A DNA stretch of 50,898 nt, from the NCBI GenBank assembly GCA_902574355.1, contig CACGNN010000009.1, positions 1 to 50,898 on the forward strand, read 5' to 3'. Below the pieces are notes generated by a model. The model did not search any database. It was not told where the DNA came from and saw only the letters and a program-made list of their open reading frames with translations. The stretch is from an uncultured SAR86 cluster bacterium. GTDB taxonomy: Bacteria > Pseudomonadota > Gammaproteobacteria > Magnimaribacterales > Magnimaribacteraceae. The translations under genes and the position numbers were made by a program. Positions 1 through 50,898 of this stretch are shown here, piece by piece (the stretch's first letter is position 1; every line of letters begins with the position of its first letter).

Positions 1-356
1 CGTTTGCGAATAAGCATAGTATAAGGGTTTCTAGTGTTAAAGATGCTAGTAAAGCCGTTCTCTGCAGTGGATTCCCGTCAAGGTTTGATTTTTCTAGTAA
101 ATCTGTAGAGAAATCATTCGAGATTTATAGAGATTTTGGGAAAGTTAGAATGTTGGGTGCAGCTTCACTTTCCATTTTACAAGTTGCAAGGGGCTCAGCT
201 GATGCTTATATAGAAAAGGATATTATGATATGGGATGTAGCTGCAGCTCTTGCAATCCTTCAAGGGGCGGGTGGCGAATTCACTATATCACCTGGTCGAT
301 TTGATAATTCACATGACATTTTCGCGAGTAACTGTCTAATAGAATTAAAAAAATAA
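1..356 (+). CDS. Inositol monophosphatase family protein (3' part only)
   Basis: The frame is open from the first bases of the window (codons begin at position 3) to the stop at 354-356, so only the last 117 residues are here. The C-terminal family signature is clear: IMIWDVAAALAILQGAGG, encoded at about 222-275, matches the WDxAAG-I-EAGG block whose Asp is a metal ligand. The family hydrolyses small phosphomonoesters (inositol phosphate, PAP, sugar phosphates) with Mg2+. Because a KdsB-like gene lies downstream in the same cluster, it could be the phosphatase for a sugar- or ulosonate-phosphate; that is inference. The metal-binding N-terminal half is outside the window. Confidence 0.85.
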   Translation, partial: FANKHSIRVSSVKDASKAVLCSGFPSRFDFSSKSVEKSFEIYRDFGKVRMLGAASLSILQVARGSADAYIEKDIMIWDVAAALAILQGAGGEFTISPGRFDNSHDIFASNCLIELKK

Positions 357-398
357 TATGTAGGTTGATACAGGATCTACTTTTACCGATGAACGCTA

Positions 399-2393
399 GT
401 GAACCGATATAGACTTGAAATAGATGGATTGCGTGCACTCGCTGTCTTGCCGGTTATTTTTTACCATGCCGGTTTTGATTTGTTTTCGGGTGGGTTTGTT
501 GGCGTCGACGTGTTCTTTGTCATAAGCGGATATTTGATAACATCTCTAATCATACAGCAAACAAAGGAAGGTAAATTCAGTTTGCTAGATTTTTACGAAA
601 GACGTGCAAGGAGAATTCTTCCAGCACTTTTTTTAGTAATGTTTTGCTCTATTCCTCTGGCATACCTTTTAATGAAGCCAAATCAGCTGGAGGCATTTTC
701 AGGGAGTCTAATAGCTGCGACCTTATTTTTCTCAAACATATTATTTTATGCGGAGTCTGATTATTTTGGCATAGCCAGCGAACTAAAACCGCTTTTACAT
801 ACGTGGTCTCTCGCTGTGGAAGAACAGTATTATTTATTTTTCCCCTTGTTGGTGTTGCTCATCGGCTCGGGAAAACTACTGCTAGCTTGCATATGTACTG
901 GGATTTTATTAAGTTTTTCTTTGTCTCAGTTTGGTGGGAATCTTTCTCTAGTGTACCCTTTTATTGAAAAAGAGTGGCTGTGGGTGGATGTCCCAAGTTG
1001 GGCATTTTTCAATACTCCTACACGTATATGGGAAATAATGACAGGTGCATTAATCGGTCTTTATCTGATTGAAAAAGATAAGTTTAAAGGAATTTATGGG
1101 GAAATTTCTGGTCTCCTCGGTATATGTCTTATTTTAGTTTCCGTTTTAGCATTTGAAAAATCTACTCCCCATCCAAGTATTTACACTTTGGCACCAGTTT
1201 TAGGTACTGCGCTAATTATTTTAGGAGCCTCTCCTAATACATTCGTTGGGAAGGTTTTGAGTACAAAGATTTTAGTAGCGGTGGGGCTAATTTCTTACAG
1301 TGCGTATTTATGGCATTACCCGTTATTTGCTTTTAGCAAGATTGCTATGACTACTGAAGAAAATCCTGGGATTCTTAACAATGAAATTATTCTGATTATG
1401 GCAACTTTTGTGTTTGCCTATCTCTCATTTAATTTCATAGAGAAACCTTTCAGAGACAGAAAAAAGATAACAAGAAAGCAAGTTACCATAGTCCTTTTTT
1501 CTTCGGCAGTGATTTTGGTATTGGCGGGAATCATAGGTAAATCAACAAGTGGATTCAAAAATCAATATTATGAGGCAATACTCCCGGAAAATAGGTTTCT
1601 TATAATTGACAGGGAACAACTTAATGAGCAGAGAAATTCTTTCTGGTCAATCTCTAGAAGGAATCAGATGGTTAAAAGTTTCGACAATGATGACCGCGAT
1701 AAAATATTAATAGTGGGAGATTCACACTCTGAAGATCTAGCCGCAGCATTTGAGACAAATTCTGATCTTTTCTATGCTGATTTTCAAGTTAGAAGACTGC
1801 CACTACTAGAAAAATGTTTCTCTCTAATACGATCTGTAGAGACTGATCGATTGTGCAATAGAATGATTTTAGATTATCAAAAAAGTTCGCTGCCAAATAA
1901 TGCCAATTATATTTTTCTATCAGCCAGATGGTCAGAGGATAGCATTGAATATTTAGCAGATTTTCATAACTGGCTTGGGGATAACGCTAAAAAAGTTATT
2001 TTTTTTGATAGAACAGCAGAGTATTCAGACACTGCGGATGTTGCGATGCTATTGGCAAATAAAAATAAAAATAAAAAAATTATCCCTGAAGTTGCAAACA
2101 AGTTTTTGTCGAAATATCGAAATGTTAAGTTAGATTCATTAAACCAGGAGCTTAATATTGTTGTTAAAAATTTGGGTTGGCCTATCATTGATCGACTTAG
2201 TTTAAGTTGTTCTTATGGCGATCAATGCGACTTCTTCAGCAGTGATGGACTACCTTACTACTCGGACTATGGTCATTGGACTGTCGCAGGATCTAAGTTT
2301 TTTGGTCAAAAACTCTTTGATGCGGGGTTTGGGGAAAGAATCAAAGAGCCCGATTTTGTGTTGTTTTCAATTAAATCTGAGGTTTCGGAATAA
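399..2393 (+). CDS. OafA/YrhL-type sugar O-acyltransferase with C-terminal SGNH domain
   Basis: 664 residues starting at GTG 399. Residues 1-380 form an acyltransferase-3 membrane domain with about ten hydrophobic helices. It carries the family motifs EIDGLRALAVLPVIFYHAG (catalytic His), VDVFFVISGYLI and HTWSLAVEEQYY. After one more helix a periplasmic SGNH domain follows, with the Ser block IVGDSHSED and the C-terminal Asp/His block SDYGHWTVAG. Proteins of this design move an acetyl group across the inner membrane and place it on O-antigen or other surface sugars, which fits the surrounding polysaccharide genes. The acceptor sugar cannot be read from sequence. An IMPase-like gene ends 42 bases upstream. 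Confidence 0.9.
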   Translation: MNRYRLEIDGLRALAVLPVIFYHAGFDLFSGGFVGVDVFFVISGYLITSLIIQQTKEGKFSLLDFYERRARRILPALFLVMFCSIPLAYLLMKPNQLEAFSGSLIAATLFFSNILFYAESDYFGIASELKPLLHTWSLAVEEQYYLFFPLLVLLIGSGKLLLACICTGILLSFSLSQFGGNLSLVYPFIEKEWLWVDVPSWAFFNTPTRIWEIMTGALIGLYLIEKDKFKGIYGEISGLLGICLILVSVLAFEKSTPHPSIYTLAPVLGTALIILGASPNTFVGKVLSTKILVAVGLISYSAYLWHYPLFAFSKIAMTTEENPGILNNEIILIMATFVFAYLSFNFIEKPFRDRKKITRKQVTIVLFSSAVILVLAGIIGKSTSGFKNQYYEAILPENRFLIIDREQLNEQRNSFWSISRRNQMVKSFDNDDRDKILIVGDSHSEDLAAAFETNSDLFYADFQVRRLPLLEKCFSLIRSVETDRLCNRMILDYQKSSLPNNANYIFLSARWSEDSIEYLADFHNWLGDNAKKVIFFDRTAEYSDTADVAMLLANKNKNKKIIPEVANKFLSKYRNVKLDSLNQELNIVVKNLGWPIIDRLSLSCSYGDQCDFFSSDGLPYYSDYGHWTVAGSKFFGQKLFDAGFGERIKEPDFVLFSIKSEVSE

Positions 2394-2629
2394 CAAAGTC
2401 CCCTTACCAAAGAAAATTATCTGGTTATTTATTTATGAATTTTCTATATATCTAGATGAGAACCTCAAGTGGATTCTAAATTTAAAATAACAGTATGTTC
2501 ACGCAAATTTTCTAAAAACCCTATAATACTTCATCAACTATTGTGTGCCGTTTACGAAATATTCGCTATGCAAGATCTGATTGAAAACAACAAAATATAA
2601 TTTTTACATACCTGAAAGAGAACTGAAAA

Positions 2630-3721
2630 ATGCTAATTAGACCTAAGAAAGCGCTTTTAAATCCGGATTTAATGCGACCCTCTGCACTAGATTCTCGACC
2701 GCGATCACAAGAGATGTTATGGCTGGATAAGAATGAAAATTTGGATAAGGAACTTTTGGCAGTAGCTACCGAAGTGCTCTCTTCAATTCCTTCAATAGCA
2801 CTGGCAACTTATCCTGATTCGGGTGAACTTTATAGAAAGTTAGGAGAATGGGTGGACGTGAATCCTGAAAGTTTGCTACTTACACCAGGTAGTGATGGAG
2901 CTATTCGCTTGGTTTTTGATGCGTTTGTCGAGAAAGACGATTCTGTTGTTCATCTTAGACCAACGTTTGCTATGTATGAAGTCTATGGACAAATGTTCGG
3001 CGCAAAGACAACCAAGATTGACTATTTTGCTACCAAAGACGGCCCGAAGATAGATATTGATCGTATTTTGAGTGTTTTATCTGAAAAGACTCCTAAGTTA
3101 CTGTGCATAGCAAATCCAGATAGCCCAACAGGATCCGTGCTTACGCCAGATGCTTTGGAGAGAATATTAAAGGTTTGTGAACAGGTCGGCACTGTACTTC
3201 TTTTGGATGAAGCATATCATCCATTTTTTGCTTGGACAGGTATTCCTTGGACTAAAAAATACAAAAACTTAATTGTTGTTCGAACCTTTGCTAAAGCTTG
3301 GGGGGCTGCCGGTTTACGCATTGGTTATGCCGTTGCTCATCCAGAAACATCGAAATTACTTCACAAGCTTAAACCTATGTATGAGACCAGTACTTTTGCT
3401 GTCGAGTTTATGACGAGAATGTTGGACCATCAACAAGCTATGAAAAAGTCAGTTTCATCAATTAATGAAGCTAAGACTTATTTTTGCGAAGAAATGGAAA
3501 GATTAGGCTTTAAGACTTTACCTACGGAAGGAAACTTTAGCCATGTTGCATTCGGAGAAAAGAGTGCGGTTCTGCATAGTGCACTTAAGAATCATGTGTT
3601 GTATCGTGAATCTTTTGATCATCCCTGCCTAGAAGGCTTTACTCGATTTAGTGTAGCCCCCAAGTTGGTCATGACCGAGGTTGTTGAAATTATTCAGAGG
3701 GCTTTAGAGGATCTAGTATGA
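2630..3721 (+). CDS. HisC-like class I/II PLP-dependent aminotransferase
   Basis: 363 residues, ATG 2630 behind AGAGAAC. It has the fold-type I layout of histidinol-phosphate aminotransferases: TPGSDGAIRLVFDAF near residue 85, NPDSPTG near 165, LLLDEAYHPF near 190 and the PLP-lysine block TFAKAWGAAGLRIGY (Lys222). It overlaps the next gene by four bases (ATGA), so the two are probably translationally coupled. Histidine genes are absent and the neighbours are a Gfo/Idh dehydrogenase and a CMP-sugar synthetase, so a role in aminating a keto sugar after oxidation is more likely than histidine synthesis. The exact substrate is unknown. Confidence 0.82.
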   Translation: MLIRPKKALLNPDLMRPSALDSRPRSQEMLWLDKNENLDKELLAVATEVLSSIPSIALATYPDSGELYRKLGEWVDVNPESLLLTPGSDGAIRLVFDAFVEKDDSVVHLRPTFAMYEVYGQMFGAKTTKIDYFATKDGPKIDIDRILSVLSEKTPKLLCIANPDSPTGSVLTPDALERILKVCEQVGTVLLLDEAYHPFFAWTGIPWTKKYKNLIVVRTFAKAWGAAGLRIGYAVAHPETSKLLHKLKPMYETSTFAVEFMTRMLDHQQAMKKSVSSINEAKTYFCEEMERLGFKTLPTEGNFSHVAFGEKSAVLHSALKNHVLYRESFDHPCLEGFTRFSVAPKLVMTEVVEIIQRALEDLV

Positions 3722-4815
3722 CTAATAATATTGTAAAAATTGGAATCATAGGCTGCGGACGTATATCTGGACATCATTGTAGTTCGATAGTTGAGACTAA
3801 AGGTGCAGAACTTGTCGCAGTTTGTGATTTGGATGTTGAAAGAGCAGAGGATTATCAAAATCTTTTTGATGCCAAAGCGTACAGTAATTATCATCATATG
3901 TTAGAGCAGAATCCTGATATTAATACTGTCGCTATCGTTACTCCTTCGGGCATGCACTATGAGCATGCTTTAGAGATAGTAACTAAATATAAAAAAAATA
4001 TAATTGTCGAAAAGCCTACATTTCTAAAGCCTTCCCAAGTTAGTGAAGTTTTTGAAAAAGCTTCTGAAGTAGGTGTAGAAATTTTTTCTGTCTTTCAAAA
4101 TCGTTATAACCTCGCGGTACAAAGAGTACTCAAAGGTTTAGCGGCTGGCGAATTAGGTAAAATAAGATCGATTGCTGTTCGAGTTCGGTGGTGTAGACCA
4201 CAGCGTTATTATGATCTTGCGCCATGGCGTGGAACATTTTCGATGGATGGGGGTTGCATGACTAACCAAGGTATCCATCATATCGATTTGTTGAGAAAAT
4301 TAGGTGGTAAGGTAACTAGTGTGTGTTGTGTAACGAAGACTCTTGGAGCTGAAATAGAAGTAGAGGATACTGCAGCTGCAACTCTGACTTTTAAAAATGG
4401 AGCGATTGGAACCCTAGAAATAACGACCGCAGCCCGACCTATTGACTATGAAGCGAGTATATCTTTGGTTTGTGAGAATGGATTAGCTCAAATTGGAGGT
4501 ATTGCTGTCAATGAATTGCAAGTGTACACTCCAGAACCGGCAGATTGTGAAAAATTTTCAGAAGATTTTTCAGGGAACGTTTATGGTTTGGGGCACGGAA
4601 AGATATATCAAGAGATCGTAGATCACTGTCAAGGGGTAAAAGATTTTCCTGTTACGTATGAAGATACGCTGGAAACTATCCAATTATTGAATTCATTTTA
4701 TTTATCAGATGAATGTAAAAATTGGATAGATGTTGAGTCAGCAGGGGATAGTAAAAGACTAGGCATTCTTGATGAAGAACTAGCTGATTTATATAGGACA
4801 GAGCCAAATAATTAG
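3718..4815 (+). CDS. Gfo/Idh/MocA family NAD(P)-dependent sugar oxidoreductase
   Basis: 365 residues. The N-terminal Rossmann domain starts with IGIIGCGRISGHHC (GxGxxG-type), followed by the VAIVTPSGMHYEHAL block and the family EKP motif in IVEKPTF (about residue 98). The C-terminal alpha/beta domain carries GGCMTNQGIHHIDLLRKLGG, whose paired His and Asp match the family's catalytic region. Members oxidise or reduce ring hydroxyls of sugars; in LPS clusters the usual role is making a 3- or 2-keto nucleotide sugar for a partner aminotransferase. The four-base overlap with the aminotransferase upstream supports such a pairing (inference). Confidence 0.88.
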   Translation: MTNNIVKIGIIGCGRISGHHCSSIVETKGAELVAVCDLDVERAEDYQNLFDAKAYSNYHHMLEQNPDINTVAIVTPSGMHYEHALEIVTKYKKNIIVEKPTFLKPSQVSEVFEKASEVGVEIFSVFQNRYNLAVQRVLKGLAAGELGKIRSIAVRVRWCRPQRYYDLAPWRGTFSMDGGCMTNQGIHHIDLLRKLGGKVTSVCCVTKTLGAEIEVEDTAAATLTFKNGAIGTLEITTAARPIDYEASISLVCENGLAQIGGIAVNELQVYTPEPADCEKFSEDFSGNVYGLGHGKIYQEIVDHCQGVKDFPVTYEDTLETIQLLNSFYLSDECKNWIDVESAGDSKRLGILDEELADLYRTEPNN

Positions 4816-4885
4816 CTGCAACTTGGGTTTATTTAAGAATACAAAAAAGATTTGTTACTTTTACTAGTTATCTGGGGGTTTAGAT

Positions 4886-5659
4886 ATGAAAATTATAGGA
4901 ATAGTACCAGTGCGAATGGCAGCCTCGAGATTTCCAGGGAAGCCTTTATATCCAATATTAGGAATGACATTACTTGAACATGTTTTTCTTAGGGCCAAGA
5001 TGTATAAGAACTGGTCCAGCTTAGCAGTAGCGACTTGTGATTTGGAAATTCATTCTTTTGCAGAAGATAAAGATTACCCTGTAATAATGACTGCTGATTA
5101 TCATACTCGGGCTTTAGATCGGGTAGCTGAAGCAGTTACTCTTTTAGAGGAGAGAGTTGATGATGATGATATTGTCGTCTGTGTTCAGGGTGACGAGCCT
5201 ATGATGCGTCCTGATATGATTGACGCAGTTGTTGACCCTTTAGTTGAAGACTCAACGAAGGCAGGAACTATCTTATGTATGCACATCACAGATGAGTCTA
5301 TATGGAGAAACCCTGATACAGTCAAGGTTGTTCATAATAGTTCTGGAGAGGTTCTGTATACTTCTAGGGAAACAATTCCATACTGTAAAGGTGAATTTTC
5401 TGCAGATCTAATGGCGAGGCGAGTCCACGGCATATTTGCATTTCGCTGGAGATATTTAAAAGAGTTTACTGAGCATCCTGAAACATACCTCGAGAAGGTT
5501 GAAGCGTGTGATAGTAATAGAATTCTTGACATGAAATTTAGGCAGTTTATTGCCCCTTATGATGCCATTCCTTCTTTTTCAGTTGACAGCCCGGGTGATG
5601 TTGATCTGGTAGAAAAACATATTCGTGAGGACGGAATTTGGGACCTTTACCAGCCATGA
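4886..5659 (+). CDS. KdsB-like CMP-ulosonate (CMP-Kdo type) cytidylyltransferase
   Basis: 257 residues, close to the usual KdsB length. The nucleotide-binding signature IVPVRMAASRFPGKPLYPI opens the protein, and VVCVQGDEPMMRPDMI (about residue 110) is the KdsB-type VQGDEP block. The C-terminal half has the family-like SFSVDSPGDVDLVEKHI ending. KdsB enzymes couple CTP and a 3-deoxy-octulosonic acid to CMP-Kdo. The central TGSDR-like block reads ADYHTRALDRVAEA, so it is a divergent member. Placed next to an aminotransferase and a dehydrogenase, it more likely activates a modified ulosonate for the polymer than core-LPS Kdo. A second, housekeeping kdsB would then be expected elsewhere. Confidence 0.82.
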   Translation: MKIIGIVPVRMAASRFPGKPLYPILGMTLLEHVFLRAKMYKNWSSLAVATCDLEIHSFAEDKDYPVIMTADYHTRALDRVAEAVTLLEERVDDDDIVVCVQGDEPMMRPDMIDAVVDPLVEDSTKAGTILCMHITDESIWRNPDTVKVVHNSSGEVLYTSRETIPYCKGEFSADLMARRVHGIFAFRWRYLKEFTEHPETYLEKVEACDSNRILDMKFRQFIAPYDAIPSFSVDSPGDVDLVEKHIREDGIWDLYQP

Positions 5660-5773
5660 ATGGGTTAATCTACTAAATTTTGATATATGTAAGACGCCAT
5701 ATATTGATTAATGAATATTATTAAGATCTTTATTTTTATAAATATTTTGCGCAATAATTTTTAAGGAATAAAT

Positions 5774-6553
5774 ATGAAAACTAAAACAAAGAACCAAGGG
5801 AAAAATGAAGAAAGATCTCTCGAATATTATAACAAGTGGGATACTGAAAAGACTTTAAAAAATTTAATAAAGAAATCTGACCCACTTATTTTTGATGTAG
5901 GTGCTAATAATGGTAGCTCAGTGAACGATTTCAAAGCTTGGTGGCCGGAGTCCCATATTCATTGTTTTGAACCACAGAAAGAATGCCTTCAAGATTTATT
6001 GGATACAGCAGCTTTATATGATGGAGCTGGTAGCGTAAAGATCAATAGCGTTGCAGTAGGGAGTGTGCCGACTAAGGAGGCTACTTTTTACACACATGAT
6101 ATTAATTCTGGTATCTCAGGTTTTAATAAGATAAATATGGAAAGTAAAGATTCAATAAACTTGAACAAATTGAGTGAGCAAGGGCACAGCGCCAAGCAGC
6201 AATACGCAGATACACTTAATCATGATAGAAAAGTTGAGGTGATTAGACTTGATGATTATGTCAATGCGATCGACACTAACTTGAATATAGATTTTCTCAA
6301 GATAGATACACAAGGTTTTGAGCCTGAGGTGTTTGATGGATTTGGTGATAAGTTAAGTAACGTTAATGTGGTCCTTACTGAATTATTATTTTTTGACTTT
6401 TATGAAAGAAGTTTATCTTTTTCAGATGTTGAGTTTTATCTGTTGAGGTCAGGTTTTTCAATTTATGACATAAGTCATATTTCAAAAAATCCTATGAATG
6501 GCAGGACAGACTGGGTTGATGTGATTTATGTGCATGAGCGTATGTTAAGGTAG
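5774..6553 (+). CDS. FkbM family SAM-dependent methyltransferase
   Basis: 259 residues, ATG 5774 with AAGGA at a normal distance. The SAM site LIFDVGANNGSSVNDF is at about residue 38, an acidic loop HCFEPQKECL follows, and the FkbM signature IDFLKIDTQGFEPEVFDGF is at about residue 175. The family O-methylates polyketides, sugars and glycans; in O-antigen clusters it usually caps or decorates a sugar. The N-terminal 20 residues are Lys-rich and polar with no membrane segment, so it is cytoplasmic. A second, unrelated methyltransferase begins eight bases after its stop. Confidence 0.85.
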   Translation: MKTKTKNQGKNEERSLEYYNKWDTEKTLKNLIKKSDPLIFDVGANNGSSVNDFKAWWPESHIHCFEPQKECLQDLLDTAALYDGAGSVKINSVAVGSVPTKEATFYTHDINSGISGFNKINMESKDSINLNKLSEQGHSAKQQYADTLNHDRKVEVIRLDDYVNAIDTNLNIDFLKIDTQGFEPEVFDGFGDKLSNVNVVLTELLFFDFYERSLSFSDVEFYLLRSGFSIYDISHISKNPMNGRTDWVDVIYVHERMLR

Positions 6554-6560
6554 TGGCGTT

Positions 6561-7307
6561 ATGAAAAATATCGTTTATGAAACGAAAGTTTTGTCCAGCC
6601 ACTATTCTTCGAACAGAGTGTCTTGGGATCAGTTTTATCCATCAGAGAAAAGATTGCTGGAGTCTATAGATCTGTCTTCTGATGGTTCAGTATTAGATAT
6701 TGGATGTGGCTGTGGAGGCCTCGGCCTTGCTCTGAAGGAAAGATTTTCTCTAACCAGGTACACAGGTGTTGACATTAATTCTGAAGCGGTAAAAGAAGGT
6801 AAGCAACTTAATCCATCGGCCTCACTATTTTGTGGTGATATCTTAGATTTAACAGATGCAGAACTCAGTAACAGATTATTTGATACTGTAATCTCTCTAA
6901 GTTGCATTGATTACAATATACGTTTCTCTGACATGTTGGATGTAGCTTGGAGGCATGTTGCTCCCGGAGGACGGTTTGTTGCAACGTTCCGCCTGTCTTT
7001 GGAAGAAGGCATAAATGACATTAATCTAAGTTATCAGCATATTAATTTTCATAATTTACAAGAAGGTGAGATAGCTCCATACGTAGTTCTCAATTTTCAA
7101 GAGCTTATCCAGCTATTAAAGAAATTTGATCCCTCTGAAATAAAAGCCTCTGGGTATTGGGGCCCGCCCGCAGGATCAGCGATTACTCCATATAAATTAG
7201 TATGCTTTGCTGCTTTCTCAATTTCTAAAAAATTAACATCAGATGATGCTCAAATAGTCTATGACCTTGATCTTCCCCCTGAATTTATAGCGTCATTAGA
7301 GAAATAA
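6561..7307 (+). CDS. Class I SAM-dependent methyltransferase
   Basis: 248 residues. The glycine-rich SAM motif SVLDIGCGCGGLGLAL is at about residue 43, followed by the acidic YTGVDINSEAV and a post-I region with FCGDILDL and VISLSCIDYN. The fold is that of a Rossmann-like methyltransferase. The C-terminal 100 residues have no motif I recognise and may hold the acceptor site. Its distance of eight bases from the FkbM gene suggests one transcript and work on the same glycan. The substrate (a sugar hydroxyl, amine or carboxylate) is not predictable. Confidence 0.8.
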   Translation: MKNIVYETKVLSSHYSSNRVSWDQFYPSEKRLLESIDLSSDGSVLDIGCGCGGLGLALKERFSLTRYTGVDINSEAVKEGKQLNPSASLFCGDILDLTDAELSNRLFDTVISLSCIDYNIRFSDMLDVAWRHVAPGGRFVATFRLSLEEGINDINLSYQHINFHNLQEGEIAPYVVLNFQELIQLLKKFDPSEIKASGYWGPPAGSAITPYKLVCFAAFSISKKLTSDDAQIVYDLDLPPEFIASLEK

Positions 7308-7512
7308 TTTAGGAACTTGATTCTTTAGAGATGCGGGATAAGCATAGAAGACCACTAAATATTGTTCTTTATTGCTGTTTTCATCGATAGACCAATAAAT
7401 ATTGATATGGTAAAAATTTGTAAATAATTTTTCATCTAGATAATACGGTTAAATAGAAAAAAATTAATAAGCGAGCTAATTTTGAGGTCATAATTAATGA
7501 GCTTACAAAGTA

Positions 7513-9393
7513 ATGGAAAATAATATACACATTTGGGACTCACAGTTACCTGTGAAGAGTTCTAATGCGCAGCTTTTGTTGTGGTGTTCCTATGATGAAA
7601 ATCTAAATAAAAAAATTGTTTCAGTTCAAAAATTAGTTGAAGATAATTATACGGTTTTAAAACAGCAGTATCTTAGTTGGATTTATAGTTTGGGAGAAAC
7701 TCGCAGTCAGGGAAAAAGGATCATAGATCACCTGCAAATTAGACCAGGATTTAGTTTTTGGTGGATGACACTTATTTCAGAAAAGTGTAACTATTCCGCC
7801 TCTCCACAGATTACAGATGCAATAAGACTATTAGCTTTTAATTTATGGTCCCTAGACAATCAAATTGACTCAGTAAGGATAACTAGTGATAACAAAGCAT
7901 TGGTTGAATGTGTTCAATATTGGTGTCGAGAACGTAAAATAAGATTTTCTTGGGATGGGCGATCAGAAAGAAAAGCTAAATCATCAATCTTAAGAAAACT
8001 TTATCATGTTTTGCCCCATACTTTACGGGCTTTAATTCAGTTATTCAGATACATTTGGACTCATTGGAGTCTGCGGGGCGTGGGATTAGACGAATGGAAT
8101 CAAAGTGATGCTGACATTACTTTTTTCTCCTACTTATCTAATTTAGATGAAAATGCTGAGAATAAAGGTGGTTTCAAGAGTAAATTATGGCCCCGATTGC
8201 CGGAAGAATTGTTAAAAAATGACTGCAAGACCAATTGGCTACACATATACTGTCCAGATCCTTCTCACCCAACATCAAGAGATGCAAAATTCAAGCTTGA
8301 GCAATTCAACAGGATAGGAGGCGGAGGCCAAGTGCACTCAGCCCTAGAGTCGTTTTTAAGCTGGTCGGTTGTATGCAAGACATTAGCAGATTGGTTAAGT
8401 ATATTAAAATTTACTAAACGCTTGGAGCCACGGATATCTAATATCAAATGTGGTGATATTCATTTATGGCCGCTATTTGAAGAAGAGTGGCGTTCGTCAT
8501 TAGCTGGAGCTCCATCAATATTAGCATCTTTAAATCTTAATTTATTAGAAGTAGCTGTTGGAATGTTACCTAAACAAAGAAAAGGAGTTTACCTATATGA
8601 GCAGCAAGCTTGGGAACTTGCTCTGATACATGCTTGGAGAAGTAATAAACATGAGATGCTGATAGGAGCGCAGCATGCAACAATGCTTGACTGGGATATG
8701 CGTTATTTCCATGATTCTCGAAATTATCAGCGACTAGATAACAATGATTTACCGATGCCTGACTTGGTTGCTATAAATGGTCCCGTAAGTCTAGAAAAAG
8801 CTTTGGATGCTGGATATCCTAAAGCTAAACTATTTGAGGTCGAAGCGCTGCGTTATTTGTATTTGCTTGATGGAATAAATAAAAATGATCTTTTATCTCT
8901 TAGCCATAAAGATGAAATAACTCTTCTTATTCTTGGAGACTATCTTGAATCAAATACTAAAATTCAGATGGAATTGCTTGTAGATACTCTTAAACAGTTT
9001 CCGATGGATATTGCAATTATTTTAAAGCCGCATCCGGCCTGCTGGATAGATCCTAATGATTACCCCTCCATTGATTTACAAGTAACGAGGAAGTCTTTAG
9101 AAGAATTGATGGATATTTGTGACTTAGCATATACTAGTCCAGTTACATCTGCCTCAGTCGATGTTTACTGTTCTGGTATGCCGGTGATAACTGCATTGGA
9201 TCCGAGCTCTCTTAACCTAAGCCCTCTGCGCAATTATGATGAAGTATTTTTTGTTAGCTCTCCTTCTGAGTTGTCTGATGCCTTGTACAGCATAAAGCAA
9301 GGAAGCAATAAAACTAATGATAAAAAGGAGTTTTTTACTCTCAATTCTGATTTAGGCCGCTGGAAAAAACTATTACTAGCTTCCGGAGCATAG
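7513..9393 (+). CDS. Large surface-carbohydrate biosynthesis protein (TIGR04326-like), putative GT-B glycosyltransferase with KPHP motif
   Basis: 626 residues, ATG 7513, no signal peptide. I recognise the overall pattern of the TIGR04326 family named for Leptospira O-antigen clusters, though no search was run. The C-terminal third looks like half of a GT-B enzyme: ITLLILGDYLES near residue 475, ILKPHPACW with KPHP at residues 505-508, then a Ser/Thr-rich TSPVTSASVDVYCSGMPVI block. A His-Pro motif followed by a Ser-rich helix is typical of bacterial sialyl- and Kdo-transferases, which use CMP-sugars. This fits the CMP-sugar synthetase gene at 4886-5659. A 205-base AT-rich gap without recognisable sites precedes it. 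Confidence 0.65.
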   Translation: MENNIHIWDSQLPVKSSNAQLLLWCSYDENLNKKIVSVQKLVEDNYTVLKQQYLSWIYSLGETRSQGKRIIDHLQIRPGFSFWWMTLISEKCNYSASPQITDAIRLLAFNLWSLDNQIDSVRITSDNKALVECVQYWCRERKIRFSWDGRSERKAKSSILRKLYHVLPHTLRALIQLFRYIWTHWSLRGVGLDEWNQSDADITFFSYLSNLDENAENKGGFKSKLWPRLPEELLKNDCKTNWLHIYCPDPSHPTSRDAKFKLEQFNRIGGGGQVHSALESFLSWSVVCKTLADWLSILKFTKRLEPRISNIKCGDIHLWPLFEEEWRSSLAGAPSILASLNLNLLEVAVGMLPKQRKGVYLYEQQAWELALIHAWRSNKHEMLIGAQHATMLDWDMRYFHDSRNYQRLDNNDLPMPDLVAINGPVSLEKALDAGYPKAKLFEVEALRYLYLLDGINKNDLLSLSHKDEITLLILGDYLESNTKIQMELLVDTLKQFPMDIAIILKPHPACWIDPNDYPSIDLQVTRKSLEELMDICDLAYTSPVTSASVDVYCSGMPVITALDPSSLNLSPLRNYDEVFFVSSPSELSDALYSIKQGSNKTNDKKEFFTLNSDLGRWKKLLLASGA

Positions 9394-9444
9394 ATTTAGT
9401 TAAGATATTCTTCTAATCCTGAATAAAAGTGAGGCAACTAACCC

Positions 9445-10542
9445 ATGTATTTTGAAAAAGCGTTTAGAGATAAAACAGTTCTTATTACGGGCCACACCGG
9501 ATTCAAAGGCTCTTGGCTTGCAGCATGGTTAAATGAGCTAGGAGCAAAGGTTGTTGGCATTGCTCTAGACCCACCAACAGAGAACTCTCATTTCTCTGCA
9601 ATAAATTTGAAAAATGATATAAATGATCTGCGTATAGATATTAGAGATAGATATAAGCTAGAGGCGGCTATAATTGAGGCTCAGCCTGATTTTGTGTTTC
9701 ATTTGGCAGCACAACCTCTTGTGAGGGAATCATATGAAGACCCTGTTAATACTTGGAATACTAACTTATTTGGAACACTACACGTGCTTGAAGCATTGCG
9801 TAAGATAAAAAAGAAATGCTCTGCCGTGATCATTACAAGTGACAAATGTTATGACAATGTAGAGTGGGTATGGGGTTATCGTGAGCCTGATATGCTCGGT
9901 GGGCCAGATCCTTACAGCGCCTCCAAGGGTGCAGCTGAATTAGCTATTCGCTCTCACATTAAGTCTTATTTTCCTGAGGATACTAGCAAAGTTAGGATTG
10001 CTTCAGCTAGAGCTGGGAATGTGATCGGAGGAGGTGACTGGGCAGCCGATCGTATCATTCCGGACTGTATAAAAGCTTGGTCCAATGACGAGCTTGTCGA
10101 ATTGCGTAATCCTCTTTCTACAAGACCATGGCAACATGTTTTAGAACCTCTAGGCGGGTATTTAAGTTTGGCAGTTGGTTTGTCGAAAACATCTCACTTA
10201 CATGGAGAGCCATTCAATTTTGGACCACAGGATCAGGTAAATCATAGTGTTTTAGAGTTAGTTCAACAAATGGCGGTATATTGGGATAAGGTTCGGTGGC
10301 AAGATGTGTCATCATCTGAAAATGGACCCTATGAATCGGGTTTGCTAAAACTTAACTGTGATAAGGCCCTACATCATCTTAACTGGCATGCTGTAATGGG
10401 GTTTGAGGATACAGTAAGGATGACTGCACAGTGGTATGACGAGTACTATAAAAATCCCTCAGAAATCACTGAATGTACTCGAAAACAAATCATGAATTAC
10501 ACTCAGATAGCTAAACAAAAAGGACTCTCATGGGCTCAGTAA
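9445..10542 (+). CDS. rfbG: CDP-glucose 4,6-dehydratase
   Basis: 365 residues, ATG 9445 behind GAGG. It is an extended SDR: VLITGHTGFKGSWLAAWL binds NAD, FHLAAQPLVRESYEDP and the YSASK catalytic pair follow, and ARAGNVIGGGDWAADRIIPD is a block very characteristic of RfbG. The enzyme turns CDP-D-glucose into CDP-4-keto-6-deoxy-D-glucose in the cytoplasm. Its last 13 bases overlap the cupin gene, and rfbF, which makes its substrate, lies 423 bases further on. This arrangement marks a CDP-deoxyhexose pathway. Confidence 0.93.
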   Translation: MYFEKAFRDKTVLITGHTGFKGSWLAAWLNELGAKVVGIALDPPTENSHFSAINLKNDINDLRIDIRDRYKLEAAIIEAQPDFVFHLAAQPLVRESYEDPVNTWNTNLFGTLHVLEALRKIKKKCSAVIITSDKCYDNVEWVWGYREPDMLGGPDPYSASKGAAELAIRSHIKSYFPEDTSKVRIASARAGNVIGGGDWAADRIIPDCIKAWSNDELVELRNPLSTRPWQHVLEPLGGYLSLAVGLSKTSHLHGEPFNFGPQDQVNHSVLELVQQMAVYWDKVRWQDVSSSENGPYESGLLKLNCDKALHHLNWHAVMGFEDTVRMTAQWYDEYYKNPSEITECTRKQIMNYTQIAKQKGLSWAQ

Positions 10543-10964
10543 GCCTCTCTGATATTAAGGTTACTCCTTTAGCTCGTATTGCTACTGATGGTGGTGATGT
10601 GATGCATGCTCTAAAAAAAAATGACCCAGATTTTGTTAGGTTTGGGGAGGCTTACTTTTCATGGCTTGAACATCGAAAAGTTAAGGCATGGAAATGCCAC
10701 ACTGAAATGACAATGAATTTAATAGTACCCTTTGGTCAGGTAAGATTTGTTTTTTGTGATTTAGATTCTCAACCTGAGATTTTTAGAATAGAAGAAATAG
10801 GTGATTATAATTATGCTAGATTAACAGTGCCTCCCGGAGTTTGGTTTGGCTTTCAAGGCCTTAAAGTTAATTCGAGCTTAGTACTGAATATCGCCGACAT
10901 CCCTCATGATCCTAATGAAGTTAGGAAGTTAGGTGAACATGAGATCAACTACAATTGGAGCTAA
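10530..10964 (+). CDS. RmlC/RfbC-like cupin, putative dTDP/CDP-4-keto-6-deoxyhexose epimerase
   Basis: 144 residues, shorter than typical RmlC (about 180). The ATG at 10530 lies inside the end of rfbG. The body matches a truncated dTDP-4-dehydrorhamnose 3,5-epimerase: RKVKAWKCHTEMTMNLIVPF, then GQVRFVFCDL, and TVPPGVWFGFQGL, the turn that RmlC proteins use near the active site. The canonical H-x-Q start of RmlC is missing. Sandwiched between rfbG and rfbF, it probably acts on the CDP-4-keto-6-deoxyglucose that RfbG makes, epimerising C3 and/or C5. That assignment is inference from position. Confidence 0.75.
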   Translation: MGSVSLSDIKVTPLARIATDGGDVMHALKKNDPDFVRFGEAYFSWLEHRKVKAWKCHTEMTMNLIVPFGQVRFVFCDLDSQPEIFRIEEIGDYNYARLTVPPGVWFGFQGLKVNSSLVLNIADIPHDPNEVRKLGEHEINYNWS

Positions 10965-10965
10965 T

Positions 10966-11727
10966 ATGAAAGTAATTCTTCTTGCCGGCGGTTTTGGTAC
11001 TCGTTTAGGTGAATATACAGATTTAATTCCAAAACCAATGGTGCAAGTAGGTGGTAAACCAATCCTTTGGCACATTATGAAAAATTACGCTCATTTTGGA
11101 CATAATGATTTCTATTTAGCCCTAGGATATAAATCAGAAGTTATTAAGGATTATTTTTTAAACTATAGGTCATTAAATTCAGACTTTACAGTGGACCTTG
11201 CGTCAGGGAAGGTTATTCCACACCATTTAGACTCGGTGGACTGGAAAGTGACCTTAGTAGATACCGGCAATTCCTCCATGACAGGTGGTCGGGTCAAAAG
11301 AATGAAACCTTTCATTGGTAATGAAACTTTCTTGCTTACCTACGGTGATGGTGTGTCTAATATTGATATTGAAGCATTGGTAAATTTTCACCGAAAACAT
11401 GGAAAGATGGTGACAATATCAGCAGTGCGTCCTTCTGCTCGTTTTGGAGAGCTTGAAATAAGCGAATCTCAAGTTCAGAGATTCCAAGAAAAACCGCAGT
11501 TACATGATGGATGGATTAATGGTGGATATTTTGTCATTGAGCCAGAGTTTTTTAATTACATTGAGGGAGATAGCACTCTTTTGGAAAGAGAACCATTAGA
11601 AAAGGTAGCTGAAATGGGAGAGTTAATGGCATACCATCATGATGGTTTCTGGCAGTGTATGGATACTAAACGCGATCATGAACTGCTTGAATCTTTATGG
11701 GCTGAAGGAGCTCCATGGGAAATGTAA
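10966..11727 (+). CDS. rfbF: Glucose-1-phosphate cytidylyltransferase
   Basis: 253 residues from ATG 10966. I chose this over an in-frame upstream ATG (10933) because GGAG at 10956-10959 sits correctly and the upstream gene ends at 10964. The nucleotidyltransferase signature VILLAGGFGTRLGEYTDLIPKPM opens the protein; the family-typical YGDGVSNIDI, GWINGGYFVIEPEFF and DGFWQCMDTKRD follow. RfbF makes CDP-glucose from CTP and glucose-1-phosphate and supplies RfbG. Length and motifs are normal. Confidence 0.95.
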   Translation: MKVILLAGGFGTRLGEYTDLIPKPMVQVGGKPILWHIMKNYAHFGHNDFYLALGYKSEVIKDYFLNYRSLNSDFTVDLASGKVIPHHLDSVDWKVTLVDTGNSSMTGGRVKRMKPFIGNETFLLTYGDGVSNIDIEALVNFHRKHGKMVTISAVRPSARFGELEISESQVQRFQEKPQLHDGWINGGYFVIEPEFFNYIEGDSTLLEREPLEKVAEMGELMAYHHDGFWQCMDTKRDHELLESLWAEGAPWEM

Positions 11728-11735
11728 TATAAAGC

Positions 11736-12683
11736 ATGCAAATACTAATTGTAGGCGGCTTTGGATTTGTGGGTGGTAGACTTGTAGAGCATTTATATAC
11801 TGCAGGGCATCATATTATAGTGGGGTCGCGGATGCTAAAAACTCCTCTTACGAAACTTCATGATGTGGAAGTAAGAAAAATTAAATGGGATAGCGATAGC
11901 GCTCTCTTACAAATTTGCGAGGGTATTGATGTCGTCATCCACGCTGCTGGCATGAATGCCAAAGAGTGTTTAAAGGACCCCGAAGGTGCTTTAAACTTTA
12001 ATGGAAATGGGACTAGTCGGCTGGCAAAGGCTGCATCTAAAGCTGGTGTTAAGAAATTCATTTATTTGTCTACTGCGCATGTTTACGCGAGCCCATTAGT
12101 AGGATCAATTACAGAAAAGACAGAGACAATAAATTCGCACCCGTATGCTACATCTCACTTGGCTGGAGAGAATGCGTTGCTTGAAATAGGAAAGTCAGCA
12201 AAAATGTGGTCTATTGTGCTGCGCTTGTCTAATGCTTTTGGGGCACCAAGCCATCTGAGTGCAAATTGCTGGATGCTTCTGGTAAATGACTTATGCAGAC
12301 AAGCGATACAAAAGAAAAAGTTGATTGTGAAGTCAGATGGTTTGCAATTACGGGATTTTATTAGCATGCAGGAGGTCTGTTGTGTAATCGAGAAGATTGC
12401 ACTTGCTAGCGAGAAGTTTAGCGCTATTCAGATATTTAATTTAGGCTCAGGAATTTCGAAATCGGTTCGTGAAATAGCTTTGTTAGTACAAGCCCGGTCA
12501 GTGAAGGTTTTAGGATTCAAGCCTGAGCTGAGTTTTTTAAAGGATATAAGCAGCAAAACTCCACTACCTCTTCATTACGAGACAAAAAATTTATCTATAT
12601 TGGACATTAAAGTGAAAGAAGAGAGCTTTGAATCAGAAATTGATAATTTACTGCGTTTCTGCAGGATAAACTTCATCAACTGA
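11736..12683 (+). CDS. NAD-dependent epimerase/dehydratase (extended SDR, YxxxH variant)
   Basis: 315 residues. The NAD-binding start QILIVGGFGFVGGRLVEHL and the VVIHAAGMNAKE and FIYLSTAHVYASP blocks are those of extended SDRs. The catalytic YxxxK reads PYATSHLAGE, with His in place of Lys. Relatives with Y-x-x-[ST]-H exist, as far as I recall, in polysaccharide clusters, so the change alone does not prove loss of function. Eight bases after rfbF, it is a candidate for the final C4 reductase or another late step on the CDP-deoxysugar. Confidence 0.78.
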   Translation: MQILIVGGFGFVGGRLVEHLYTAGHHIIVGSRMLKTPLTKLHDVEVRKIKWDSDSALLQICEGIDVVIHAAGMNAKECLKDPEGALNFNGNGTSRLAKAASKAGVKKFIYLSTAHVYASPLVGSITEKTETINSHPYATSHLAGENALLEIGKSAKMWSIVLRLSNAFGAPSHLSANCWMLLVNDLCRQAIQKKKLIVKSDGLQLRDFISMQEVCCVIEKIALASEKFSAIQIFNLGSGISKSVREIALLVQARSVKVLGFKPELSFLKDISSKTPLPLHYETKNLSILDIKVKEESFESEIDNLLRFCRINFIN

Positions 12684-12721
12684 CTCTAAAGAGACCTATA
12701 GAAGTATAAAAGTAGAATTCA

Positions 12722-13615
12722 ATGATTAACTCTTCTAAACCACTTATTTCAATAATAATTCCTACATACAACCATTCGACATATCTTGCCAGAGCTCTTC
12801 AGTCTATCCATGACCAAACATATAGGAATTGGGAAGTAATTATTGTCGATAACCACTCAACTGATGATACATTTGATGTCGTTAAGAAGTTTGGTGATCC
12901 ACGTGTTAGTTATATGAAGATTCACAATGACGGCATCATAGCAGCATCGCGAAATATGGGTATAAATGCGGCTAGAGGAAATTGGCTTGCCTTTTTGGAC
13001 TCTGATGATTGGTGGACTAAAGATAAGCTTGAAATATGTTCTAAATATCTTGATGAGAGTCATGACTTAATTCACCATGATCTGGATATAGTCTATGACA
13101 AGCCTAATTTCTTTAACCGTCGCCTTACGCGTGGTCGACAATTAAAGTCCCCTGTGCTTGAAGATCTATTAATTAAAGGTAATGCAATCGTAAATTCAAC
13201 TGTGATTGTTCGAAAAAAATTACTTAATAAGATTGGGGGAATTAGTGAAGATAAAAACATGGTTGCGTCGGAAGATTACAATACCTGGTTGAGAATAGCG
13301 ACTTTTACTAATAGGTTTAAATATATTCCTAAATCATTGGGTTGGTATTACGTCCATTCGAATGGCATTTCCCAACGGGATATGTCTAAGTCAGCTAGTG
13401 CAGCAATTTCAGAATTTAAGGGCCACTTAAAAACCGATCAACTTCATGAGGTGGAGAAATTATTAAGCTACATAAGTGGAAGATTTAATTATTTAAAAAA
13501 AGAATATGCAAGTGCAGAATTAGCCTTGAAAAAAGCACTTCCCTCAAAAAATATTACAATAACCTTAAAGGCAATGACAATGCTAGCCATAATTGCTGTA
13601 ATTAAAAAGTCATGA
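12722..13615 (+). CDS. Glycosyltransferase family 2
   Basis: 297 residues. The GT-A fold signature is complete: ISIIIPTYNHSTYLARALQS at the N-terminus, VIIVDNHSTDDT for nucleotide binding, the DxD-type LAFLDSDDWWTKDKLE at about residue 98 and the ASEDYNTWLRI block with the likely catalytic acid. The C-terminal 60 residues are helical and Lys-rich with a final hydrophobic stretch, perhaps for membrane contact. It transfers one sugar during repeat-unit assembly at the cytoplasmic face; donor and acceptor are unknown. Confidence 0.9.
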   Translation: MINSSKPLISIIIPTYNHSTYLARALQSIHDQTYRNWEVIIVDNHSTDDTFDVVKKFGDPRVSYMKIHNDGIIAASRNMGINAARGNWLAFLDSDDWWTKDKLEICSKYLDESHDLIHHDLDIVYDKPNFFNRRLTRGRQLKSPVLEDLLIKGNAIVNSTVIVRKKLLNKIGGISEDKNMVASEDYNTWLRIATFTNRFKYIPKSLGWYYVHSNGISQRDMSKSASAAISEFKGHLKTDQLHEVEKLLSYISGRFNYLKKEYASAELALKKALPSKNITITLKAMTMLAIIAVIKKS

Positions 13616-13694
13616 AGTTACCACAAAATAGATATTTGCAAAAAGAAAGCTTTTTTTGGGTCAGTTTTTTTTCATACCAGTCACTAAATTTCAG

Positions 13695-15035
13695 ATGAAA
13701 ATGACATTTGCACATATATTGTGCTCTTTTATTCTAATCCTGGGGTCGATAAGAGGGCTATTTGTATATCATTTGGGCTTACCTTCCAACATTACATACA
13801 CCATTTCTTCAATAATGTTACTAGGTTTAGGATTATTTTCCCTTCTGAGCTTGATCAGCTCTAGACTTGATGTGCCTCTAGTTTTATTTAAAAACGCGGT
13901 CGTAATAAATGTAATATTTTTTATTTATTTTATATTTGGTACCCTTTTAATCGCTGTTGGATCAGGAGTAAGTGCTTCAAGTTTGTTGACCATATCCTAC
14001 CTTTTTTTGGTTTTTCCGGTTGTTTTTGTATTTTTGAGATTCGATGACAAACTACTAACCAGAATTGTCTATATTATTGCGTTCATTACAGTATTTGGTG
14101 TTTATTACTTTTTGAATTTGGGAATTTCTGGCGGGTATGATGCTATCAAAGGTGCACACTCAATTTTACGTCCGGACAAGTTTACTTATTCAAGAATAGG
14201 AGAGAATTTACTTCCATTCGGGTATACAGGGTCACATCATGACACAGCAAATATCCTAGTGATGTGTGGAATTTTTTTTCTAGGAAAGTTTTTTCTATGC
14301 TCATTCGGAATAAAGAAGTGTCTTTTGTTAGCATGCTATTTTTTGATATTGTCTGCATTGCTTCTAACTGGAAGCGCTGCAAATACTTTAGTGCTTCTGT
14401 TCGCCACTACATTAAGTGTGTTTTTTTACATTAAAAGAAGTTTAACAACTATATTAATAAGCCTTGTCTTCTTTTCTTTTATGGGAATTATCATTGCTGG
14501 AATGGATTTCAGCAAAACTTTAAATTTCCTTTATGTCTTTCAAAAGCTTAACCCCAATACTGTCCCTGATGAAATATTTGCTAGTCTTGATTTCGATTCT
14601 ATTCTAAATTCACTTGTAAGTGTTCTGCTTGGGTTCGGTGGGGTTCTAGAATCGCCTTTAATCCTTTCGGAAGTTGGTTTTGTTAATATGTTATCGAGGT
14701 TTGGGCTCTTTTCATTTGCTGCGTTAATGTTTATTGGGTTCTCGCCGATTTATTATCTAATAGTATTTAATATAATAAGCAGACGCTATATAAAGTTTAC
14801 AAGACTGAAGAGTATAAAAGGTTTGTCTAAGGATCTTGAACAAAGGCTCAGCGACCAAAAGTTTCGTCTTTTGATGATAGCTATGCCAGTAATTACAGGC
14901 ACTTTGACGTTAATTCACTACGGATCGCTCTTCCGTATTACCTCTATCGGATTGTTTTGTGTCCTGTTAACAATATTTTTAAAGGAATATTTAAGGGCCC
15001 AACAATTAATAAAAAGTGAGTCTCTATTACATTAA
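13695..15035 (+). CDS. Polytopic membrane protein, candidate O-antigen polymerase (Wzy-like)
   Basis: 446 residues from ATG 13695; a TTG at 13656 would add 13 residues and cannot be excluded, as neither has a strong ribosome site. About ten to twelve hydrophobic helices alternate with short loops. A larger polar loop of about 60 residues (near 14160-14230) and another around NPNTVPDEIFASLDFDS are the sort of periplasmic loops found in Wzy polymerases and WaaL ligases. There is no sequence motif for Wzy, so the call rests on topology and on being the only such protein in the polysaccharide island. Confidence 0.6.
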   Translation: MKMTFAHILCSFILILGSIRGLFVYHLGLPSNITYTISSIMLLGLGLFSLLSLISSRLDVPLVLFKNAVVINVIFFIYFIFGTLLIAVGSGVSASSLLTISYLFLVFPVVFVFLRFDDKLLTRIVYIIAFITVFGVYYFLNLGISGGYDAIKGAHSILRPDKFTYSRIGENLLPFGYTGSHHDTANILVMCGIFFLGKFFLCSFGIKKCLLLACYFLILSALLLTGSAANTLVLLFATTLSVFFYIKRSLTTILISLVFFSFMGIIIAGMDFSKTLNFLYVFQKLNPNTVPDEIFASLDFDSILNSLVSVLLGFGGVLESPLILSEVGFVNMLSRFGLFSFAALMFIGFSPIYYLIVFNIISRRYIKFTRLKSIKGLSKDLEQRLSDQKFRLLMIAMPVITGTLTLIHYGSLFRITSIGLFCVLLTIFLKEYLRAQQLIKSESLLH

Positions 15036-15072
15036 TGAGAGGCATTAGTTCATCAACAATGAGTTATTTTTT

Positions 15073-15996
15073 ATGAAGATAGTTGTTACAGGAGGAGCAG
15101 GATTTATAGGGTCTCATTTATGCGATTTTTTAATTAGCAAAAAGCATTCTGTTGTAGTTATTGATGATTTGAGTACAGGTTATCTATCTAATATAGAGTC
15201 TATTAAAGATAAAGTTGATTTCTTTAACGCAAAGGTAGAAGAATTTGATTTCGACAACATAAGTAATATTGATGCAGTTGTTCATTTGGCTGCCCAAGTT
15301 TCGGTGCCGATTTCGATTGATTCTTTTAAAGAAAGTTCTTCCACTAACTTACTTGGAACAATCTCCGTGATGGAGTACTGCCAAAAACAGAACATTCCAT
15401 TAGTTTATGCCTCTTCGTCAGCAGTATACGGTGATCTCCCTCTAGGAGATGATAATGCAGACAAAGTCAATCTTCTAAGCCCATACGCCGTTGATAAATA
15501 CACAATGGAGCTTTATGCAAAAACTTCTTTCAAAATTCATCGACTTTCCAGCATCGGTCTGAGATTTTTTAATGTTTACGGGCCAAGGCAAGATCCGACA
15601 AGTCCCTATTCTGGTGTAATTTCCATTTTTGCTGACCGTTTACTAAACGGAAAAAGTATTGTGATAAATGGAGGTCATCAAACTAGAGATTTTATATATA
15701 TAGAAGATGTAGTAAAGGCAATCTATAAGTCAGTTTTGACAGTGAATGAGAGGATCTTGTGTGAGCAGGTTAATATTTTAACAGGCCAATCTGTAACTAT
15801 AGATCGTGTTGCAGATATGCTCATGGCTGCTGTTGATGTCCAAGTAAAGAAAATTTATCAAGAGCTCCCAGCTGGCGATCCTGTGAGGTCTAAGGGTACG
15901 ACAGGGAAAATGAAACTATTATTAGGTACTGATCTCAATGATATGATCCCAATAGATACTGGATTATCATCAACTGTAAGTTTTATAAAGATTTAG
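15073..15996 (+). CDS. NAD-dependent nucleotide-sugar epimerase (GalE/WbpP-like SDR)
   Basis: 307 residues. The start KIVVTGGAGFIGSHLCDFL and VVVIDDLSTGYLSNI are typical of UDP-hexose 4-epimerases. VVHLAAQVSVPISI, the Ser block YASSSAVYGDLPL and the catalytic SPYAVDKYTMELYA (YxxxK intact) follow, with GLRFFNVYGPRQDP and RDFIYIEDVV in the substrate domain. It is shorter than typical GalE or WbpP (about 340). It may epimerise UDP-GlcNAc or UDP-glucose at C4; the substrate is not decided by what I can see. Confidence 0.85.
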   Translation: MKIVVTGGAGFIGSHLCDFLISKKHSVVVIDDLSTGYLSNIESIKDKVDFFNAKVEEFDFDNISNIDAVVHLAAQVSVPISIDSFKESSSTNLLGTISVMEYCQKQNIPLVYASSSAVYGDLPLGDDNADKVNLLSPYAVDKYTMELYAKTSFKIHRLSSIGLRFFNVYGPRQDPTSPYSGVISIFADRLLNGKSIVINGGHQTRDFIYIEDVVKAIYKSVLTVNERILCEQVNILTGQSVTIDRVADMLMAAVDVQVKKIYQELPAGDPVRSKGTTGKMKLLLGTDLNDMIPIDTGLSSTVSFIKI

Positions 15997-16055
15997 CATG
16001 CCCTATGTTGAAGAGAACTATAAGTATTTAGGTAATTGTTAGCATTCGGAAAATT

Positions 16056-17222
16056 GTGAGCAAAACAAAGACGTATATCATTGGCATAGATGCTACAAAC
16101 TTAAGTTCGGGTGGGGGCCTTACTCACTTGATAGAGTTACTTGGCTTGGCTAACCCTAAAATACATGGTTTTGACCGTATTGTGGTTTGGGGCCAAGGTG
16201 CTAGTTTAAAATTAATTGGGGATCGTCCTTGGCTTGATAAGAGAAATCCTTTGAGTCTGGATAAAGGTTTGTTACGACGAACATTTTGGCAGAGACGTCA
16301 TCTGTCTCAAGCTGTTCGCAATGAAGGTTGTTCTGTGTTATTTGTTCCTGGTGGAAGTTATCAAGGTGATTTCTATCCAGTAGTTACTATGAGTCAGAAT
16401 CTCCTCCCTTTTGAGATGAATGAGGCACTCCGTTTTGGTTGGTCTTTTTTGACGTTTAAGCTAATATTATTGCGTTTAATACAATCCCGATCGTTTAAAA
16501 AAGTCGATGGTATTATTTTTTTAACAGAATATGCTCGAAATACAGTAATGAGAGTCACGGGTAACCTAAATGGTCAAACCTCTACTATTGCGCACGGGTT
16601 AAGTCCTCGATTTTTTAAGGTACCAAAATCACAAAAAAATATTTCTTATTACAGTGAAGAACGTCCATATAAGATTTTATACGTTTCGATCATTGACCAA
16701 TATAAACATCAGTGGCATGTGGTTGAAGCCGTGTCATCCTTGCGTGAGGCAGGCATTCCCATAGTACTAGATTTGGTAGGGCCTGCTTATCCACCTGCAC
16801 TGAAGCGGTTGAATGCTAAAATAGATAGTTTAGAGGGAGATACTCATTGGTTGAAATATCATGGCTCTGTTGCTTTTGAGGCTTTGCATAATTATTACGC
16901 GGAGGCTGACTTAGGTTTATTTGCTTCGAGTTGCGAAAATATGCCATTTATTCTTTTAGAAACTATGGCATCAGGTTTGCCCATTGCGTGTTCAAATAGA
17001 GGACCAATGCCTGAAATACTAGGTGAGTCTGGGGTATATTTTAATCCTGAGTTACCAGAAGACATTGCTGCTGCTTTACTAACATTAATCCAATCAGATC
17101 GATTACGTTCCGATCTGTCTTTATCAAGTTATGAGCTAGCTCAAAGATATAAATGGGAAAATTGCGCTGACGAAACATTCAGATTTATAAAATTAATTGA
17201 ACAGACATATAAAGGTAAATAA
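16056..17222 (+). CDS. Glycosyltransferase family 1/4 (GT-B)
   Basis: 388 residues, GTG 16056. The N-terminal domain opens with GIDATNLSSGGGLTHLIELL; the donor domain has ILYVSIIDQYKHQWHVVEAV and the E-x7-E motif in SSCENMPFILLETMASGLPI (about residue 300), followed by CSNRGPMPEIL. These are retaining GT4 features. Arginine codons are mainly CGN, as in the two genes downstream, unlike the AGA-rich core genes of the window. It adds one sugar of the repeat unit; the donor cannot be predicted. Confidence 0.88.
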   Translation: MSKTKTYIIGIDATNLSSGGGLTHLIELLGLANPKIHGFDRIVVWGQGASLKLIGDRPWLDKRNPLSLDKGLLRRTFWQRRHLSQAVRNEGCSVLFVPGGSYQGDFYPVVTMSQNLLPFEMNEALRFGWSFLTFKLILLRLIQSRSFKKVDGIIFLTEYARNTVMRVTGNLNGQTSTIAHGLSPRFFKVPKSQKNISYYSEERPYKILYVSIIDQYKHQWHVVEAVSSLREAGIPIVLDLVGPAYPPALKRLNAKIDSLEGDTHWLKYHGSVAFEALHNYYAEADLGLFASSCENMPFILLETMASGLPIACSNRGPMPEILGESGVYFNPELPEDIAAALLTLIQSDRLRSDLSLSSYELAQRYKWENCADETFRFIKLIEQTYKGK

Positions 17223-17225
17223 TTA

Positions 17226-18254
17226 ATGTTTAAAAATAAAATATTACTTATTACTGGGGGCACCGGCTCCTTTGGTAATGCAGTATTGCGCCGATTTTTG
17301 GATTCTGATATTTCTGAAATCCGTATTTTTAGTAGAGATGAAAAAAAACAAGATGATATGCGTCGCCGTTACAGTAGTCCAAAAGTCAAGTTTTACTTAG
17401 GAGATGTTCGCGATGTTGATAGTGTTCGCACAGCGATGCGCGGCGTTGATTATGTGTTTCATGCAGCGGCACTTAAACAAGTACCCTCTTGTGAGTTTTA
17501 TCCATTACAAGCTGTTAAGACTAACGTATTGGGTACAGAGAACGTGCTTGAAGCAGCTATTACACTTGGAGTTAAGCGTGTGATTTGTTTGAGTACGGAT
17601 AAGGCAGTATATCCAATCAACGCAATGGGTATAAGCAAAGCGATGATGGAAAAAGTTGCTGTGGCAAAGTCACGCGAGAGTGATACTACTACGATTTGTG
17701 TTACGCGTTATGGTAATGTGATGGCGTCAAGAGGTTCAGTTATTCCTTTGTTTGTCGATCAGATTCGAGGTGGTAATGCGCTTACCATTACTGACCCTGA
17801 AATGACTCGGTTTATGATGACTCTAGATGATGCTGTCGATTTAGTCTTATATGCGTTTGAAAAAGGCAAATCTGGAGATATTTTCGTTCAAAAAGCACCA
17901 GCAGCAACGATAATTACTCTGACTAAGGCCCTGTTTAGTTTAATGGAGGTGCCTGATCATGAGATTAGTGTTATTGGCACTCGCCATGGTGAGAAGTTAT
18001 TTGAAGCATTGCTCAGTCGTGAAGAAATGGTTGCTGCTCAGGATTTAGGAGAGTACTTCCGTGTGCCACCAGATATGCGAGATTTAAACTATGGAAAGTT
18101 TATAGATCAAGGTAAAAAGCAAATTTCTGTTGCGGAGGATTATAATTCTCACAATGCTACTCAGCTAAATGTGTCTGGAATGAAGGCTCTATTGATGAAG
18201 CTACGATTTATGCAAGCGATTACAAGTGGTGAAGATGTTCAAGCGGAAGAATGA
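17226..18254 (+). CDS. fnlA: UDP-GlcNAc 4,6-dehydratase/5-epimerase of the UDP-L-FucNAc pathway
   Basis: 342 residues, matching FnlA/CapE/WbjB. ILLITGGTGSFGNAVLRRFL binds NAD, DEKKQDDMRRRY and FHAAALKQVPSCEFYP are hallmark blocks, and STDKAVYPINAMGISKAMMEK carries the altered catalytic site (Met-Lys type) of this group. It begins UDP-N-acetyl-L-fucosamine synthesis by dehydrating UDP-GlcNAc and inverting C5. fnlB follows with a four-base overlap and fnlC next. By hand count 19 of 21 arginine codons are CGN, in contrast to the AGA usage of the rest of the window, a sign of transfer. Confidence 0.93.
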   Translation: MFKNKILLITGGTGSFGNAVLRRFLDSDISEIRIFSRDEKKQDDMRRRYSSPKVKFYLGDVRDVDSVRTAMRGVDYVFHAAALKQVPSCEFYPLQAVKTNVLGTENVLEAAITLGVKRVICLSTDKAVYPINAMGISKAMMEKVAVAKSRESDTTTICVTRYGNVMASRGSVIPLFVDQIRGGNALTITDPEMTRFMMTLDDAVDLVLYAFEKGKSGDIFVQKAPAATIITLTKALFSLMEVPDHEISVIGTRHGEKLFEALLSREEMVAAQDLGEYFRVPPDMRDLNYGKFIDQGKKQISVAEDYNSHNATQLNVSGMKALLMKLRFMQAITSGEDVQAEE

Positions 18255-19372
18255 ACAAGAATAAAAAAAGAATCTTGCTTACTGGAGCTAACGGCTTTAT
18301 TGGCAAGAACTTGGGTATTAGCTTGGGTGAGCAGAATGATACCGAAATCTTGTCCTTTGTCCGTGGTGACTCTGTAGAGTCGCTAGTTGAGCTTGTGGAG
18401 AGAGCGGATGCAATTATACATTTGGCTGGCGAGAATCGTCCAAATGACCCTGAAGATTTTTCTCTTGTTAATATTGACCTAACAACTGCATTGTGTGAAG
18501 CGATTGAATGTACCGGGCGCAATATTCCGCTAATTTTTACTTCTTCAACGCAGGCTGAATGCGATAACCTTTATGGGAAGAGTAAACTTGCTGCTGAGCA
18601 GATTATTGAAGATTTTGTTAATAAAACAGGCAATTCAACAGTTATTTATCGCTTAGTTGGTATCTTTGGAAAGTTTTGCAAACCTAACTATAATTCCGTC
18701 GTGGCAACTTTTTGTCATAACATCGCTTTTGACTTACCAATACAGATCAATGATCCTGATCTAAAAATTGAATTAGCTTATATCGATGATGTGGTTGATG
18801 AATTATTGCAGACCTTGATTGAAGTTAAGCCAGGGTTGTTAAGGGGAAAAATTAGTAAAACATATAGCATTACTTTAGGTAATTTAGCTGAACAGATTCT
18901 TGCATTTAAAAATTGTCGTACCAGTTTGATATCAGAGCGTGTTGGTACAGGCTTAACTCGGGCTTTATATTCAACCTACATGAGTTACTTGCCTTCAGAT
19001 AAATTTGTTTATGATCTGCCACAGCATGGCGATGAGCGCGGTATGTTTGTTGAAATGCTAAAGACCCCGGATAGTGGTCAATTTTCTTTTTTTACGGTAC
19101 ACCCCGGAGTAACGAGAGGCTCGCACTATCATCATACTAAGACGGAAAAGTTTCTTGTTGTTGAAGGCACAGTTCGGATGTGCTTCCGGCAGTTAGTCAC
19201 AGGCGAAACCTTTGAGGTTCAACTTTTTTCTGATAAGCCACAAGTGGTGGATACTATTCCTGGGTGGGTTCATGACATTACCAACGTTGGAGAGAGTAAA
19301 GCAATTATAATGCTCTGGGCTAATGAGAACTTTGATCAAGATCGCCCTGACAGCATACCTTGTGAGGTTTGA
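18251..19372 (+). CDS. fnlB: UDP-2-acetamido-2,6-dideoxy-hexulose epimerase/reductase (SDR plus cupin)
   Basis: 373 residues, the two-domain design of FnlB/CapF/WbjC. Residues 1-240 are an SDR reductase (ILLTGANGFIGKNLGISL, catalytic NLYGKSKLAAEQI). Residues 250-373 are a cupin (GDERGMFVEMLKT, then HPGVTRGSHYHHTKTEKFLV with metal-binding His). In CapF the cupin epimerises C3 and the SDR reduces C4, the second step to UDP-L-FucNAc. It overlaps fnlA by four bases and runs up to fnlC. 11 of 15 arginine codons are CGN, so it shares the unusual composition of fnlA. Confidence 0.92.
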   Translation: MNKNKKRILLTGANGFIGKNLGISLGEQNDTEILSFVRGDSVESLVELVERADAIIHLAGENRPNDPEDFSLVNIDLTTALCEAIECTGRNIPLIFTSSTQAECDNLYGKSKLAAEQIIEDFVNKTGNSTVIYRLVGIFGKFCKPNYNSVVATFCHNIAFDLPIQINDPDLKIELAYIDDVVDELLQTLIEVKPGLLRGKISKTYSITLGNLAEQILAFKNCRTSLISERVGTGLTRALYSTYMSYLPSDKFVYDLPQHGDERGMFVEMLKTPDSGQFSFFTVHPGVTRGSHYHHTKTEKFLVVEGTVRMCFRQLVTGETFEVQLFSDKPQVVDTIPGWVHDITNVGESKAIIMLWANENFDQDRPDSIPCEV

Positions 19373-19380
19373 TAAAAAAA

Positions 19381-20511
19381 ATGAAAAAACTTAAAGTATT
19401 AACGGTAGTTGGAACCCGGCCTGAGATTATAAGACTTGCATGCGTCATACCCAAGCTTGATAGTCATTTTGAACACATTTTGATTCATACAGGTCAAAAT
19501 TATGATTACGAGCTAAATCAGATTTTCTTCGACGACCTCAACTTACGTAAACCAGATTATTTTTTGGAAGCCGCGGGCCGAAATGGTGCTGAGACAATCG
19601 GCAAAGTAATAATTGAAGTTGATAAAGTTTTGGAAGAGATAAATCCTGATGCAGTTCTAGTTCTTGGAGATACAAACAGTTGTTTGTCAATTTTACCTGC
19701 AAAGAGACGAAAAATACCAACATTTCATATGGAAGCAGGCAATAGATGTTTTGACTTTAGAGTTCCAGAAGAAATAAATCGACGTATCGTTGATCATACA
19801 GCTGATATAAATCTTACATATAGCTCAATTGCTAGAGAATATTTAGTAAGTGAAGGTTTACCTAAAGATCAAATCATCAAAACTGGCAGTCCAATGAACG
19901 AGGTTTTGTCATTCTACAAGCAAAAAATAGAAGCCTCGGAAATTTTAAGTGCACTTAATTTACAGAAGGAAAACTTCTATTTAGTGAGTGCTCACCGAGA
20001 AGAGAATATAGATACAGATAAGAATTTTTTAAAACTAGTAGATGTACTAAATTCTGTAGCTGAGAATTATAATCTACCACTGATTTTATCAACTCATCCT
20101 AGGACTCTAAAGCGTATTGAGGAAAAGAAAATAAAATTTCATCCAATGTTAAAGTCTATAAACCCCTTAAGCTTTACCGACTATAATAATCTACAAGTCA
20201 ATGCTAAAGCTGTTTTGTCAGACAGTGGAACGATAAATGAAGAAGCTTCCATTCTTAACTTCCCTGCTTTGAATATCAGAGAATCACATGAAAGGCCAGA
20301 GGGGATGGAAGAGGCTGCTGTTATGATGGTAGGCTTGGATACAAATAGAGTTTTACAGGCTCTTTCCATTTTAGAGGTCCAATCTTCAGATACAATTAAT
20401 AAGATGAGAATGGTGGCAGATTATTCTATGCCAAATGTATCAAGCAAAGTTGTTAGAATAATCCAAAGTTATACAGATTATGTTAACAGAGTAGTTTGGA
20501 AAAAATATTAA
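19381..20511 (+). CDS. fnlC: WecB-type UDP-sugar 2-epimerase completing UDP-L-FucNAc
   Basis: 376 residues from ATG 19381; a TTG four codons upstream is also possible, but the MKKLKV start agrees with known FnlC proteins. Motifs of non-hydrolysing 2-epimerases are all present: VVGTRPEIIRLACVIPKL, IHTGQNYDYELNQIFF, LVLGDTNSCLSIL, HMEAGNRCFDFRVPEEINRR and SDSGTINEEASIL. The HTGQNYDYE and NRCFDFRVPEE variants fit the FnlC/WbjD/CapG branch better than WecB itself. It inverts C2 to give UDP-L-FucNAc. Arginine codons are mixed (8 CGN, 12 AGR). Confidence 0.92.
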   Translation: MKKLKVLTVVGTRPEIIRLACVIPKLDSHFEHILIHTGQNYDYELNQIFFDDLNLRKPDYFLEAAGRNGAETIGKVIIEVDKVLEEINPDAVLVLGDTNSCLSILPAKRRKIPTFHMEAGNRCFDFRVPEEINRRIVDHTADINLTYSSIAREYLVSEGLPKDQIIKTGSPMNEVLSFYKQKIEASEILSALNLQKENFYLVSAHREENIDTDKNFLKLVDVLNSVAENYNLPLILSTHPRTLKRIEEKKIKFHPMLKSINPLSFTDYNNLQVNAKAVLSDSGTINEEASILNFPALNIRESHERPEGMEEAAVMMVGLDTNRVLQALSILEVQSSDTINKMRMVADYSMPNVSSKVVRIIQSYTDYVNRVVWKKY

Positions 20512-20542
20512 AGTTAATGTTTTTTATTTGAAGGTAATTTCA

Positions 20543-21742
20543 ATGCGTATAGCTTTACTACCGGATGAATACTTACCTTCGGGAACGAGAGTACACTCAA
20601 AGATGTTCCATGAATTAGCTTTACAGTTAAAGGCTAGTGGTCATGAACCAGTCGTTATAACTCCAGGCAGCCCTTTGCAGGACTCTAGATTAATTATAGA
20701 TCATTACGAAGGTGTTGAGGTCTGGCGTTTTAAGTCAGGTTTAACAAGGGGAGTAGGTCTCATTCAAAGAGCCTTCAATGAGTTTCTACTTCCTTTCAAG
20801 GCTTGGTATGCTATCAAAGGAAAAGTGAAACAAGATAGGTTCGATCTTTGTATAAATTATGCCCCAACAATATTCTTCGGACCACTAGCTAGGTGGTTTA
20901 GAAGACAAGGTACATATGTTTATCTTGTATTACGAGATATGTTCCCTCAGTGGATAATTGACGAGGGTTTGATAAAAGAAAAATCTATCGCAGCTTATTT
21001 TTTTAGGTTTTTTGAATCACTGAACTATGACACTTCAGACTGCATAGGCGTACAGTCTCAAGCTAATCTCGACCTGTTCGTTAAAAAATTTCCAAACTAT
21101 AATAATGTAAAAATACTCAAAAATTGGTCTGCTACTTCTAATTTCCTTCAGACCACTACCAGCACTAAATTTAGAACTAAATTAAATTTGAGAGAAAAAA
21201 TAATCTTTTTTTATGGAGGAAATATAGGTCATGCTCAGGATATGGAAAATATAATGAGGTTGGTGAGAAGTTTTAAAGATACCCACGAAGCACATTTTTT
21301 AATTGTTGGACAGGGGGACGAATTCAAATTAATTCAAGATTTACAGTCAAGATGGGAACTTAAGAATTTAACTATTCTTCCTTCAATAGATCAAAGAGAA
21401 TTTAGCCATCTTCTTTCAGAGATAGATATCGGTTTATTCTCTTTGTCCTTTAATCACACAGCGCATAATTTTCCTGGAAAATTGCTGGGTTATATGAATG
21501 CATCTAAGCCTATATTAGGAAGCGTCAATCCAGGAAATGATTTGCTGGATGTCATTAACTTGTCTCAGGCAGGTTTTGTTTTCATTAATGGTGAAGACCT
21601 CATCTTACAAAAAGCTGCAAAAGAGCTAGTAAATGATAAAGAGTTACGAAGTCGGTTAGGAAAAAATAGTAGGGAGTTGCTAATTAGAGAATTCTCAGTA
21701 GAAAAAGCAGCAGATGAAATTTTGTCTGCAATGAAAGGATAG
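20543..21742 (+). CDS. wbuB: WbuB-like glycosyltransferase (probable L-FucNAc transferase)
   Basis: 399 residues from ATG 20543, with AAGG at 20531-20534; a TTG five codons upstream is less likely. The protein is a GT-B, GT4-type enzyme: LLPDEYLPSGTRVHSKMFHE at the start, LVLRDMFPQWIIDEG in the middle, IFFYGGNIGHAQDMENI opening the donor domain and FNHTAHNFPGKLLGYMNASK near the donor site. The start and the VLRDMFPQW block resemble WbuB, which in E. coli O26-type clusters follows fnlABC and adds L-FucNAc. The same gene order here supports that function (inference for specificity). Confidence 0.85.
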   Translation: MRIALLPDEYLPSGTRVHSKMFHELALQLKASGHEPVVITPGSPLQDSRLIIDHYEGVEVWRFKSGLTRGVGLIQRAFNEFLLPFKAWYAIKGKVKQDRFDLCINYAPTIFFGPLARWFRRQGTYVYLVLRDMFPQWIIDEGLIKEKSIAAYFFRFFESLNYDTSDCIGVQSQANLDLFVKKFPNYNNVKILKNWSATSNFLQTTTSTKFRTKLNLREKIIFFYGGNIGHAQDMENIMRLVRSFKDTHEAHFLIVGQGDEFKLIQDLQSRWELKNLTILPSIDQREFSHLLSEIDIGLFSLSFNHTAHNFPGKLLGYMNASKPILGSVNPGNDLLDVINLSQAGFVFINGEDLILQKAAKELVNDKELRSRLGKNSRELLIREFSVEKAADEILSAMKG

Positions 21743-21751
21743 GTTAGAGAG

Positions 21752-22690
21752 TTGAAAATTTTGCTCACAGGCGCAACTGGGTTTGTTGGTAAGGAAGTAT
21801 ATGAAAATTTGAAAGGATATTCTGTGAACTTAACATCGCGAAATGCCCCATCAGATTTACCTGATAATTTTTATATTAAAACCATTTCAAGCAATGAAGA
21901 TTTTACAGACTGTCTAGAAAATGTTGACGTCATTATTCATACAGCCGCAAGGGTTCATCAAATGAATGATCAATCCTTTGACCCTATGTCTGACTATATT
22001 GAAACTAATTGTTCAGGTACTCTTAACCTTGCAAGGCAGGCAGTTAAGTTGGGTGTAAAAAGGTTTATTTTTATAAGTACAATTAAAGTCAACGGAGAAA
22101 AGACAACCGACGGATCACCATTTAGATTCGATGACCCCAGAAATGGTTCAGATCCTTATAGTCTATCAAAGTCAAAGGCCGAACAGGGACTAATAAGGAT
22201 TGCTAGAGAGTCAAAACTTGAGGTTACCATTATAAGACCTCCATTAATATATGGTCCTGGCGTACAAGCAAATTTTAGATCCTTAATGACGTTGGCTGCA
22301 AAAAACTTACCGCTACCCTTTGGTAATTTTGATAATAAAAGGAGCTTTGTATCAATTAGGAACCTGGTGGATTTAATTCTTACCTGTATAAATCATCCTA
22401 ATGCAGCTAATCAAGTTTTCTTGGTTAGCGACGACTATGATATTTCGACAATGGAGCTCGTCATAAAAATAAAAGAAGCTTTTGGAATTCAGCCAAGACT
22501 CATGAAAGTCAACTTAAAACTTTTGAAAGCTATTGCTAAAGTTTTCAATAAAAGAGATGTCATTGATCGTTTATGTGATGACTTACAAGTAGATATAGAG
22601 CACACAAAGGAAACTTTAAATTGGAAACCGATAATTTCAATTAATGAAGGAATAAAGCTCTGTGCAGAGGATTTTAATAATAATGAATAG
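21752..22690 (+). CDS. WbpV/WreQ-like NAD-dependent 4-reductase (extended SDR)
   Basis: 312 residues, TTG 21752 behind AGAGAG. It has LLTGATGFVGKEVYENL, IIHTAARVHQMNDQS (the HTAARVH block is typical of WbpV/Gne relatives), FIFISTIKVNGE and the catalytic DPYSLSKSKAEQGL. Such enzymes reduce the 4-keto group made by WbpM, giving UDP-QuiNAc or UDP-FucNAc; in Rhizobium the WreQ homologue can act on the lipid-linked sugar. It overlaps the initiating transferase by eight bases, and WbpM follows, so the three probably form one functional set. Confidence 0.83.
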   Translation: MKILLTGATGFVGKEVYENLKGYSVNLTSRNAPSDLPDNFYIKTISSNEDFTDCLENVDVIIHTAARVHQMNDQSFDPMSDYIETNCSGTLNLARQAVKLGVKRFIFISTIKVNGEKTTDGSPFRFDDPRNGSDPYSLSKSKAEQGLIRIARESKLEVTIIRPPLIYGPGVQANFRSLMTLAAKNLPLPFGNFDNKRSFVSIRNLVDLILTCINHPNAANQVFLVSDDYDISTMELVIKIKEAFGIQPRLMKVNLKLLKAIAKVFNKRDVIDRLCDDLQVDIEHTKETLNWKPIISINEGIKLCAEDFNNNE

Positions 22691-23243
22691 ATTTTTTAAT
22701 TTGATATTAGCTTTATTGATTTTTTTAATGCTTACTCCTTTAATGGTTCTAATATCAAGTTTAATCTTTCTTATAGATGGAGAATATCCTTTATATTTTT
22801 CTCGAAGAATAGGTAAGAACAATAAATCTTTTCTGATGCCAAAATTTAGGACAATGAAGTCAACAACACCTCAAGAAGCTTCTCACTTATTGGAAGATCC
22901 TGAACAGTATTTACTCTCAACTGGTCTTTTTCTAAGGAAGTATAGTCTAGATGAATTACCACAGATAATTTCAGTACTCATGGGAGACATGGTGTTTGTT
23001 GGACCAAGACCAGCTTTGTATAATCAACATGATTTAATTGCATTGCGAGAGTATAAGAATATAAACCATCTTAAACCAGGTATAACTGGATGGGCTCAAG
23101 TGAATGGTAGAGATGAGTTGTCTATAGAAGAAAAAGTTAGGTATGATGAAGAGTATGTAGCTAAGGCTTCTTTGGGCTTTGATATTTTCATAATCTGGCT
23201 AACGTTAGTAAAAGTCCTAAAAAAGGAAGGTGTTTCTCACTGA
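22683..23243 (+). CDS. Initiating phosphoglycosyl transferase (PglC/WreU-like, monotopic)
   Basis: 186 residues from ATG 22683; an in-frame GTG at 22662 lies within the AGAGG ribosome site itself. One N-terminal membrane re-entrant helix (about residues 3-30) precedes the catalytic part. FLMPKFRTMKST, RKYSLDELPQIISVLMGDM (the Asp-Glu pair), FVGPRPALY and LKPGITGWAQVNGRDELS are the standard motifs of monotopic transferases. Its small size is PglC-like. It moves a sugar-1-phosphate from a UDP-sugar to undecaprenyl phosphate, starting the repeat unit. The neighbours predict QuiNAc/FucNAc or the 4-keto precursor as substrate. Confidence 0.92.
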   Translation: MNRFFNLILALLIFLMLTPLMVLISSLIFLIDGEYPLYFSRRIGKNNKSFLMPKFRTMKSTTPQEASHLLEDPEQYLLSTGLFLRKYSLDELPQIISVLMGDMVFVGPRPALYNQHDLIALREYKNINHLKPGITGWAQVNGRDELSIEEKVRYDEEYVAKASLGFDIFIIWLTLVKVLKKEGVSH

Positions 23244-23266
23244 TCAGCCAGTTAGTCAATACATAA

Positions 23267-25171
23267 ATGAGATTAAAACAAACTTTACTATCCGCTTCTA
23301 GATTCAATAAGAAGCTGATAGTTCTATTTACAGACTTTTTTTGCATCCTCCTAGCAACACTTTTTGCAATGTTGATTAGTAATGTGGATTTTTTCTCTTT
23401 AAACTTAATACAAATCTTAAGACTTCTTTGGGTTCCATTTTTATCTGTCATAGCCTTCTGGTTATTAGGTGTCTATAGTTCTGTAATTAGATATATAGAA
23501 TTTTCCGAAGTAATTATTATTGCTAAGGCTCTTTCAATTGTTTTCATTACTAACTGGGTCTTAAAATCCTTATATAATTTTTATTTAACTTTTACTAATT
23601 CACTAAAATTACAACCTTTGATTAACATTGAAGGATGGTTAGTAGGCTTAATTACTGCTTCGTTTTTAATTATCATATCTAGATTAGTAGCGAATTATTA
23701 TTTATCGGAAAGAGAGTCTGAAAAAAGAGTAGTAATTTATGGTGCCGGTTCGGCCGGAATACAATTAGCTAGTGCATTGAGGGTTAGTAAAGAAATGCAG
23801 CCCATAGCTTTCCTAGACAGGAACTCATCTTTACACGGAACCTATTTGGGAGGTATAAAAGTTTTGCACCCCAAGAAACTTGAACGATTAGCTTTTAAAG
23901 GTAAAGTAGATGAAGTTTTAATTGCTATGCCATCTGCCTCTAAAGCTACGTTAAGAGCTTTATTGAGGGAGATAGAAAATTTTTCTTTGAAGGTTAGAAT
24001 CTTGCCTGGACTGGCAGAGTTAGCTCAAGGAAAAATATTAGTTTCCGAACTGAAGGAGGTTGATATTTCAGATCTGCTTGGTAGATATGAAGTAGAAGCA
24101 AATCAATTTCTTATTAATAAAAATATTCAAGACAAAGTTGTACTGGTTACAGGAGCTGGGGGTTCAATTGGATCAGAAATTTCAAGACAAGTATCAAAGA
24201 ATAATGCCTCAAAAATTATCCTCTTAGATTCAAATGAATATGCTCTGTATTCTATACAACAAGAAATAAAAAGAATTGGGACTAATATTGAGACTTTTTC
24301 TGTTCTCGCAAGCGTTAACAATAAAAAGAGGATTAAAGAAGTATGTAGAACATTTAACGTAAACACAATTTATCATGCCGCTGCTTACAAACATGTTTCT
24401 TTGGTAGAAGAAAATCCATTTGAAGCTGTTTTTAATAATATACAAGGAACAAAAAGATGTGCGGAAGCGGCAATAGAATCTAACGTAGAAACTTTCGTTT
24501 TAATTTCTACCGATAAAGCTGTTCGGCCAACTAATATTATGGGCGCAACCAAAAGATTTTCAGAATTAATACTACAATCTCTTGCTGTGAATGCTTCAAC
24601 TAAAATGACTATGGTTAGGTTTGGTAATGTCATAGGCTCTTCAGGTTCCGCAATACCTCTATTTCAAGAACAAATAAAAGATGGAGGTCCTGTAACAGTT
24701 ACTCATCCTGAAGTAATAAGATATTTTATGTCTATACCCGAAGCTGCTGAATTAGTCATTCAAGCAGGAGCAATGGGGAAAGGAGGTGATGTATTTGTAT
24801 TGGATATGGGTGAACCGGTAAAAATTTATGAATTAGCAAAAAGACTAATCAACCTCAGTGGTATGGAAGTTAAAGATAAAGATAATCCTGAAGGTGATAT
24901 AGAAATTATTTTTACTGGATTAAGGCCTGGAGAAAAGCTTTATGAAGAATTATTAATTGGAGACAAAGTAAGCACAACTGAACATAAGCGGATATTTAGA
25001 GCTGAAGAAGATTTTTTAGAGTCTAGTGAATTAGAAAATTATCTGAATTTGATTAATGAAGCTGAAAAAAAAGGTGATATTCAAGATTTGAAAGACATAT
25101 TACAAAAAGCGGTTTCTGGCTTTAAACCATCAGATGAGATCGTAGATATTGTTTATCATCAAAAAAATTAA
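23267..25171 (+). CDS. wbpM: WbpM/FlaA1-type membrane UDP-GlcNAc 4,6-dehydratase
   Basis: 634 residues, the full WbpM layout. Four hydrophobic helices (about 18-130) are followed by a first Rossmann-like domain (VVIYGAGSAGIQLASAL near 160). The catalytic SDR has KVVLVTGAGGSIGSEISRQV near 290, YHAAAYKHVSLVEENP, STDKAVRPTNIMGATKRFSE and FGNVIGSSGSAIPLF. It dehydrates UDP-GlcNAc to the 4-keto-6-deoxy sugar at the inner membrane. It is the last gene of the polysaccharide island. 24 of 27 arginine codons are AGR, native-looking, unlike fnlA and fnlB. Confidence 0.93.
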   Translation: MRLKQTLLSASRFNKKLIVLFTDFFCILLATLFAMLISNVDFFSLNLIQILRLLWVPFLSVIAFWLLGVYSSVIRYIEFSEVIIIAKALSIVFITNWVLKSLYNFYLTFTNSLKLQPLINIEGWLVGLITASFLIIISRLVANYYLSERESEKRVVIYGAGSAGIQLASALRVSKEMQPIAFLDRNSSLHGTYLGGIKVLHPKKLERLAFKGKVDEVLIAMPSASKATLRALLREIENFSLKVRILPGLAELAQGKILVSELKEVDISDLLGRYEVEANQFLINKNIQDKVVLVTGAGGSIGSEISRQVSKNNASKIILLDSNEYALYSIQQEIKRIGTNIETFSVLASVNNKKRIKEVCRTFNVNTIYHAAAYKHVSLVEENPFEAVFNNIQGTKRCAEAAIESNVETFVLISTDKAVRPTNIMGATKRFSELILQSLAVNASTKMTMVRFGNVIGSSGSAIPLFQEQIKDGGPVTVTHPEVIRYFMSIPEAAELVIQAGAMGKGGDVFVLDMGEPVKIYELAKRLINLSGMEVKDKDNPEGDIEIIFTGLRPGEKLYEELLIGDKVSTTEHKRIFRAEEDFLESSELENYLNLINEAEKKGDIQDLKDILQKAVSGFKPSDEIVDIVYHQKN

Positions 25172-25186
25172 TTCACATATATCATC

Positions 25187-26014
25187 TTGTTCACTTTTAT
25201 AGATTCCATTGAAGATTTAGCTTATCTAAATGAAGAGCTATTACAAAAACCCTATGTAGGCGTGGATACGGAATTTAGAAGGACTAGTAAAGATAATATG
25301 AGATTAGCTTTGCTTCAGGTCAATGATGAAGAAGAAATATATCTTATTGATACTATTTTAATTTCAGATCCCGAGAACCACGCTAGTTTTCTTCATTCAA
25401 GTTCTGTAATTAAGATTTTTCATTCATGTAAAGAAGATTTAGAGGCAATTTATTCTTGGACAAGAAAAGAGATGGTCAATTTATTTGATACTCAAATTGC
25501 TAATGCATTTTTAGATGGAGATTTCACAATAGGTTACCAAGGCTTGGTTGAAAAAGAACTGGGAATTGGCCTTGATAAAAATGAAACTAGATCGAATTGG
25601 CTTAGAAGACCACTTACTGATTCCCAGTTAAAGTATGCTGCTTTGGATGTAGAGTACTTGATACATATATACAAGCTTCAAAAGGAGGAGTTGTCCAAAA
25701 CATTAAAACTCAATTGGCATAATCAAGACGTTGAAAGGCTTATGAAGCTCACTTATCGGTCTAACTCAAGTTCAAGAGAATTAGAAAGAACTATAAGTAA
25801 AGCCGAAGAAGCTAGCATGTTAATTAGTTTTAATAAGGTTGTTAAAGAAATTTCTGAAAGAGAAAAAATCAACCCAACTTTATTCTTTTCAAAAAAAGCT
25901 CAGAAAGACTTTTTGAGGCTAGTATTTATAGAAGGGCTAGACATGGCTTGCAGAGAAGTCACACTATGGAGAAGCGATTTAATCAAAGAAAGTTTGTTTA
26001 ACATTTTAAAATAA
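25187..26014 (+). CDS. rnd: Ribonuclease D, short form
   Basis: 275 residues, TTG 25187. The DEDDy exonuclease motifs are present: VGVDTEFRRTSKDNMRLALL (DxE), FHSCKEDLEAIYSW with NLFDTQIANAF, and LKYAALDVEYLIHIY (Tyr/Asp motif III). RNase D trims tRNA 3' ends from 3' to 5'. E. coli Rnd has about 375 residues with two HRDC domains. Here only about 80 residues follow the nuclease domain, enough for one, so the second HRDC is missing. It starts 16 bases after wbpM and marks the return to housekeeping genes. Confidence 0.9.
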   Translation: MFTFIDSIEDLAYLNEELLQKPYVGVDTEFRRTSKDNMRLALLQVNDEEEIYLIDTILISDPENHASFLHSSSVIKIFHSCKEDLEAIYSWTRKEMVNLFDTQIANAFLDGDFTIGYQGLVEKELGIGLDKNETRSNWLRRPLTDSQLKYAALDVEYLIHIYKLQKEELSKTLKLNWHNQDVERLMKLTYRSNSSSRELERTISKAEEASMLISFNKVVKEISEREKINPTLFFSKKAQKDFLRLVFIEGLDMACREVTLWRSDLIKESLFNILK

Positions 26015-26018
26015 AAGA

Positions 26019-26309
26019 ATGTTTTGGTTTATTTACTTAGCAACCTCATTTTCACTCAGTTTATTTTTTTCAAGAGCTAGTAAAAAACACTATTCAGAAA
26101 TCTTTTTTTTAACTTTTGTAACCTTAATAACTCCTGCACAAATTGACATTACTAATATAGATTATGCGCCCTCCTTATTCACTTTCTTTTTTAATATAGT
26201 GCTGGAACAAAACTTTTCTCTGAGACCTTTAAGAACATTAGTAATTACAATTCCTTTATGTGTGGCAGTAATATTTATAATTAGAGCTTTTAAAAGAAAA
26301 TTCTTTTAG
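26019..26309 (+). CDS. Small hypothetical membrane protein
   Basis: 96 residues, ATG 26019, five bases after the RNase D stop. The sequence shows an N-terminal hydrophobic helix (about 3-20), two more hydrophobic stretches (about 30-42 and 70-88) and a basic end RAFKRKFF, suggesting three membrane segments with the C-terminus inside. I do not recognise a family. Its last 20 bases overlap the end of the convergent phosphoesterase gene. The tight link to rnd supports that it is real, but nothing shows its function. Confidence 0.6.
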   Translation: MFWFIYLATSFSLSLFFSRASKKHYSEIFFLTFVTLITPAQIDITNIDYAPSLFTFFFNIVLEQNFSLRPLRTLVITIPLCVAVIFIIRAFKRKFF

Positions 26310-26781
26310 CTTCTAAATTTACTAGATCAAGAATCCCTATAGCATTGCTTCCTTTTTGCATCCCTGCAGATTCACCAGGATTGAAATATAAAACACCATT
26401 TTTTATATTATTTTCATAACGGTGAGTGTGGCCATAAAGGACCACATCTATCATTTTATTTTCTGACAGAAAATGATTTATATTCTCCGGCTCATGAAAA
26501 ATAACAATCTCTCTATCTAATATGCTTAATCTTCTTGGCGGCTCTTGAAACTGAAAGTTATTTTGTAATGCTTCTTCTTTAAGACCGGGTTCATTTCTGT
26601 CATTGTTTCCATAAACACCAATAAATTTAGAATTAAGCCTAGAAAACTGCTGTAATGAATTAGCATTCGATATATCACCTGTGTGAATAACTAGAGGTAC
26701 CTTTTCATCATTAAATAAATTAATGATTATTTCAATATTCTTTAGGTTGTTATGCGTATCGCTAACAACGCCAATTTTCAT
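26290..26781 (-). CDS. YfcE/MJ0936-type metallophosphoesterase
   Basis: 163 residues, the normal size for this family. All metal-binding motifs are visible: KIGVVSDTHNN (DxH) at the start, VIHTGDISNA (GD), GVYGNNDRNE (GNND), VIFHEPENI and VVLYGHTHRYE (GHTH). The family are small Mn2+-dependent phosphodiesterases. The physiological substrate of YfcE-like proteins is not established. It is downstream of the thiolase on the same strand with eight bases between them. Confidence 0.88.
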   Translation of the reverse strand: MKIGVVSDTHNNLKNIEIIINLFNDEKVPLVIHTGDISNANSLQQFSRLNSKFIGVYGNNDRNEPGLKEEALQNNFQFQEPPRRLSILDREIVIFHEPENINHFLSENKMIDVVLYGHTHRYENNIKNGVLYFNPGESAGMQKGSNAIGILDLVNLEAKRIFF

Positions 26782-26789
26782 AAGAAGCC

Positions 26790-27929
26790 CTAGACTTTTT
26801 CAAGTATGTGAATACCGCAGGCACTTCCAAGTCCTATAACATGCGTCATTCCTATTTTAGCGTTTTCTACTTGTCTTTCGCCTGCTTCACCTCTTAAATG
26901 AGTGCAAACTTCATATATATTAGCAATACCTGTTGCTCCGAGTGGATGTCCTTTAGATAAAAGACCACCAGAAACATTAACTGGAATTCTTCCACCTAGT
27001 TCAACCTCTCCTTCATCAATCAATCTTCCAGCTTCTCCATCTTCACATAAACCTAGATTTTCATAGTGAAGCATTTCTGCAGTTGCAAAACAGTCATGAA
27101 GTTCAACAAGATCCACATCACTAGAATCAAGACCAGCCATTTCATAGGCTTCCGCAGCTGCTTTTCGAGTACAAGAATTTACATCTGGCATTACGAGGTC
27201 TCTCTCTTGATAAGGATCACTAGTCATTACAGAAGCTTTGATTCTTACTGCTCTTTGCATTCCAAGCTCCTTCGCTTTTTTCTCAGAAACAAGAACAGCT
27301 GCAGCAGCACCGTCTACATTAACTGAACACATTAGTTTTGTATTTGGATAGGAAATCATTTCTGCATTCATAACTTCATCCAAGGGAGTTTCTATCTGAT
27401 ATCTTGCTTTTGGGTTCATCGTTGAATGGTGATGATTTTTAACAGAAATCTTCGCAAATTGTTCAAAAGTAGTCCCATATTGCCTTGCATGTTCCATACC
27501 TGCTTCAGCAAAAACTGCAGGCATAGTACCGGAACCTAACAAGCCTTCTTTCGGTATTCCTGCTCCTCCCCCAGAGCCACCCAAAAGACCAGTACCCATT
27601 TGTTCAACACCTACTGCAAGTACTACATCATATAAACCTGCTTTAATTGAAGTCCAAGCTTCTCTAAAAGCCGTTGCTCCTGTAGCACAAGCATTAGAGC
27701 AATTTACTACTGGAATACCAGTTTGACCTATCTCTTGTAGAATTCTTTGACCAACCATTGCATTAGCTTGCCCAAGATTGCCGCAATAGAAAGCTTCCAT
27801 ATTTCCTATATTTAGCCCAGCATCATCAAGAGCTAACAATGCAGCTTCAGCTCCAAGATCTGGGACAGTTCTGTCTGGAAATCTACCAAACTTAATCATA
27901 TCAACGCCTAAAACATATACATCACTCAT
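26790..27929 (-). CDS. Thiolase family protein (SCP2-type acetyl-CoA acyltransferase)
   Basis: 379 residues. The active-site Cys block VVNCSNACATGATAFREAW (Cys at about residue 85), the HDCFATAEMLHYENLGL block and VNVSGGLLSKGHPLGATGIA (His) are those of SCP2-like thiolases, which cleave or form 3-ketoacyl-CoA. The C-terminal GLGSACGIHIL supplies the second cysteine. It pairs with the upstream DUF35 OB-fold gene (11 bases between), as in many gamma- and actinobacterial genomes. Because the Cys is retained it is likely a true thiolase and not an Ltp2-type aldolase. The substrate is unknown. Confidence 0.9.
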   Translation of the reverse strand: MSDVYVLGVDMIKFGRFPDRTVPDLGAEAALLALDDAGLNIGNMEAFYCGNLGQANAMVGQRILQEIGQTGIPVVNCSNACATGATAFREAWTSIKAGLYDVVLAVGVEQMGTGLLGGSGGGAGIPKEGLLGSGTMPAVFAEAGMEHARQYGTTFEQFAKISVKNHHHSTMNPKARYQIETPLDEVMNAEMISYPNTKLMCSVNVDGAAAAVLVSEKKAKELGMQRAVRIKASVMTSDPYQERDLVMPDVNSCTRKAAAEAYEMAGLDSSDVDLVELHDCFATAEMLHYENLGLCEDGEAGRLIDEGEVELGGRIPVNVSGGLLSKGHPLGATGIANIYEVCTHLRGEAGERQVENAKIGMTHVIGLGSACGIHILEKV

Positions 27930-27940
27930 AATTTTCTCCC

Positions 27941-28348
27941 TTATGAAATTGGTTTAAAGAAATAGCTAATATAACTATTTCCATCTTTATCTTTTCTACC
28001 TAAAGCATCATCAAATATCACTTCAACTGGCATATCAAAACTTATCTTATCTGGATCTGGTTCACAATCTATCAGATTACCTTTAACTGTGCCTCCACCA
28101 TCAAGATCAACTATGGCAGATATGTAGGGAACTTCTATTCCTGGGAAAGATCTAAAAACAATGGAATAAGAATATAGTTTTCCAGTATTGTTAAGCTTAA
28201 TAGATTGCATAGAGTCTCGGGCAAAACAATTCGAACAAACATTCCTCTCTCCTAGAAAGATTGAACCGCACTCACTACATTTATGACCTTCAAGATAAGG
28301 TTCTTCACCTTCTGGCAGCTTTAGATATTCGACAACAGGTAAACTCAT
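27941..28348 (-). CDS. Zn-ribbon/OB-fold acyl-CoA-associated protein (DUF35, ChsH2-like)
   Basis: 135 residues. An N-terminal rubredoxin-like zinc ribbon (CSECGSIFLGERNVCSNC, two CxxC pairs, residues 24-41) is followed by an OB-fold of about 80 residues with GKLYSYSIVFRSFPG and AIVDLDGGGTVKG. These proteins are obligate partners of SCP2-type thiolases or aldolases, and the thiolase is encoded immediately downstream. It probably helps bind the acyl-CoA substrate. A divergent promoter region of 60 bases separates it from the djlA-like gene. Confidence 0.88.
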   Translation of the reverse strand: MSLPVVEYLKLPEGEEPYLEGHKCSECGSIFLGERNVCSNCFARDSMQSIKLNNTGKLYSYSIVFRSFPGIEVPYISAIVDLDGGGTVKGNLIDCEPDPDKISFDMPVEVIFDDALGRKDKDGNSYISYFFKPIS

Positions 28349-28408
28349 TATTCCCCCTATAATTATTTCTAGTTTTATATATATTTAACTGAATTACAAT
28401 AGCCAACT

Positions 28409-29140
28409 ATGAGTTTTTGGAAAGCAGGAATAGGTGGGATGATTGGTTTCTCAATCGGAGGACCTATTGGAGGAATACTTGGCGCAATAATCGGATCAAA
28501 ACTTTCAGGTAAAGATCAAGCCAAAGCATCAATGAAGCAGAGAAATCAAGCTGCTTTTTTTACTGCTCTTTTCGCATGTTTCGCCAAAATTGCAAAAGCT
28601 GACGGTAAAGTGACTCGAGAAGAAGTAGATAAAGTTGATCACTTTATAAAAGAGAGGTTCAAATTTCCTTCTGATCAGAGAGTATTTGCTATCGAAATAT
28701 TTAATCATGCAAAAGATGATCATAATTCCTTTCGAGATTATGCTAGCCAACTTGCTTCACTTTTGTCATCCGATAAATCAGCGTTGATAATGTTTTATGA
28801 ACTTCTATTTGAACTTTCAATGGCAGATGGGCATTTGGATTCTACAGAAGAAAAACTTTTACTTGAAGCGATTGATATTTTTCAAATTGATCCAGAATCC
28901 TTTCAGATTAATAAAAAGAAATATGGTGCGAGTACATCTGATGCCTATATCATCCTTGGAGTAACTGAAGATATGTCGTTTAAAGATATAAAAGTTGCCT
29001 ATCAAAGAAAAAGAAAAGAATTTCATCCTGATACTTTGCTATCAAAGGGTTTGCCTGAAGAGCTGTTAGAGAAAGCCAAAGAAAAATTTATTGAAATCCA
29101 GTCGGCCTTCGAAGAAATAGAAAAGCAAAAAAATAAATAA
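28409..29140 (+). CDS. djlA: DjlA-like co-chaperone (TerB domain plus J-domain)
   Basis: 243 residues. The N-terminus is a glycine-rich hydrophobic helix (GIGGMIGFSIGGPIGGILGA) like the dimerising membrane anchor of DjlA. Residues 45-165 are a TerB-like helical domain with two acidic repeats (KIAKADGKVTREEVD and LSMADGHLDSTEEKL). The C-terminal J-domain (about 175-243) has DAYIILGVTEDMSFKDIKVAY and the HPD tripeptide in KEFHPDTLL. DjlA stimulates DnaK at the inner membrane. It is complete, slightly shorter than E. coli DjlA (271). Confidence 0.9.
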   Translation: MSFWKAGIGGMIGFSIGGPIGGILGAIIGSKLSGKDQAKASMKQRNQAAFFTALFACFAKIAKADGKVTREEVDKVDHFIKERFKFPSDQRVFAIEIFNHAKDDHNSFRDYASQLASLLSSDKSALIMFYELLFELSMADGHLDSTEEKLLLEAIDIFQIDPESFQINKKKYGASTSDAYIILGVTEDMSFKDIKVAYQRKRKEFHPDTLLSKGLPEELLEKAKEKFIEIQSAFEEIEKQKNK

Positions 29141-29176
29141 AGATTTCCAATTTTATTTCCCTTATTATTTGTTTGT

Positions 29177-30289
29177 ATGTCAGTAGTAATTTCAGGTACA
29201 GGTCTATTTACTCCTAAAGAGTCTATAACCAATGAAGAACTAGTCCAAAGTTTTAATCAGTTCGTTATAAATTTTAATGAAGAAAATAGAGACCAAATAG
29301 ATTCTGGTGCTATGGATGCTTTAGTGCCATCAAGCACTGAGTTCATAAAAAAGGCTTCAGGCATTGAGCAAAGATATGTTCAAGATAAAGAGGGTATACT
29401 TGATGTAACTAGAATGAGGCCGAGATTGAAAGAAAGATCAAATTCTGAGGTTTCTATTCTTGCTGAAATGGCAATTAAAGCTTCTGGAGAGGCCATAAAA
29501 CAATCAGGAATAGACTCTACCGATATCGATGCAGTTATCTGTGGGTGTTCAAATCTACAAAGGGCATATCCAGCTGTTGCCATAGAAGTTCAAGAAGAAC
29601 TGGGAATTTCTGGATATGCATATGACATGAATGTTGCATGTTCATCAGCAACATTTTCTATCCAAAATGCCTACAATGATATTCAATCAGGGATAGCGAA
29701 TAGGGTTCTAGTAGTGAATCCAGAGATTTGCTCAGGCCATTTAAATTTCAAAGATAGAGATGCACATTTTATATTTGGAGACGCAGCAACTGCCGTTATT
29801 CTTGAAAAAGATAGCAACTCCCAATCTGCTTTTATGATTCTTGGGACAAGTCTAAAGACACAATTTTCTAATAATATAAGAAATAATTTTGGATTTTTGA
29901 ATTTACCTGAAAACTCTGACCCCAACTCACCTGATAAATTATTCATCCAGAAGGGTAGGAGTGTTTTCAAAGAAGTTGTCCCCATGGTCCAGACTCATAT
30001 TGCTAATCATTTAGATAATCTAGATATTGATATTCAAGAAGTAAAAAGATTATGGCTGCATCAGGCAAATTTAAGTATGAACCAGCTAATTGCTAAGAAA
30101 CTTTTAGGGAGAGATCCTGATGAGCAGGAAATGCCAATTATTTTGAATGATTATGCTAATACAAGCTCAGCAGGCTCTATAATAGCTTTTCACCAAACAA
30201 AAGATGACTTTGTGTCCGATGAAATTGGAGTTATAAGTTCTTTTGGAGCCGGATATTCAGTTGGAAGTGTAGTTTTACAAAAGGTTTGA
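29177..30289 (+). CDS. FabH-like beta-ketoacyl-ACP synthase III family protein
   Basis: 370 residues, longer than canonical FabH (about 317) and near the length of the Pseudomonas PA3286-type synthase. The Cys-His-Asn triad is present: YDMNVACSSATFSIQNA (Cys), LWLHQANLSMNQLIAKKLLG (His) and NDYANTSSAGSIIAF (Asn). The N-terminal insertion around residues 20-70 and SGIEQRYVQDKEGILDVTRM match the longer branch, whose Pseudomonas member condenses octanoyl-CoA with malonyl-ACP. It may feed beta-oxidation products into fatty-acid synthesis. The following DoxX gene starts one base after its stop. Confidence 0.85.
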   Translation: MSVVISGTGLFTPKESITNEELVQSFNQFVINFNEENRDQIDSGAMDALVPSSTEFIKKASGIEQRYVQDKEGILDVTRMRPRLKERSNSEVSILAEMAIKASGEAIKQSGIDSTDIDAVICGCSNLQRAYPAVAIEVQEELGISGYAYDMNVACSSATFSIQNAYNDIQSGIANRVLVVNPEICSGHLNFKDRDAHFIFGDAATAVILEKDSNSQSAFMILGTSLKTQFSNNIRNNFGFLNLPENSDPNSPDKLFIQKGRSVFKEVVPMVQTHIANHLDNLDIDIQEVKRLWLHQANLSMNQLIAKKLLGRDPDEQEMPIILNDYANTSSAGSIIAFHQTKDDFVSDEIGVISSFGAGYSVGSVVLQKV

Positions 30290-30290
30290 T

Positions 30291-30731
30291 ATGAAATTTT
30301 TAATGAGAATTCATAATACTTTAAAGGGTTTTGAAGTTTTGGAGTTTTTACCTTTATTCCTGATAAGGCTCTATCTTTTTTATGTACTATGGTTTGCTGG
30401 AATAAATAAAATAGATTCTTTTGATAAGTTTTCAGGTTATTTGGGTACTCTCGGAGTACCCTTCCCGGATATATTTACTTGGTTAGTTATTATCACAGAA
30501 GCCGGAGGTGCAGCATTAATTCTAATAGGTCTATTTGTTAGGTGGTCTTCAATTCCACTTTTGCTTGTTATGTTTTTTGCTGGATATCTTGTCCATTGGC
30601 AAAATGGATGGCCTCATGAAGCAAATGGTATTGAATTTGCTGCTATTTATTCATTGATGCTTCTCACTTTATTATGTTTTGGTGGAGGAAAATATTTGAG
30701 CCTTGATTATTGGGTATCAAGTAATAAATAA
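30291..30731 (+). CDS. DoxX family membrane protein
   Basis: 146 residues with four hydrophobic helices. LIRLYLFYVLWFAGINKIDSF resembles the first DoxX helix (R-x-x-x-G-x-x-F-x-x-G-x-x-K), PFPDIFTWLVIITEAGGAALILIGL the second and third, and HWQNGWPHEANGIEFAAIYSL the fourth. DoxX proteins are inner-membrane components of uncertain role, linked to quinone redox or to oxidative stress. The gene is packed one base after the FabH-like gene and directly against pdxH, suggesting one transcript. Confidence 0.8.
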   Translation: MKFLMRIHNTLKGFEVLEFLPLFLIRLYLFYVLWFAGINKIDSFDKFSGYLGTLGVPFPDIFTWLVIITEAGGAALILIGLFVRWSSIPLLLVMFFAGYLVHWQNGWPHEANGIEFAAIYSLMLLTLLCFGGGKYLSLDYWVSSNK

Positions 30732-31334
30732 ATGGAACTATATAAGGTCTCAGATAACCTTCTCGAGCCAATAAGTAAGGTACATGAGTGGATTCAAGAA
30801 GCTCAGCAAAACGAGGTTGCTCTGCCACACGCTATGAACATATCCTCATTAAATTTTGATGGCAAGCCGTCTTCAAGAATGGTCTTACTTAAGAGAATAG
30901 GCCATGAAGGATTTGTCTTCTTTACTGACTATGATGGAAATAAGGGAAAGCAGATAATCGAATCACCATTTGTTGCTTTAAATTTCTGGTGGGCAAAAAC
31001 CAATAAGCAAATCAGAATAGAAGGTAAATGTTCCAAGGCAACCGAAGAGGAAAATGATGATTATTTTTCTTCTAGACCAAGAGGTTCGCAGATTTCAGCC
31101 TCTGTTTCCTTGCAAAGTGAAGAAATAGATACATATGAATCATTAGTTGAGCGGTCTCAGGAATTTGAATCGAATCATACAGGAAAAGACATAATTAGAC
31201 CTCAGAGATGGGGAGGATTCATAGTAGAGCCAGAGTCCATAGAATTTTGGGTTGATCAAAAGAATAGGTTACACACAAGAGAACTATATTCAAAACAAGG
31301 TAGTGAATGGAAAAAGGTACTTTTGTCGCCTTAA
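30732..31334 (+). CDS. pdxH: Pyridoxamine 5'-phosphate oxidase
   Basis: 200 residues, slightly shorter than E. coli PdxH (218) at the N-terminus. FMN and substrate motifs are all present: PSSRMVLLKRIGHEGFVFFT, SRPRGSQISASVSLQS, and the C-terminal signature RPQRWGGFIVEPESIEFW followed by RLHTR. The enzyme oxidises pyridoxine or pyridoxamine phosphate to PLP with O2. The ATG directly follows the DoxX stop. The next gene, thrS, is 66 bases further with its own promoter-like sequence. Confidence 0.95.
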   Translation: MELYKVSDNLLEPISKVHEWIQEAQQNEVALPHAMNISSLNFDGKPSSRMVLLKRIGHEGFVFFTDYDGNKGKQIIESPFVALNFWWAKTNKQIRIEGKCSKATEEENDDYFSSRPRGSQISASVSLQSEEIDTYESLVERSQEFESNHTGKDIIRPQRWGGFIVEPESIEFWVDQKNRLHTRELYSKQGSEWKKVLLSP

Positions 31335-31353
31335 ATCAGATTATCTATTACAA

Positions 31354-31359
31354 TATAAT
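31354..31359 (+). promoter_or_regulatory. Possible -10 box of the thrS operon
   Basis: A perfect TATAAT lies 42 bases before the thrS ATG. A weak TTAAAT sits 17 bases upstream at 31331-31336. In AT-rich DNA such a match is expected fairly often; position is the main support. Confidence 0.3.
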
Positions 31360-31400
31360 TTTTAATAACAAGTGTCCTTTAGTATGGGCCACCACTGAAT

Positions 31401-33326
31401 ATGCCTTCAATAAAACTTCCAGATAATTCCACAAGAAATTTTGATAATCCCTTAAGTGTCGAAGATATAGCTAAAGACATCGGTACAGGCCTTGCAAAAG
31501 CTGCAGTTGCAGGAAAAATTGATGGTAAATTAGTTGACGGGTCAGAAATTATTTCTGACGATTGCAGCTTAGAAATCATAACAATAAAAGATGAGGAAGG
31601 CCTTGAAATAGTCAGACACTCATGTGCTCATTTGTTGGCTCATGCCCTTAAACAGCTATATCCAAATGCCAAAATGGCAATAGGCCCAGTAATTAGAGAC
31701 GGGTTTTATTACGATATTAAACTTGATAAAAATCTCTCAGATGAAGACTTAGAGGCTATAGAGATGAGAATGAAAAAGCTTGCTAAGACTAAATACGACG
31801 TTAGGAGAGAAGTAGTATCACAAAAAAAAGCTATCAAGACTTTCAAAGAGAGAGATGAACCTTATAAAGTAAAGCTTGCAGAAGAAATACCTGATGATGA
31901 AGTAATAGCGTTATATCATCATGAAGAATATATAGATATGTGCAGAGGACCACATGTTACCAATATGAGACATCTTCAAGCTTTTAAGCTCACGAAAGTA
32001 TCAGGTGCTTATTGGAGGGGAGACTCAAAAAATGAAATGCTTCAAAGAATATATGGAACAGCTTGGCCTAATTCAAAAGACTTGGAGAATTATATTCTCC
32101 AACAGGAAGAAGCGGAAAAGAGAGATCATAGGAAATTAGGAAGACGACTAGATTTATTTCATTTTCAAGAAGAAGCACCCGGTATGGTTTTTTGGCACCC
32201 AAAGGGGTGGTCTATTTATTCAGCTCTAAAAAACTTTATACAATCCAAACAAGCCGAATACGATTATCAAGAAATTAATACTCCTCAGATAGTTGATAGA
32301 AAGTTGTGGGAAGCTTCCGGACACTGGGATAAATATCGAGAAAATATGTTTATTACGGAAATCGATGAAGAACATGCTAATGAGAAGAGGACAAATGCCC
32401 TTAAACCAATGAATTGTCCTTGCCATGTTCAGGTATTTAATCAGGGGCTGAGGTCCTATAAAGATTTACCAATAAGATATGCCGAGTTTGGCTCATGTCA
32501 TAGATATGAAGCTTCAGGAACACTTCACGGTCTCATGAGAGTCAGAGGGTTTACTCAAGATGATGGGCATATATTTTGTACTGAAGATCAGATTCAAGAT
32601 GAGACCAAGAAATTTATAGAATTACTAACGGACATATATGCTCAACTAGGATTTGATGAGTTTGATATAAAACTTTCAACTAGGCCTGAGGTTAGGGCTG
32701 GTTCAGAGCAAGTTTGGGATAAAGCGGAACAAGCGTTGGAGAATGCTATAAAAAATCTGAATTTACCGTATGAAGTAGTTGATGGTGACGGTGCTTTCTA
32801 TGGTCCAAAGTTAGACTTTGTTCTTATTGACGCATTAGGCAGAGAATGGCAATGTGGAACTTTTCAACTAGATTTTATCTTGCCTGATAGATTAGATGCA
32901 AAATTTGTTGACTCTGATAGTGAAAAATACAACCCAGTATTAATTCACAGAGCCGTTCTAGGTTCTTTCGAGAGATTCCTAGGTGTTTTGATTGAACATT
33001 ATGGCGGAGCTTTACCTACTTGGTTGTCACCAATCCAGGCAGAAGTTCTCAATATTACTGACAAACAAGCCGAATATTGCTCAAAAATAGGCAATTTATT
33101 GAAAAAAAGTGGATTTAGGGCTCATTCGGACTTGAGGAATGAGAAGATCACTTATAAAATTCGCGACCACTCTATGCAGAAGACACCTTTTCTTTTGATA
33201 GCGGGCAACAGGGAGATGGAAAATAATACGATTTCTGTTCGAGCTAGAGGAGGGGAAGATCTTGGAGAAATGTCGATTGATGACTTTATCCAAAAACTTC
33301 AGCATGAAGTGGATAAGAAAATATAG
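31401..33326 (+). CDS. thrS: Threonyl-tRNA synthetase
   Basis: 641 residues, full length (E. coli 642). The TGS domain (1-60) is followed by the editing-type second domain with [17 protein letters not shown] and [12 protein letters not shown]. The class II core has motif 2 [22 protein letters not shown], given here in parts ([18 protein letters not shown]), with KPMNCPCH upstream of it. Motif 3 lies in [21 protein letters not shown], here as [10 protein letters not shown]. The anticodon domain ends the protein. No Shine-Dalgarno sequence is visible before ATG 31401. A five-codon ORF (ATGGGCCACCACTGA, 31384-31398) ends two bases before it. It heads the translation operon. Confidence 0.97.
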
Positions 33327-33331
33327 TTAAT

Positions 33332-33336
33332 AGGAG
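33332..33336 (+). promoter_or_regulatory. Strong ribosome-binding site of infC
   Basis: AGGAG lies six bases before the AUA codon at 33343-33345. No ATG, GTG or TTG occurs in frame between the stop at 33331-33333 and the first conserved IF3 residues, so this site fixes the unusual start. Confidence 0.75.
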
Positions 33337-33342
33337 AATCAC

Positions 33343-33885
33343 ATAGCTCAAAGAAAATCTTTCAAGAAGTCTGAAAAACGCTTACCCATAAATGGTGAAA
33401 TTAAGGCAGATAAAGTAAGACTTATTAGTGAAACGGGAGAACAATTAGGAATATTAAGCTTATCGGAGGCTCTAAAGAAAGCTGAAGAAGCAGATTTGGA
33501 TCTAGTTCAAATGGCTAAGGAAGGAGATCCTTTGGTTTGCAGACTTCTAAATCATGGTAAACATATATTTGATGCAAAAAAACAAAAGGCTGCTTCAAAA
33601 AAGAAACAAAAAAGACAACAGATAAAAGAAATAAAATTTAGACCTGTAACTGAAAAAAATGACTACGAGATAAAAGTAAATAAAATTAAAAGTTTTATAG
33701 AAAATGGAGACAAAGCAAAGATTACATTAAGATTCAGAGGCAGAGAAATGGCCCATCAACAGATAGGCATGGAGCTTTTAAAAAGAGTTGAATCTGATCT
33801 AGAGAGTATGGCAAGTGTCGAACAATTTCCAACTTTAGAGGGAAGACAACTAGTAATGATGATGACCCCCAACAAGAAAAATTAA
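33343..33885 (+). CDS. infC: Translation initiation factor IF-3, apparent AUA start
   Basis: 180 residues when started at ATA 33343, exactly the E. coli length. The N-terminal domain reads LPINGEIKADKVRLISETG and continues with LGILSLSEALKKAEEADLDL; the linker is Lys-rich; the C-terminal domain has IKEIKFRPVTEKNDYEIKV, KITLRFRGREMAH and RQLVMMMTP. The first in-frame ATG (33511) or GTG-like codons would delete half of the N domain, so a non-canonical start is needed. In E. coli infC starts with AUU and IF3 represses its own translation by rejecting such codons. AUA here should behave alike (inference). Confidence 0.9.
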   Translation: MAQRKSFKKSEKRLPINGEIKADKVRLISETGEQLGILSLSEALKKAEEADLDLVQMAKEGDPLVCRLLNHGKHIFDAKKQKAASKKKQKRQQIKEIKFRPVTEKNDYEIKVNKIKSFIENGDKAKITLRFRGREMAHQQIGMELLKRVESDLESMASVEQFPTLEGRQLVMMMTPNKKN

Positions 33886-33887
33886 TT

Positions 33888-34085
33888 ATGAGTAAATTGA
33901 AAGTACATAGTGGAGCGAGTAAAAGGTTCAAAAGCACAGGGTCTGGGCTGAAAAGAAAAAAAGCCAATAAGAGTCACATTCTCACCAAAATGAAAACTAA
34001 AAGAAAGAGACAACTTAGAGGCACAACAGAGATAGCTAAAGGCGATCAACAGCTTGTCGATAAGATGTTAAAAATTAAAACTTAA
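33888..34085 (+). CDS. rpmI: 50S ribosomal protein L35
   Basis: 65 residues, the standard bacterial length, two bases after infC. The start LKVHSGASKRFKSTGSG and the Lys/Arg-rich middle with ANKSHILTKMKTKRKRQLR are diagnostic of L35 (KTKSGAAKRFKxTGSGK, HxLxxK..KRKR). It is an RNA-binding protein of the large subunit. It is followed nine bases later by rplT. In E. coli the two are repressed together by L20; no L20-binding pseudoknot can be recognised here by eye. Confidence 0.95.
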   Translation: MSKLKVHSGASKRFKSTGSGLKRKKANKSHILTKMKTKRKRQLRGTTEIAKGDQQLVDKMLKIKT

Positions 34086-34094
34086 GAGAAAATA

Positions 34095-34455
34095 ATGGCA
34101 AGAGTAAAAAGAGGGGTCCAAGCAAAGGCTAGACATAAAAAAGTACTTAAGCAAGCTAAGGGCTTCAGAGGTGCTAGGAGTAGAACATATAAGGTAGCAA
34201 AGCAAGCTGTTATGCGTGCTGGACAATATGCCTATAGAGACAGAAGAGTAAAGAAGAGAGTGTTTCGTTCTTTATGGATTGTAAGAATCAATGCTGCTGC
34301 TAGAGATAACGGGATTACTTATAGTCAGCTTATAGCTGGATTAAAAAAAGGCCAATATAGATTTGGACAGAAAAGTTCTGGCTAGCCTTGCTGTAAACGA
34401 TAAGGAAGCATTCTCTTTAATAGCAGAACAGGCTAAATCAAATTTAGCTGCTTAA
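34095..34455 (+). CDS. rplT: 50S ribosomal protein L20, reading frame broken by +1 base in an A7 run
   Basis: The first frame gives [20 protein letters not shown] through SQLIAGLKK and then runs into 12 unrelated residues with a stop at 34383-34385. Reading from GCC 34351 in the +1 frame restores the L20 ending [20 protein letters not shown] and then [14 protein letters not shown], stopping at 34453-34455. Removing one A from the run at 34343-34349 joins both parts into 119 residues (E. coli 118). L20 is needed for 50S assembly, so this is a sequencing or assembly indel, or expression by slippage on the A run. I regard the gene as intact in the cell. Confidence 0.9.
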
Positions 34456-34490
34456 TTAAATTCTGTTTATAAGCTACAACCTATTATAAG

Positions 34491-34496
34491 TATAAT
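34491..34496 (+). promoter_or_regulatory. Possible -10 box of pheST
   Basis: TATAAT occurs 22 bases before the pheS ATG, inside the short palindrome ATTATAAGTATAAT (34483-34496). No convincing -35 element is seen. A Phe-rich leader peptide like E. coli pheM is not visible in the 62 bases between rplT and pheS. Confidence 0.25.
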
Positions 34497-34517
34497 GGTC
34501 TAAAGTATAGTTAGATC

Positions 34518-35513
34518 ATGAACTTAGACTCTCTCAAAAAGAAAATATCCGATTTAGCATCAAACGCTAAGACAGAATTCGGTTCGGCTAATGATAAGTT
34601 AGAAGTAGATAATATTTATCGTTCTTATTTAGGAAAAAAAGGTGAAGTCAATATTCTTTTAAAGTCACTAGGATCACTGCCTCAAGAGAAACGTAAGGAG
34701 GCCGGAAAACTCCTTAATAATTTAAAAAGTGATTTAGAGAAAACTTATGCTCTCACTAACTCTTTGCTTAACGATAAAGCCAATCTATCAAGATTAGAAA
34801 AGGATAAGCTTGATATTAGTCTTCCTGGATTCAGCAGTAGAAAAGGATCCATCCACCCTGTCACACGAACTATTCGTGATGTTTGTGATTTTTTTGAACA
34901 GATGGGTTTTGATGTTGAGGCTGGGCCTGAAGCTGAAATAGATTACTATAATTTTGAAGCTTTAAATGTTCCTGAAGATCATCCTGCAAAAGACATGCAT
35001 GATACTTTTTACCTCAATAATGAAGGATTACTAAGAACTCATACTTCTCCAGTTCAAATAAGGACTATGGAAAAGAGCGAGGCTCCTCACAGGATAATTT
35101 GTCCAGGTAAAGTCTATAGAAAAGACTCAGATTTAACTCATACTCCCATGTTCCATCAGATTGAAGGTCTTGTAGTGGAAGAGGGAGCATCATTTGCTCA
35201 ATTAAAAGGTTTATTGAATGATTTTTTAACTGATTTCTTTGGAGAAGAAGTCGAGTTGAGATTTAGGCCCTCATATTTCCCTTTTACAGAACCATCCGCA
35301 GAAGTGGATATAAGATGGAAAAAAAATTGGTTAGAAGTATTAGGATGCGGCATGGTCCATCCAAATGTTCTAAAGAATGTTGGTGTTGATACTAAAAAAT
35401 ACAGTGGATTTGCATTTGGATTGGGCGTTGAAAGAATGGCTATGCTGAAATATGACATTCCTGACTTAAGAGCTTTTTTTGAAAATGATATTCGCTTTTT
35501 AGATCAATTTTAA
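34518..35513 (+). CDS. pheS: Phenylalanyl-tRNA synthetase alpha subunit
   Basis: 331 residues (E. coli 327). An N-terminal coiled-coil (1-85) is followed by the class II catalytic core. Motif 1 lies around GPEAEIDYYNFEALNVPEDH, motif 2 is VYRKDSDLTHTPMFHQIEGL, and motif 3 FAFGLGVERMAMLKYDIPDL is near the C-terminus. With PheT it forms the alpha2beta2 enzyme that charges tRNA-Phe. pheT begins one base after its stop. All expected motifs are intact. Confidence 0.97.
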   Translation: MNLDSLKKKISDLASNAKTEFGSANDKLEVDNIYRSYLGKKGEVNILLKSLGSLPQEKRKEAGKLLNNLKSDLEKTYALTNSLLNDKANLSRLEKDKLDISLPGFSSRKGSIHPVTRTIRDVCDFFEQMGFDVEAGPEAEIDYYNFEALNVPEDHPAKDMHDTFYLNNEGLLRTHTSPVQIRTMEKSEAPHRIICPGKVYRKDSDLTHTPMFHQIEGLVVEEGASFAQLKGLLNDFLTDFFGEEVELRFRPSYFPFTEPSAEVDIRWKKNWLEVLGCGMVHPNVLKNVGVDTKKYSGFAFGLGVERMAMLKYDIPDLRAFFENDIRFLDQF

Positions 35514-35514
35514 T

Positions 35515-37548
35515 ATGCAGTTTAGTAAGAATTGGTTAAAAGATTTTATTGATATAGATCTATCAACGGAAACTATTTGCTCGCAACTGACCATGGCCGG
35601 ACTAGAGGTTGATGGCTATGAAGATGTAACTTCAAAAATAACTGGCAAAGACTCAATCATTAAGTTAGATATCACTCCAAATCGAGGGGATTGTTTTAGT
35701 ATTCTTGGTGTCGCTCGAGAGTTATCTGTAATAAATAATTTAAAATTAAGCTTGCCGAATATTTCTTCCATTGATGGTTCTTTCAGGGAGGAGATGAAAG
35801 TAAAAGCTTGTCCAGAGGGCCCCTCTTATTTTGGTAGGACTATAAGAGATATTTCTGTCAATTCTAAGACTTTGCCTTTAATAGCGGAAAGACTCAAATT
35901 CAGTGATCAGAAACTTATTGATCCTGTTGTGGACATAACAAACTATATCCTGCTTGAACTTGGACAGCCTTTACACGCATTTGATCGAGATAAACTGAGG
36001 GGAAATATAACTGTAAGAACTGCTTTTAATGAAGAAAAGATTAAGCTCTTAGATGATCAAGAATTAGTACTTGATGACTCTTGTTTGGTTATATCTGATC
36101 AAGAAAGTGCAGTAGCATTTGCAGGAATCATGGGAGGTAAAGAATCTGCTGTTTCTGCATCAACAAATTCAATATTTCTCGAGAGTGCTTTTTTTAAACC
36201 CTCTGCAATAAGAGGTAAAGCTCGACGCTATGGCTTTCAAACAGACGCATCTCTTAGATTTGAAAGGGGAGTGGATTATAAAATACAAGAAATTGCTATT
36301 GATAGAGCCTCTATTTTATTGAGAGATACTGTTGGTGGTAGATTTAGTGAAATCACTTCATCTACCTTAAAGAATCAATTACCAAAACAAAAAAAAATAA
36401 CTTTAGATTTAGGGAGATCAAACGATCTTTTGGGGACAAAGATTTCTAAACAAGTTGCTTTAAGATATTTTAAAGGATTAGGTTTTGCACCTGAAAGTTT
36501 AAAGAAAAGCTCCATATGTGCTATTTCTCCTTCATGGAGGTATGATCTTACTATTGAAGCAGATTTGGTTGAAGAGTTGGCTAGGCTTGAGGGTTACGAT
36601 TCTCTTCCGCAATTATCGCTAAGCCCTGTTTACAAAAAAATAAAACTAAATTCACAAAGTCATTTGAGTGATCTTTTGTCTGCCAAAGGCTTCAATGAGA
36701 TCATAAGCTACTCTTTTATCAGCAGAGAAGACCATGATCTTTTTGGCGAAGGAGTAGCGGCTCTGGAAGTTGAAAATCCCATTTCTCAGAATATGTCTGT
36801 TATGAGGACAAACCTTGTTTCAGGTTTGGTGAGTACTTTTCTTCATAATCTCAATCATGGGCAAGATACTCAGAGACTATTTGAAATTGGAAATACATTC
36901 TTTTTGAAAAATACTAGAGAAGTTTATGAAAAAAACACTCTTGCCGGTTTAATGAATGGAAAAGTGAATGAAGATAACTGGAAAGAAAAATCAAAAGATA
37001 TTTCATTTTATGATTTAAAAGGTGTTGTTCAAGATCTCTTAAGAGAATTTAAAGGACCTTTTATATTTGAGAATTGTAAAATAGATTTTTTACACCCTGG
37101 CATGTCTAGCTTGATAAAAATTAATAATAAAATTATTGGATTTATGGGTTCTCTTCAACCAGCATACTTAGATCGGTTAGGCTTAAGTAAAGATATCTAT
37201 ATTTTCTCTATAGAATTGAATGGTCTTCAGAAAAATACCTCATCATCTTATAAAGAGTTTTCAAAATTCCCTTCAAGCTCAAGAGATTTGTCTTTTCTCT
37301 TAAATAAAAGTATTGCTTCTTCATCTATTGAGAATGTTATTGAATCCGCGGCGGGTAAATTCTTTAAAGATATTGAAATATTCGATGTTTATGAAGGTAA
37401 AGGTATTGAAGAAGAGAAAAAAAGTATAGCCGTATCAGTTTCTTGGCAATCAACCAAACAGACACTCAAAGACTCTGATATTGATTCCGCTGTAGAAAGA
37501 ATAGTAAACTCGATGAAAAAAGAATTGGGTGGAGAATTAAGAGTCTAA
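35515..37548 (+). CDS. pheT: Phenylalanyl-tRNA synthetase beta subunit lacking the tRNA-binding OB domain
   Basis: 677 residues against 795 in E. coli. The first 35 residues (FSKNWLKDFIDIDL, LTMAGLEVDGYED) align with the normal start. The protein then jumps to IIKLDITPNRGDCFSILGVA at residues 48-67, a block found near residue 160 in E. coli. The missing 110-120 residues correspond to the EMAPII-like tRNA_bind (B2) domain. Later domains are present: the B3/B4 editing region (VVDITNYILLELGQPLHAFD), B5, the catalytic-like core and the C-terminal FDX-ACB domain (FSKFPSSSRDLSFLLN). The reading frame is uninterrupted, so this is a clean domain loss. Confidence 0.95.
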   Translation: MQFSKNWLKDFIDIDLSTETICSQLTMAGLEVDGYEDVTSKITGKDSIIKLDITPNRGDCFSILGVARELSVINNLKLSLPNISSIDGSFREEMKVKACPEGPSYFGRTIRDISVNSKTLPLIAERLKFSDQKLIDPVVDITNYILLELGQPLHAFDRDKLRGNITVRTAFNEEKIKLLDDQELVLDDSCLVISDQESAVAFAGIMGGKESAVSASTNSIFLESAFFKPSAIRGKARRYGFQTDASLRFERGVDYKIQEIAIDRASILLRDTVGGRFSEITSSTLKNQLPKQKKITLDLGRSNDLLGTKISKQVALRYFKGLGFAPESLKKSSICAISPSWRYDLTIEADLVEELARLEGYDSLPQLSLSPVYKKIKLNSQSHLSDLLSAKGFNEIISYSFISREDHDLFGEGVAALEVENPISQNMSVMRTNLVSGLVSTFLHNLNHGQDTQRLFEIGNTFFLKNTREVYEKNTLAGLMNGKVNEDNWKEKSKDISFYDLKGVVQDLLREFKGPFIFENCKIDFLHPGMSSLIKINNKIIGFMGSLQPAYLDRLGLSKDIYIFSIELNGLQKNTSSSYKEFSKFPSSSRDLSFLLNKSIASSSIENVIESAAGKFFKDIEIFDVYEGKGIEEEKKSIAVSVSWQSTKQTLKDSDIDSAVERIVNSMKKELGGELRV

Positions 37549-37845
37549 ATGAACACAACTATTACTAAAGCAGATATTGTTGAGCATCTTCATGATGAAC
37601 TTGGATTAAATAAGAGTGAATGTAAGAAACTCGTGGAGGATTTTTTTCAAGAAATTAAAGATTCTCTAATCAATAATGAGGCAGTTAAACTATCTGGTTT
37701 CGGCAATTTCGAATTAATAGATAAAAAAGCAAGACCTGGAAGGAACCCTAAAACGGGTGAAAATGTAACAATCAAAGCCAGAAGGGTAGTTACCTTTAGA
37801 GCGGGCAATAAATTAAGAAAAAAAATAGCTTCATTTGATGAGTAG
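37549..37845 (+). CDS. ihfA: Integration host factor alpha subunit
   Basis: 98 residues (E. coli 99), ATG directly after the pheT stop. [19 protein letters not shown] opens the HU/IHF fold; [20 protein letters not shown] and [18 protein letters not shown] carry the beta-arm with the Pro that intercalates into DNA. IHF bends DNA at specific sites together with IhfB. Its position after pheST is the classic gammaproteobacterial order. Confidence 0.96.
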
Positions 37846-38161
37846 GGCGCTTAATCAAGATAAAAAATATTACTCCATTTCCGAAGTTGCTGAACTCTGC
37901 AAAGTAAAAGCTCATACTTTGAGGTTTTGGGAAAAGGAATTTAAAGATTTAAAGCCTATTACTCGTAAAGGCAATAGAAGGTATTATCAAAATGATGATA
38001 TCGAACTAATTAAGCAGATACATTCTTTGTTGTATCAAGAGGGTATGACAATTGCAGGTGCAAAAAGGAATTTAAAATCTTCTTTTCAAGAACAGAGAAA
38101 GGATGGAAGAATTCAAAATATGCTTGAAGATCTTGAAGGACTTCTTGCTGAAATCAAATAA
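37838..38161 (+). CDS. MerR-family transcriptional regulator
   Basis: 107 residues from ATG 37838, overlapping the end of ihfA by eight bases; a TTG one codon upstream is an alternative. The winged-helix DNA-binding domain is clear: [20 protein letters not shown] with [10 protein letters not shown], then [19 protein letters not shown]. The C-terminal third (after residue 80) is a short helix that would form the dimerising coiled coil. There is no ligand- or metal-binding domain. This small MerR protein follows ihfA in many Gammaproteobacteria, and its target genes are unknown. Confidence 0.92.
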
Positions 38162-38162
38162 T

Positions 38163-38239
38163 CGGGGCGTGGCGCAGTCTGGTAGCGCACCACACTGGGG
38201 GTGTGGTGGTCGCTGGTTCAAATCCAGCCGTCCCGACCA
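38163..38239 (+). tRNA. tRNA-Pro (anticodon GGG)
   Basis: 77 bases including an encoded CCA (38237-38239). The acceptor stem CGGGGCG pairs with CGTCCCG (one G-T). The anticodon arm CCACA-CTGGGGG-TGTGG gives anticodon GGG at loop positions 34-36. The T arm GCTGG-TTCAAAT-CCAGC is perfect. It reads CCC and CCU codons. It stands one base after the merR stop, possibly co-transcribed with it, as at the same locus in Pseudomonas. Confidence 0.97.
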
Positions 38240-38249
38240 TATTAAAATT

Positions 38250-39443
38250 CTACTTATCTGATAGGATCACTTTTCCTTCTTGAATCATTTTATTTTGAGC
38301 TTCCTCACTGATGCCAAGATGATCAAGTATTTCTTTGCTATGTTCTCCTAATTTTGGTGCTGGTCTTTTTATTTTGCTTGGCGTGGTTTCAAATAAAGCT
38401 GCGGGCCTTGCTTGCCTGACTTCTCCAAATCCTTCGTATTTGTCCCTAAGAATTGTTTGATTGGCGATAATCTGTTCATGTTCCATTAATTCCATTCTGT
38501 CTAATAACGGAGCACTGGGCACACCTTCTGCTTGAAATCTATCTAATATTTCTTCGCTGACCCATTTTTTAATCTCATCTCCAGTTATTTTTTTTCTTTC
38601 TTCTGAATTAATTACTCTAGCTGCTGAGGTGGCAAATCTTTCGTCTTCAATGAGATCTTCCATATTTAGTGCACTACACATTCCTTTCCATTCAGCATCG
38701 GAGACAGCTCCGGCAGTTATATATCTATCTTTTGCTTTATAAATAAGATCTTGAGATCCCTGCAACTTCCTAACATCGAATTCATTATCTTTAAAGACTA
38801 AACCCGTCATTCCTTCGGGCCAAAAGAAAGCAACAACAGAATCAAGCATAGAAAGTTTGATGTGTTGGCCTCCAGAGTTTTTCTCTCTTGCATAGAGTGC
38901 TGACGAGACAGCTTGAGCGGCAGTTAAAGAGGTAACTTTATCCGCTATAACTATTCTGAACATTTTTGGTTCTCCAGAATTCCTGTCGGCTTGAATATCT
39001 GTGGCACCTGATAAGGCTTGAATCACCGGATCATAAACTCTTGACTGAGCATATGGACCTTTGTTACCGAAGCCACTTATTGAGAGGTAAATTAAATTTG
39101 GATTTATTTTTTTCAATTTATCATAACCAAAACCCATTCTATCTGTAGTTCCAGGTCTGAAGTTTTGCATGAATACATCTGACTCCTTGATTAGTTTGAT
39201 GAGTACTTCTTTTCCTTCTGCCGATTTAAGATCTATAGCTAAAGATTTTTTCCCTCTGTTACATGAATAAAAAGGCGCATTCACTCCATTATAAGGAGCA
39301 GCCATATGCCTAAGCTGTTCACCTCCTAGAGGTTCTACCTTTATGACTTCTGCTCCTTGATCAGCTAAGATCATGGCTCCCATTGGTCCAGAAATCATAC
39401 TGGTCAAATCAATTATTTTTACTCCTTCTAGTGGTCCCGTCAT
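38250..39443 (-). CDS. CaiB/BaiF family (class III) CoA-transferase
   Basis: 397 residues, the usual family length. LEGVKIIDLTSMISGPMGAM opens the protein, with ADQGAEVIKVEP and YNGVNAPFYSCNRGKKSLAI following, all typical of family III transferases. The catalytic Asp is in the YDPVIQALSGATDIQ region (about residue 168). These enzymes move CoA between carboxylic acids without a ping-pong mechanism. The gene overlaps the GST gene upstream by four bases (ATGA), so the pair is probably one operon. Donor and acceptor acids are unknown. Confidence 0.92.
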   Translation of the reverse strand: MTGPLEGVKIIDLTSMISGPMGAMILADQGAEVIKVEPLGGEQLRHMAAPYNGVNAPFYSCNRGKKSLAIDLKSAEGKEVLIKLIKESDVFMQNFRPGTTDRMGFGYDKLKKINPNLIYLSISGFGNKGPYAQSRVYDPVIQALSGATDIQADRNSGEPKMFRIVIADKVTSLTAAQAVSSALYAREKNSGGQHIKLSMLDSVVAFFWPEGMTGLVFKDNEFDVRKLQGSQDLIYKAKDRYITAGAVSDAEWKGMCSALNMEDLIEDERFATSAARVINSEERKKITGDEIKKWVSEEILDRFQAEGVPSAPLLDRMELMEHEQIIANQTILRDKYEGFGEVRQARPAALFETTPSKIKRPAPKLGEHSKEILDHLGISEEAQNKMIQEGKVILSDK

Positions 39444-40075
39444 ATCTTTGTCTTATAATTTATGTCAAAAGCAATTTTATATGCTTTTCTATTTCTAGCA
39501 GCTTCATGATACCTTGATACATTCAACGGTAAATTAAATTCATAAGCTTCTGCCCAATCTAGACATGTTGTGAGAAGAATGTCAGCTAAACCGAAGTCAT
39601 AACCAAACAATGAATCTTGGTTACTCAGGATATTTTCTACGAGGGCAAGATATTTTTCAAAATAGTTCCGACAGCTTTTAACTACTTTTGGTGAATCTCC
39701 ATATATATCTTTCAAGTCGAAGTGCCTCCTCATTACATACAAAGATGTTTCGTCCAACTCGCCATATATAAAATTGCACCACTCATCTTCTAGAGCCATG
39801 GCTTTATCATCTTGAGGTATGAAAATGTTTTTTGAATTACTAATTCTTTGAAGATATCTGCATATAGCTACACTTTCTGACAAGAGGAAATCATCATGTT
39901 TGAGAAGAGGTATTTTTTGTTTTGCGTTGAGTTTTTTAAATTCTTTCGTTTGAGTCTCTCCAGTTCTTGGACCTATGGGAAAAAGTTTATATTTGAGACC
40001 TAATTCCTCAGCCATCCAGATGGGTCTGAGAGTTCTTGCCGTTCCTGCTCCCCAAATTTCTAAATTTAAATTCAA
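39440..40075 (-). CDS. Glutathione S-transferase-like protein
   Basis: 211 residues. The thioredoxin-like N-domain (LEIWGAGTARTLRPIWMAEE, KIPLLKHDDFLLSESVAICR with the Glu-Ser glutathione-binding pair) and the helical C-domain (FGYDFGLADILLTTCLDWAE, the N-capping box) are both present. GSTs conjugate or isomerise electrophiles. Its partner is a CoA-transferase that overlaps it by four bases. The 5' region of this gene is the long non-coding stretch 40076-40513 with tandem repeats. Confidence 0.87.
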   Translation of the reverse strand: MNLNLEIWGAGTARTLRPIWMAEELGLKYKLFPIGPRTGETQTKEFKKLNAKQKIPLLKHDDFLLSESVAICRYLQRISNSKNIFIPQDDKAMALEDEWCNFIYGELDETSLYVMRRHFDLKDIYGDSPKVVKSCRNYFEKYLALVENILSNQDSLFGYDFGLADILLTTCLDWAEAYEFNLPLNVSRYHEAARNRKAYKIAFDINYKTKI

Positions 40076-40220
40076 ATTTATCTCCTAAAACTTTAATTTC
40101 ATATTAGACGAATAATGAAAAAGAGGGAAATTCAAAGCAAAAGAAACTTAAAAATATATTTAATAATTTTTTTCTTTACTACTATACAAATTATTTATAT
40201 GTGTATATAATTGTCATCAA

Positions 40221-40280
40221 TATCTAGAGACGTTTAATTCTCCCCAGAAAAAAACCTCTCCAAGGTGAACAATCTAGATA
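40221..40280. repeat. Structured repeat, copy 1
   Basis: The core 40226-40266 (41 nt) starts AGAGACGTTTAATTCTCCCC, then A7 after CAG, and ends CCTCTCCAAGGT. It is closed by TATCTAGA (40221-40228) pairing with TCTAGATA (40273-40280), six bases after the core end. Inner short pairings are possible: GAGA with TCTC, and ACCT with AGGT around CTCCA. Which strand is transcribed is undecided. Confidence 0.75.
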
Positions 40281-40284
40281 AAAA

Positions 40285-40343
40285 AAACTGAGAGACGTTT
40301 AATTCTCCCCAGAAAAACCTCTCCAAGGTAACTCACTCAGTTT
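40285..40343. repeat. Structured repeat, copy 2
   Basis: The core 40291-40329 (39 nt) is identical to copy 1 except for A5 instead of A7. It is closed by AAACTGAG (40285-40292) and CTCAGTTT (40336-40343), again six bases after the core end. The stem sequence differs from copy 1 at five or more pairs, yet pairing is kept. On the minus strand this stem runs into a T tract (complement of 40280-40287), like an intrinsic terminator. Confidence 0.75.
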
Positions 40344-40347
40344 GCAA

Positions 40348-40407
40348 AGTAAGATGTAGCTTTCACCCAATTTTAGCTGCACAAGCGAAATCAAGCTACA
40401 TCTTACT
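40348..40407. ncRNA. Perfect 15-bp hairpin with 30-nt loop, putative structured RNA or leader
   Basis: AGTAAGATGTAGCTT (40348-40362) pairs without mismatch with AAGCTACATCTTACT (40393-40407). The 30-base loop contains CCCAA (40366-40370) and GCTGC (40376-40380), complementary to TTGGG (40443-40447) and GCAGC (40449-40453) in the loop of the next stem. A stem this long without mismatch is unlikely by chance. No T tract follows on the plus strand, so it is not a plain terminator there. Confidence 0.6.
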
Positions 40408-40412
40408 ATCTA

Positions 40413-40511
40413 TGGTAGGTGAGGCTTTAAATTAATTTTTGGTTGGGCGCAGCAAAAAGTTTCATCTACCACCCTATTTCTCACGAGAAAGGAAAAAGAA
40501 GGTAAAATAGG
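40413..40511 (+). promoter_or_regulatory. Putative 5' leader stems before the 2-hydroxyacid dehydrogenase gene
   Basis: TGGTAGGTGA (40413-40422) pairs with TCATCTACCA (40462-40471) with one G-U. CCTATTT (40473-40479) pairs with AAATAGG (40505-40511), just before ATG 40514 and enclosing the AAGAAGG ribosome site. The alternative TTTCT/AGAAA hairpin (40477-40490) uses the same TTT, so the two are mutually exclusive. This could control translation, but only the pairings are observed. Confidence 0.4.
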
Positions 40512-40513
40512 AT

Positions 40514-41431
40514 ATGCCTAATATATTCATATCAACCATCCCATTCGCTTCAAACAATCAAGATTCCCTCAAACTCCTTGAAGAAAATGACCTAAATTAT
40601 TTAATTAATCCTTTGGGTAGAAAGGTAACTGAAGATGAAATCAAAGAATATATCAAAAATTGCGATGGCTTAATCGCCGGCACTGAACCTCTTAATGAGT
40701 ATGTTTTGTCAAGTGCAAAAAATTTAAAAGTGATTTCTAGGGTAGGTGTCGGAACAGATAACATTGATTTAGATTATGCGAAGAGCAAAAACATCTCAAT
40801 TGAAATAACAAGAAATGGTCCAACAAATTCAGTTGCTGAATACACATTATCTTTAATATTAAATGTTTTGAAAGGCATACATCAATCTAACACTCTGCTT
40901 AAAAAGGGAATTTGGCAAAAATCAATAGGTAGAGAAATATCTGAATGTAATATTGGTATCGTGGGAGCGGGAAACATAGGTCAAAAGTTATTAGATCTCT
41001 TAGATGTTTTTAAACCTAGGTCTATTTATTATTTCGATCCTTATATTGATCTTAATAGTTCAATATTTAAAAAAACCACCTTACAAAATTTGTTAAAAGA
41101 ATCAGATATTATCTCATTACATCTTCCACTTACAAAAGATACAGAGTCTTTAATATCAAAAAAGGAAATAGAACTCATGAAGAGTAATTCATTCATCATC
41201 AATACTTCTAGAGGCGCTATTATAGACGAATACTATTTGATCGAAGCCCTCGAAAACAAAAAAATTGGAGGCGCTGCATTAGATGTATACGCCGAAGAGC
41301 CTTATTTCGGAAAGCTTACGAAACTAGATAACTGTCTTGTCACGCCTCACAATGCCCCAATGACCGAAAAAGCAAGAGAATCAATGGAATATGACGCGGT
41401 TTTGAATGTGATTAAGCATTTAACATCTTAG
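40514..41431 (+). CDS. D-isomer-specific 2-hydroxyacid dehydrogenase
   Basis: 305 residues, close to the minimal two-domain size. The substrate domain is interrupted by the NAD domain starting at NIGIVGAGNIGQKLLDLL (about residue 145). Catalytic residues are all visible: Arg in FIINTSRGAIIDE, Glu in ALDVYAEEP and His in LVTPHNAPM. VGVGTDNIDLDYA fits phosphoglycerate- or glyoxylate-type members. It lacks an ACT domain, so it is not a typical regulated SerA. The long structured leader upstream suggests tight control. The four-base overlap at its end with the convergent gene shows compact packing. Confidence 0.9.
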   Translation: MPNIFISTIPFASNNQDSLKLLEENDLNYLINPLGRKVTEDEIKEYIKNCDGLIAGTEPLNEYVLSSAKNLKVISRVGVGTDNIDLDYAKSKNISIEITRNGPTNSVAEYTLSLILNVLKGIHQSNTLLKKGIWQKSIGREISECNIGIVGAGNIGQKLLDLLDVFKPRSIYYFDPYIDLNSSIFKKTTLQNLLKESDIISLHLPLTKDTESLISKKEIELMKSNSFIINTSRGAIIDEYYLIEALENKKIGGAALDVYAEEPYFGKLTKLDNCLVTPHNAPMTEKARESMEYDAVLNVIKHLTS

Positions 41432-42093
41432 TCATGGATTAAGATCAAACCTTCGTGATGTATTAATTTATTATGGATACTCTTACCTTTTTTAAGCTCA
41501 TTAAGAGCCTCTTTTTTATTCTCTCCGATCGAAACTAAAACTATCAATTTCGAGAGCATTAAATTTTCAATACTAAAACTTATCCTTTTTTTTGGTAATT
41601 TTGGTGCATTTTCTGTGTAACAAAATTTATTTTCTTCTAAAAAAACAGAATTACTGAAGTGCCCAGCAAGATGACCATCTTCTCCAAGGCTAAGGAAGGT
41701 GATGTCAAATTTATCAAAAGGTAGTTTTCTAAGAGTCTCAGAAAAATCAGTTAACTTTTTACCCGAGATCGAATTAGGAAAGAAGTGATTTTTCTCGATA
41801 TCATATCCCGGACATTTTTTTAAATGATGGATAATTTTAGTTTGTATGATTTCATTGTCACTACATTCTAATCTTTCATCAGTTTGAAAAATTGACCACA
41901 TTGATATATTCATTTTTCTTTCTTCAATCTTCTTTAATAAACTTAACCCAAAGTTCCCTCCCGTAAAACATATTTTTGACTCTGATTTGATTTGAGAAAG
42001 GTAAGATAAAGATATTTCTAGAGCCTCTTGAATATTGTTAACTTTTATTTTTTTCAATTTTTTGCTCTCAATGAGGTGGAGAAATATCCACAA
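41428..42093 (-). CDS. pgl: 6-phosphogluconolactonase family protein
   Basis: 221 residues. The DevB-type signature FLSLGEDGHLAGHFSNSVFL (GxDGHxAS-like) is at about residue 140, preceded by MWSIFQTDERLECSDNE, which matches the family's F-x-DER block. SESKICFTGGNFGLSLLKKI is the sugar-phosphate-binding start. The enzyme hydrolyses 6-phosphogluconolactone in the oxidative pentose phosphate pathway; zwf is not in the window. The first 15 residues may be overcalled, as no conserved residue lies there. Confidence 0.82.
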   Translation of the reverse strand: MWIFLHLIESKKLKKIKVNNIQEALEISLSYLSQIKSESKICFTGGNFGLSLLKKIEERKMNISMWSIFQTDERLECSDNEIIQTKIIHHLKKCPGYDIEKNHFFPNSISGKKLTDFSETLRKLPFDKFDITFLSLGEDGHLAGHFSNSVFLEENKFCYTENAPKLPKKRISFSIENLMLSKLIVLVSIGENKKEALNELKKGKSIHNKLIHHEGLILIHD

Positions 42094-42171
42094 GGAATTT
42101 TATTGTTTTACTTAGTTTATAATAAAAATTACTCTATAAAATAAATAAAAATTTGCAATCTCACACCTACA

Positions 42172-42591
42172 ATGAAATCAGACCAAGCAATTCTAGAAAT
42201 GTTTAAAGCTAATTCAGCTCCTTGTACAGATACTCTTAGAGCAGAAGTGATTAAGTTTTCGTCTAATCCCCCTAGGATAGAGATGGAATTTGAAGCTGTT
42301 TATGAATTTACACATTCTGACGGTCAAGTGGTTCAGGGTGGTTTTGTAACAGGCATGCTCGATGCTCCAATGGCTCATCTTTTGATGGGTTTACTTGATT
42401 TTCAGGTAATCCCTATGACATTAGATATAAATGTTAGTTTTTTGTCACCTGCGCGTCAGGGGAAATTGGTTGCTGTAGCAGAAGTTCTACAGCTAGGAAA
42501 AAGCACTGCCTTCATGACAAGTAAACTCCATCAAGAGGGAAATCTTGTTGCCAGTTCAACTTCTACTGTGAGATTAGTTCCGACTAAATAA
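42172..42591 (+). CDS. PaaI-type hotdog thioesterase
   Basis: 139 residues, a single hotdog domain. HSDGQVVQGGFVTGMLDAPM followed by AHLLMGLL is the helix and catalytic region of PaaI-like thioesterases, and TLDINVSFLSPARQGKLVAV is the characteristic dimer-interface strand. Members hydrolyse acyl- or aryl-CoA thioesters. It is transcribed towards the convergent acyl-CoA dehydrogenase gene, four bases away. The substrate is unknown. Confidence 0.88.
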   Translation: MKSDQAILEMFKANSAPCTDTLRAEVIKFSSNPPRIEMEFEAVYEFTHSDGQVVQGGFVTGMLDAPMAHLLMGLLDFQVIPMTLDINVSFLSPARQGKLVAVAEVLQLGKSTAFMTSKLHQEGNLVASSTSTVRLVPTK

Positions 42592-42595
42592 TTAA

Positions 42596-43813
42596 CTAAA
42601 CTCCAAAATCCCACGAAAGGCCATCATGATATCTATTTAAGATTTCTTTAGCTATTAAGATTCTATGAACTTCATCTGGACCATCTGCTAGCCTTAATGT
42701 TCTGAAACCTTGATACATTCCAGCTAATGGAGTGTCACTGGATACTCCTCTCCAGCCGTGCATTTGAATAGCTCTATCAACAACTCTAGTTCCTGCTGCA
42801 GGTACAAACACTTTAATAGCTGAAATGTCTACTCTTGCATCACCTTCTTTGTCCATAATTTCTGAACAGTGAATCGTCATTAGTCTTGAAGCCTGAATAT
42901 CCATATATGAGTCAGCAATGAATCCTTGAATGAATTGTTTAGTTTCTAATTTTCCTCCGTGAACTTCTCTTTCAGTGGCATATTTAACCATTATGTCAAA
43001 TGCCCTCCACATCTGTCCTATCGTATTCATGCAATGATAAACTCTTCCCGCCCCAAGTCTATCTTGTGCTGCCTGGTGACCTGAACCTCGCGCGCCTAGA
43101 GCATTTTCAAGCGGCACCCTTACATTTTCATATTTTATTTCCATATGATCTCCGCCAGTATGACCCCAAATAGGAACTGATCTTACTTTGGTTAATCCAG
43201 GCGAATCGGTCGGTACAATAATTTGAGTCATTTTCGAATTAGCTCCACCTTCATCTCCATCATCTTCTGTCTTGCACATGACAACTAAAAAATCAGCTCT
43301 GTTACCATTTGACGTCATAATTTTATGACCATTTATTACCCATTCGTCTCCTTCTTTTACAGCTGTTGTTTTAAGTGACCTTGGATCTGATCCTGCCGAA
43401 TCAGGTTCTGTCATTGAGAAACCCGATTCCATTTCTTGATTTATCAAAGGGATAAGCCATTTTTTCTTTTGTTCGTCTGTTCCATATTTAACAAGAATTT
43501 TTTGATTACCAGAATTAGGTGCGATTACTCCAAAGAGTCTATTACCTAATGGAGACCAGGCAAGAATTTCATTCATATAAGCTAGCTCTAGAAAGCCATT
43601 ATCCATTCCACCGTATTCAGAAGGAAGATGAGGAGCCCACAAGCCCTGTTTCTTTACTTCTTCATTAATTTCTTTTCTTAGTTTTTTAGATTTATCTCCA
43701 CCGGCATAAATACTTGCTTCGTTAGGAATAATTCTATTTGCAACTATATCAGCTGTTCTTAGACGTATATCGTTGATCTCTTCGGAAAGAGTTGGTATGG
43801 GTGATATTTGCAT
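42596..43813 (-). CDS. Acyl-CoA dehydrogenase (ACAD10/11-like)
   Basis: 405 residues. The FAD enzyme signatures are present: ESGFSMTEPDSAGSDPRSLK, EWVINGHKIMTSNGNRADFL, and the C-terminal QMHGWRGVSSDTPLAGMYQG followed by LRLADGPDEVHRILIAKEIL. The last block is typical of the ACAD10/11 branch, members of which act on long, branched or hydroxylated acyl-CoA. It catalyses the first oxidation of beta-oxidation and passes electrons to ETF. It stands alone on the minus strand and its exact chain specificity is not predictable. Confidence 0.93.
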   Translation of the reverse strand: MQISPIPTLSEEINDIRLRTADIVANRIIPNEASIYAGGDKSKKLRKEINEEVKKQGLWAPHLPSEYGGMDNGFLELAYMNEILAWSPLGNRLFGVIAPNSGNQKILVKYGTDEQKKKWLIPLINQEMESGFSMTEPDSAGSDPRSLKTTAVKEGDEWVINGHKIMTSNGNRADFLVVMCKTEDDGDEGGANSKMTQIIVPTDSPGLTKVRSVPIWGHTGGDHMEIKYENVRVPLENALGARGSGHQAAQDRLGAGRVYHCMNTIGQMWRAFDIMVKYATEREVHGGKLETKQFIQGFIADSYMDIQASRLMTIHCSEIMDKEGDARVDISAIKVFVPAAGTRVVDRAIQMHGWRGVSSDTPLAGMYQGFRTLRLADGPDEVHRILIAKEILNRYHDGLSWDFGV

Positions 43814-43947
43814 TTTCGATCTCCTTATTTAACCTGTTTTAGGATATTAATTTACGTAACAAACATTACTCATGCAAGCATTAAAGTATGGAAGTAATTA
43901 GTTCTTTTAATGCTTATAATAAGAAATACTTAATAGAAATAAAACAA

Positions 43948-44676
43948 ATGATAAAAGAAAAATCTGTATTGGTTTTGGGAGTAGGACCCGATCAAGGATT
44001 AGGTGTAGCTCTTTGCAAGCAATTTGCTGAAGAAGGTTATCAAGTTTTTGGTTGCGGAAGAAGTAAAGAGAACATGGACGCTCTGAAGAAAGTTAAGGTT
44101 TCAAAAGGTTCTATTGAAGGAATAGTCGCGGATGTGACTAATCCAGAAGATGTACTGAATATTTTTTCTCAATTAAATGAAGCAGAGGTCAAGCTAGAAT
44201 CTGTAATTTACAATGCAGGCAACAATAATGCTAAACCTTTTCTAGAAATGGATTTAGATTTTTTTCAGGACTTATGGGAGGTCTGCGCTAAAGGAGCTTT
44301 CTTAATTTCGCAGCAGGCTATTCCAAGACTTTTAGATGGCGGAGGTTCACTTCTTTTTACTGGAGCCACTGCCTCAATCAGATCTAAACCTCCATTCACT
44401 GCTTTTGCAGCAGCGAAGAGTGCTGAAAGATCTCTGGCTCAAGGACTGGCAAAGGAGTTCGGACCTCAGGGGATACATGTAGCTCATGTAATAATTGATG
44501 GCATTATAGATGGAGACAAAGTGAATCTTAGGTTTCCTGATTTTGCAAAATCAAAAGGAGAAGATGGTAAGCTCAATATAGATAGTATTGCTGAAAACTT
44601 TTTAATGTTGCATAAACAAAAGAAGAGTACATGGGCTTTTGAGATAGATTTGAGACCATGGTCAGAGAATTGGTAG
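43948..44676 (+). CDS. Atypical short-chain dehydrogenase (FxxxK variant)
   Basis: 242 residues from ATG 43948; an in-frame ATG at 43888 would add 20 residues with no family match. The cofactor loop is VLVLGVGPDQGLGVALCKQF, NAG is in VIYNAGNNNAKPF, and the Ser block is LLFTGATASIRSK. The catalytic YxxxK reads AFAAAKSAERSLAQGL, Phe replacing Tyr, while GIHVAHVIIDGIIDG follows. This pattern is known in a subgroup of SDRs that also lack the Tyr, so it is probably a family trait. Activity as a normal dehydrogenase is doubtful. Confidence 0.85.
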   Translation: MIKEKSVLVLGVGPDQGLGVALCKQFAEEGYQVFGCGRSKENMDALKKVKVSKGSIEGIVADVTNPEDVLNIFSQLNEAEVKLESVIYNAGNNNAKPFLEMDLDFFQDLWEVCAKGAFLISQQAIPRLLDGGGSLLFTGATASIRSKPPFTAFAAAKSAERSLAQGLAKEFGPQGIHVAHVIIDGIIDGDKVNLRFPDFAKSKGEDGKLNIDSIAENFLMLHKQKKSTWAFEIDLRPWSENW

Positions 44677-44697
44677 ATTAAAAAATTAGGGGAGAAA

Positions 44698-46554
44698 ATG
44701 AAAAAAATAATCGCCTTAGGATCCTTCTTGGCTCTCATTTACGGATGTGGAAGCACAAATGAAGAAGACTTACTGAGAAATATTACGCAAGGACAATTGA
44801 TAGGCGTAGAAGCCAATAATAATACATATGCATGGAAAGGAATTCCTTTTGCGCAACCTCCATTAGAGGAATTAAGATGGAAGGCTCCCTTAGCTCCATT
44901 GAAGTTTGATTCAATATTTGATGCCTCAAAATTTGCTGACATATGTTTTCAAAGAGATGGGGTGATGACTGGAAATGAAGGCGGATGGTCAGGATCAGAG
45001 GATTGTTTGTATCTGAATGTCTGGACACCCGATTGGTCTGCAGAAGATGTAAAAAATCAAAAAGCGCCTGTAATGATGTGGATACATGGAGGAGGAAATA
45101 CCATTGGTTCTGCTGACACATATGATCCATCTAATATAGTCTCAAAACATAATTTAATCGTAGTTACAGTTCAGTACAGGATGTCTAATTTAGGGTGGTT
45201 TAGGCATCCTTCACTCAGACAAGAAAATTCTTCTGAAGAGGATAAATCAGGTAATTTTGGGACCTTAGATAACATAATGGCCCTTAAATGGATAAGCGAA
45301 AATATACAACATTTTGGAGGAGATCGAGATAATGTAACTATTTATGGTGAGTCGGCTGGTGGTCATAATGTAGTAGCACTATATGCCTCTCCCATAGCAG
45401 AGGGCCTATTTCATAAGGCTATTGTTCAAAGCGGGATACTCTCTCATTCTTCAGTAAATGATGCTGAGTCTTACTATCCAGAAAGTGGTATTTCTGGAAT
45501 ACAAAGCTCAAAAGAAGTAATCAATAGACTTATGTTAAGTGATGGCACTGTTGAAAGTCTAAAGGAAGGCAGGGTTAAACAGGACTCAATGGATTTAAAG
45601 GATCTAGAAAGTTATTTAAGAGCCAAATCACCAGAAGAGCTATTAATAGCTTATTCGGATGCGAGACCAAAAAAAGGTGGTATGACGAGAGCTTTTAATG
45701 ATGGTTATGTAATAAGAAAAGAAGGTATTTACGAAACTTTTGTAAATGACAAGCTATCAAGAGTACCCATTATGCTCGGTACAACCAGGTATGAAACCAA
45801 ATTATTCAATATGCGAAATCCTGACTTTGTTAAATGGGGAGAAGGAGAGGGCTTTATCGCTAGAACGCTTTCACAATTTGGTATTGATGAGCTTCCGTTA
45901 GAAATATTAAGACCAGATTATTACAATGCAATAAATCAATATGCCTCTGATTCATGGAAAGAGAGAGCGGTTGATTCTCCGTCTCGAGATCTTATAAATA
46001 CAGGTTATAAAAGTACTTTTGCTTATAGATTTGATTGGGATGAGTTACCAAATGTTTTAGGTATGGATTTCGCAGAACTCATTGGATCAGCTCATGCCAT
46101 GGAATTATTGTTTCTATTTCCTGCCGGACTAGAAAATATAATAGTTAAAAATTTGGTTATAGAAGATCAAGAAAGTGTAACCAAATTATCTGATCAGATG
46201 ATGTCATATTGGGCAGAGTTTGCTTACTCTGGAAAACCAGGTAAGGGAAGGTCAAATGATTTACCTGAGTGGACTGCTTGGTCAGATCAGGGCAAATATA
46301 TGATTTTGGATTCTGAGTTAGACCAAGGCCTTATCATGTCAAATGATGAAATTACTAAAAGTTCAATTGTAAGTAATTTAGAAAAGGATACTCGATTAAC
46401 TTTAGTAGAGAAGTGTGAATCACTTTTTGCTCTCACCTACGGAGAAGATCTATCACAGGAAACATTCGATGGTTTTAGTGACGGGTATTGTTTATCATTG
46501 GATTATTCAGAGTTACTTAAAAGGATTGAAAATAGAGGAGAAGATGATGACTAA
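44698..46554 (+). CDS. Type B carboxylesterase, predicted lipoprotein
   Basis: 618 residues. The N-terminus KKIIALGSFLALIYGC is a lipoprotein signal with lipobox LIYGC, so it should be lipid-anchored in the periplasm or outer membrane. AWKGIPFAQPPLEELRWKAP and SEDCLYLNVW are the type B start; the nucleophile elbow is VTIYGESAGGHNVV (Ser at about 222), and a His in SAHAMELLFLFP completes the triad region. It hydrolyses carboxylic esters, and the natural substrate is unknown. A GGGG-rich ribosome site precedes ATG 44698, and its end overlaps the next gene. Confidence 0.92.
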   Translation: MKKIIALGSFLALIYGCGSTNEEDLLRNITQGQLIGVEANNNTYAWKGIPFAQPPLEELRWKAPLAPLKFDSIFDASKFADICFQRDGVMTGNEGGWSGSEDCLYLNVWTPDWSAEDVKNQKAPVMMWIHGGGNTIGSADTYDPSNIVSKHNLIVVTVQYRMSNLGWFRHPSLRQENSSEEDKSGNFGTLDNIMALKWISENIQHFGGDRDNVTIYGESAGGHNVVALYASPIAEGLFHKAIVQSGILSHSSVNDAESYYPESGISGIQSSKEVINRLMLSDGTVESLKEGRVKQDSMDLKDLESYLRAKSPEELLIAYSDARPKKGGMTRAFNDGYVIRKEGIYETFVNDKLSRVPIMLGTTRYETKLFNMRNPDFVKWGEGEGFIARTLSQFGIDELPLEILRPDYYNAINQYASDSWKERAVDSPSRDLINTGYKSTFAYRFDWDELPNVLGMDFAELIGSAHAMELLFLFPAGLENIIVKNLVIEDQESVTKLSDQMMSYWAEFAYSGKPGKGRSNDLPEWTAWSDQGKYMILDSELDQGLIMSNDEITKSSIVSNLEKDTRLTLVEKCESLFALTYGEDLSQETFDGFSDGYCLSLDYSELLKRIENRGEDDD

Positions 46555-47149
46555 GAAAGTTGATTTTTATTTTGATTTTGCAAGCCCAAATGCTTATTTA
46601 AGCCACAAGGTAATGCAATCTATTAAGGAGAGAACAGGAGCTGAAATTAACTACATTCCAGTTTTGTTAGGCGGCATTTTCAAACTCACTAATAACAAAC
46701 CCCCAATGGAACAGTTCTTTGGGGTAAAAAATAAAAATGAATACCAAAATATCGAAATGCAACGTTTCATACAAAGGTACGGTTTGGATAAATTCCAAAT
46801 GAACCCTCATTTTCCTGTAATTAGTTTACAAATTATCAGAGGCGCAGTGGCTGCTGATTTGGATGGTTATCTAGAAGAATACATAGATAAGATTTTGATT
46901 CATATGTGGGAAGAGCCCAAAAAAATGGATGATCCAGAAGTTATTAAAGCTGCATTCGAAGAGTCTGGACTTGATGCTGATAAATTGATGAATCAGATGC
47001 AAGATCCAGAGGTGAAAGCAAAATTAATAGCAAATACTGAAGCAGCAGCAGAGAGAGGAGTGTTTGGAATACCCACCTTTTTTGTTGAGGATGAAATGTA
47101 TTTCGGTAAAGATAATTTGTGGCAAGTGGAGGAGAAACTTGGTGAATAA
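46547..47149 (+). CDS. DsbA-family 2-hydroxychromene-2-carboxylate isomerase-like protein
   Basis: 200 residues from ATG 46547, chosen because GAGGAG (46535-46540) lies six bases upstream; ATG 46544 adds one Met. It is a thioredoxin-fold GST-kappa/HCCA isomerase: VDFYFDFASPNAYLSHKVMQ (Ser-Pro in place of Cys-x-x-Cys), IPVLLGGIFKLTNNKPPMEQ, and the C-terminal ERGVFGIPTFFVEDEMYFGK. Members isomerise aromatic-degradation intermediates with glutathione or act as oxidoreductases. It overlaps the esterase by eight bases and the flavin oxidoreductase by eight, so the three are probably co-translated. Confidence 0.88.
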   Translation: MTKKVDFYFDFASPNAYLSHKVMQSIKERTGAEINYIPVLLGGIFKLTNNKPPMEQFFGVKNKNEYQNIEMQRFIQRYGLDKFQMNPHFPVISLQIIRGAVAADLDGYLEEYIDKILIHMWEEPKKMDDPEVIKAAFEESGLDADKLMNQMQDPEVKAKLIANTEAAAERGVFGIPTFFVEDEMYFGKDNLWQVEEKLGE

Positions 47150-48251
47150 GCTTCTTACGCCTTTAGGTTTCACTAGAGGGCCTGATATGAAGAACAGGTT
47201 TATGCTTGCTCCTTTAACGAATTCTCAGAGTCACGAAGATGGAGTAATGTCTGAAGAGGAATTCCATTGGTTAACGATGAGAGCAAAAGGCGGTTTTGGA
47301 CTTACCATGACTTGTGCTTCTCATATACAGGCCATAGGCAAAGGTTTTCCAGGTCAAATGGGTGTATTTTCTGATGACCATTTAGAAGGTTTAACTAGAT
47401 TAGCCAAAGAAATTAATGATCAGGATAGTGTTTCAATTGTGCAGTTACATCATGCCGGTATGCGTTCACCAAAAGAACTAATTGGTGAAGATCCGGTTTG
47501 TCCCTCAGATAATGAGGAGTTTTCAGCTCGCGCATTAACTTTAGATGAAGTCAAAACTCTTCGAGATGATTTTATTGCTGGAGCAGTAAGATCTGAAAAA
47601 GCTGGTTTTGACGGAGTCGAACTTCATGGCGCACATGGTTATATTATCTGTCAGTTTTTAAGTGATGAGGTCAATCTTAGAGATGATGAATATGGGGGCG
47701 ATTTGGAAGGCAGAGCACGTTTACTCAATGAAATAATTGATGGTGTCAGATCGGAATGTGCCAGTGAATTTATGCTCGGAGTCAGATTATCTTCCGAAAG
47801 ATTTGGCATAAAGTTAGGAGAATCTAAACAACTTGCTGAAGAGCTTATGTTGTCGGACAAACTAGATTTCTTGGACATGTCTTTATGGGATTCATTCAAA
47901 GAGCCTCAAGAAGAAGAATTCAAAGGTAAATCATTGTTACAACATTTTGCTGAGCTTGAAAAAGGGAATACCAGATTAGGCGTTGCGGGCAATATCAGAA
48001 CTCCACAAGATGCAACTCGTGCCATGGAAGAAGATATCGATTGGATAATGTTAGGCAGAGCCGCAATATTGAATCATAACTTTCCAGAACTTTATGCAGA
48101 TAACCCAGAATTTGAAACTCCAGTCATTCCTGTATCCGTTGAATATCTAGCTGGTGAGGGTCTGTCCCCAAAATTTATCAATTACATGTCTAATTGGGGA
48201 TTTGTTGATGGCTATGACGATAAAATGAAAGAAGCTCTTACAAAAGCTTAA
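47142..48251 (+). CDS. NADH:flavin oxidoreductase (old yellow enzyme family)
   Basis: 369 residues from GTG 47142, behind GGAGG at 47128-47132. The TIM-barrel start LLTPLGFTRGPDMKNRFMLA, VQLHHAGMRSP, the FMN and substrate block GVELHGAHGYIICQFLSDEV followed by NLRDDEYGGDLEGRARLLNE, and LGVAGNIRTPQDATRAM with WIMLGRAAI identify the family. It reduces activated C=C bonds of enals, enones or related molecules with NAD(P)H. It lacks the iron-sulfur and second domain of the DCR-like group. Overlap with the isomerase gene suggests action on a common substrate (inference). Confidence 0.93.
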   Translation: MNKLLTPLGFTRGPDMKNRFMLAPLTNSQSHEDGVMSEEEFHWLTMRAKGGFGLTMTCASHIQAIGKGFPGQMGVFSDDHLEGLTRLAKEINDQDSVSIVQLHHAGMRSPKELIGEDPVCPSDNEEFSARALTLDEVKTLRDDFIAGAVRSEKAGFDGVELHGAHGYIICQFLSDEVNLRDDEYGGDLEGRARLLNEIIDGVRSECASEFMLGVRLSSERFGIKLGESKQLAEELMLSDKLDFLDMSLWDSFKEPQEEEFKGKSLLQHFAELEKGNTRLGVAGNIRTPQDATRAMEEDIDWIMLGRAAILNHNFPELYADNPEFETPVIPVSVEYLAGEGLSPKFINYMSNWGFVDGYDDKMKEALTKA

Positions 48252-49045
48252 TTCAAAAAGCTATCGTCTTTTTCTACCATAAGGTCATATATAGGTTGGT
48301 AGCTTGCCCACATTCCAAAAGGTGAGCCCACCTGGCCTCTAGTTACTTCTGCCACATCATCAGGAATTCTTTGCATCTGTCCAACATTCTCTGCTAGCAG
48401 CTGAGATTGACAACAACGATCCATCGACAGGAATCCCCAGGCAGCTTCATCAACAGTTTTTCCTGTTGTTAAAAGTCCATGATTTTTTAGTATAGCTGCC
48501 TTTTTATCACCCAATGCTTCTGCAATCCTATCTCCCTCACTTGTCTCAAGAACAACTCCTGTAAAGTCATCAAAAAGGACATGGTTATCATAAAAAGCAC
48601 AAGAATCTTGAGTGATAGGCTCTAATAACCTCCCCATTGTTGAAAAAGTTTTTCCATACATTGAATGAGAATGCGCTGCTGCATTTAGATCAGGATGGTT
48701 CATATGAAGTCTGGAATGGATGGCAAAAGCTGCATTATTTACGGGCCTATCTCCTATCACTATATCCCCATCGTGACTTACTAGTAGCAAATCAGATACT
48801 TTCATCTGTCCGAAATGAACTCCAAAAGGATTTACCCAAAAATGATCCTTATGTTCCGGATCTCTTAATGTTATGTGACCTGCAAGCCCTTCATCGAAAC
48901 CAAAGTGTGCAAACATACGAAAAGCACTCGCTAATCTTTCTAGACCGTGTCTTCTTTCCTCATCAATTGAATTAAATTCAGGAGGATTTAAGTTACCTCT
49001 ATTTCTTGGCTCCGTCTTTCCTTTTGTTACATCTATTTCCATCAT
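48248..49045 (-). CDS. Class II aldolase/adducin family protein
   Basis: 265 residues. The zinc-binding His residues are in AIHSRLHMNHPDLNAAAHSH (HxH) and ILKNHGLLTTGKTVDEAAW; FDEGLAGHITLRDPEHKDHF supplies the Gly-rich start. This is the pattern of the adducin-like aldolases rather than of fuculose aldolase itself, which lacks the long N-terminus. They cleave or decarboxylate sugar-derived acids, and many members have no known substrate. It converges with the oxidoreductase gene with a four-base overlap and is divergent from fumC. Confidence 0.88.
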   Translation of the reverse strand: MMEIDVTKGKTEPRNRGNLNPPEFNSIDEERRHGLERLASAFRMFAHFGFDEGLAGHITLRDPEHKDHFWVNPFGVHFGQMKVSDLLLVSHDGDIVIGDRPVNNAAFAIHSRLHMNHPDLNAAAHSHSMYGKTFSTMGRLLEPITQDSCAFYDNHVLFDDFTGVVLETSEGDRIAEALGDKKAAILKNHGLLTTGKTVDEAAWGFLSMDRCCQSQLLAENVGQMQRIPDDVAEVTRGQVGSPFGMWASYQPIYDLMVEKDDSFLN

Positions 49046-49141
49046 TTGTTCTCCGATAAAGGTAATAAATTAAATTCAGCTAATTAATCTAGCATATTTG
49101 CTAAAATATAACCCATACTACAAAAAATATAAAAGAATTTC

Positions 49142-50548
49142 ATGGCAACAAAGAACTACAGAATTGAAAAAGATAGCCTAGGTGAGGTAAGGGTTCCAAG
49201 GAAAGCGCTTTGGGGAGCGCAAACCCAAAGAGCAGTTAACAACTTCCCAATCAGCGGAATAAAAATGGATTTTCCTTTTACTAAGTCTTTCGTCAGCTCT
49301 TTAGGGTTAATCAAGGATGCAGCGGCAAGAGCAAATTTAAAATTGAAACTTCTTCCAGCCAATAAAGCCAAAGCTATATCAAAGGCTGCTAAAGAAGTTT
49401 GGCAAGAAAAGCATCATGACGAATTCCCAATAGATGTTTTTCAAACTGGTTCTGGAACTAGCTCAAATATGAATGCTAATGAAGTCATTGCAAATCTAGC
49501 AAGCAAGAATTCTAAATTAGAGATAGGACCTAATGACGATGTAAATATGAGTCAAAGCAGTAATGATGTTATTCCAACTGCAATAAAAGTATCGGCCCAT
49601 ATGGATTTGACTAAAAAACTCTATCCAGCATTAGATAAACTCATAAGTGAAATTGAAAATAAAGCAGAATCTGTTCAAGGTATAGCAAAAACAGGCAGAA
49701 CTCATTTGATGGATGCTATGCCAGTAGATTTTTCTGATGAACTAAAGGCATGGTCGAGTCAGTTAACCGCTTCTCGAAAAATGCTAGGAGTGATCGAAGA
49801 AAGGTTTTTAGAAATGCCTCAAGGAGGTACCGCAGTAGGAAGTGGTATAAATGCTCACAAGCAGTTTGCAAAGATTTTTGCACAAGAGCTCACTAAGTTG
49901 TCTGGAAGTAATTGTAAATGCGTAGCCAGTTCTAACTTCTTTCATGAACTCAGTGCACAAGATTGCTCTGTTCAACTCTCAGGTGAATTAAAAAATCTAG
50001 CAGTCATTTTGATGAAAATTTCTAATGATTTAAGGTGGATGAATAGTGGACCACTAGCGGGCTTGTCTGAAATTGAATTACAAGCACTTCAACCAGGGAG
50101 TAGTATTATGCCAGGCAAGGTTAATCCTGTCATTCCAGAGGCCGTTACAATGGCTTCAGCCGATGTTATCGGAAATGATGTTTCCATTACAGTTGCAGCC
50201 CAAGCTGGAAATTTTCAATTAAATGTCATGTTGCCAGTTATTGCCTACAACTTACTGAAGAGTATCAATCTTTTATCAGGAGCAATGGATGTTCTATCGA
50301 ATAAAGCCATTAAAACTTTCAAAGTAAACAAGAAAAGCCTTGAAGCATCTTTATCAAGAAACCCTATCCTTGTTACTGCTCTTAACCCAATTATTGGTTA
50401 TGAAAAAGCTGCAGAGATAGCTAAGAAGGCATACAAGCTGGGTAAGCCAATAATTGAAGTTGCAAATGAAGAAACAGATTTAACTGAAGCCCAACTTAAG
50501 AAGTTATTGAATCCCTCAAAATTAACCAAAGGAGGAATTAGTAAATAG
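49142..50548 (+). CDS. fumC: Class II fumarate hydratase
   Basis: 468 residues. It has RVPRKALWGAQTQRAVNNFP, FQTGSGTSSNMNANEVIANL, MSQSSNDVIPTAIKVSAH, GRTHLMDAMPV and the superfamily signature GSSIMPGKVNPVIPEA. The C-terminal RNPILVTALNPIIGYEKAAE matches the fumarase branch found in Pseudomonas. Parts such as GPLAGLSEIELQALQ and IPEAVTMASADVIGND resemble aspartase, so aspartate ammonia-lyase is the main alternative. Fumarase converts fumarate to malate without an iron-sulfur cluster. The gene for PhhB follows three bases after its stop. Confidence 0.85.
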   Translation: MATKNYRIEKDSLGEVRVPRKALWGAQTQRAVNNFPISGIKMDFPFTKSFVSSLGLIKDAAARANLKLKLLPANKAKAISKAAKEVWQEKHHDEFPIDVFQTGSGTSSNMNANEVIANLASKNSKLEIGPNDDVNMSQSSNDVIPTAIKVSAHMDLTKKLYPALDKLISEIENKAESVQGIAKTGRTHLMDAMPVDFSDELKAWSSQLTASRKMLGVIEERFLEMPQGGTAVGSGINAHKQFAKIFAQELTKLSGSNCKCVASSNFFHELSAQDCSVQLSGELKNLAVILMKISNDLRWMNSGPLAGLSEIELQALQPGSSIMPGKVNPVIPEAVTMASADVIGNDVSITVAAQAGNFQLNVMLPVIAYNLLKSINLLSGAMDVLSNKAIKTFKVNKKSLEASLSRNPILVTALNPIIGYEKAAEIAKKAYKLGKPIIEVANEETDLTEAQLKKLLNPSKLTKGGISK

Positions 50549-50550
50549 CT

Positions 50551-50889
50551 ATGGAAGACTTACTGAAACAAAAATGTGTTGCTTGCAGAGCAGATGCTCC
50601 TAGGGTTACTGATGATGAGCTGCCAGCTCTTTTAAAAGAGATACCTGACTGGCAACCTATAACAAAAGATTCAGTTTTGATGCTCAATAGAGTTTTTAAA
50701 TTTGATGACTATGAACAGTCTTTAAAATTTACTCAGAAAGTTGCTGCCTTAGCTGAAGAGGAAGATCATCACCCAGCAATTCTTTTAGAATGGGGTAAGG
50801 TCGAAGTTACGTGGTGGACACATAAGATTGGTGGACTCCATAAGAATGATTTTATTGCTGCCGCAAAGACCGATAGCCTAAATACCTAA
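50551..50889 (+). CDS. phhB: Pterin-4a-carbinolamine dehydratase
   Basis: 112 residues, ATG 50551. The C-terminal signature EEEDHHPAILLEWGKVEVTW and the THKIGGLHKNDFIAA end match the family motif (E)-H-H-P-x5-Y-x-x-V-x-V-x-x-x-T-H; the Tyr is replaced by Trp. It recycles the 4a-hydroxy-pterin made by phenylalanine hydroxylase. No phhA is in the window. The N-terminal stretch CVACRADAPRVTDDELPALL is the usual start, with LLKEIPDWQ. The gene ends nine bases before the window does. Confidence 0.92.
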   Translation: MEDLLKQKCVACRADAPRVTDDELPALLKEIPDWQPITKDSVLMLNRVFKFDDYEQSLKFTQKVAALAEEEDHHPAILLEWGKVEVTWWTHKIGGLHKNDFIAAAKTDSLNT

Positions 50890-50898
50890 AATAAAAGG

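Follow-up and report, generated by a model that had tools for sequence, protein, structure and literature searches.

The window, i.e. the whole stretch of 50,898 nucleotides analysed here from an uncultured SAR86 cluster bacterium, almost certainly carries a selected, structured RNA on its plus strand that is absent from Rfam 15. On one side of the RNA gene lies a divergent glutathione-transferase-like gene and on the other a 2-hydroxyacid-dehydrogenase-like gene; the RNA gene itself comprises two tandem modules with C-rich loops, followed by a third and a fourth hairpin (Table 1). SAR86 bacteria are abundant in the surface ocean and for the most part uncultured, and Hfq was not found across 203 genomes of their order (see below). 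An RNA supported by covariation and seen in this clade alone, together with the models that detect it, provides a concrete handle on any regulation by RNA in SAR86, and existing ocean metatranscriptomes can be mapped against it directly.

At the gathering score, Rfam 15 reported only a tRNA in the window and only a tRNA in nine relative loci, while a search of 40076–40513 at E values up to 10 returned two chance-level matches. Open-access literature on SAR86 small RNAs, Hfq and marine noncoding RNAs, surveyed by title or abstract, contained no report of the RNA, and a term search of PMC5069720 found no mention of SAR86. The RNA appears to be an uncatalogued SAR86 small RNA with a well-conserved fold, and it may be among the unnamed groups of the 2009 ocean small-RNA and IMES studies.

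Table 1. Positions of the RNA and its component features in the window
Feature	Position	Strand	Description
Promoter-like stretch	40180–40211	+	TACTATACAAATTATTTATA then TATAAT; from scan and conservation in relatives
Whole RNA	40218–40480	+	About 260 nt; from alignments and models; both ends predicted (5' end from the -10 element, 3' end from the last hairpin)
Module 1	40219–40280	+	Closing stem TATCTAGA 40221–40228 / TCTAGATA 40273–40280 (8 bp here, as many as 10 in relatives) round C-rich loop
Module 1 C-rich motifs	40238–40249; 40254–40266	+	TTCTCCCCAGAA; ACCTCTCCAAGGT; inner hairpins possible, unproven
Module 2	40285–40343	+	Closing stem AAACTGAG 40285–40292 / CTCAGTTT 40336–40343 differs from module 1; loop the same
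Module 2 C-rich motifs	40303–40314; 40317–40329	+	TTCTCCCCAGAA; ACCTCTCCAAGGT
Third hairpin	40348–40407	+	15-bp perfect arms 40348–40362 / 40393–40407; CACCCA in loop at 40364–40369
Fourth hairpin	40413–40471	+	Arms 40413–40428 / 40456–40471 (16 pairs) round GGTTGGGCGCAGC at 40441–40453

Tandem modules and their closing stems

An earlier, sequence-only reading of this DNA had described two cores, at 40226–40266 and 40291–40329, which are the same but for the length of one A run and are each closed by an 8-bp stem, and had taken them for a selected, structured RNA in tandem copies. Both copies were recovered with 27 identical nt and a spacing of 65 nt; the two stems pair where they had been placed, the 3' strand begins six bases after the core in each copy, and five of the eight stem pairs are changed on both sides. 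A small correction concerns the opening bases of each core, which already lie within the stem. The second core has no other match in the window at up to three mismatches (0 expected), the first core not being counted in this search because its A run sets it apart from the second.

The closing stems covary in homologues, as expected of a selected RNA structure. Homologues that keep the core while their flanking stems fail to pair had been named as the outcome that would speak against such a structure; instead, closing-stem cells pair in 93.3% of cases among 34 modules and in 94.2% among 22 sequences of a second SAR86 family. Six of the ten pairs of the closing stem are changed on both sides among the 34 distinct modules (18 loci), as are six of seven in the 22 second-family sequences. 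The covariation score of the closing stem in the 34 modules was reached by no shuffle, the shuffles taking no account of relatedness, and the number of further pair types was not above that of shuffles in the 34 modules or in the 22 second-family sequences. Part of this variation merely separates first copies from second copies, so that the covarying events are fewer than the cells.

These figures are defined by the alignments used. Alignment A1 comprises 18 sequences and A2 the 34 modules drawn from them; both omit three loci at contig ends (L015, L023 and L034), the divergent L028 (genome G010), the one-module L030, L033 (a duplicate of L024) and four genomes of genus g2 that were found later. 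Alignment A3 comprises 20 sequences and omits L023, L028, L030, L033 and g2, while A4 holds 22 of 27 second-family sequences, four duplicates and one locus without the core being omitted; its rows L091 and L129 are off by one column at the stem.

Within the loops, the motifs CUCCC(C)...CUCUCC are near-invariant in both families while the closing stems change. Conserved C-rich motifs are thus carried on a structured RNA, as in chaperone-independent sRNAs with C-rich loops of the 6C/B11 and LhrC type. The putative inner hairpins TTCT/AGAA and ACCT/AGGT either never vary or only break, which gives them no covariation support, and ACCT/AGGT has no counterpart in the second family; for these reasons they are regarded as unproven. 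The C-rich motifs are likely unpaired within a closed loop, inner hairpins being possible.

The 3' domain and the strand under selection

The sequence-only reading had ended with the second module and so lacked the 3' half of the RNA (approximately 40346–40480), which is likewise conserved and covarying, with 13 of 37 pairs changed on both sides. The GGTTGGGCGCAGC element of the fourth hairpin is nearly invariant, and a UUGGGC-containing sequence is conserved in most members. An intramolecular CCCA/UGGG pairing was also considered and dropped, no covariation being seen when judged by eye.

While the modules alone are uninformative as to the strand (seven G-U and five A-C cells), the 3' domain read on the plus strand holds 122 G-U cells against two A-C cells, indicating that the plus strand is under selection. 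This bears on the earlier suggestion that the minus strand, with GGA motifs in the cores, might be an RNA bound by CsrA, a suggestion that we consider very unlikely indeed. It would accord with the four to eight GGA per RNA on the minus strand (18 sequences), with the CsrA gene present in the window's genome and with one promoter-like and one terminator-like match on that strand. However, the G-U excess and a promoter-like sequence conserved on the plus strand both argue against it, and the fold z-score is weaker on the minus strand (-1.76 for 40215–40345) than on the plus strand (-2.92 for the same interval and -3.48 for 40200–40513).

In the promoter-like stretch, TATACA (40183–40188) is separated by a 17-nt spacer from TATAAT (40206–40211) on the plus strand. 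The promoter scan by itself was weak, returning three promoter-like sites against 1.4 expected; the stretch carries weight because it is conserved, being gap-free in the aligned relatives that reach that far and also kept in one-module genera. As TATAAT ends at 40211, the RNA would start near 40218, at the first closing stem. At the other end, a T run 3' of the last hairpin is weak in the window and clear in several relatives, and a terminator scan, whose range covers loops of 3–8 nt only, reported none on the plus strand. From its sequence, the tandem repeat looks like the 5' half of one plus-strand transcription unit, and a DNA search found no second copy of the RNA in the window's own genome.

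Distribution and module number

Homologues were detected in 26 of the 35 genomes of the window's SAR86 family by both a model of the module (R1) and a model of the 3' domain (R2); the nine genomes without an R1 or R2 match have completeness values of 63 to 86%. In a DNA search, 24 of these 35 genomes were matched, G022 and G004 only by short, chance-like matches. Some model matches fell in a second SAR86 family, and a model built from that family (R3) matches 36 of the 40 genomes it contains, each at an E value of 1.3e-9 or lower. R3 is without a match in G039, G049 (94% complete), G052 and G059. Among the named contigs of the second family are those of the AG-339-G14 and AG-337 genomes. R3 also matched G014 at its known module, and G020 away from its RNA.

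Families 3 and 4, which account for the other 128 genomes of the order, gave weak model matches only and no convincing copy. The weak R1 and R2 matches inspected there (two of two and five of five, respectively) were something else, and of the five inspected among eight weak R3 matches, four lay in long open frames, one did not and none had the core; the other three weak R3 matches are those in G124, G196 and G202 (E 0.07–0.10). A looser sequence pattern matched 87 of the 203 genomes of the order; among 20 stretches inspected, two were the RNA, 17 lay inside open frames and one (G009) was frameless but unlike the RNA, the inspection covering 13 of 36 matches in families 3 and 4. The exact pattern, which would miss divergent members such as one-module genera with differing motifs, identified 35 stretches in a named genome collection (24 SAR86, five Gammaproteobacteria and six others), and 29 of them were recognised as the RNA, the pattern occurring twice in 16 and once in 13. 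The other six, from Omnitrophota, Hyphomicrobiales, Campylobacterales, Ignavibacteria, Alphaproteobacteria and Kapaibacterium, were unrelated by eye. No viral contig matched the strict pattern. Judged by these matches, the RNA has so far been found only in SAR86. In one assembly (G008), contigs C17 and C18 carry near-identical RNA loci, perhaps an assembly duplicate.

Two modules are present in the window's genus, in every one of its 15 genomes with a match, and in genera g4 and g6, and one module in genera g2 and g7 and in the second family; in three genomes of g6, CUCUCC has been lost from the first copy and CUCCCC retained. The RNA thus offers a natural case of a loop module that occurs once or twice within an otherwise similar RNA. 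Constant loops repeated on changing stems, a module number that varies between genera and a conserved UUGGGC element would also suit a protein sponge, in which an RNA-binding protein would be sequestered by the repeated C-rich loops or by the UUGGGC hairpin, in the way that CsrB captures CsrA. We regard such a sponge as improbable, there being no candidate protein, and the six closest RNAs having no GGA, the signal for CsrA, on the plus strand, with one to four in the other 12 aligned.

Relation to known RNAs

Several known RNAs share features with the SAR86 RNA. The 6C RNA consists of two stem-loops, each with six or more Cs. In mycobacteria, C-rich loops are described as pairing with G tracts beside ribosome-binding sites, in genomes said to be without Hfq and ProQ (PMC12395582). 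The SAR86 RNA is like the mycobacterial 6C/B11 sRNA in its C-rich loops and in that Hfq was not found in the order nor ProQ in the window's genome, and unlike it in having no Rfam match, in that its pairing is predicted and in belonging to a different phylum. The Rfam 6C family itself was rejected, the loops in the window containing CCCC and CUCUCC and giving no Rfam match. In Listeria, the LhrC sRNAs are reported to carry redundant UCCC/CU-rich sites in one RNA and not to need Hfq (PMC4132741). They differ in that Listeria has five gene copies, whereas the modules are repeated inside one SAR86 RNA, and their sequence is unrelated as far as compared by eye.

UC-rich anti-Shine-Dalgarno regions and a tandem arrangement are described for the NmsR/sibling sRNAs of Neisseria (PMC5362039). 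Those are two separate transcripts of three stem-loops each, in contrast to two modules in apparently one SAR86 transcript. Loops of the CCUCC type are found in the cuckoo RNAs. These CcsR/cuckoo RNAs of alphaproteobacteria are related small RNAs in tandem (PMC10253847); they differ in being processed from a precursor that they share with a DUF1127 protein gene, and belong to a different class. The two genes flanking the RNA in the window are GST-like and hydroxyacid-dehydrogenase-like. CsrB and CsrC are similar in that small motifs are repeated within one RNA, and differ in that their motif is GGA, for CsrA, while the SAR86 plus strand is C-rich; a CsrB/CsrC-type RNA, which requires many exposed GGA, was rejected on the plus-strand counts (0 in 6/18 and 1–4 in 12/18). 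The match to 6S RNA in this genome lies on another contig (G000:C4), and 6S RNA was therefore likewise rejected.

Chaperones, candidate targets and proposed mode of action

No Hfq was found in any of the 203 genomes of the order, including 40 nearly complete ones, in searches whose positive controls worked, and a search for ProQ in the window's genome (90.5% complete) was negative. In this respect (Hfq across the order, ProQ in the window's genome) the RNA agrees with the C-rich-loop type of sRNA. We give an even chance to the reading, made by analogy, that it is a chaperone-independent regulatory sRNA whose C-rich loops pair with G-rich sites on mRNAs. According to this proposal the RNA would act in trans, its C-rich loops making the initial contact with G-rich stretches (GGGGAG, GGAGAG). 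The sites would mainly be ribosome-binding sites, in the minority of mRNAs that have one, and pairing, with no need of Hfq or ProQ, would prevent translation or leave the mRNA open to degradation. The second module would add binding sites, and the UUGGGC hairpin may serve to stabilise the RNA, to terminate it or to dock a protein. Pairing with G-rich ribosome-binding sites is proposed because of the analogy with the mycobacterial, Listeria and Neisseria RNAs.

By duplex energy against 244 leaders, covering approximately 250 kb of one genome, none of four RNA segments paired better with leaders than with coding sequence. The pairing of segment B with leaders was stronger than that of shuffled versions of this segment (mean -7.25 versus -5.81, sd 0.54), an excess expected of any anti-Shine-Dalgarno-like sequence. 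Shine-Dalgarno motifs are rare in the window plus 200 kb of contig C1, where 34 of 236 leaders contain AGGA and 28 contain GGAG. The best candidate site, GGGGAGAA, precedes the ATG of an esterase gene at 44698 (the gene start at 44686–44700 reads GGGGAGAAA-ATG) and offers eight bases complementary to the CUCCCC motif; it is kept in five of 15 genomes including the window's own, all close relatives. If the proposal holds, the RNA would work like 6C/LhrC-type RNAs, the tests run here having given no conserved target support. In relatives, as in the window, the esterase gene is located a few kilobases 3' of the RNA.

Genes adjoining the RNA

Among 24 readable loci of the window's family, the 3' neighbour is a thioesterase-like gene in 15, another gene in five and a convergent gene in four; two further loci were unreadable by script, and the genes were named by eye except for the window's own thioesterase. 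In the second family, a photolyase gene lies 3' of the RNA in 36 of 36 loci (Pfam confirmed for one) and starts approximately 95–135 nt past the core in each. The sequence-only reading had likened the repeat to tandem riboswitch aptamers, which would account for structured modules in tandem upstream of a gene. This comparison is hardly credible given the absence of an Rfam match and the varied or convergent 3' genes of the window's family; the gene context on which a riboswitch would be judged is constant only in the second family, with its photolyase.

There, a short hairpin comes after the module; it has a T-rich tract 3' of it in 22 of 36 loci and in one genus is terminator-like, with a T run and with CCC(C) in its loop. 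In 29 of 36 loci, a few bases separate the end of a UUGGGC-type hairpin from the photolyase ATG, the seven loci lacking this hairpin all belonging to one genus; in one genus the UUGGGC hairpin lies past a canonical terminator and close to the photolyase start. Such an arrangement might be read as a cis leader, in which transcription from the RNA's promoter would continue into the downstream gene (the photolyase in the second family, the thioesterase in most of the window's family) and the hairpins would attenuate it or cover its ribosome-binding site. We consider this unlikely overall. The distance to the photolyase, the hairpin placed just before its ATG, the terminator ahead of that hairpin in one genus and the frequency of the thioesterase-like gene downstream all speak for a leader, and with the photolyase 3' of the RNA in every second-family locus the RNA may have such a role in that family. 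Against it, nine of the 24 readable loci in the window's family precede other genes or a convergent gene, one second-family genus lacks the last hairpin, and the window's own RNA precedes the 2-hydroxyacid-dehydrogenase-like gene. These neighbourhoods agree best with an RNA that acts in trans and has a fixed home in each family.

As a tentative and rather doubtful extension of the trans-acting reading, SAR86, with its streamlined genomes, might possess a chaperone-free RNA regulator in which the number of modules (one or two) is an evolving dial and the UUGGGC hairpin is a protein dock or a switch shared with the photolyase, which in one family would link the RNA with light or UV damage.

In the window, the hydroxyacid-dehydrogenase-like gene and a phosphogluconolactonase-like gene on the other strand (40514–42093) separate the RNA from the thioesterase gene (42172–42591), which lies directly 3' of the RNA in most readable relatives. 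Additionally, a repeated TTATAAC ... TTTATAAC stretch, conserved across genera, was observed upstream of the RNA in second-family loci such as L076, L112, L117 and L341–L349, and may represent the binding site of a regulator.
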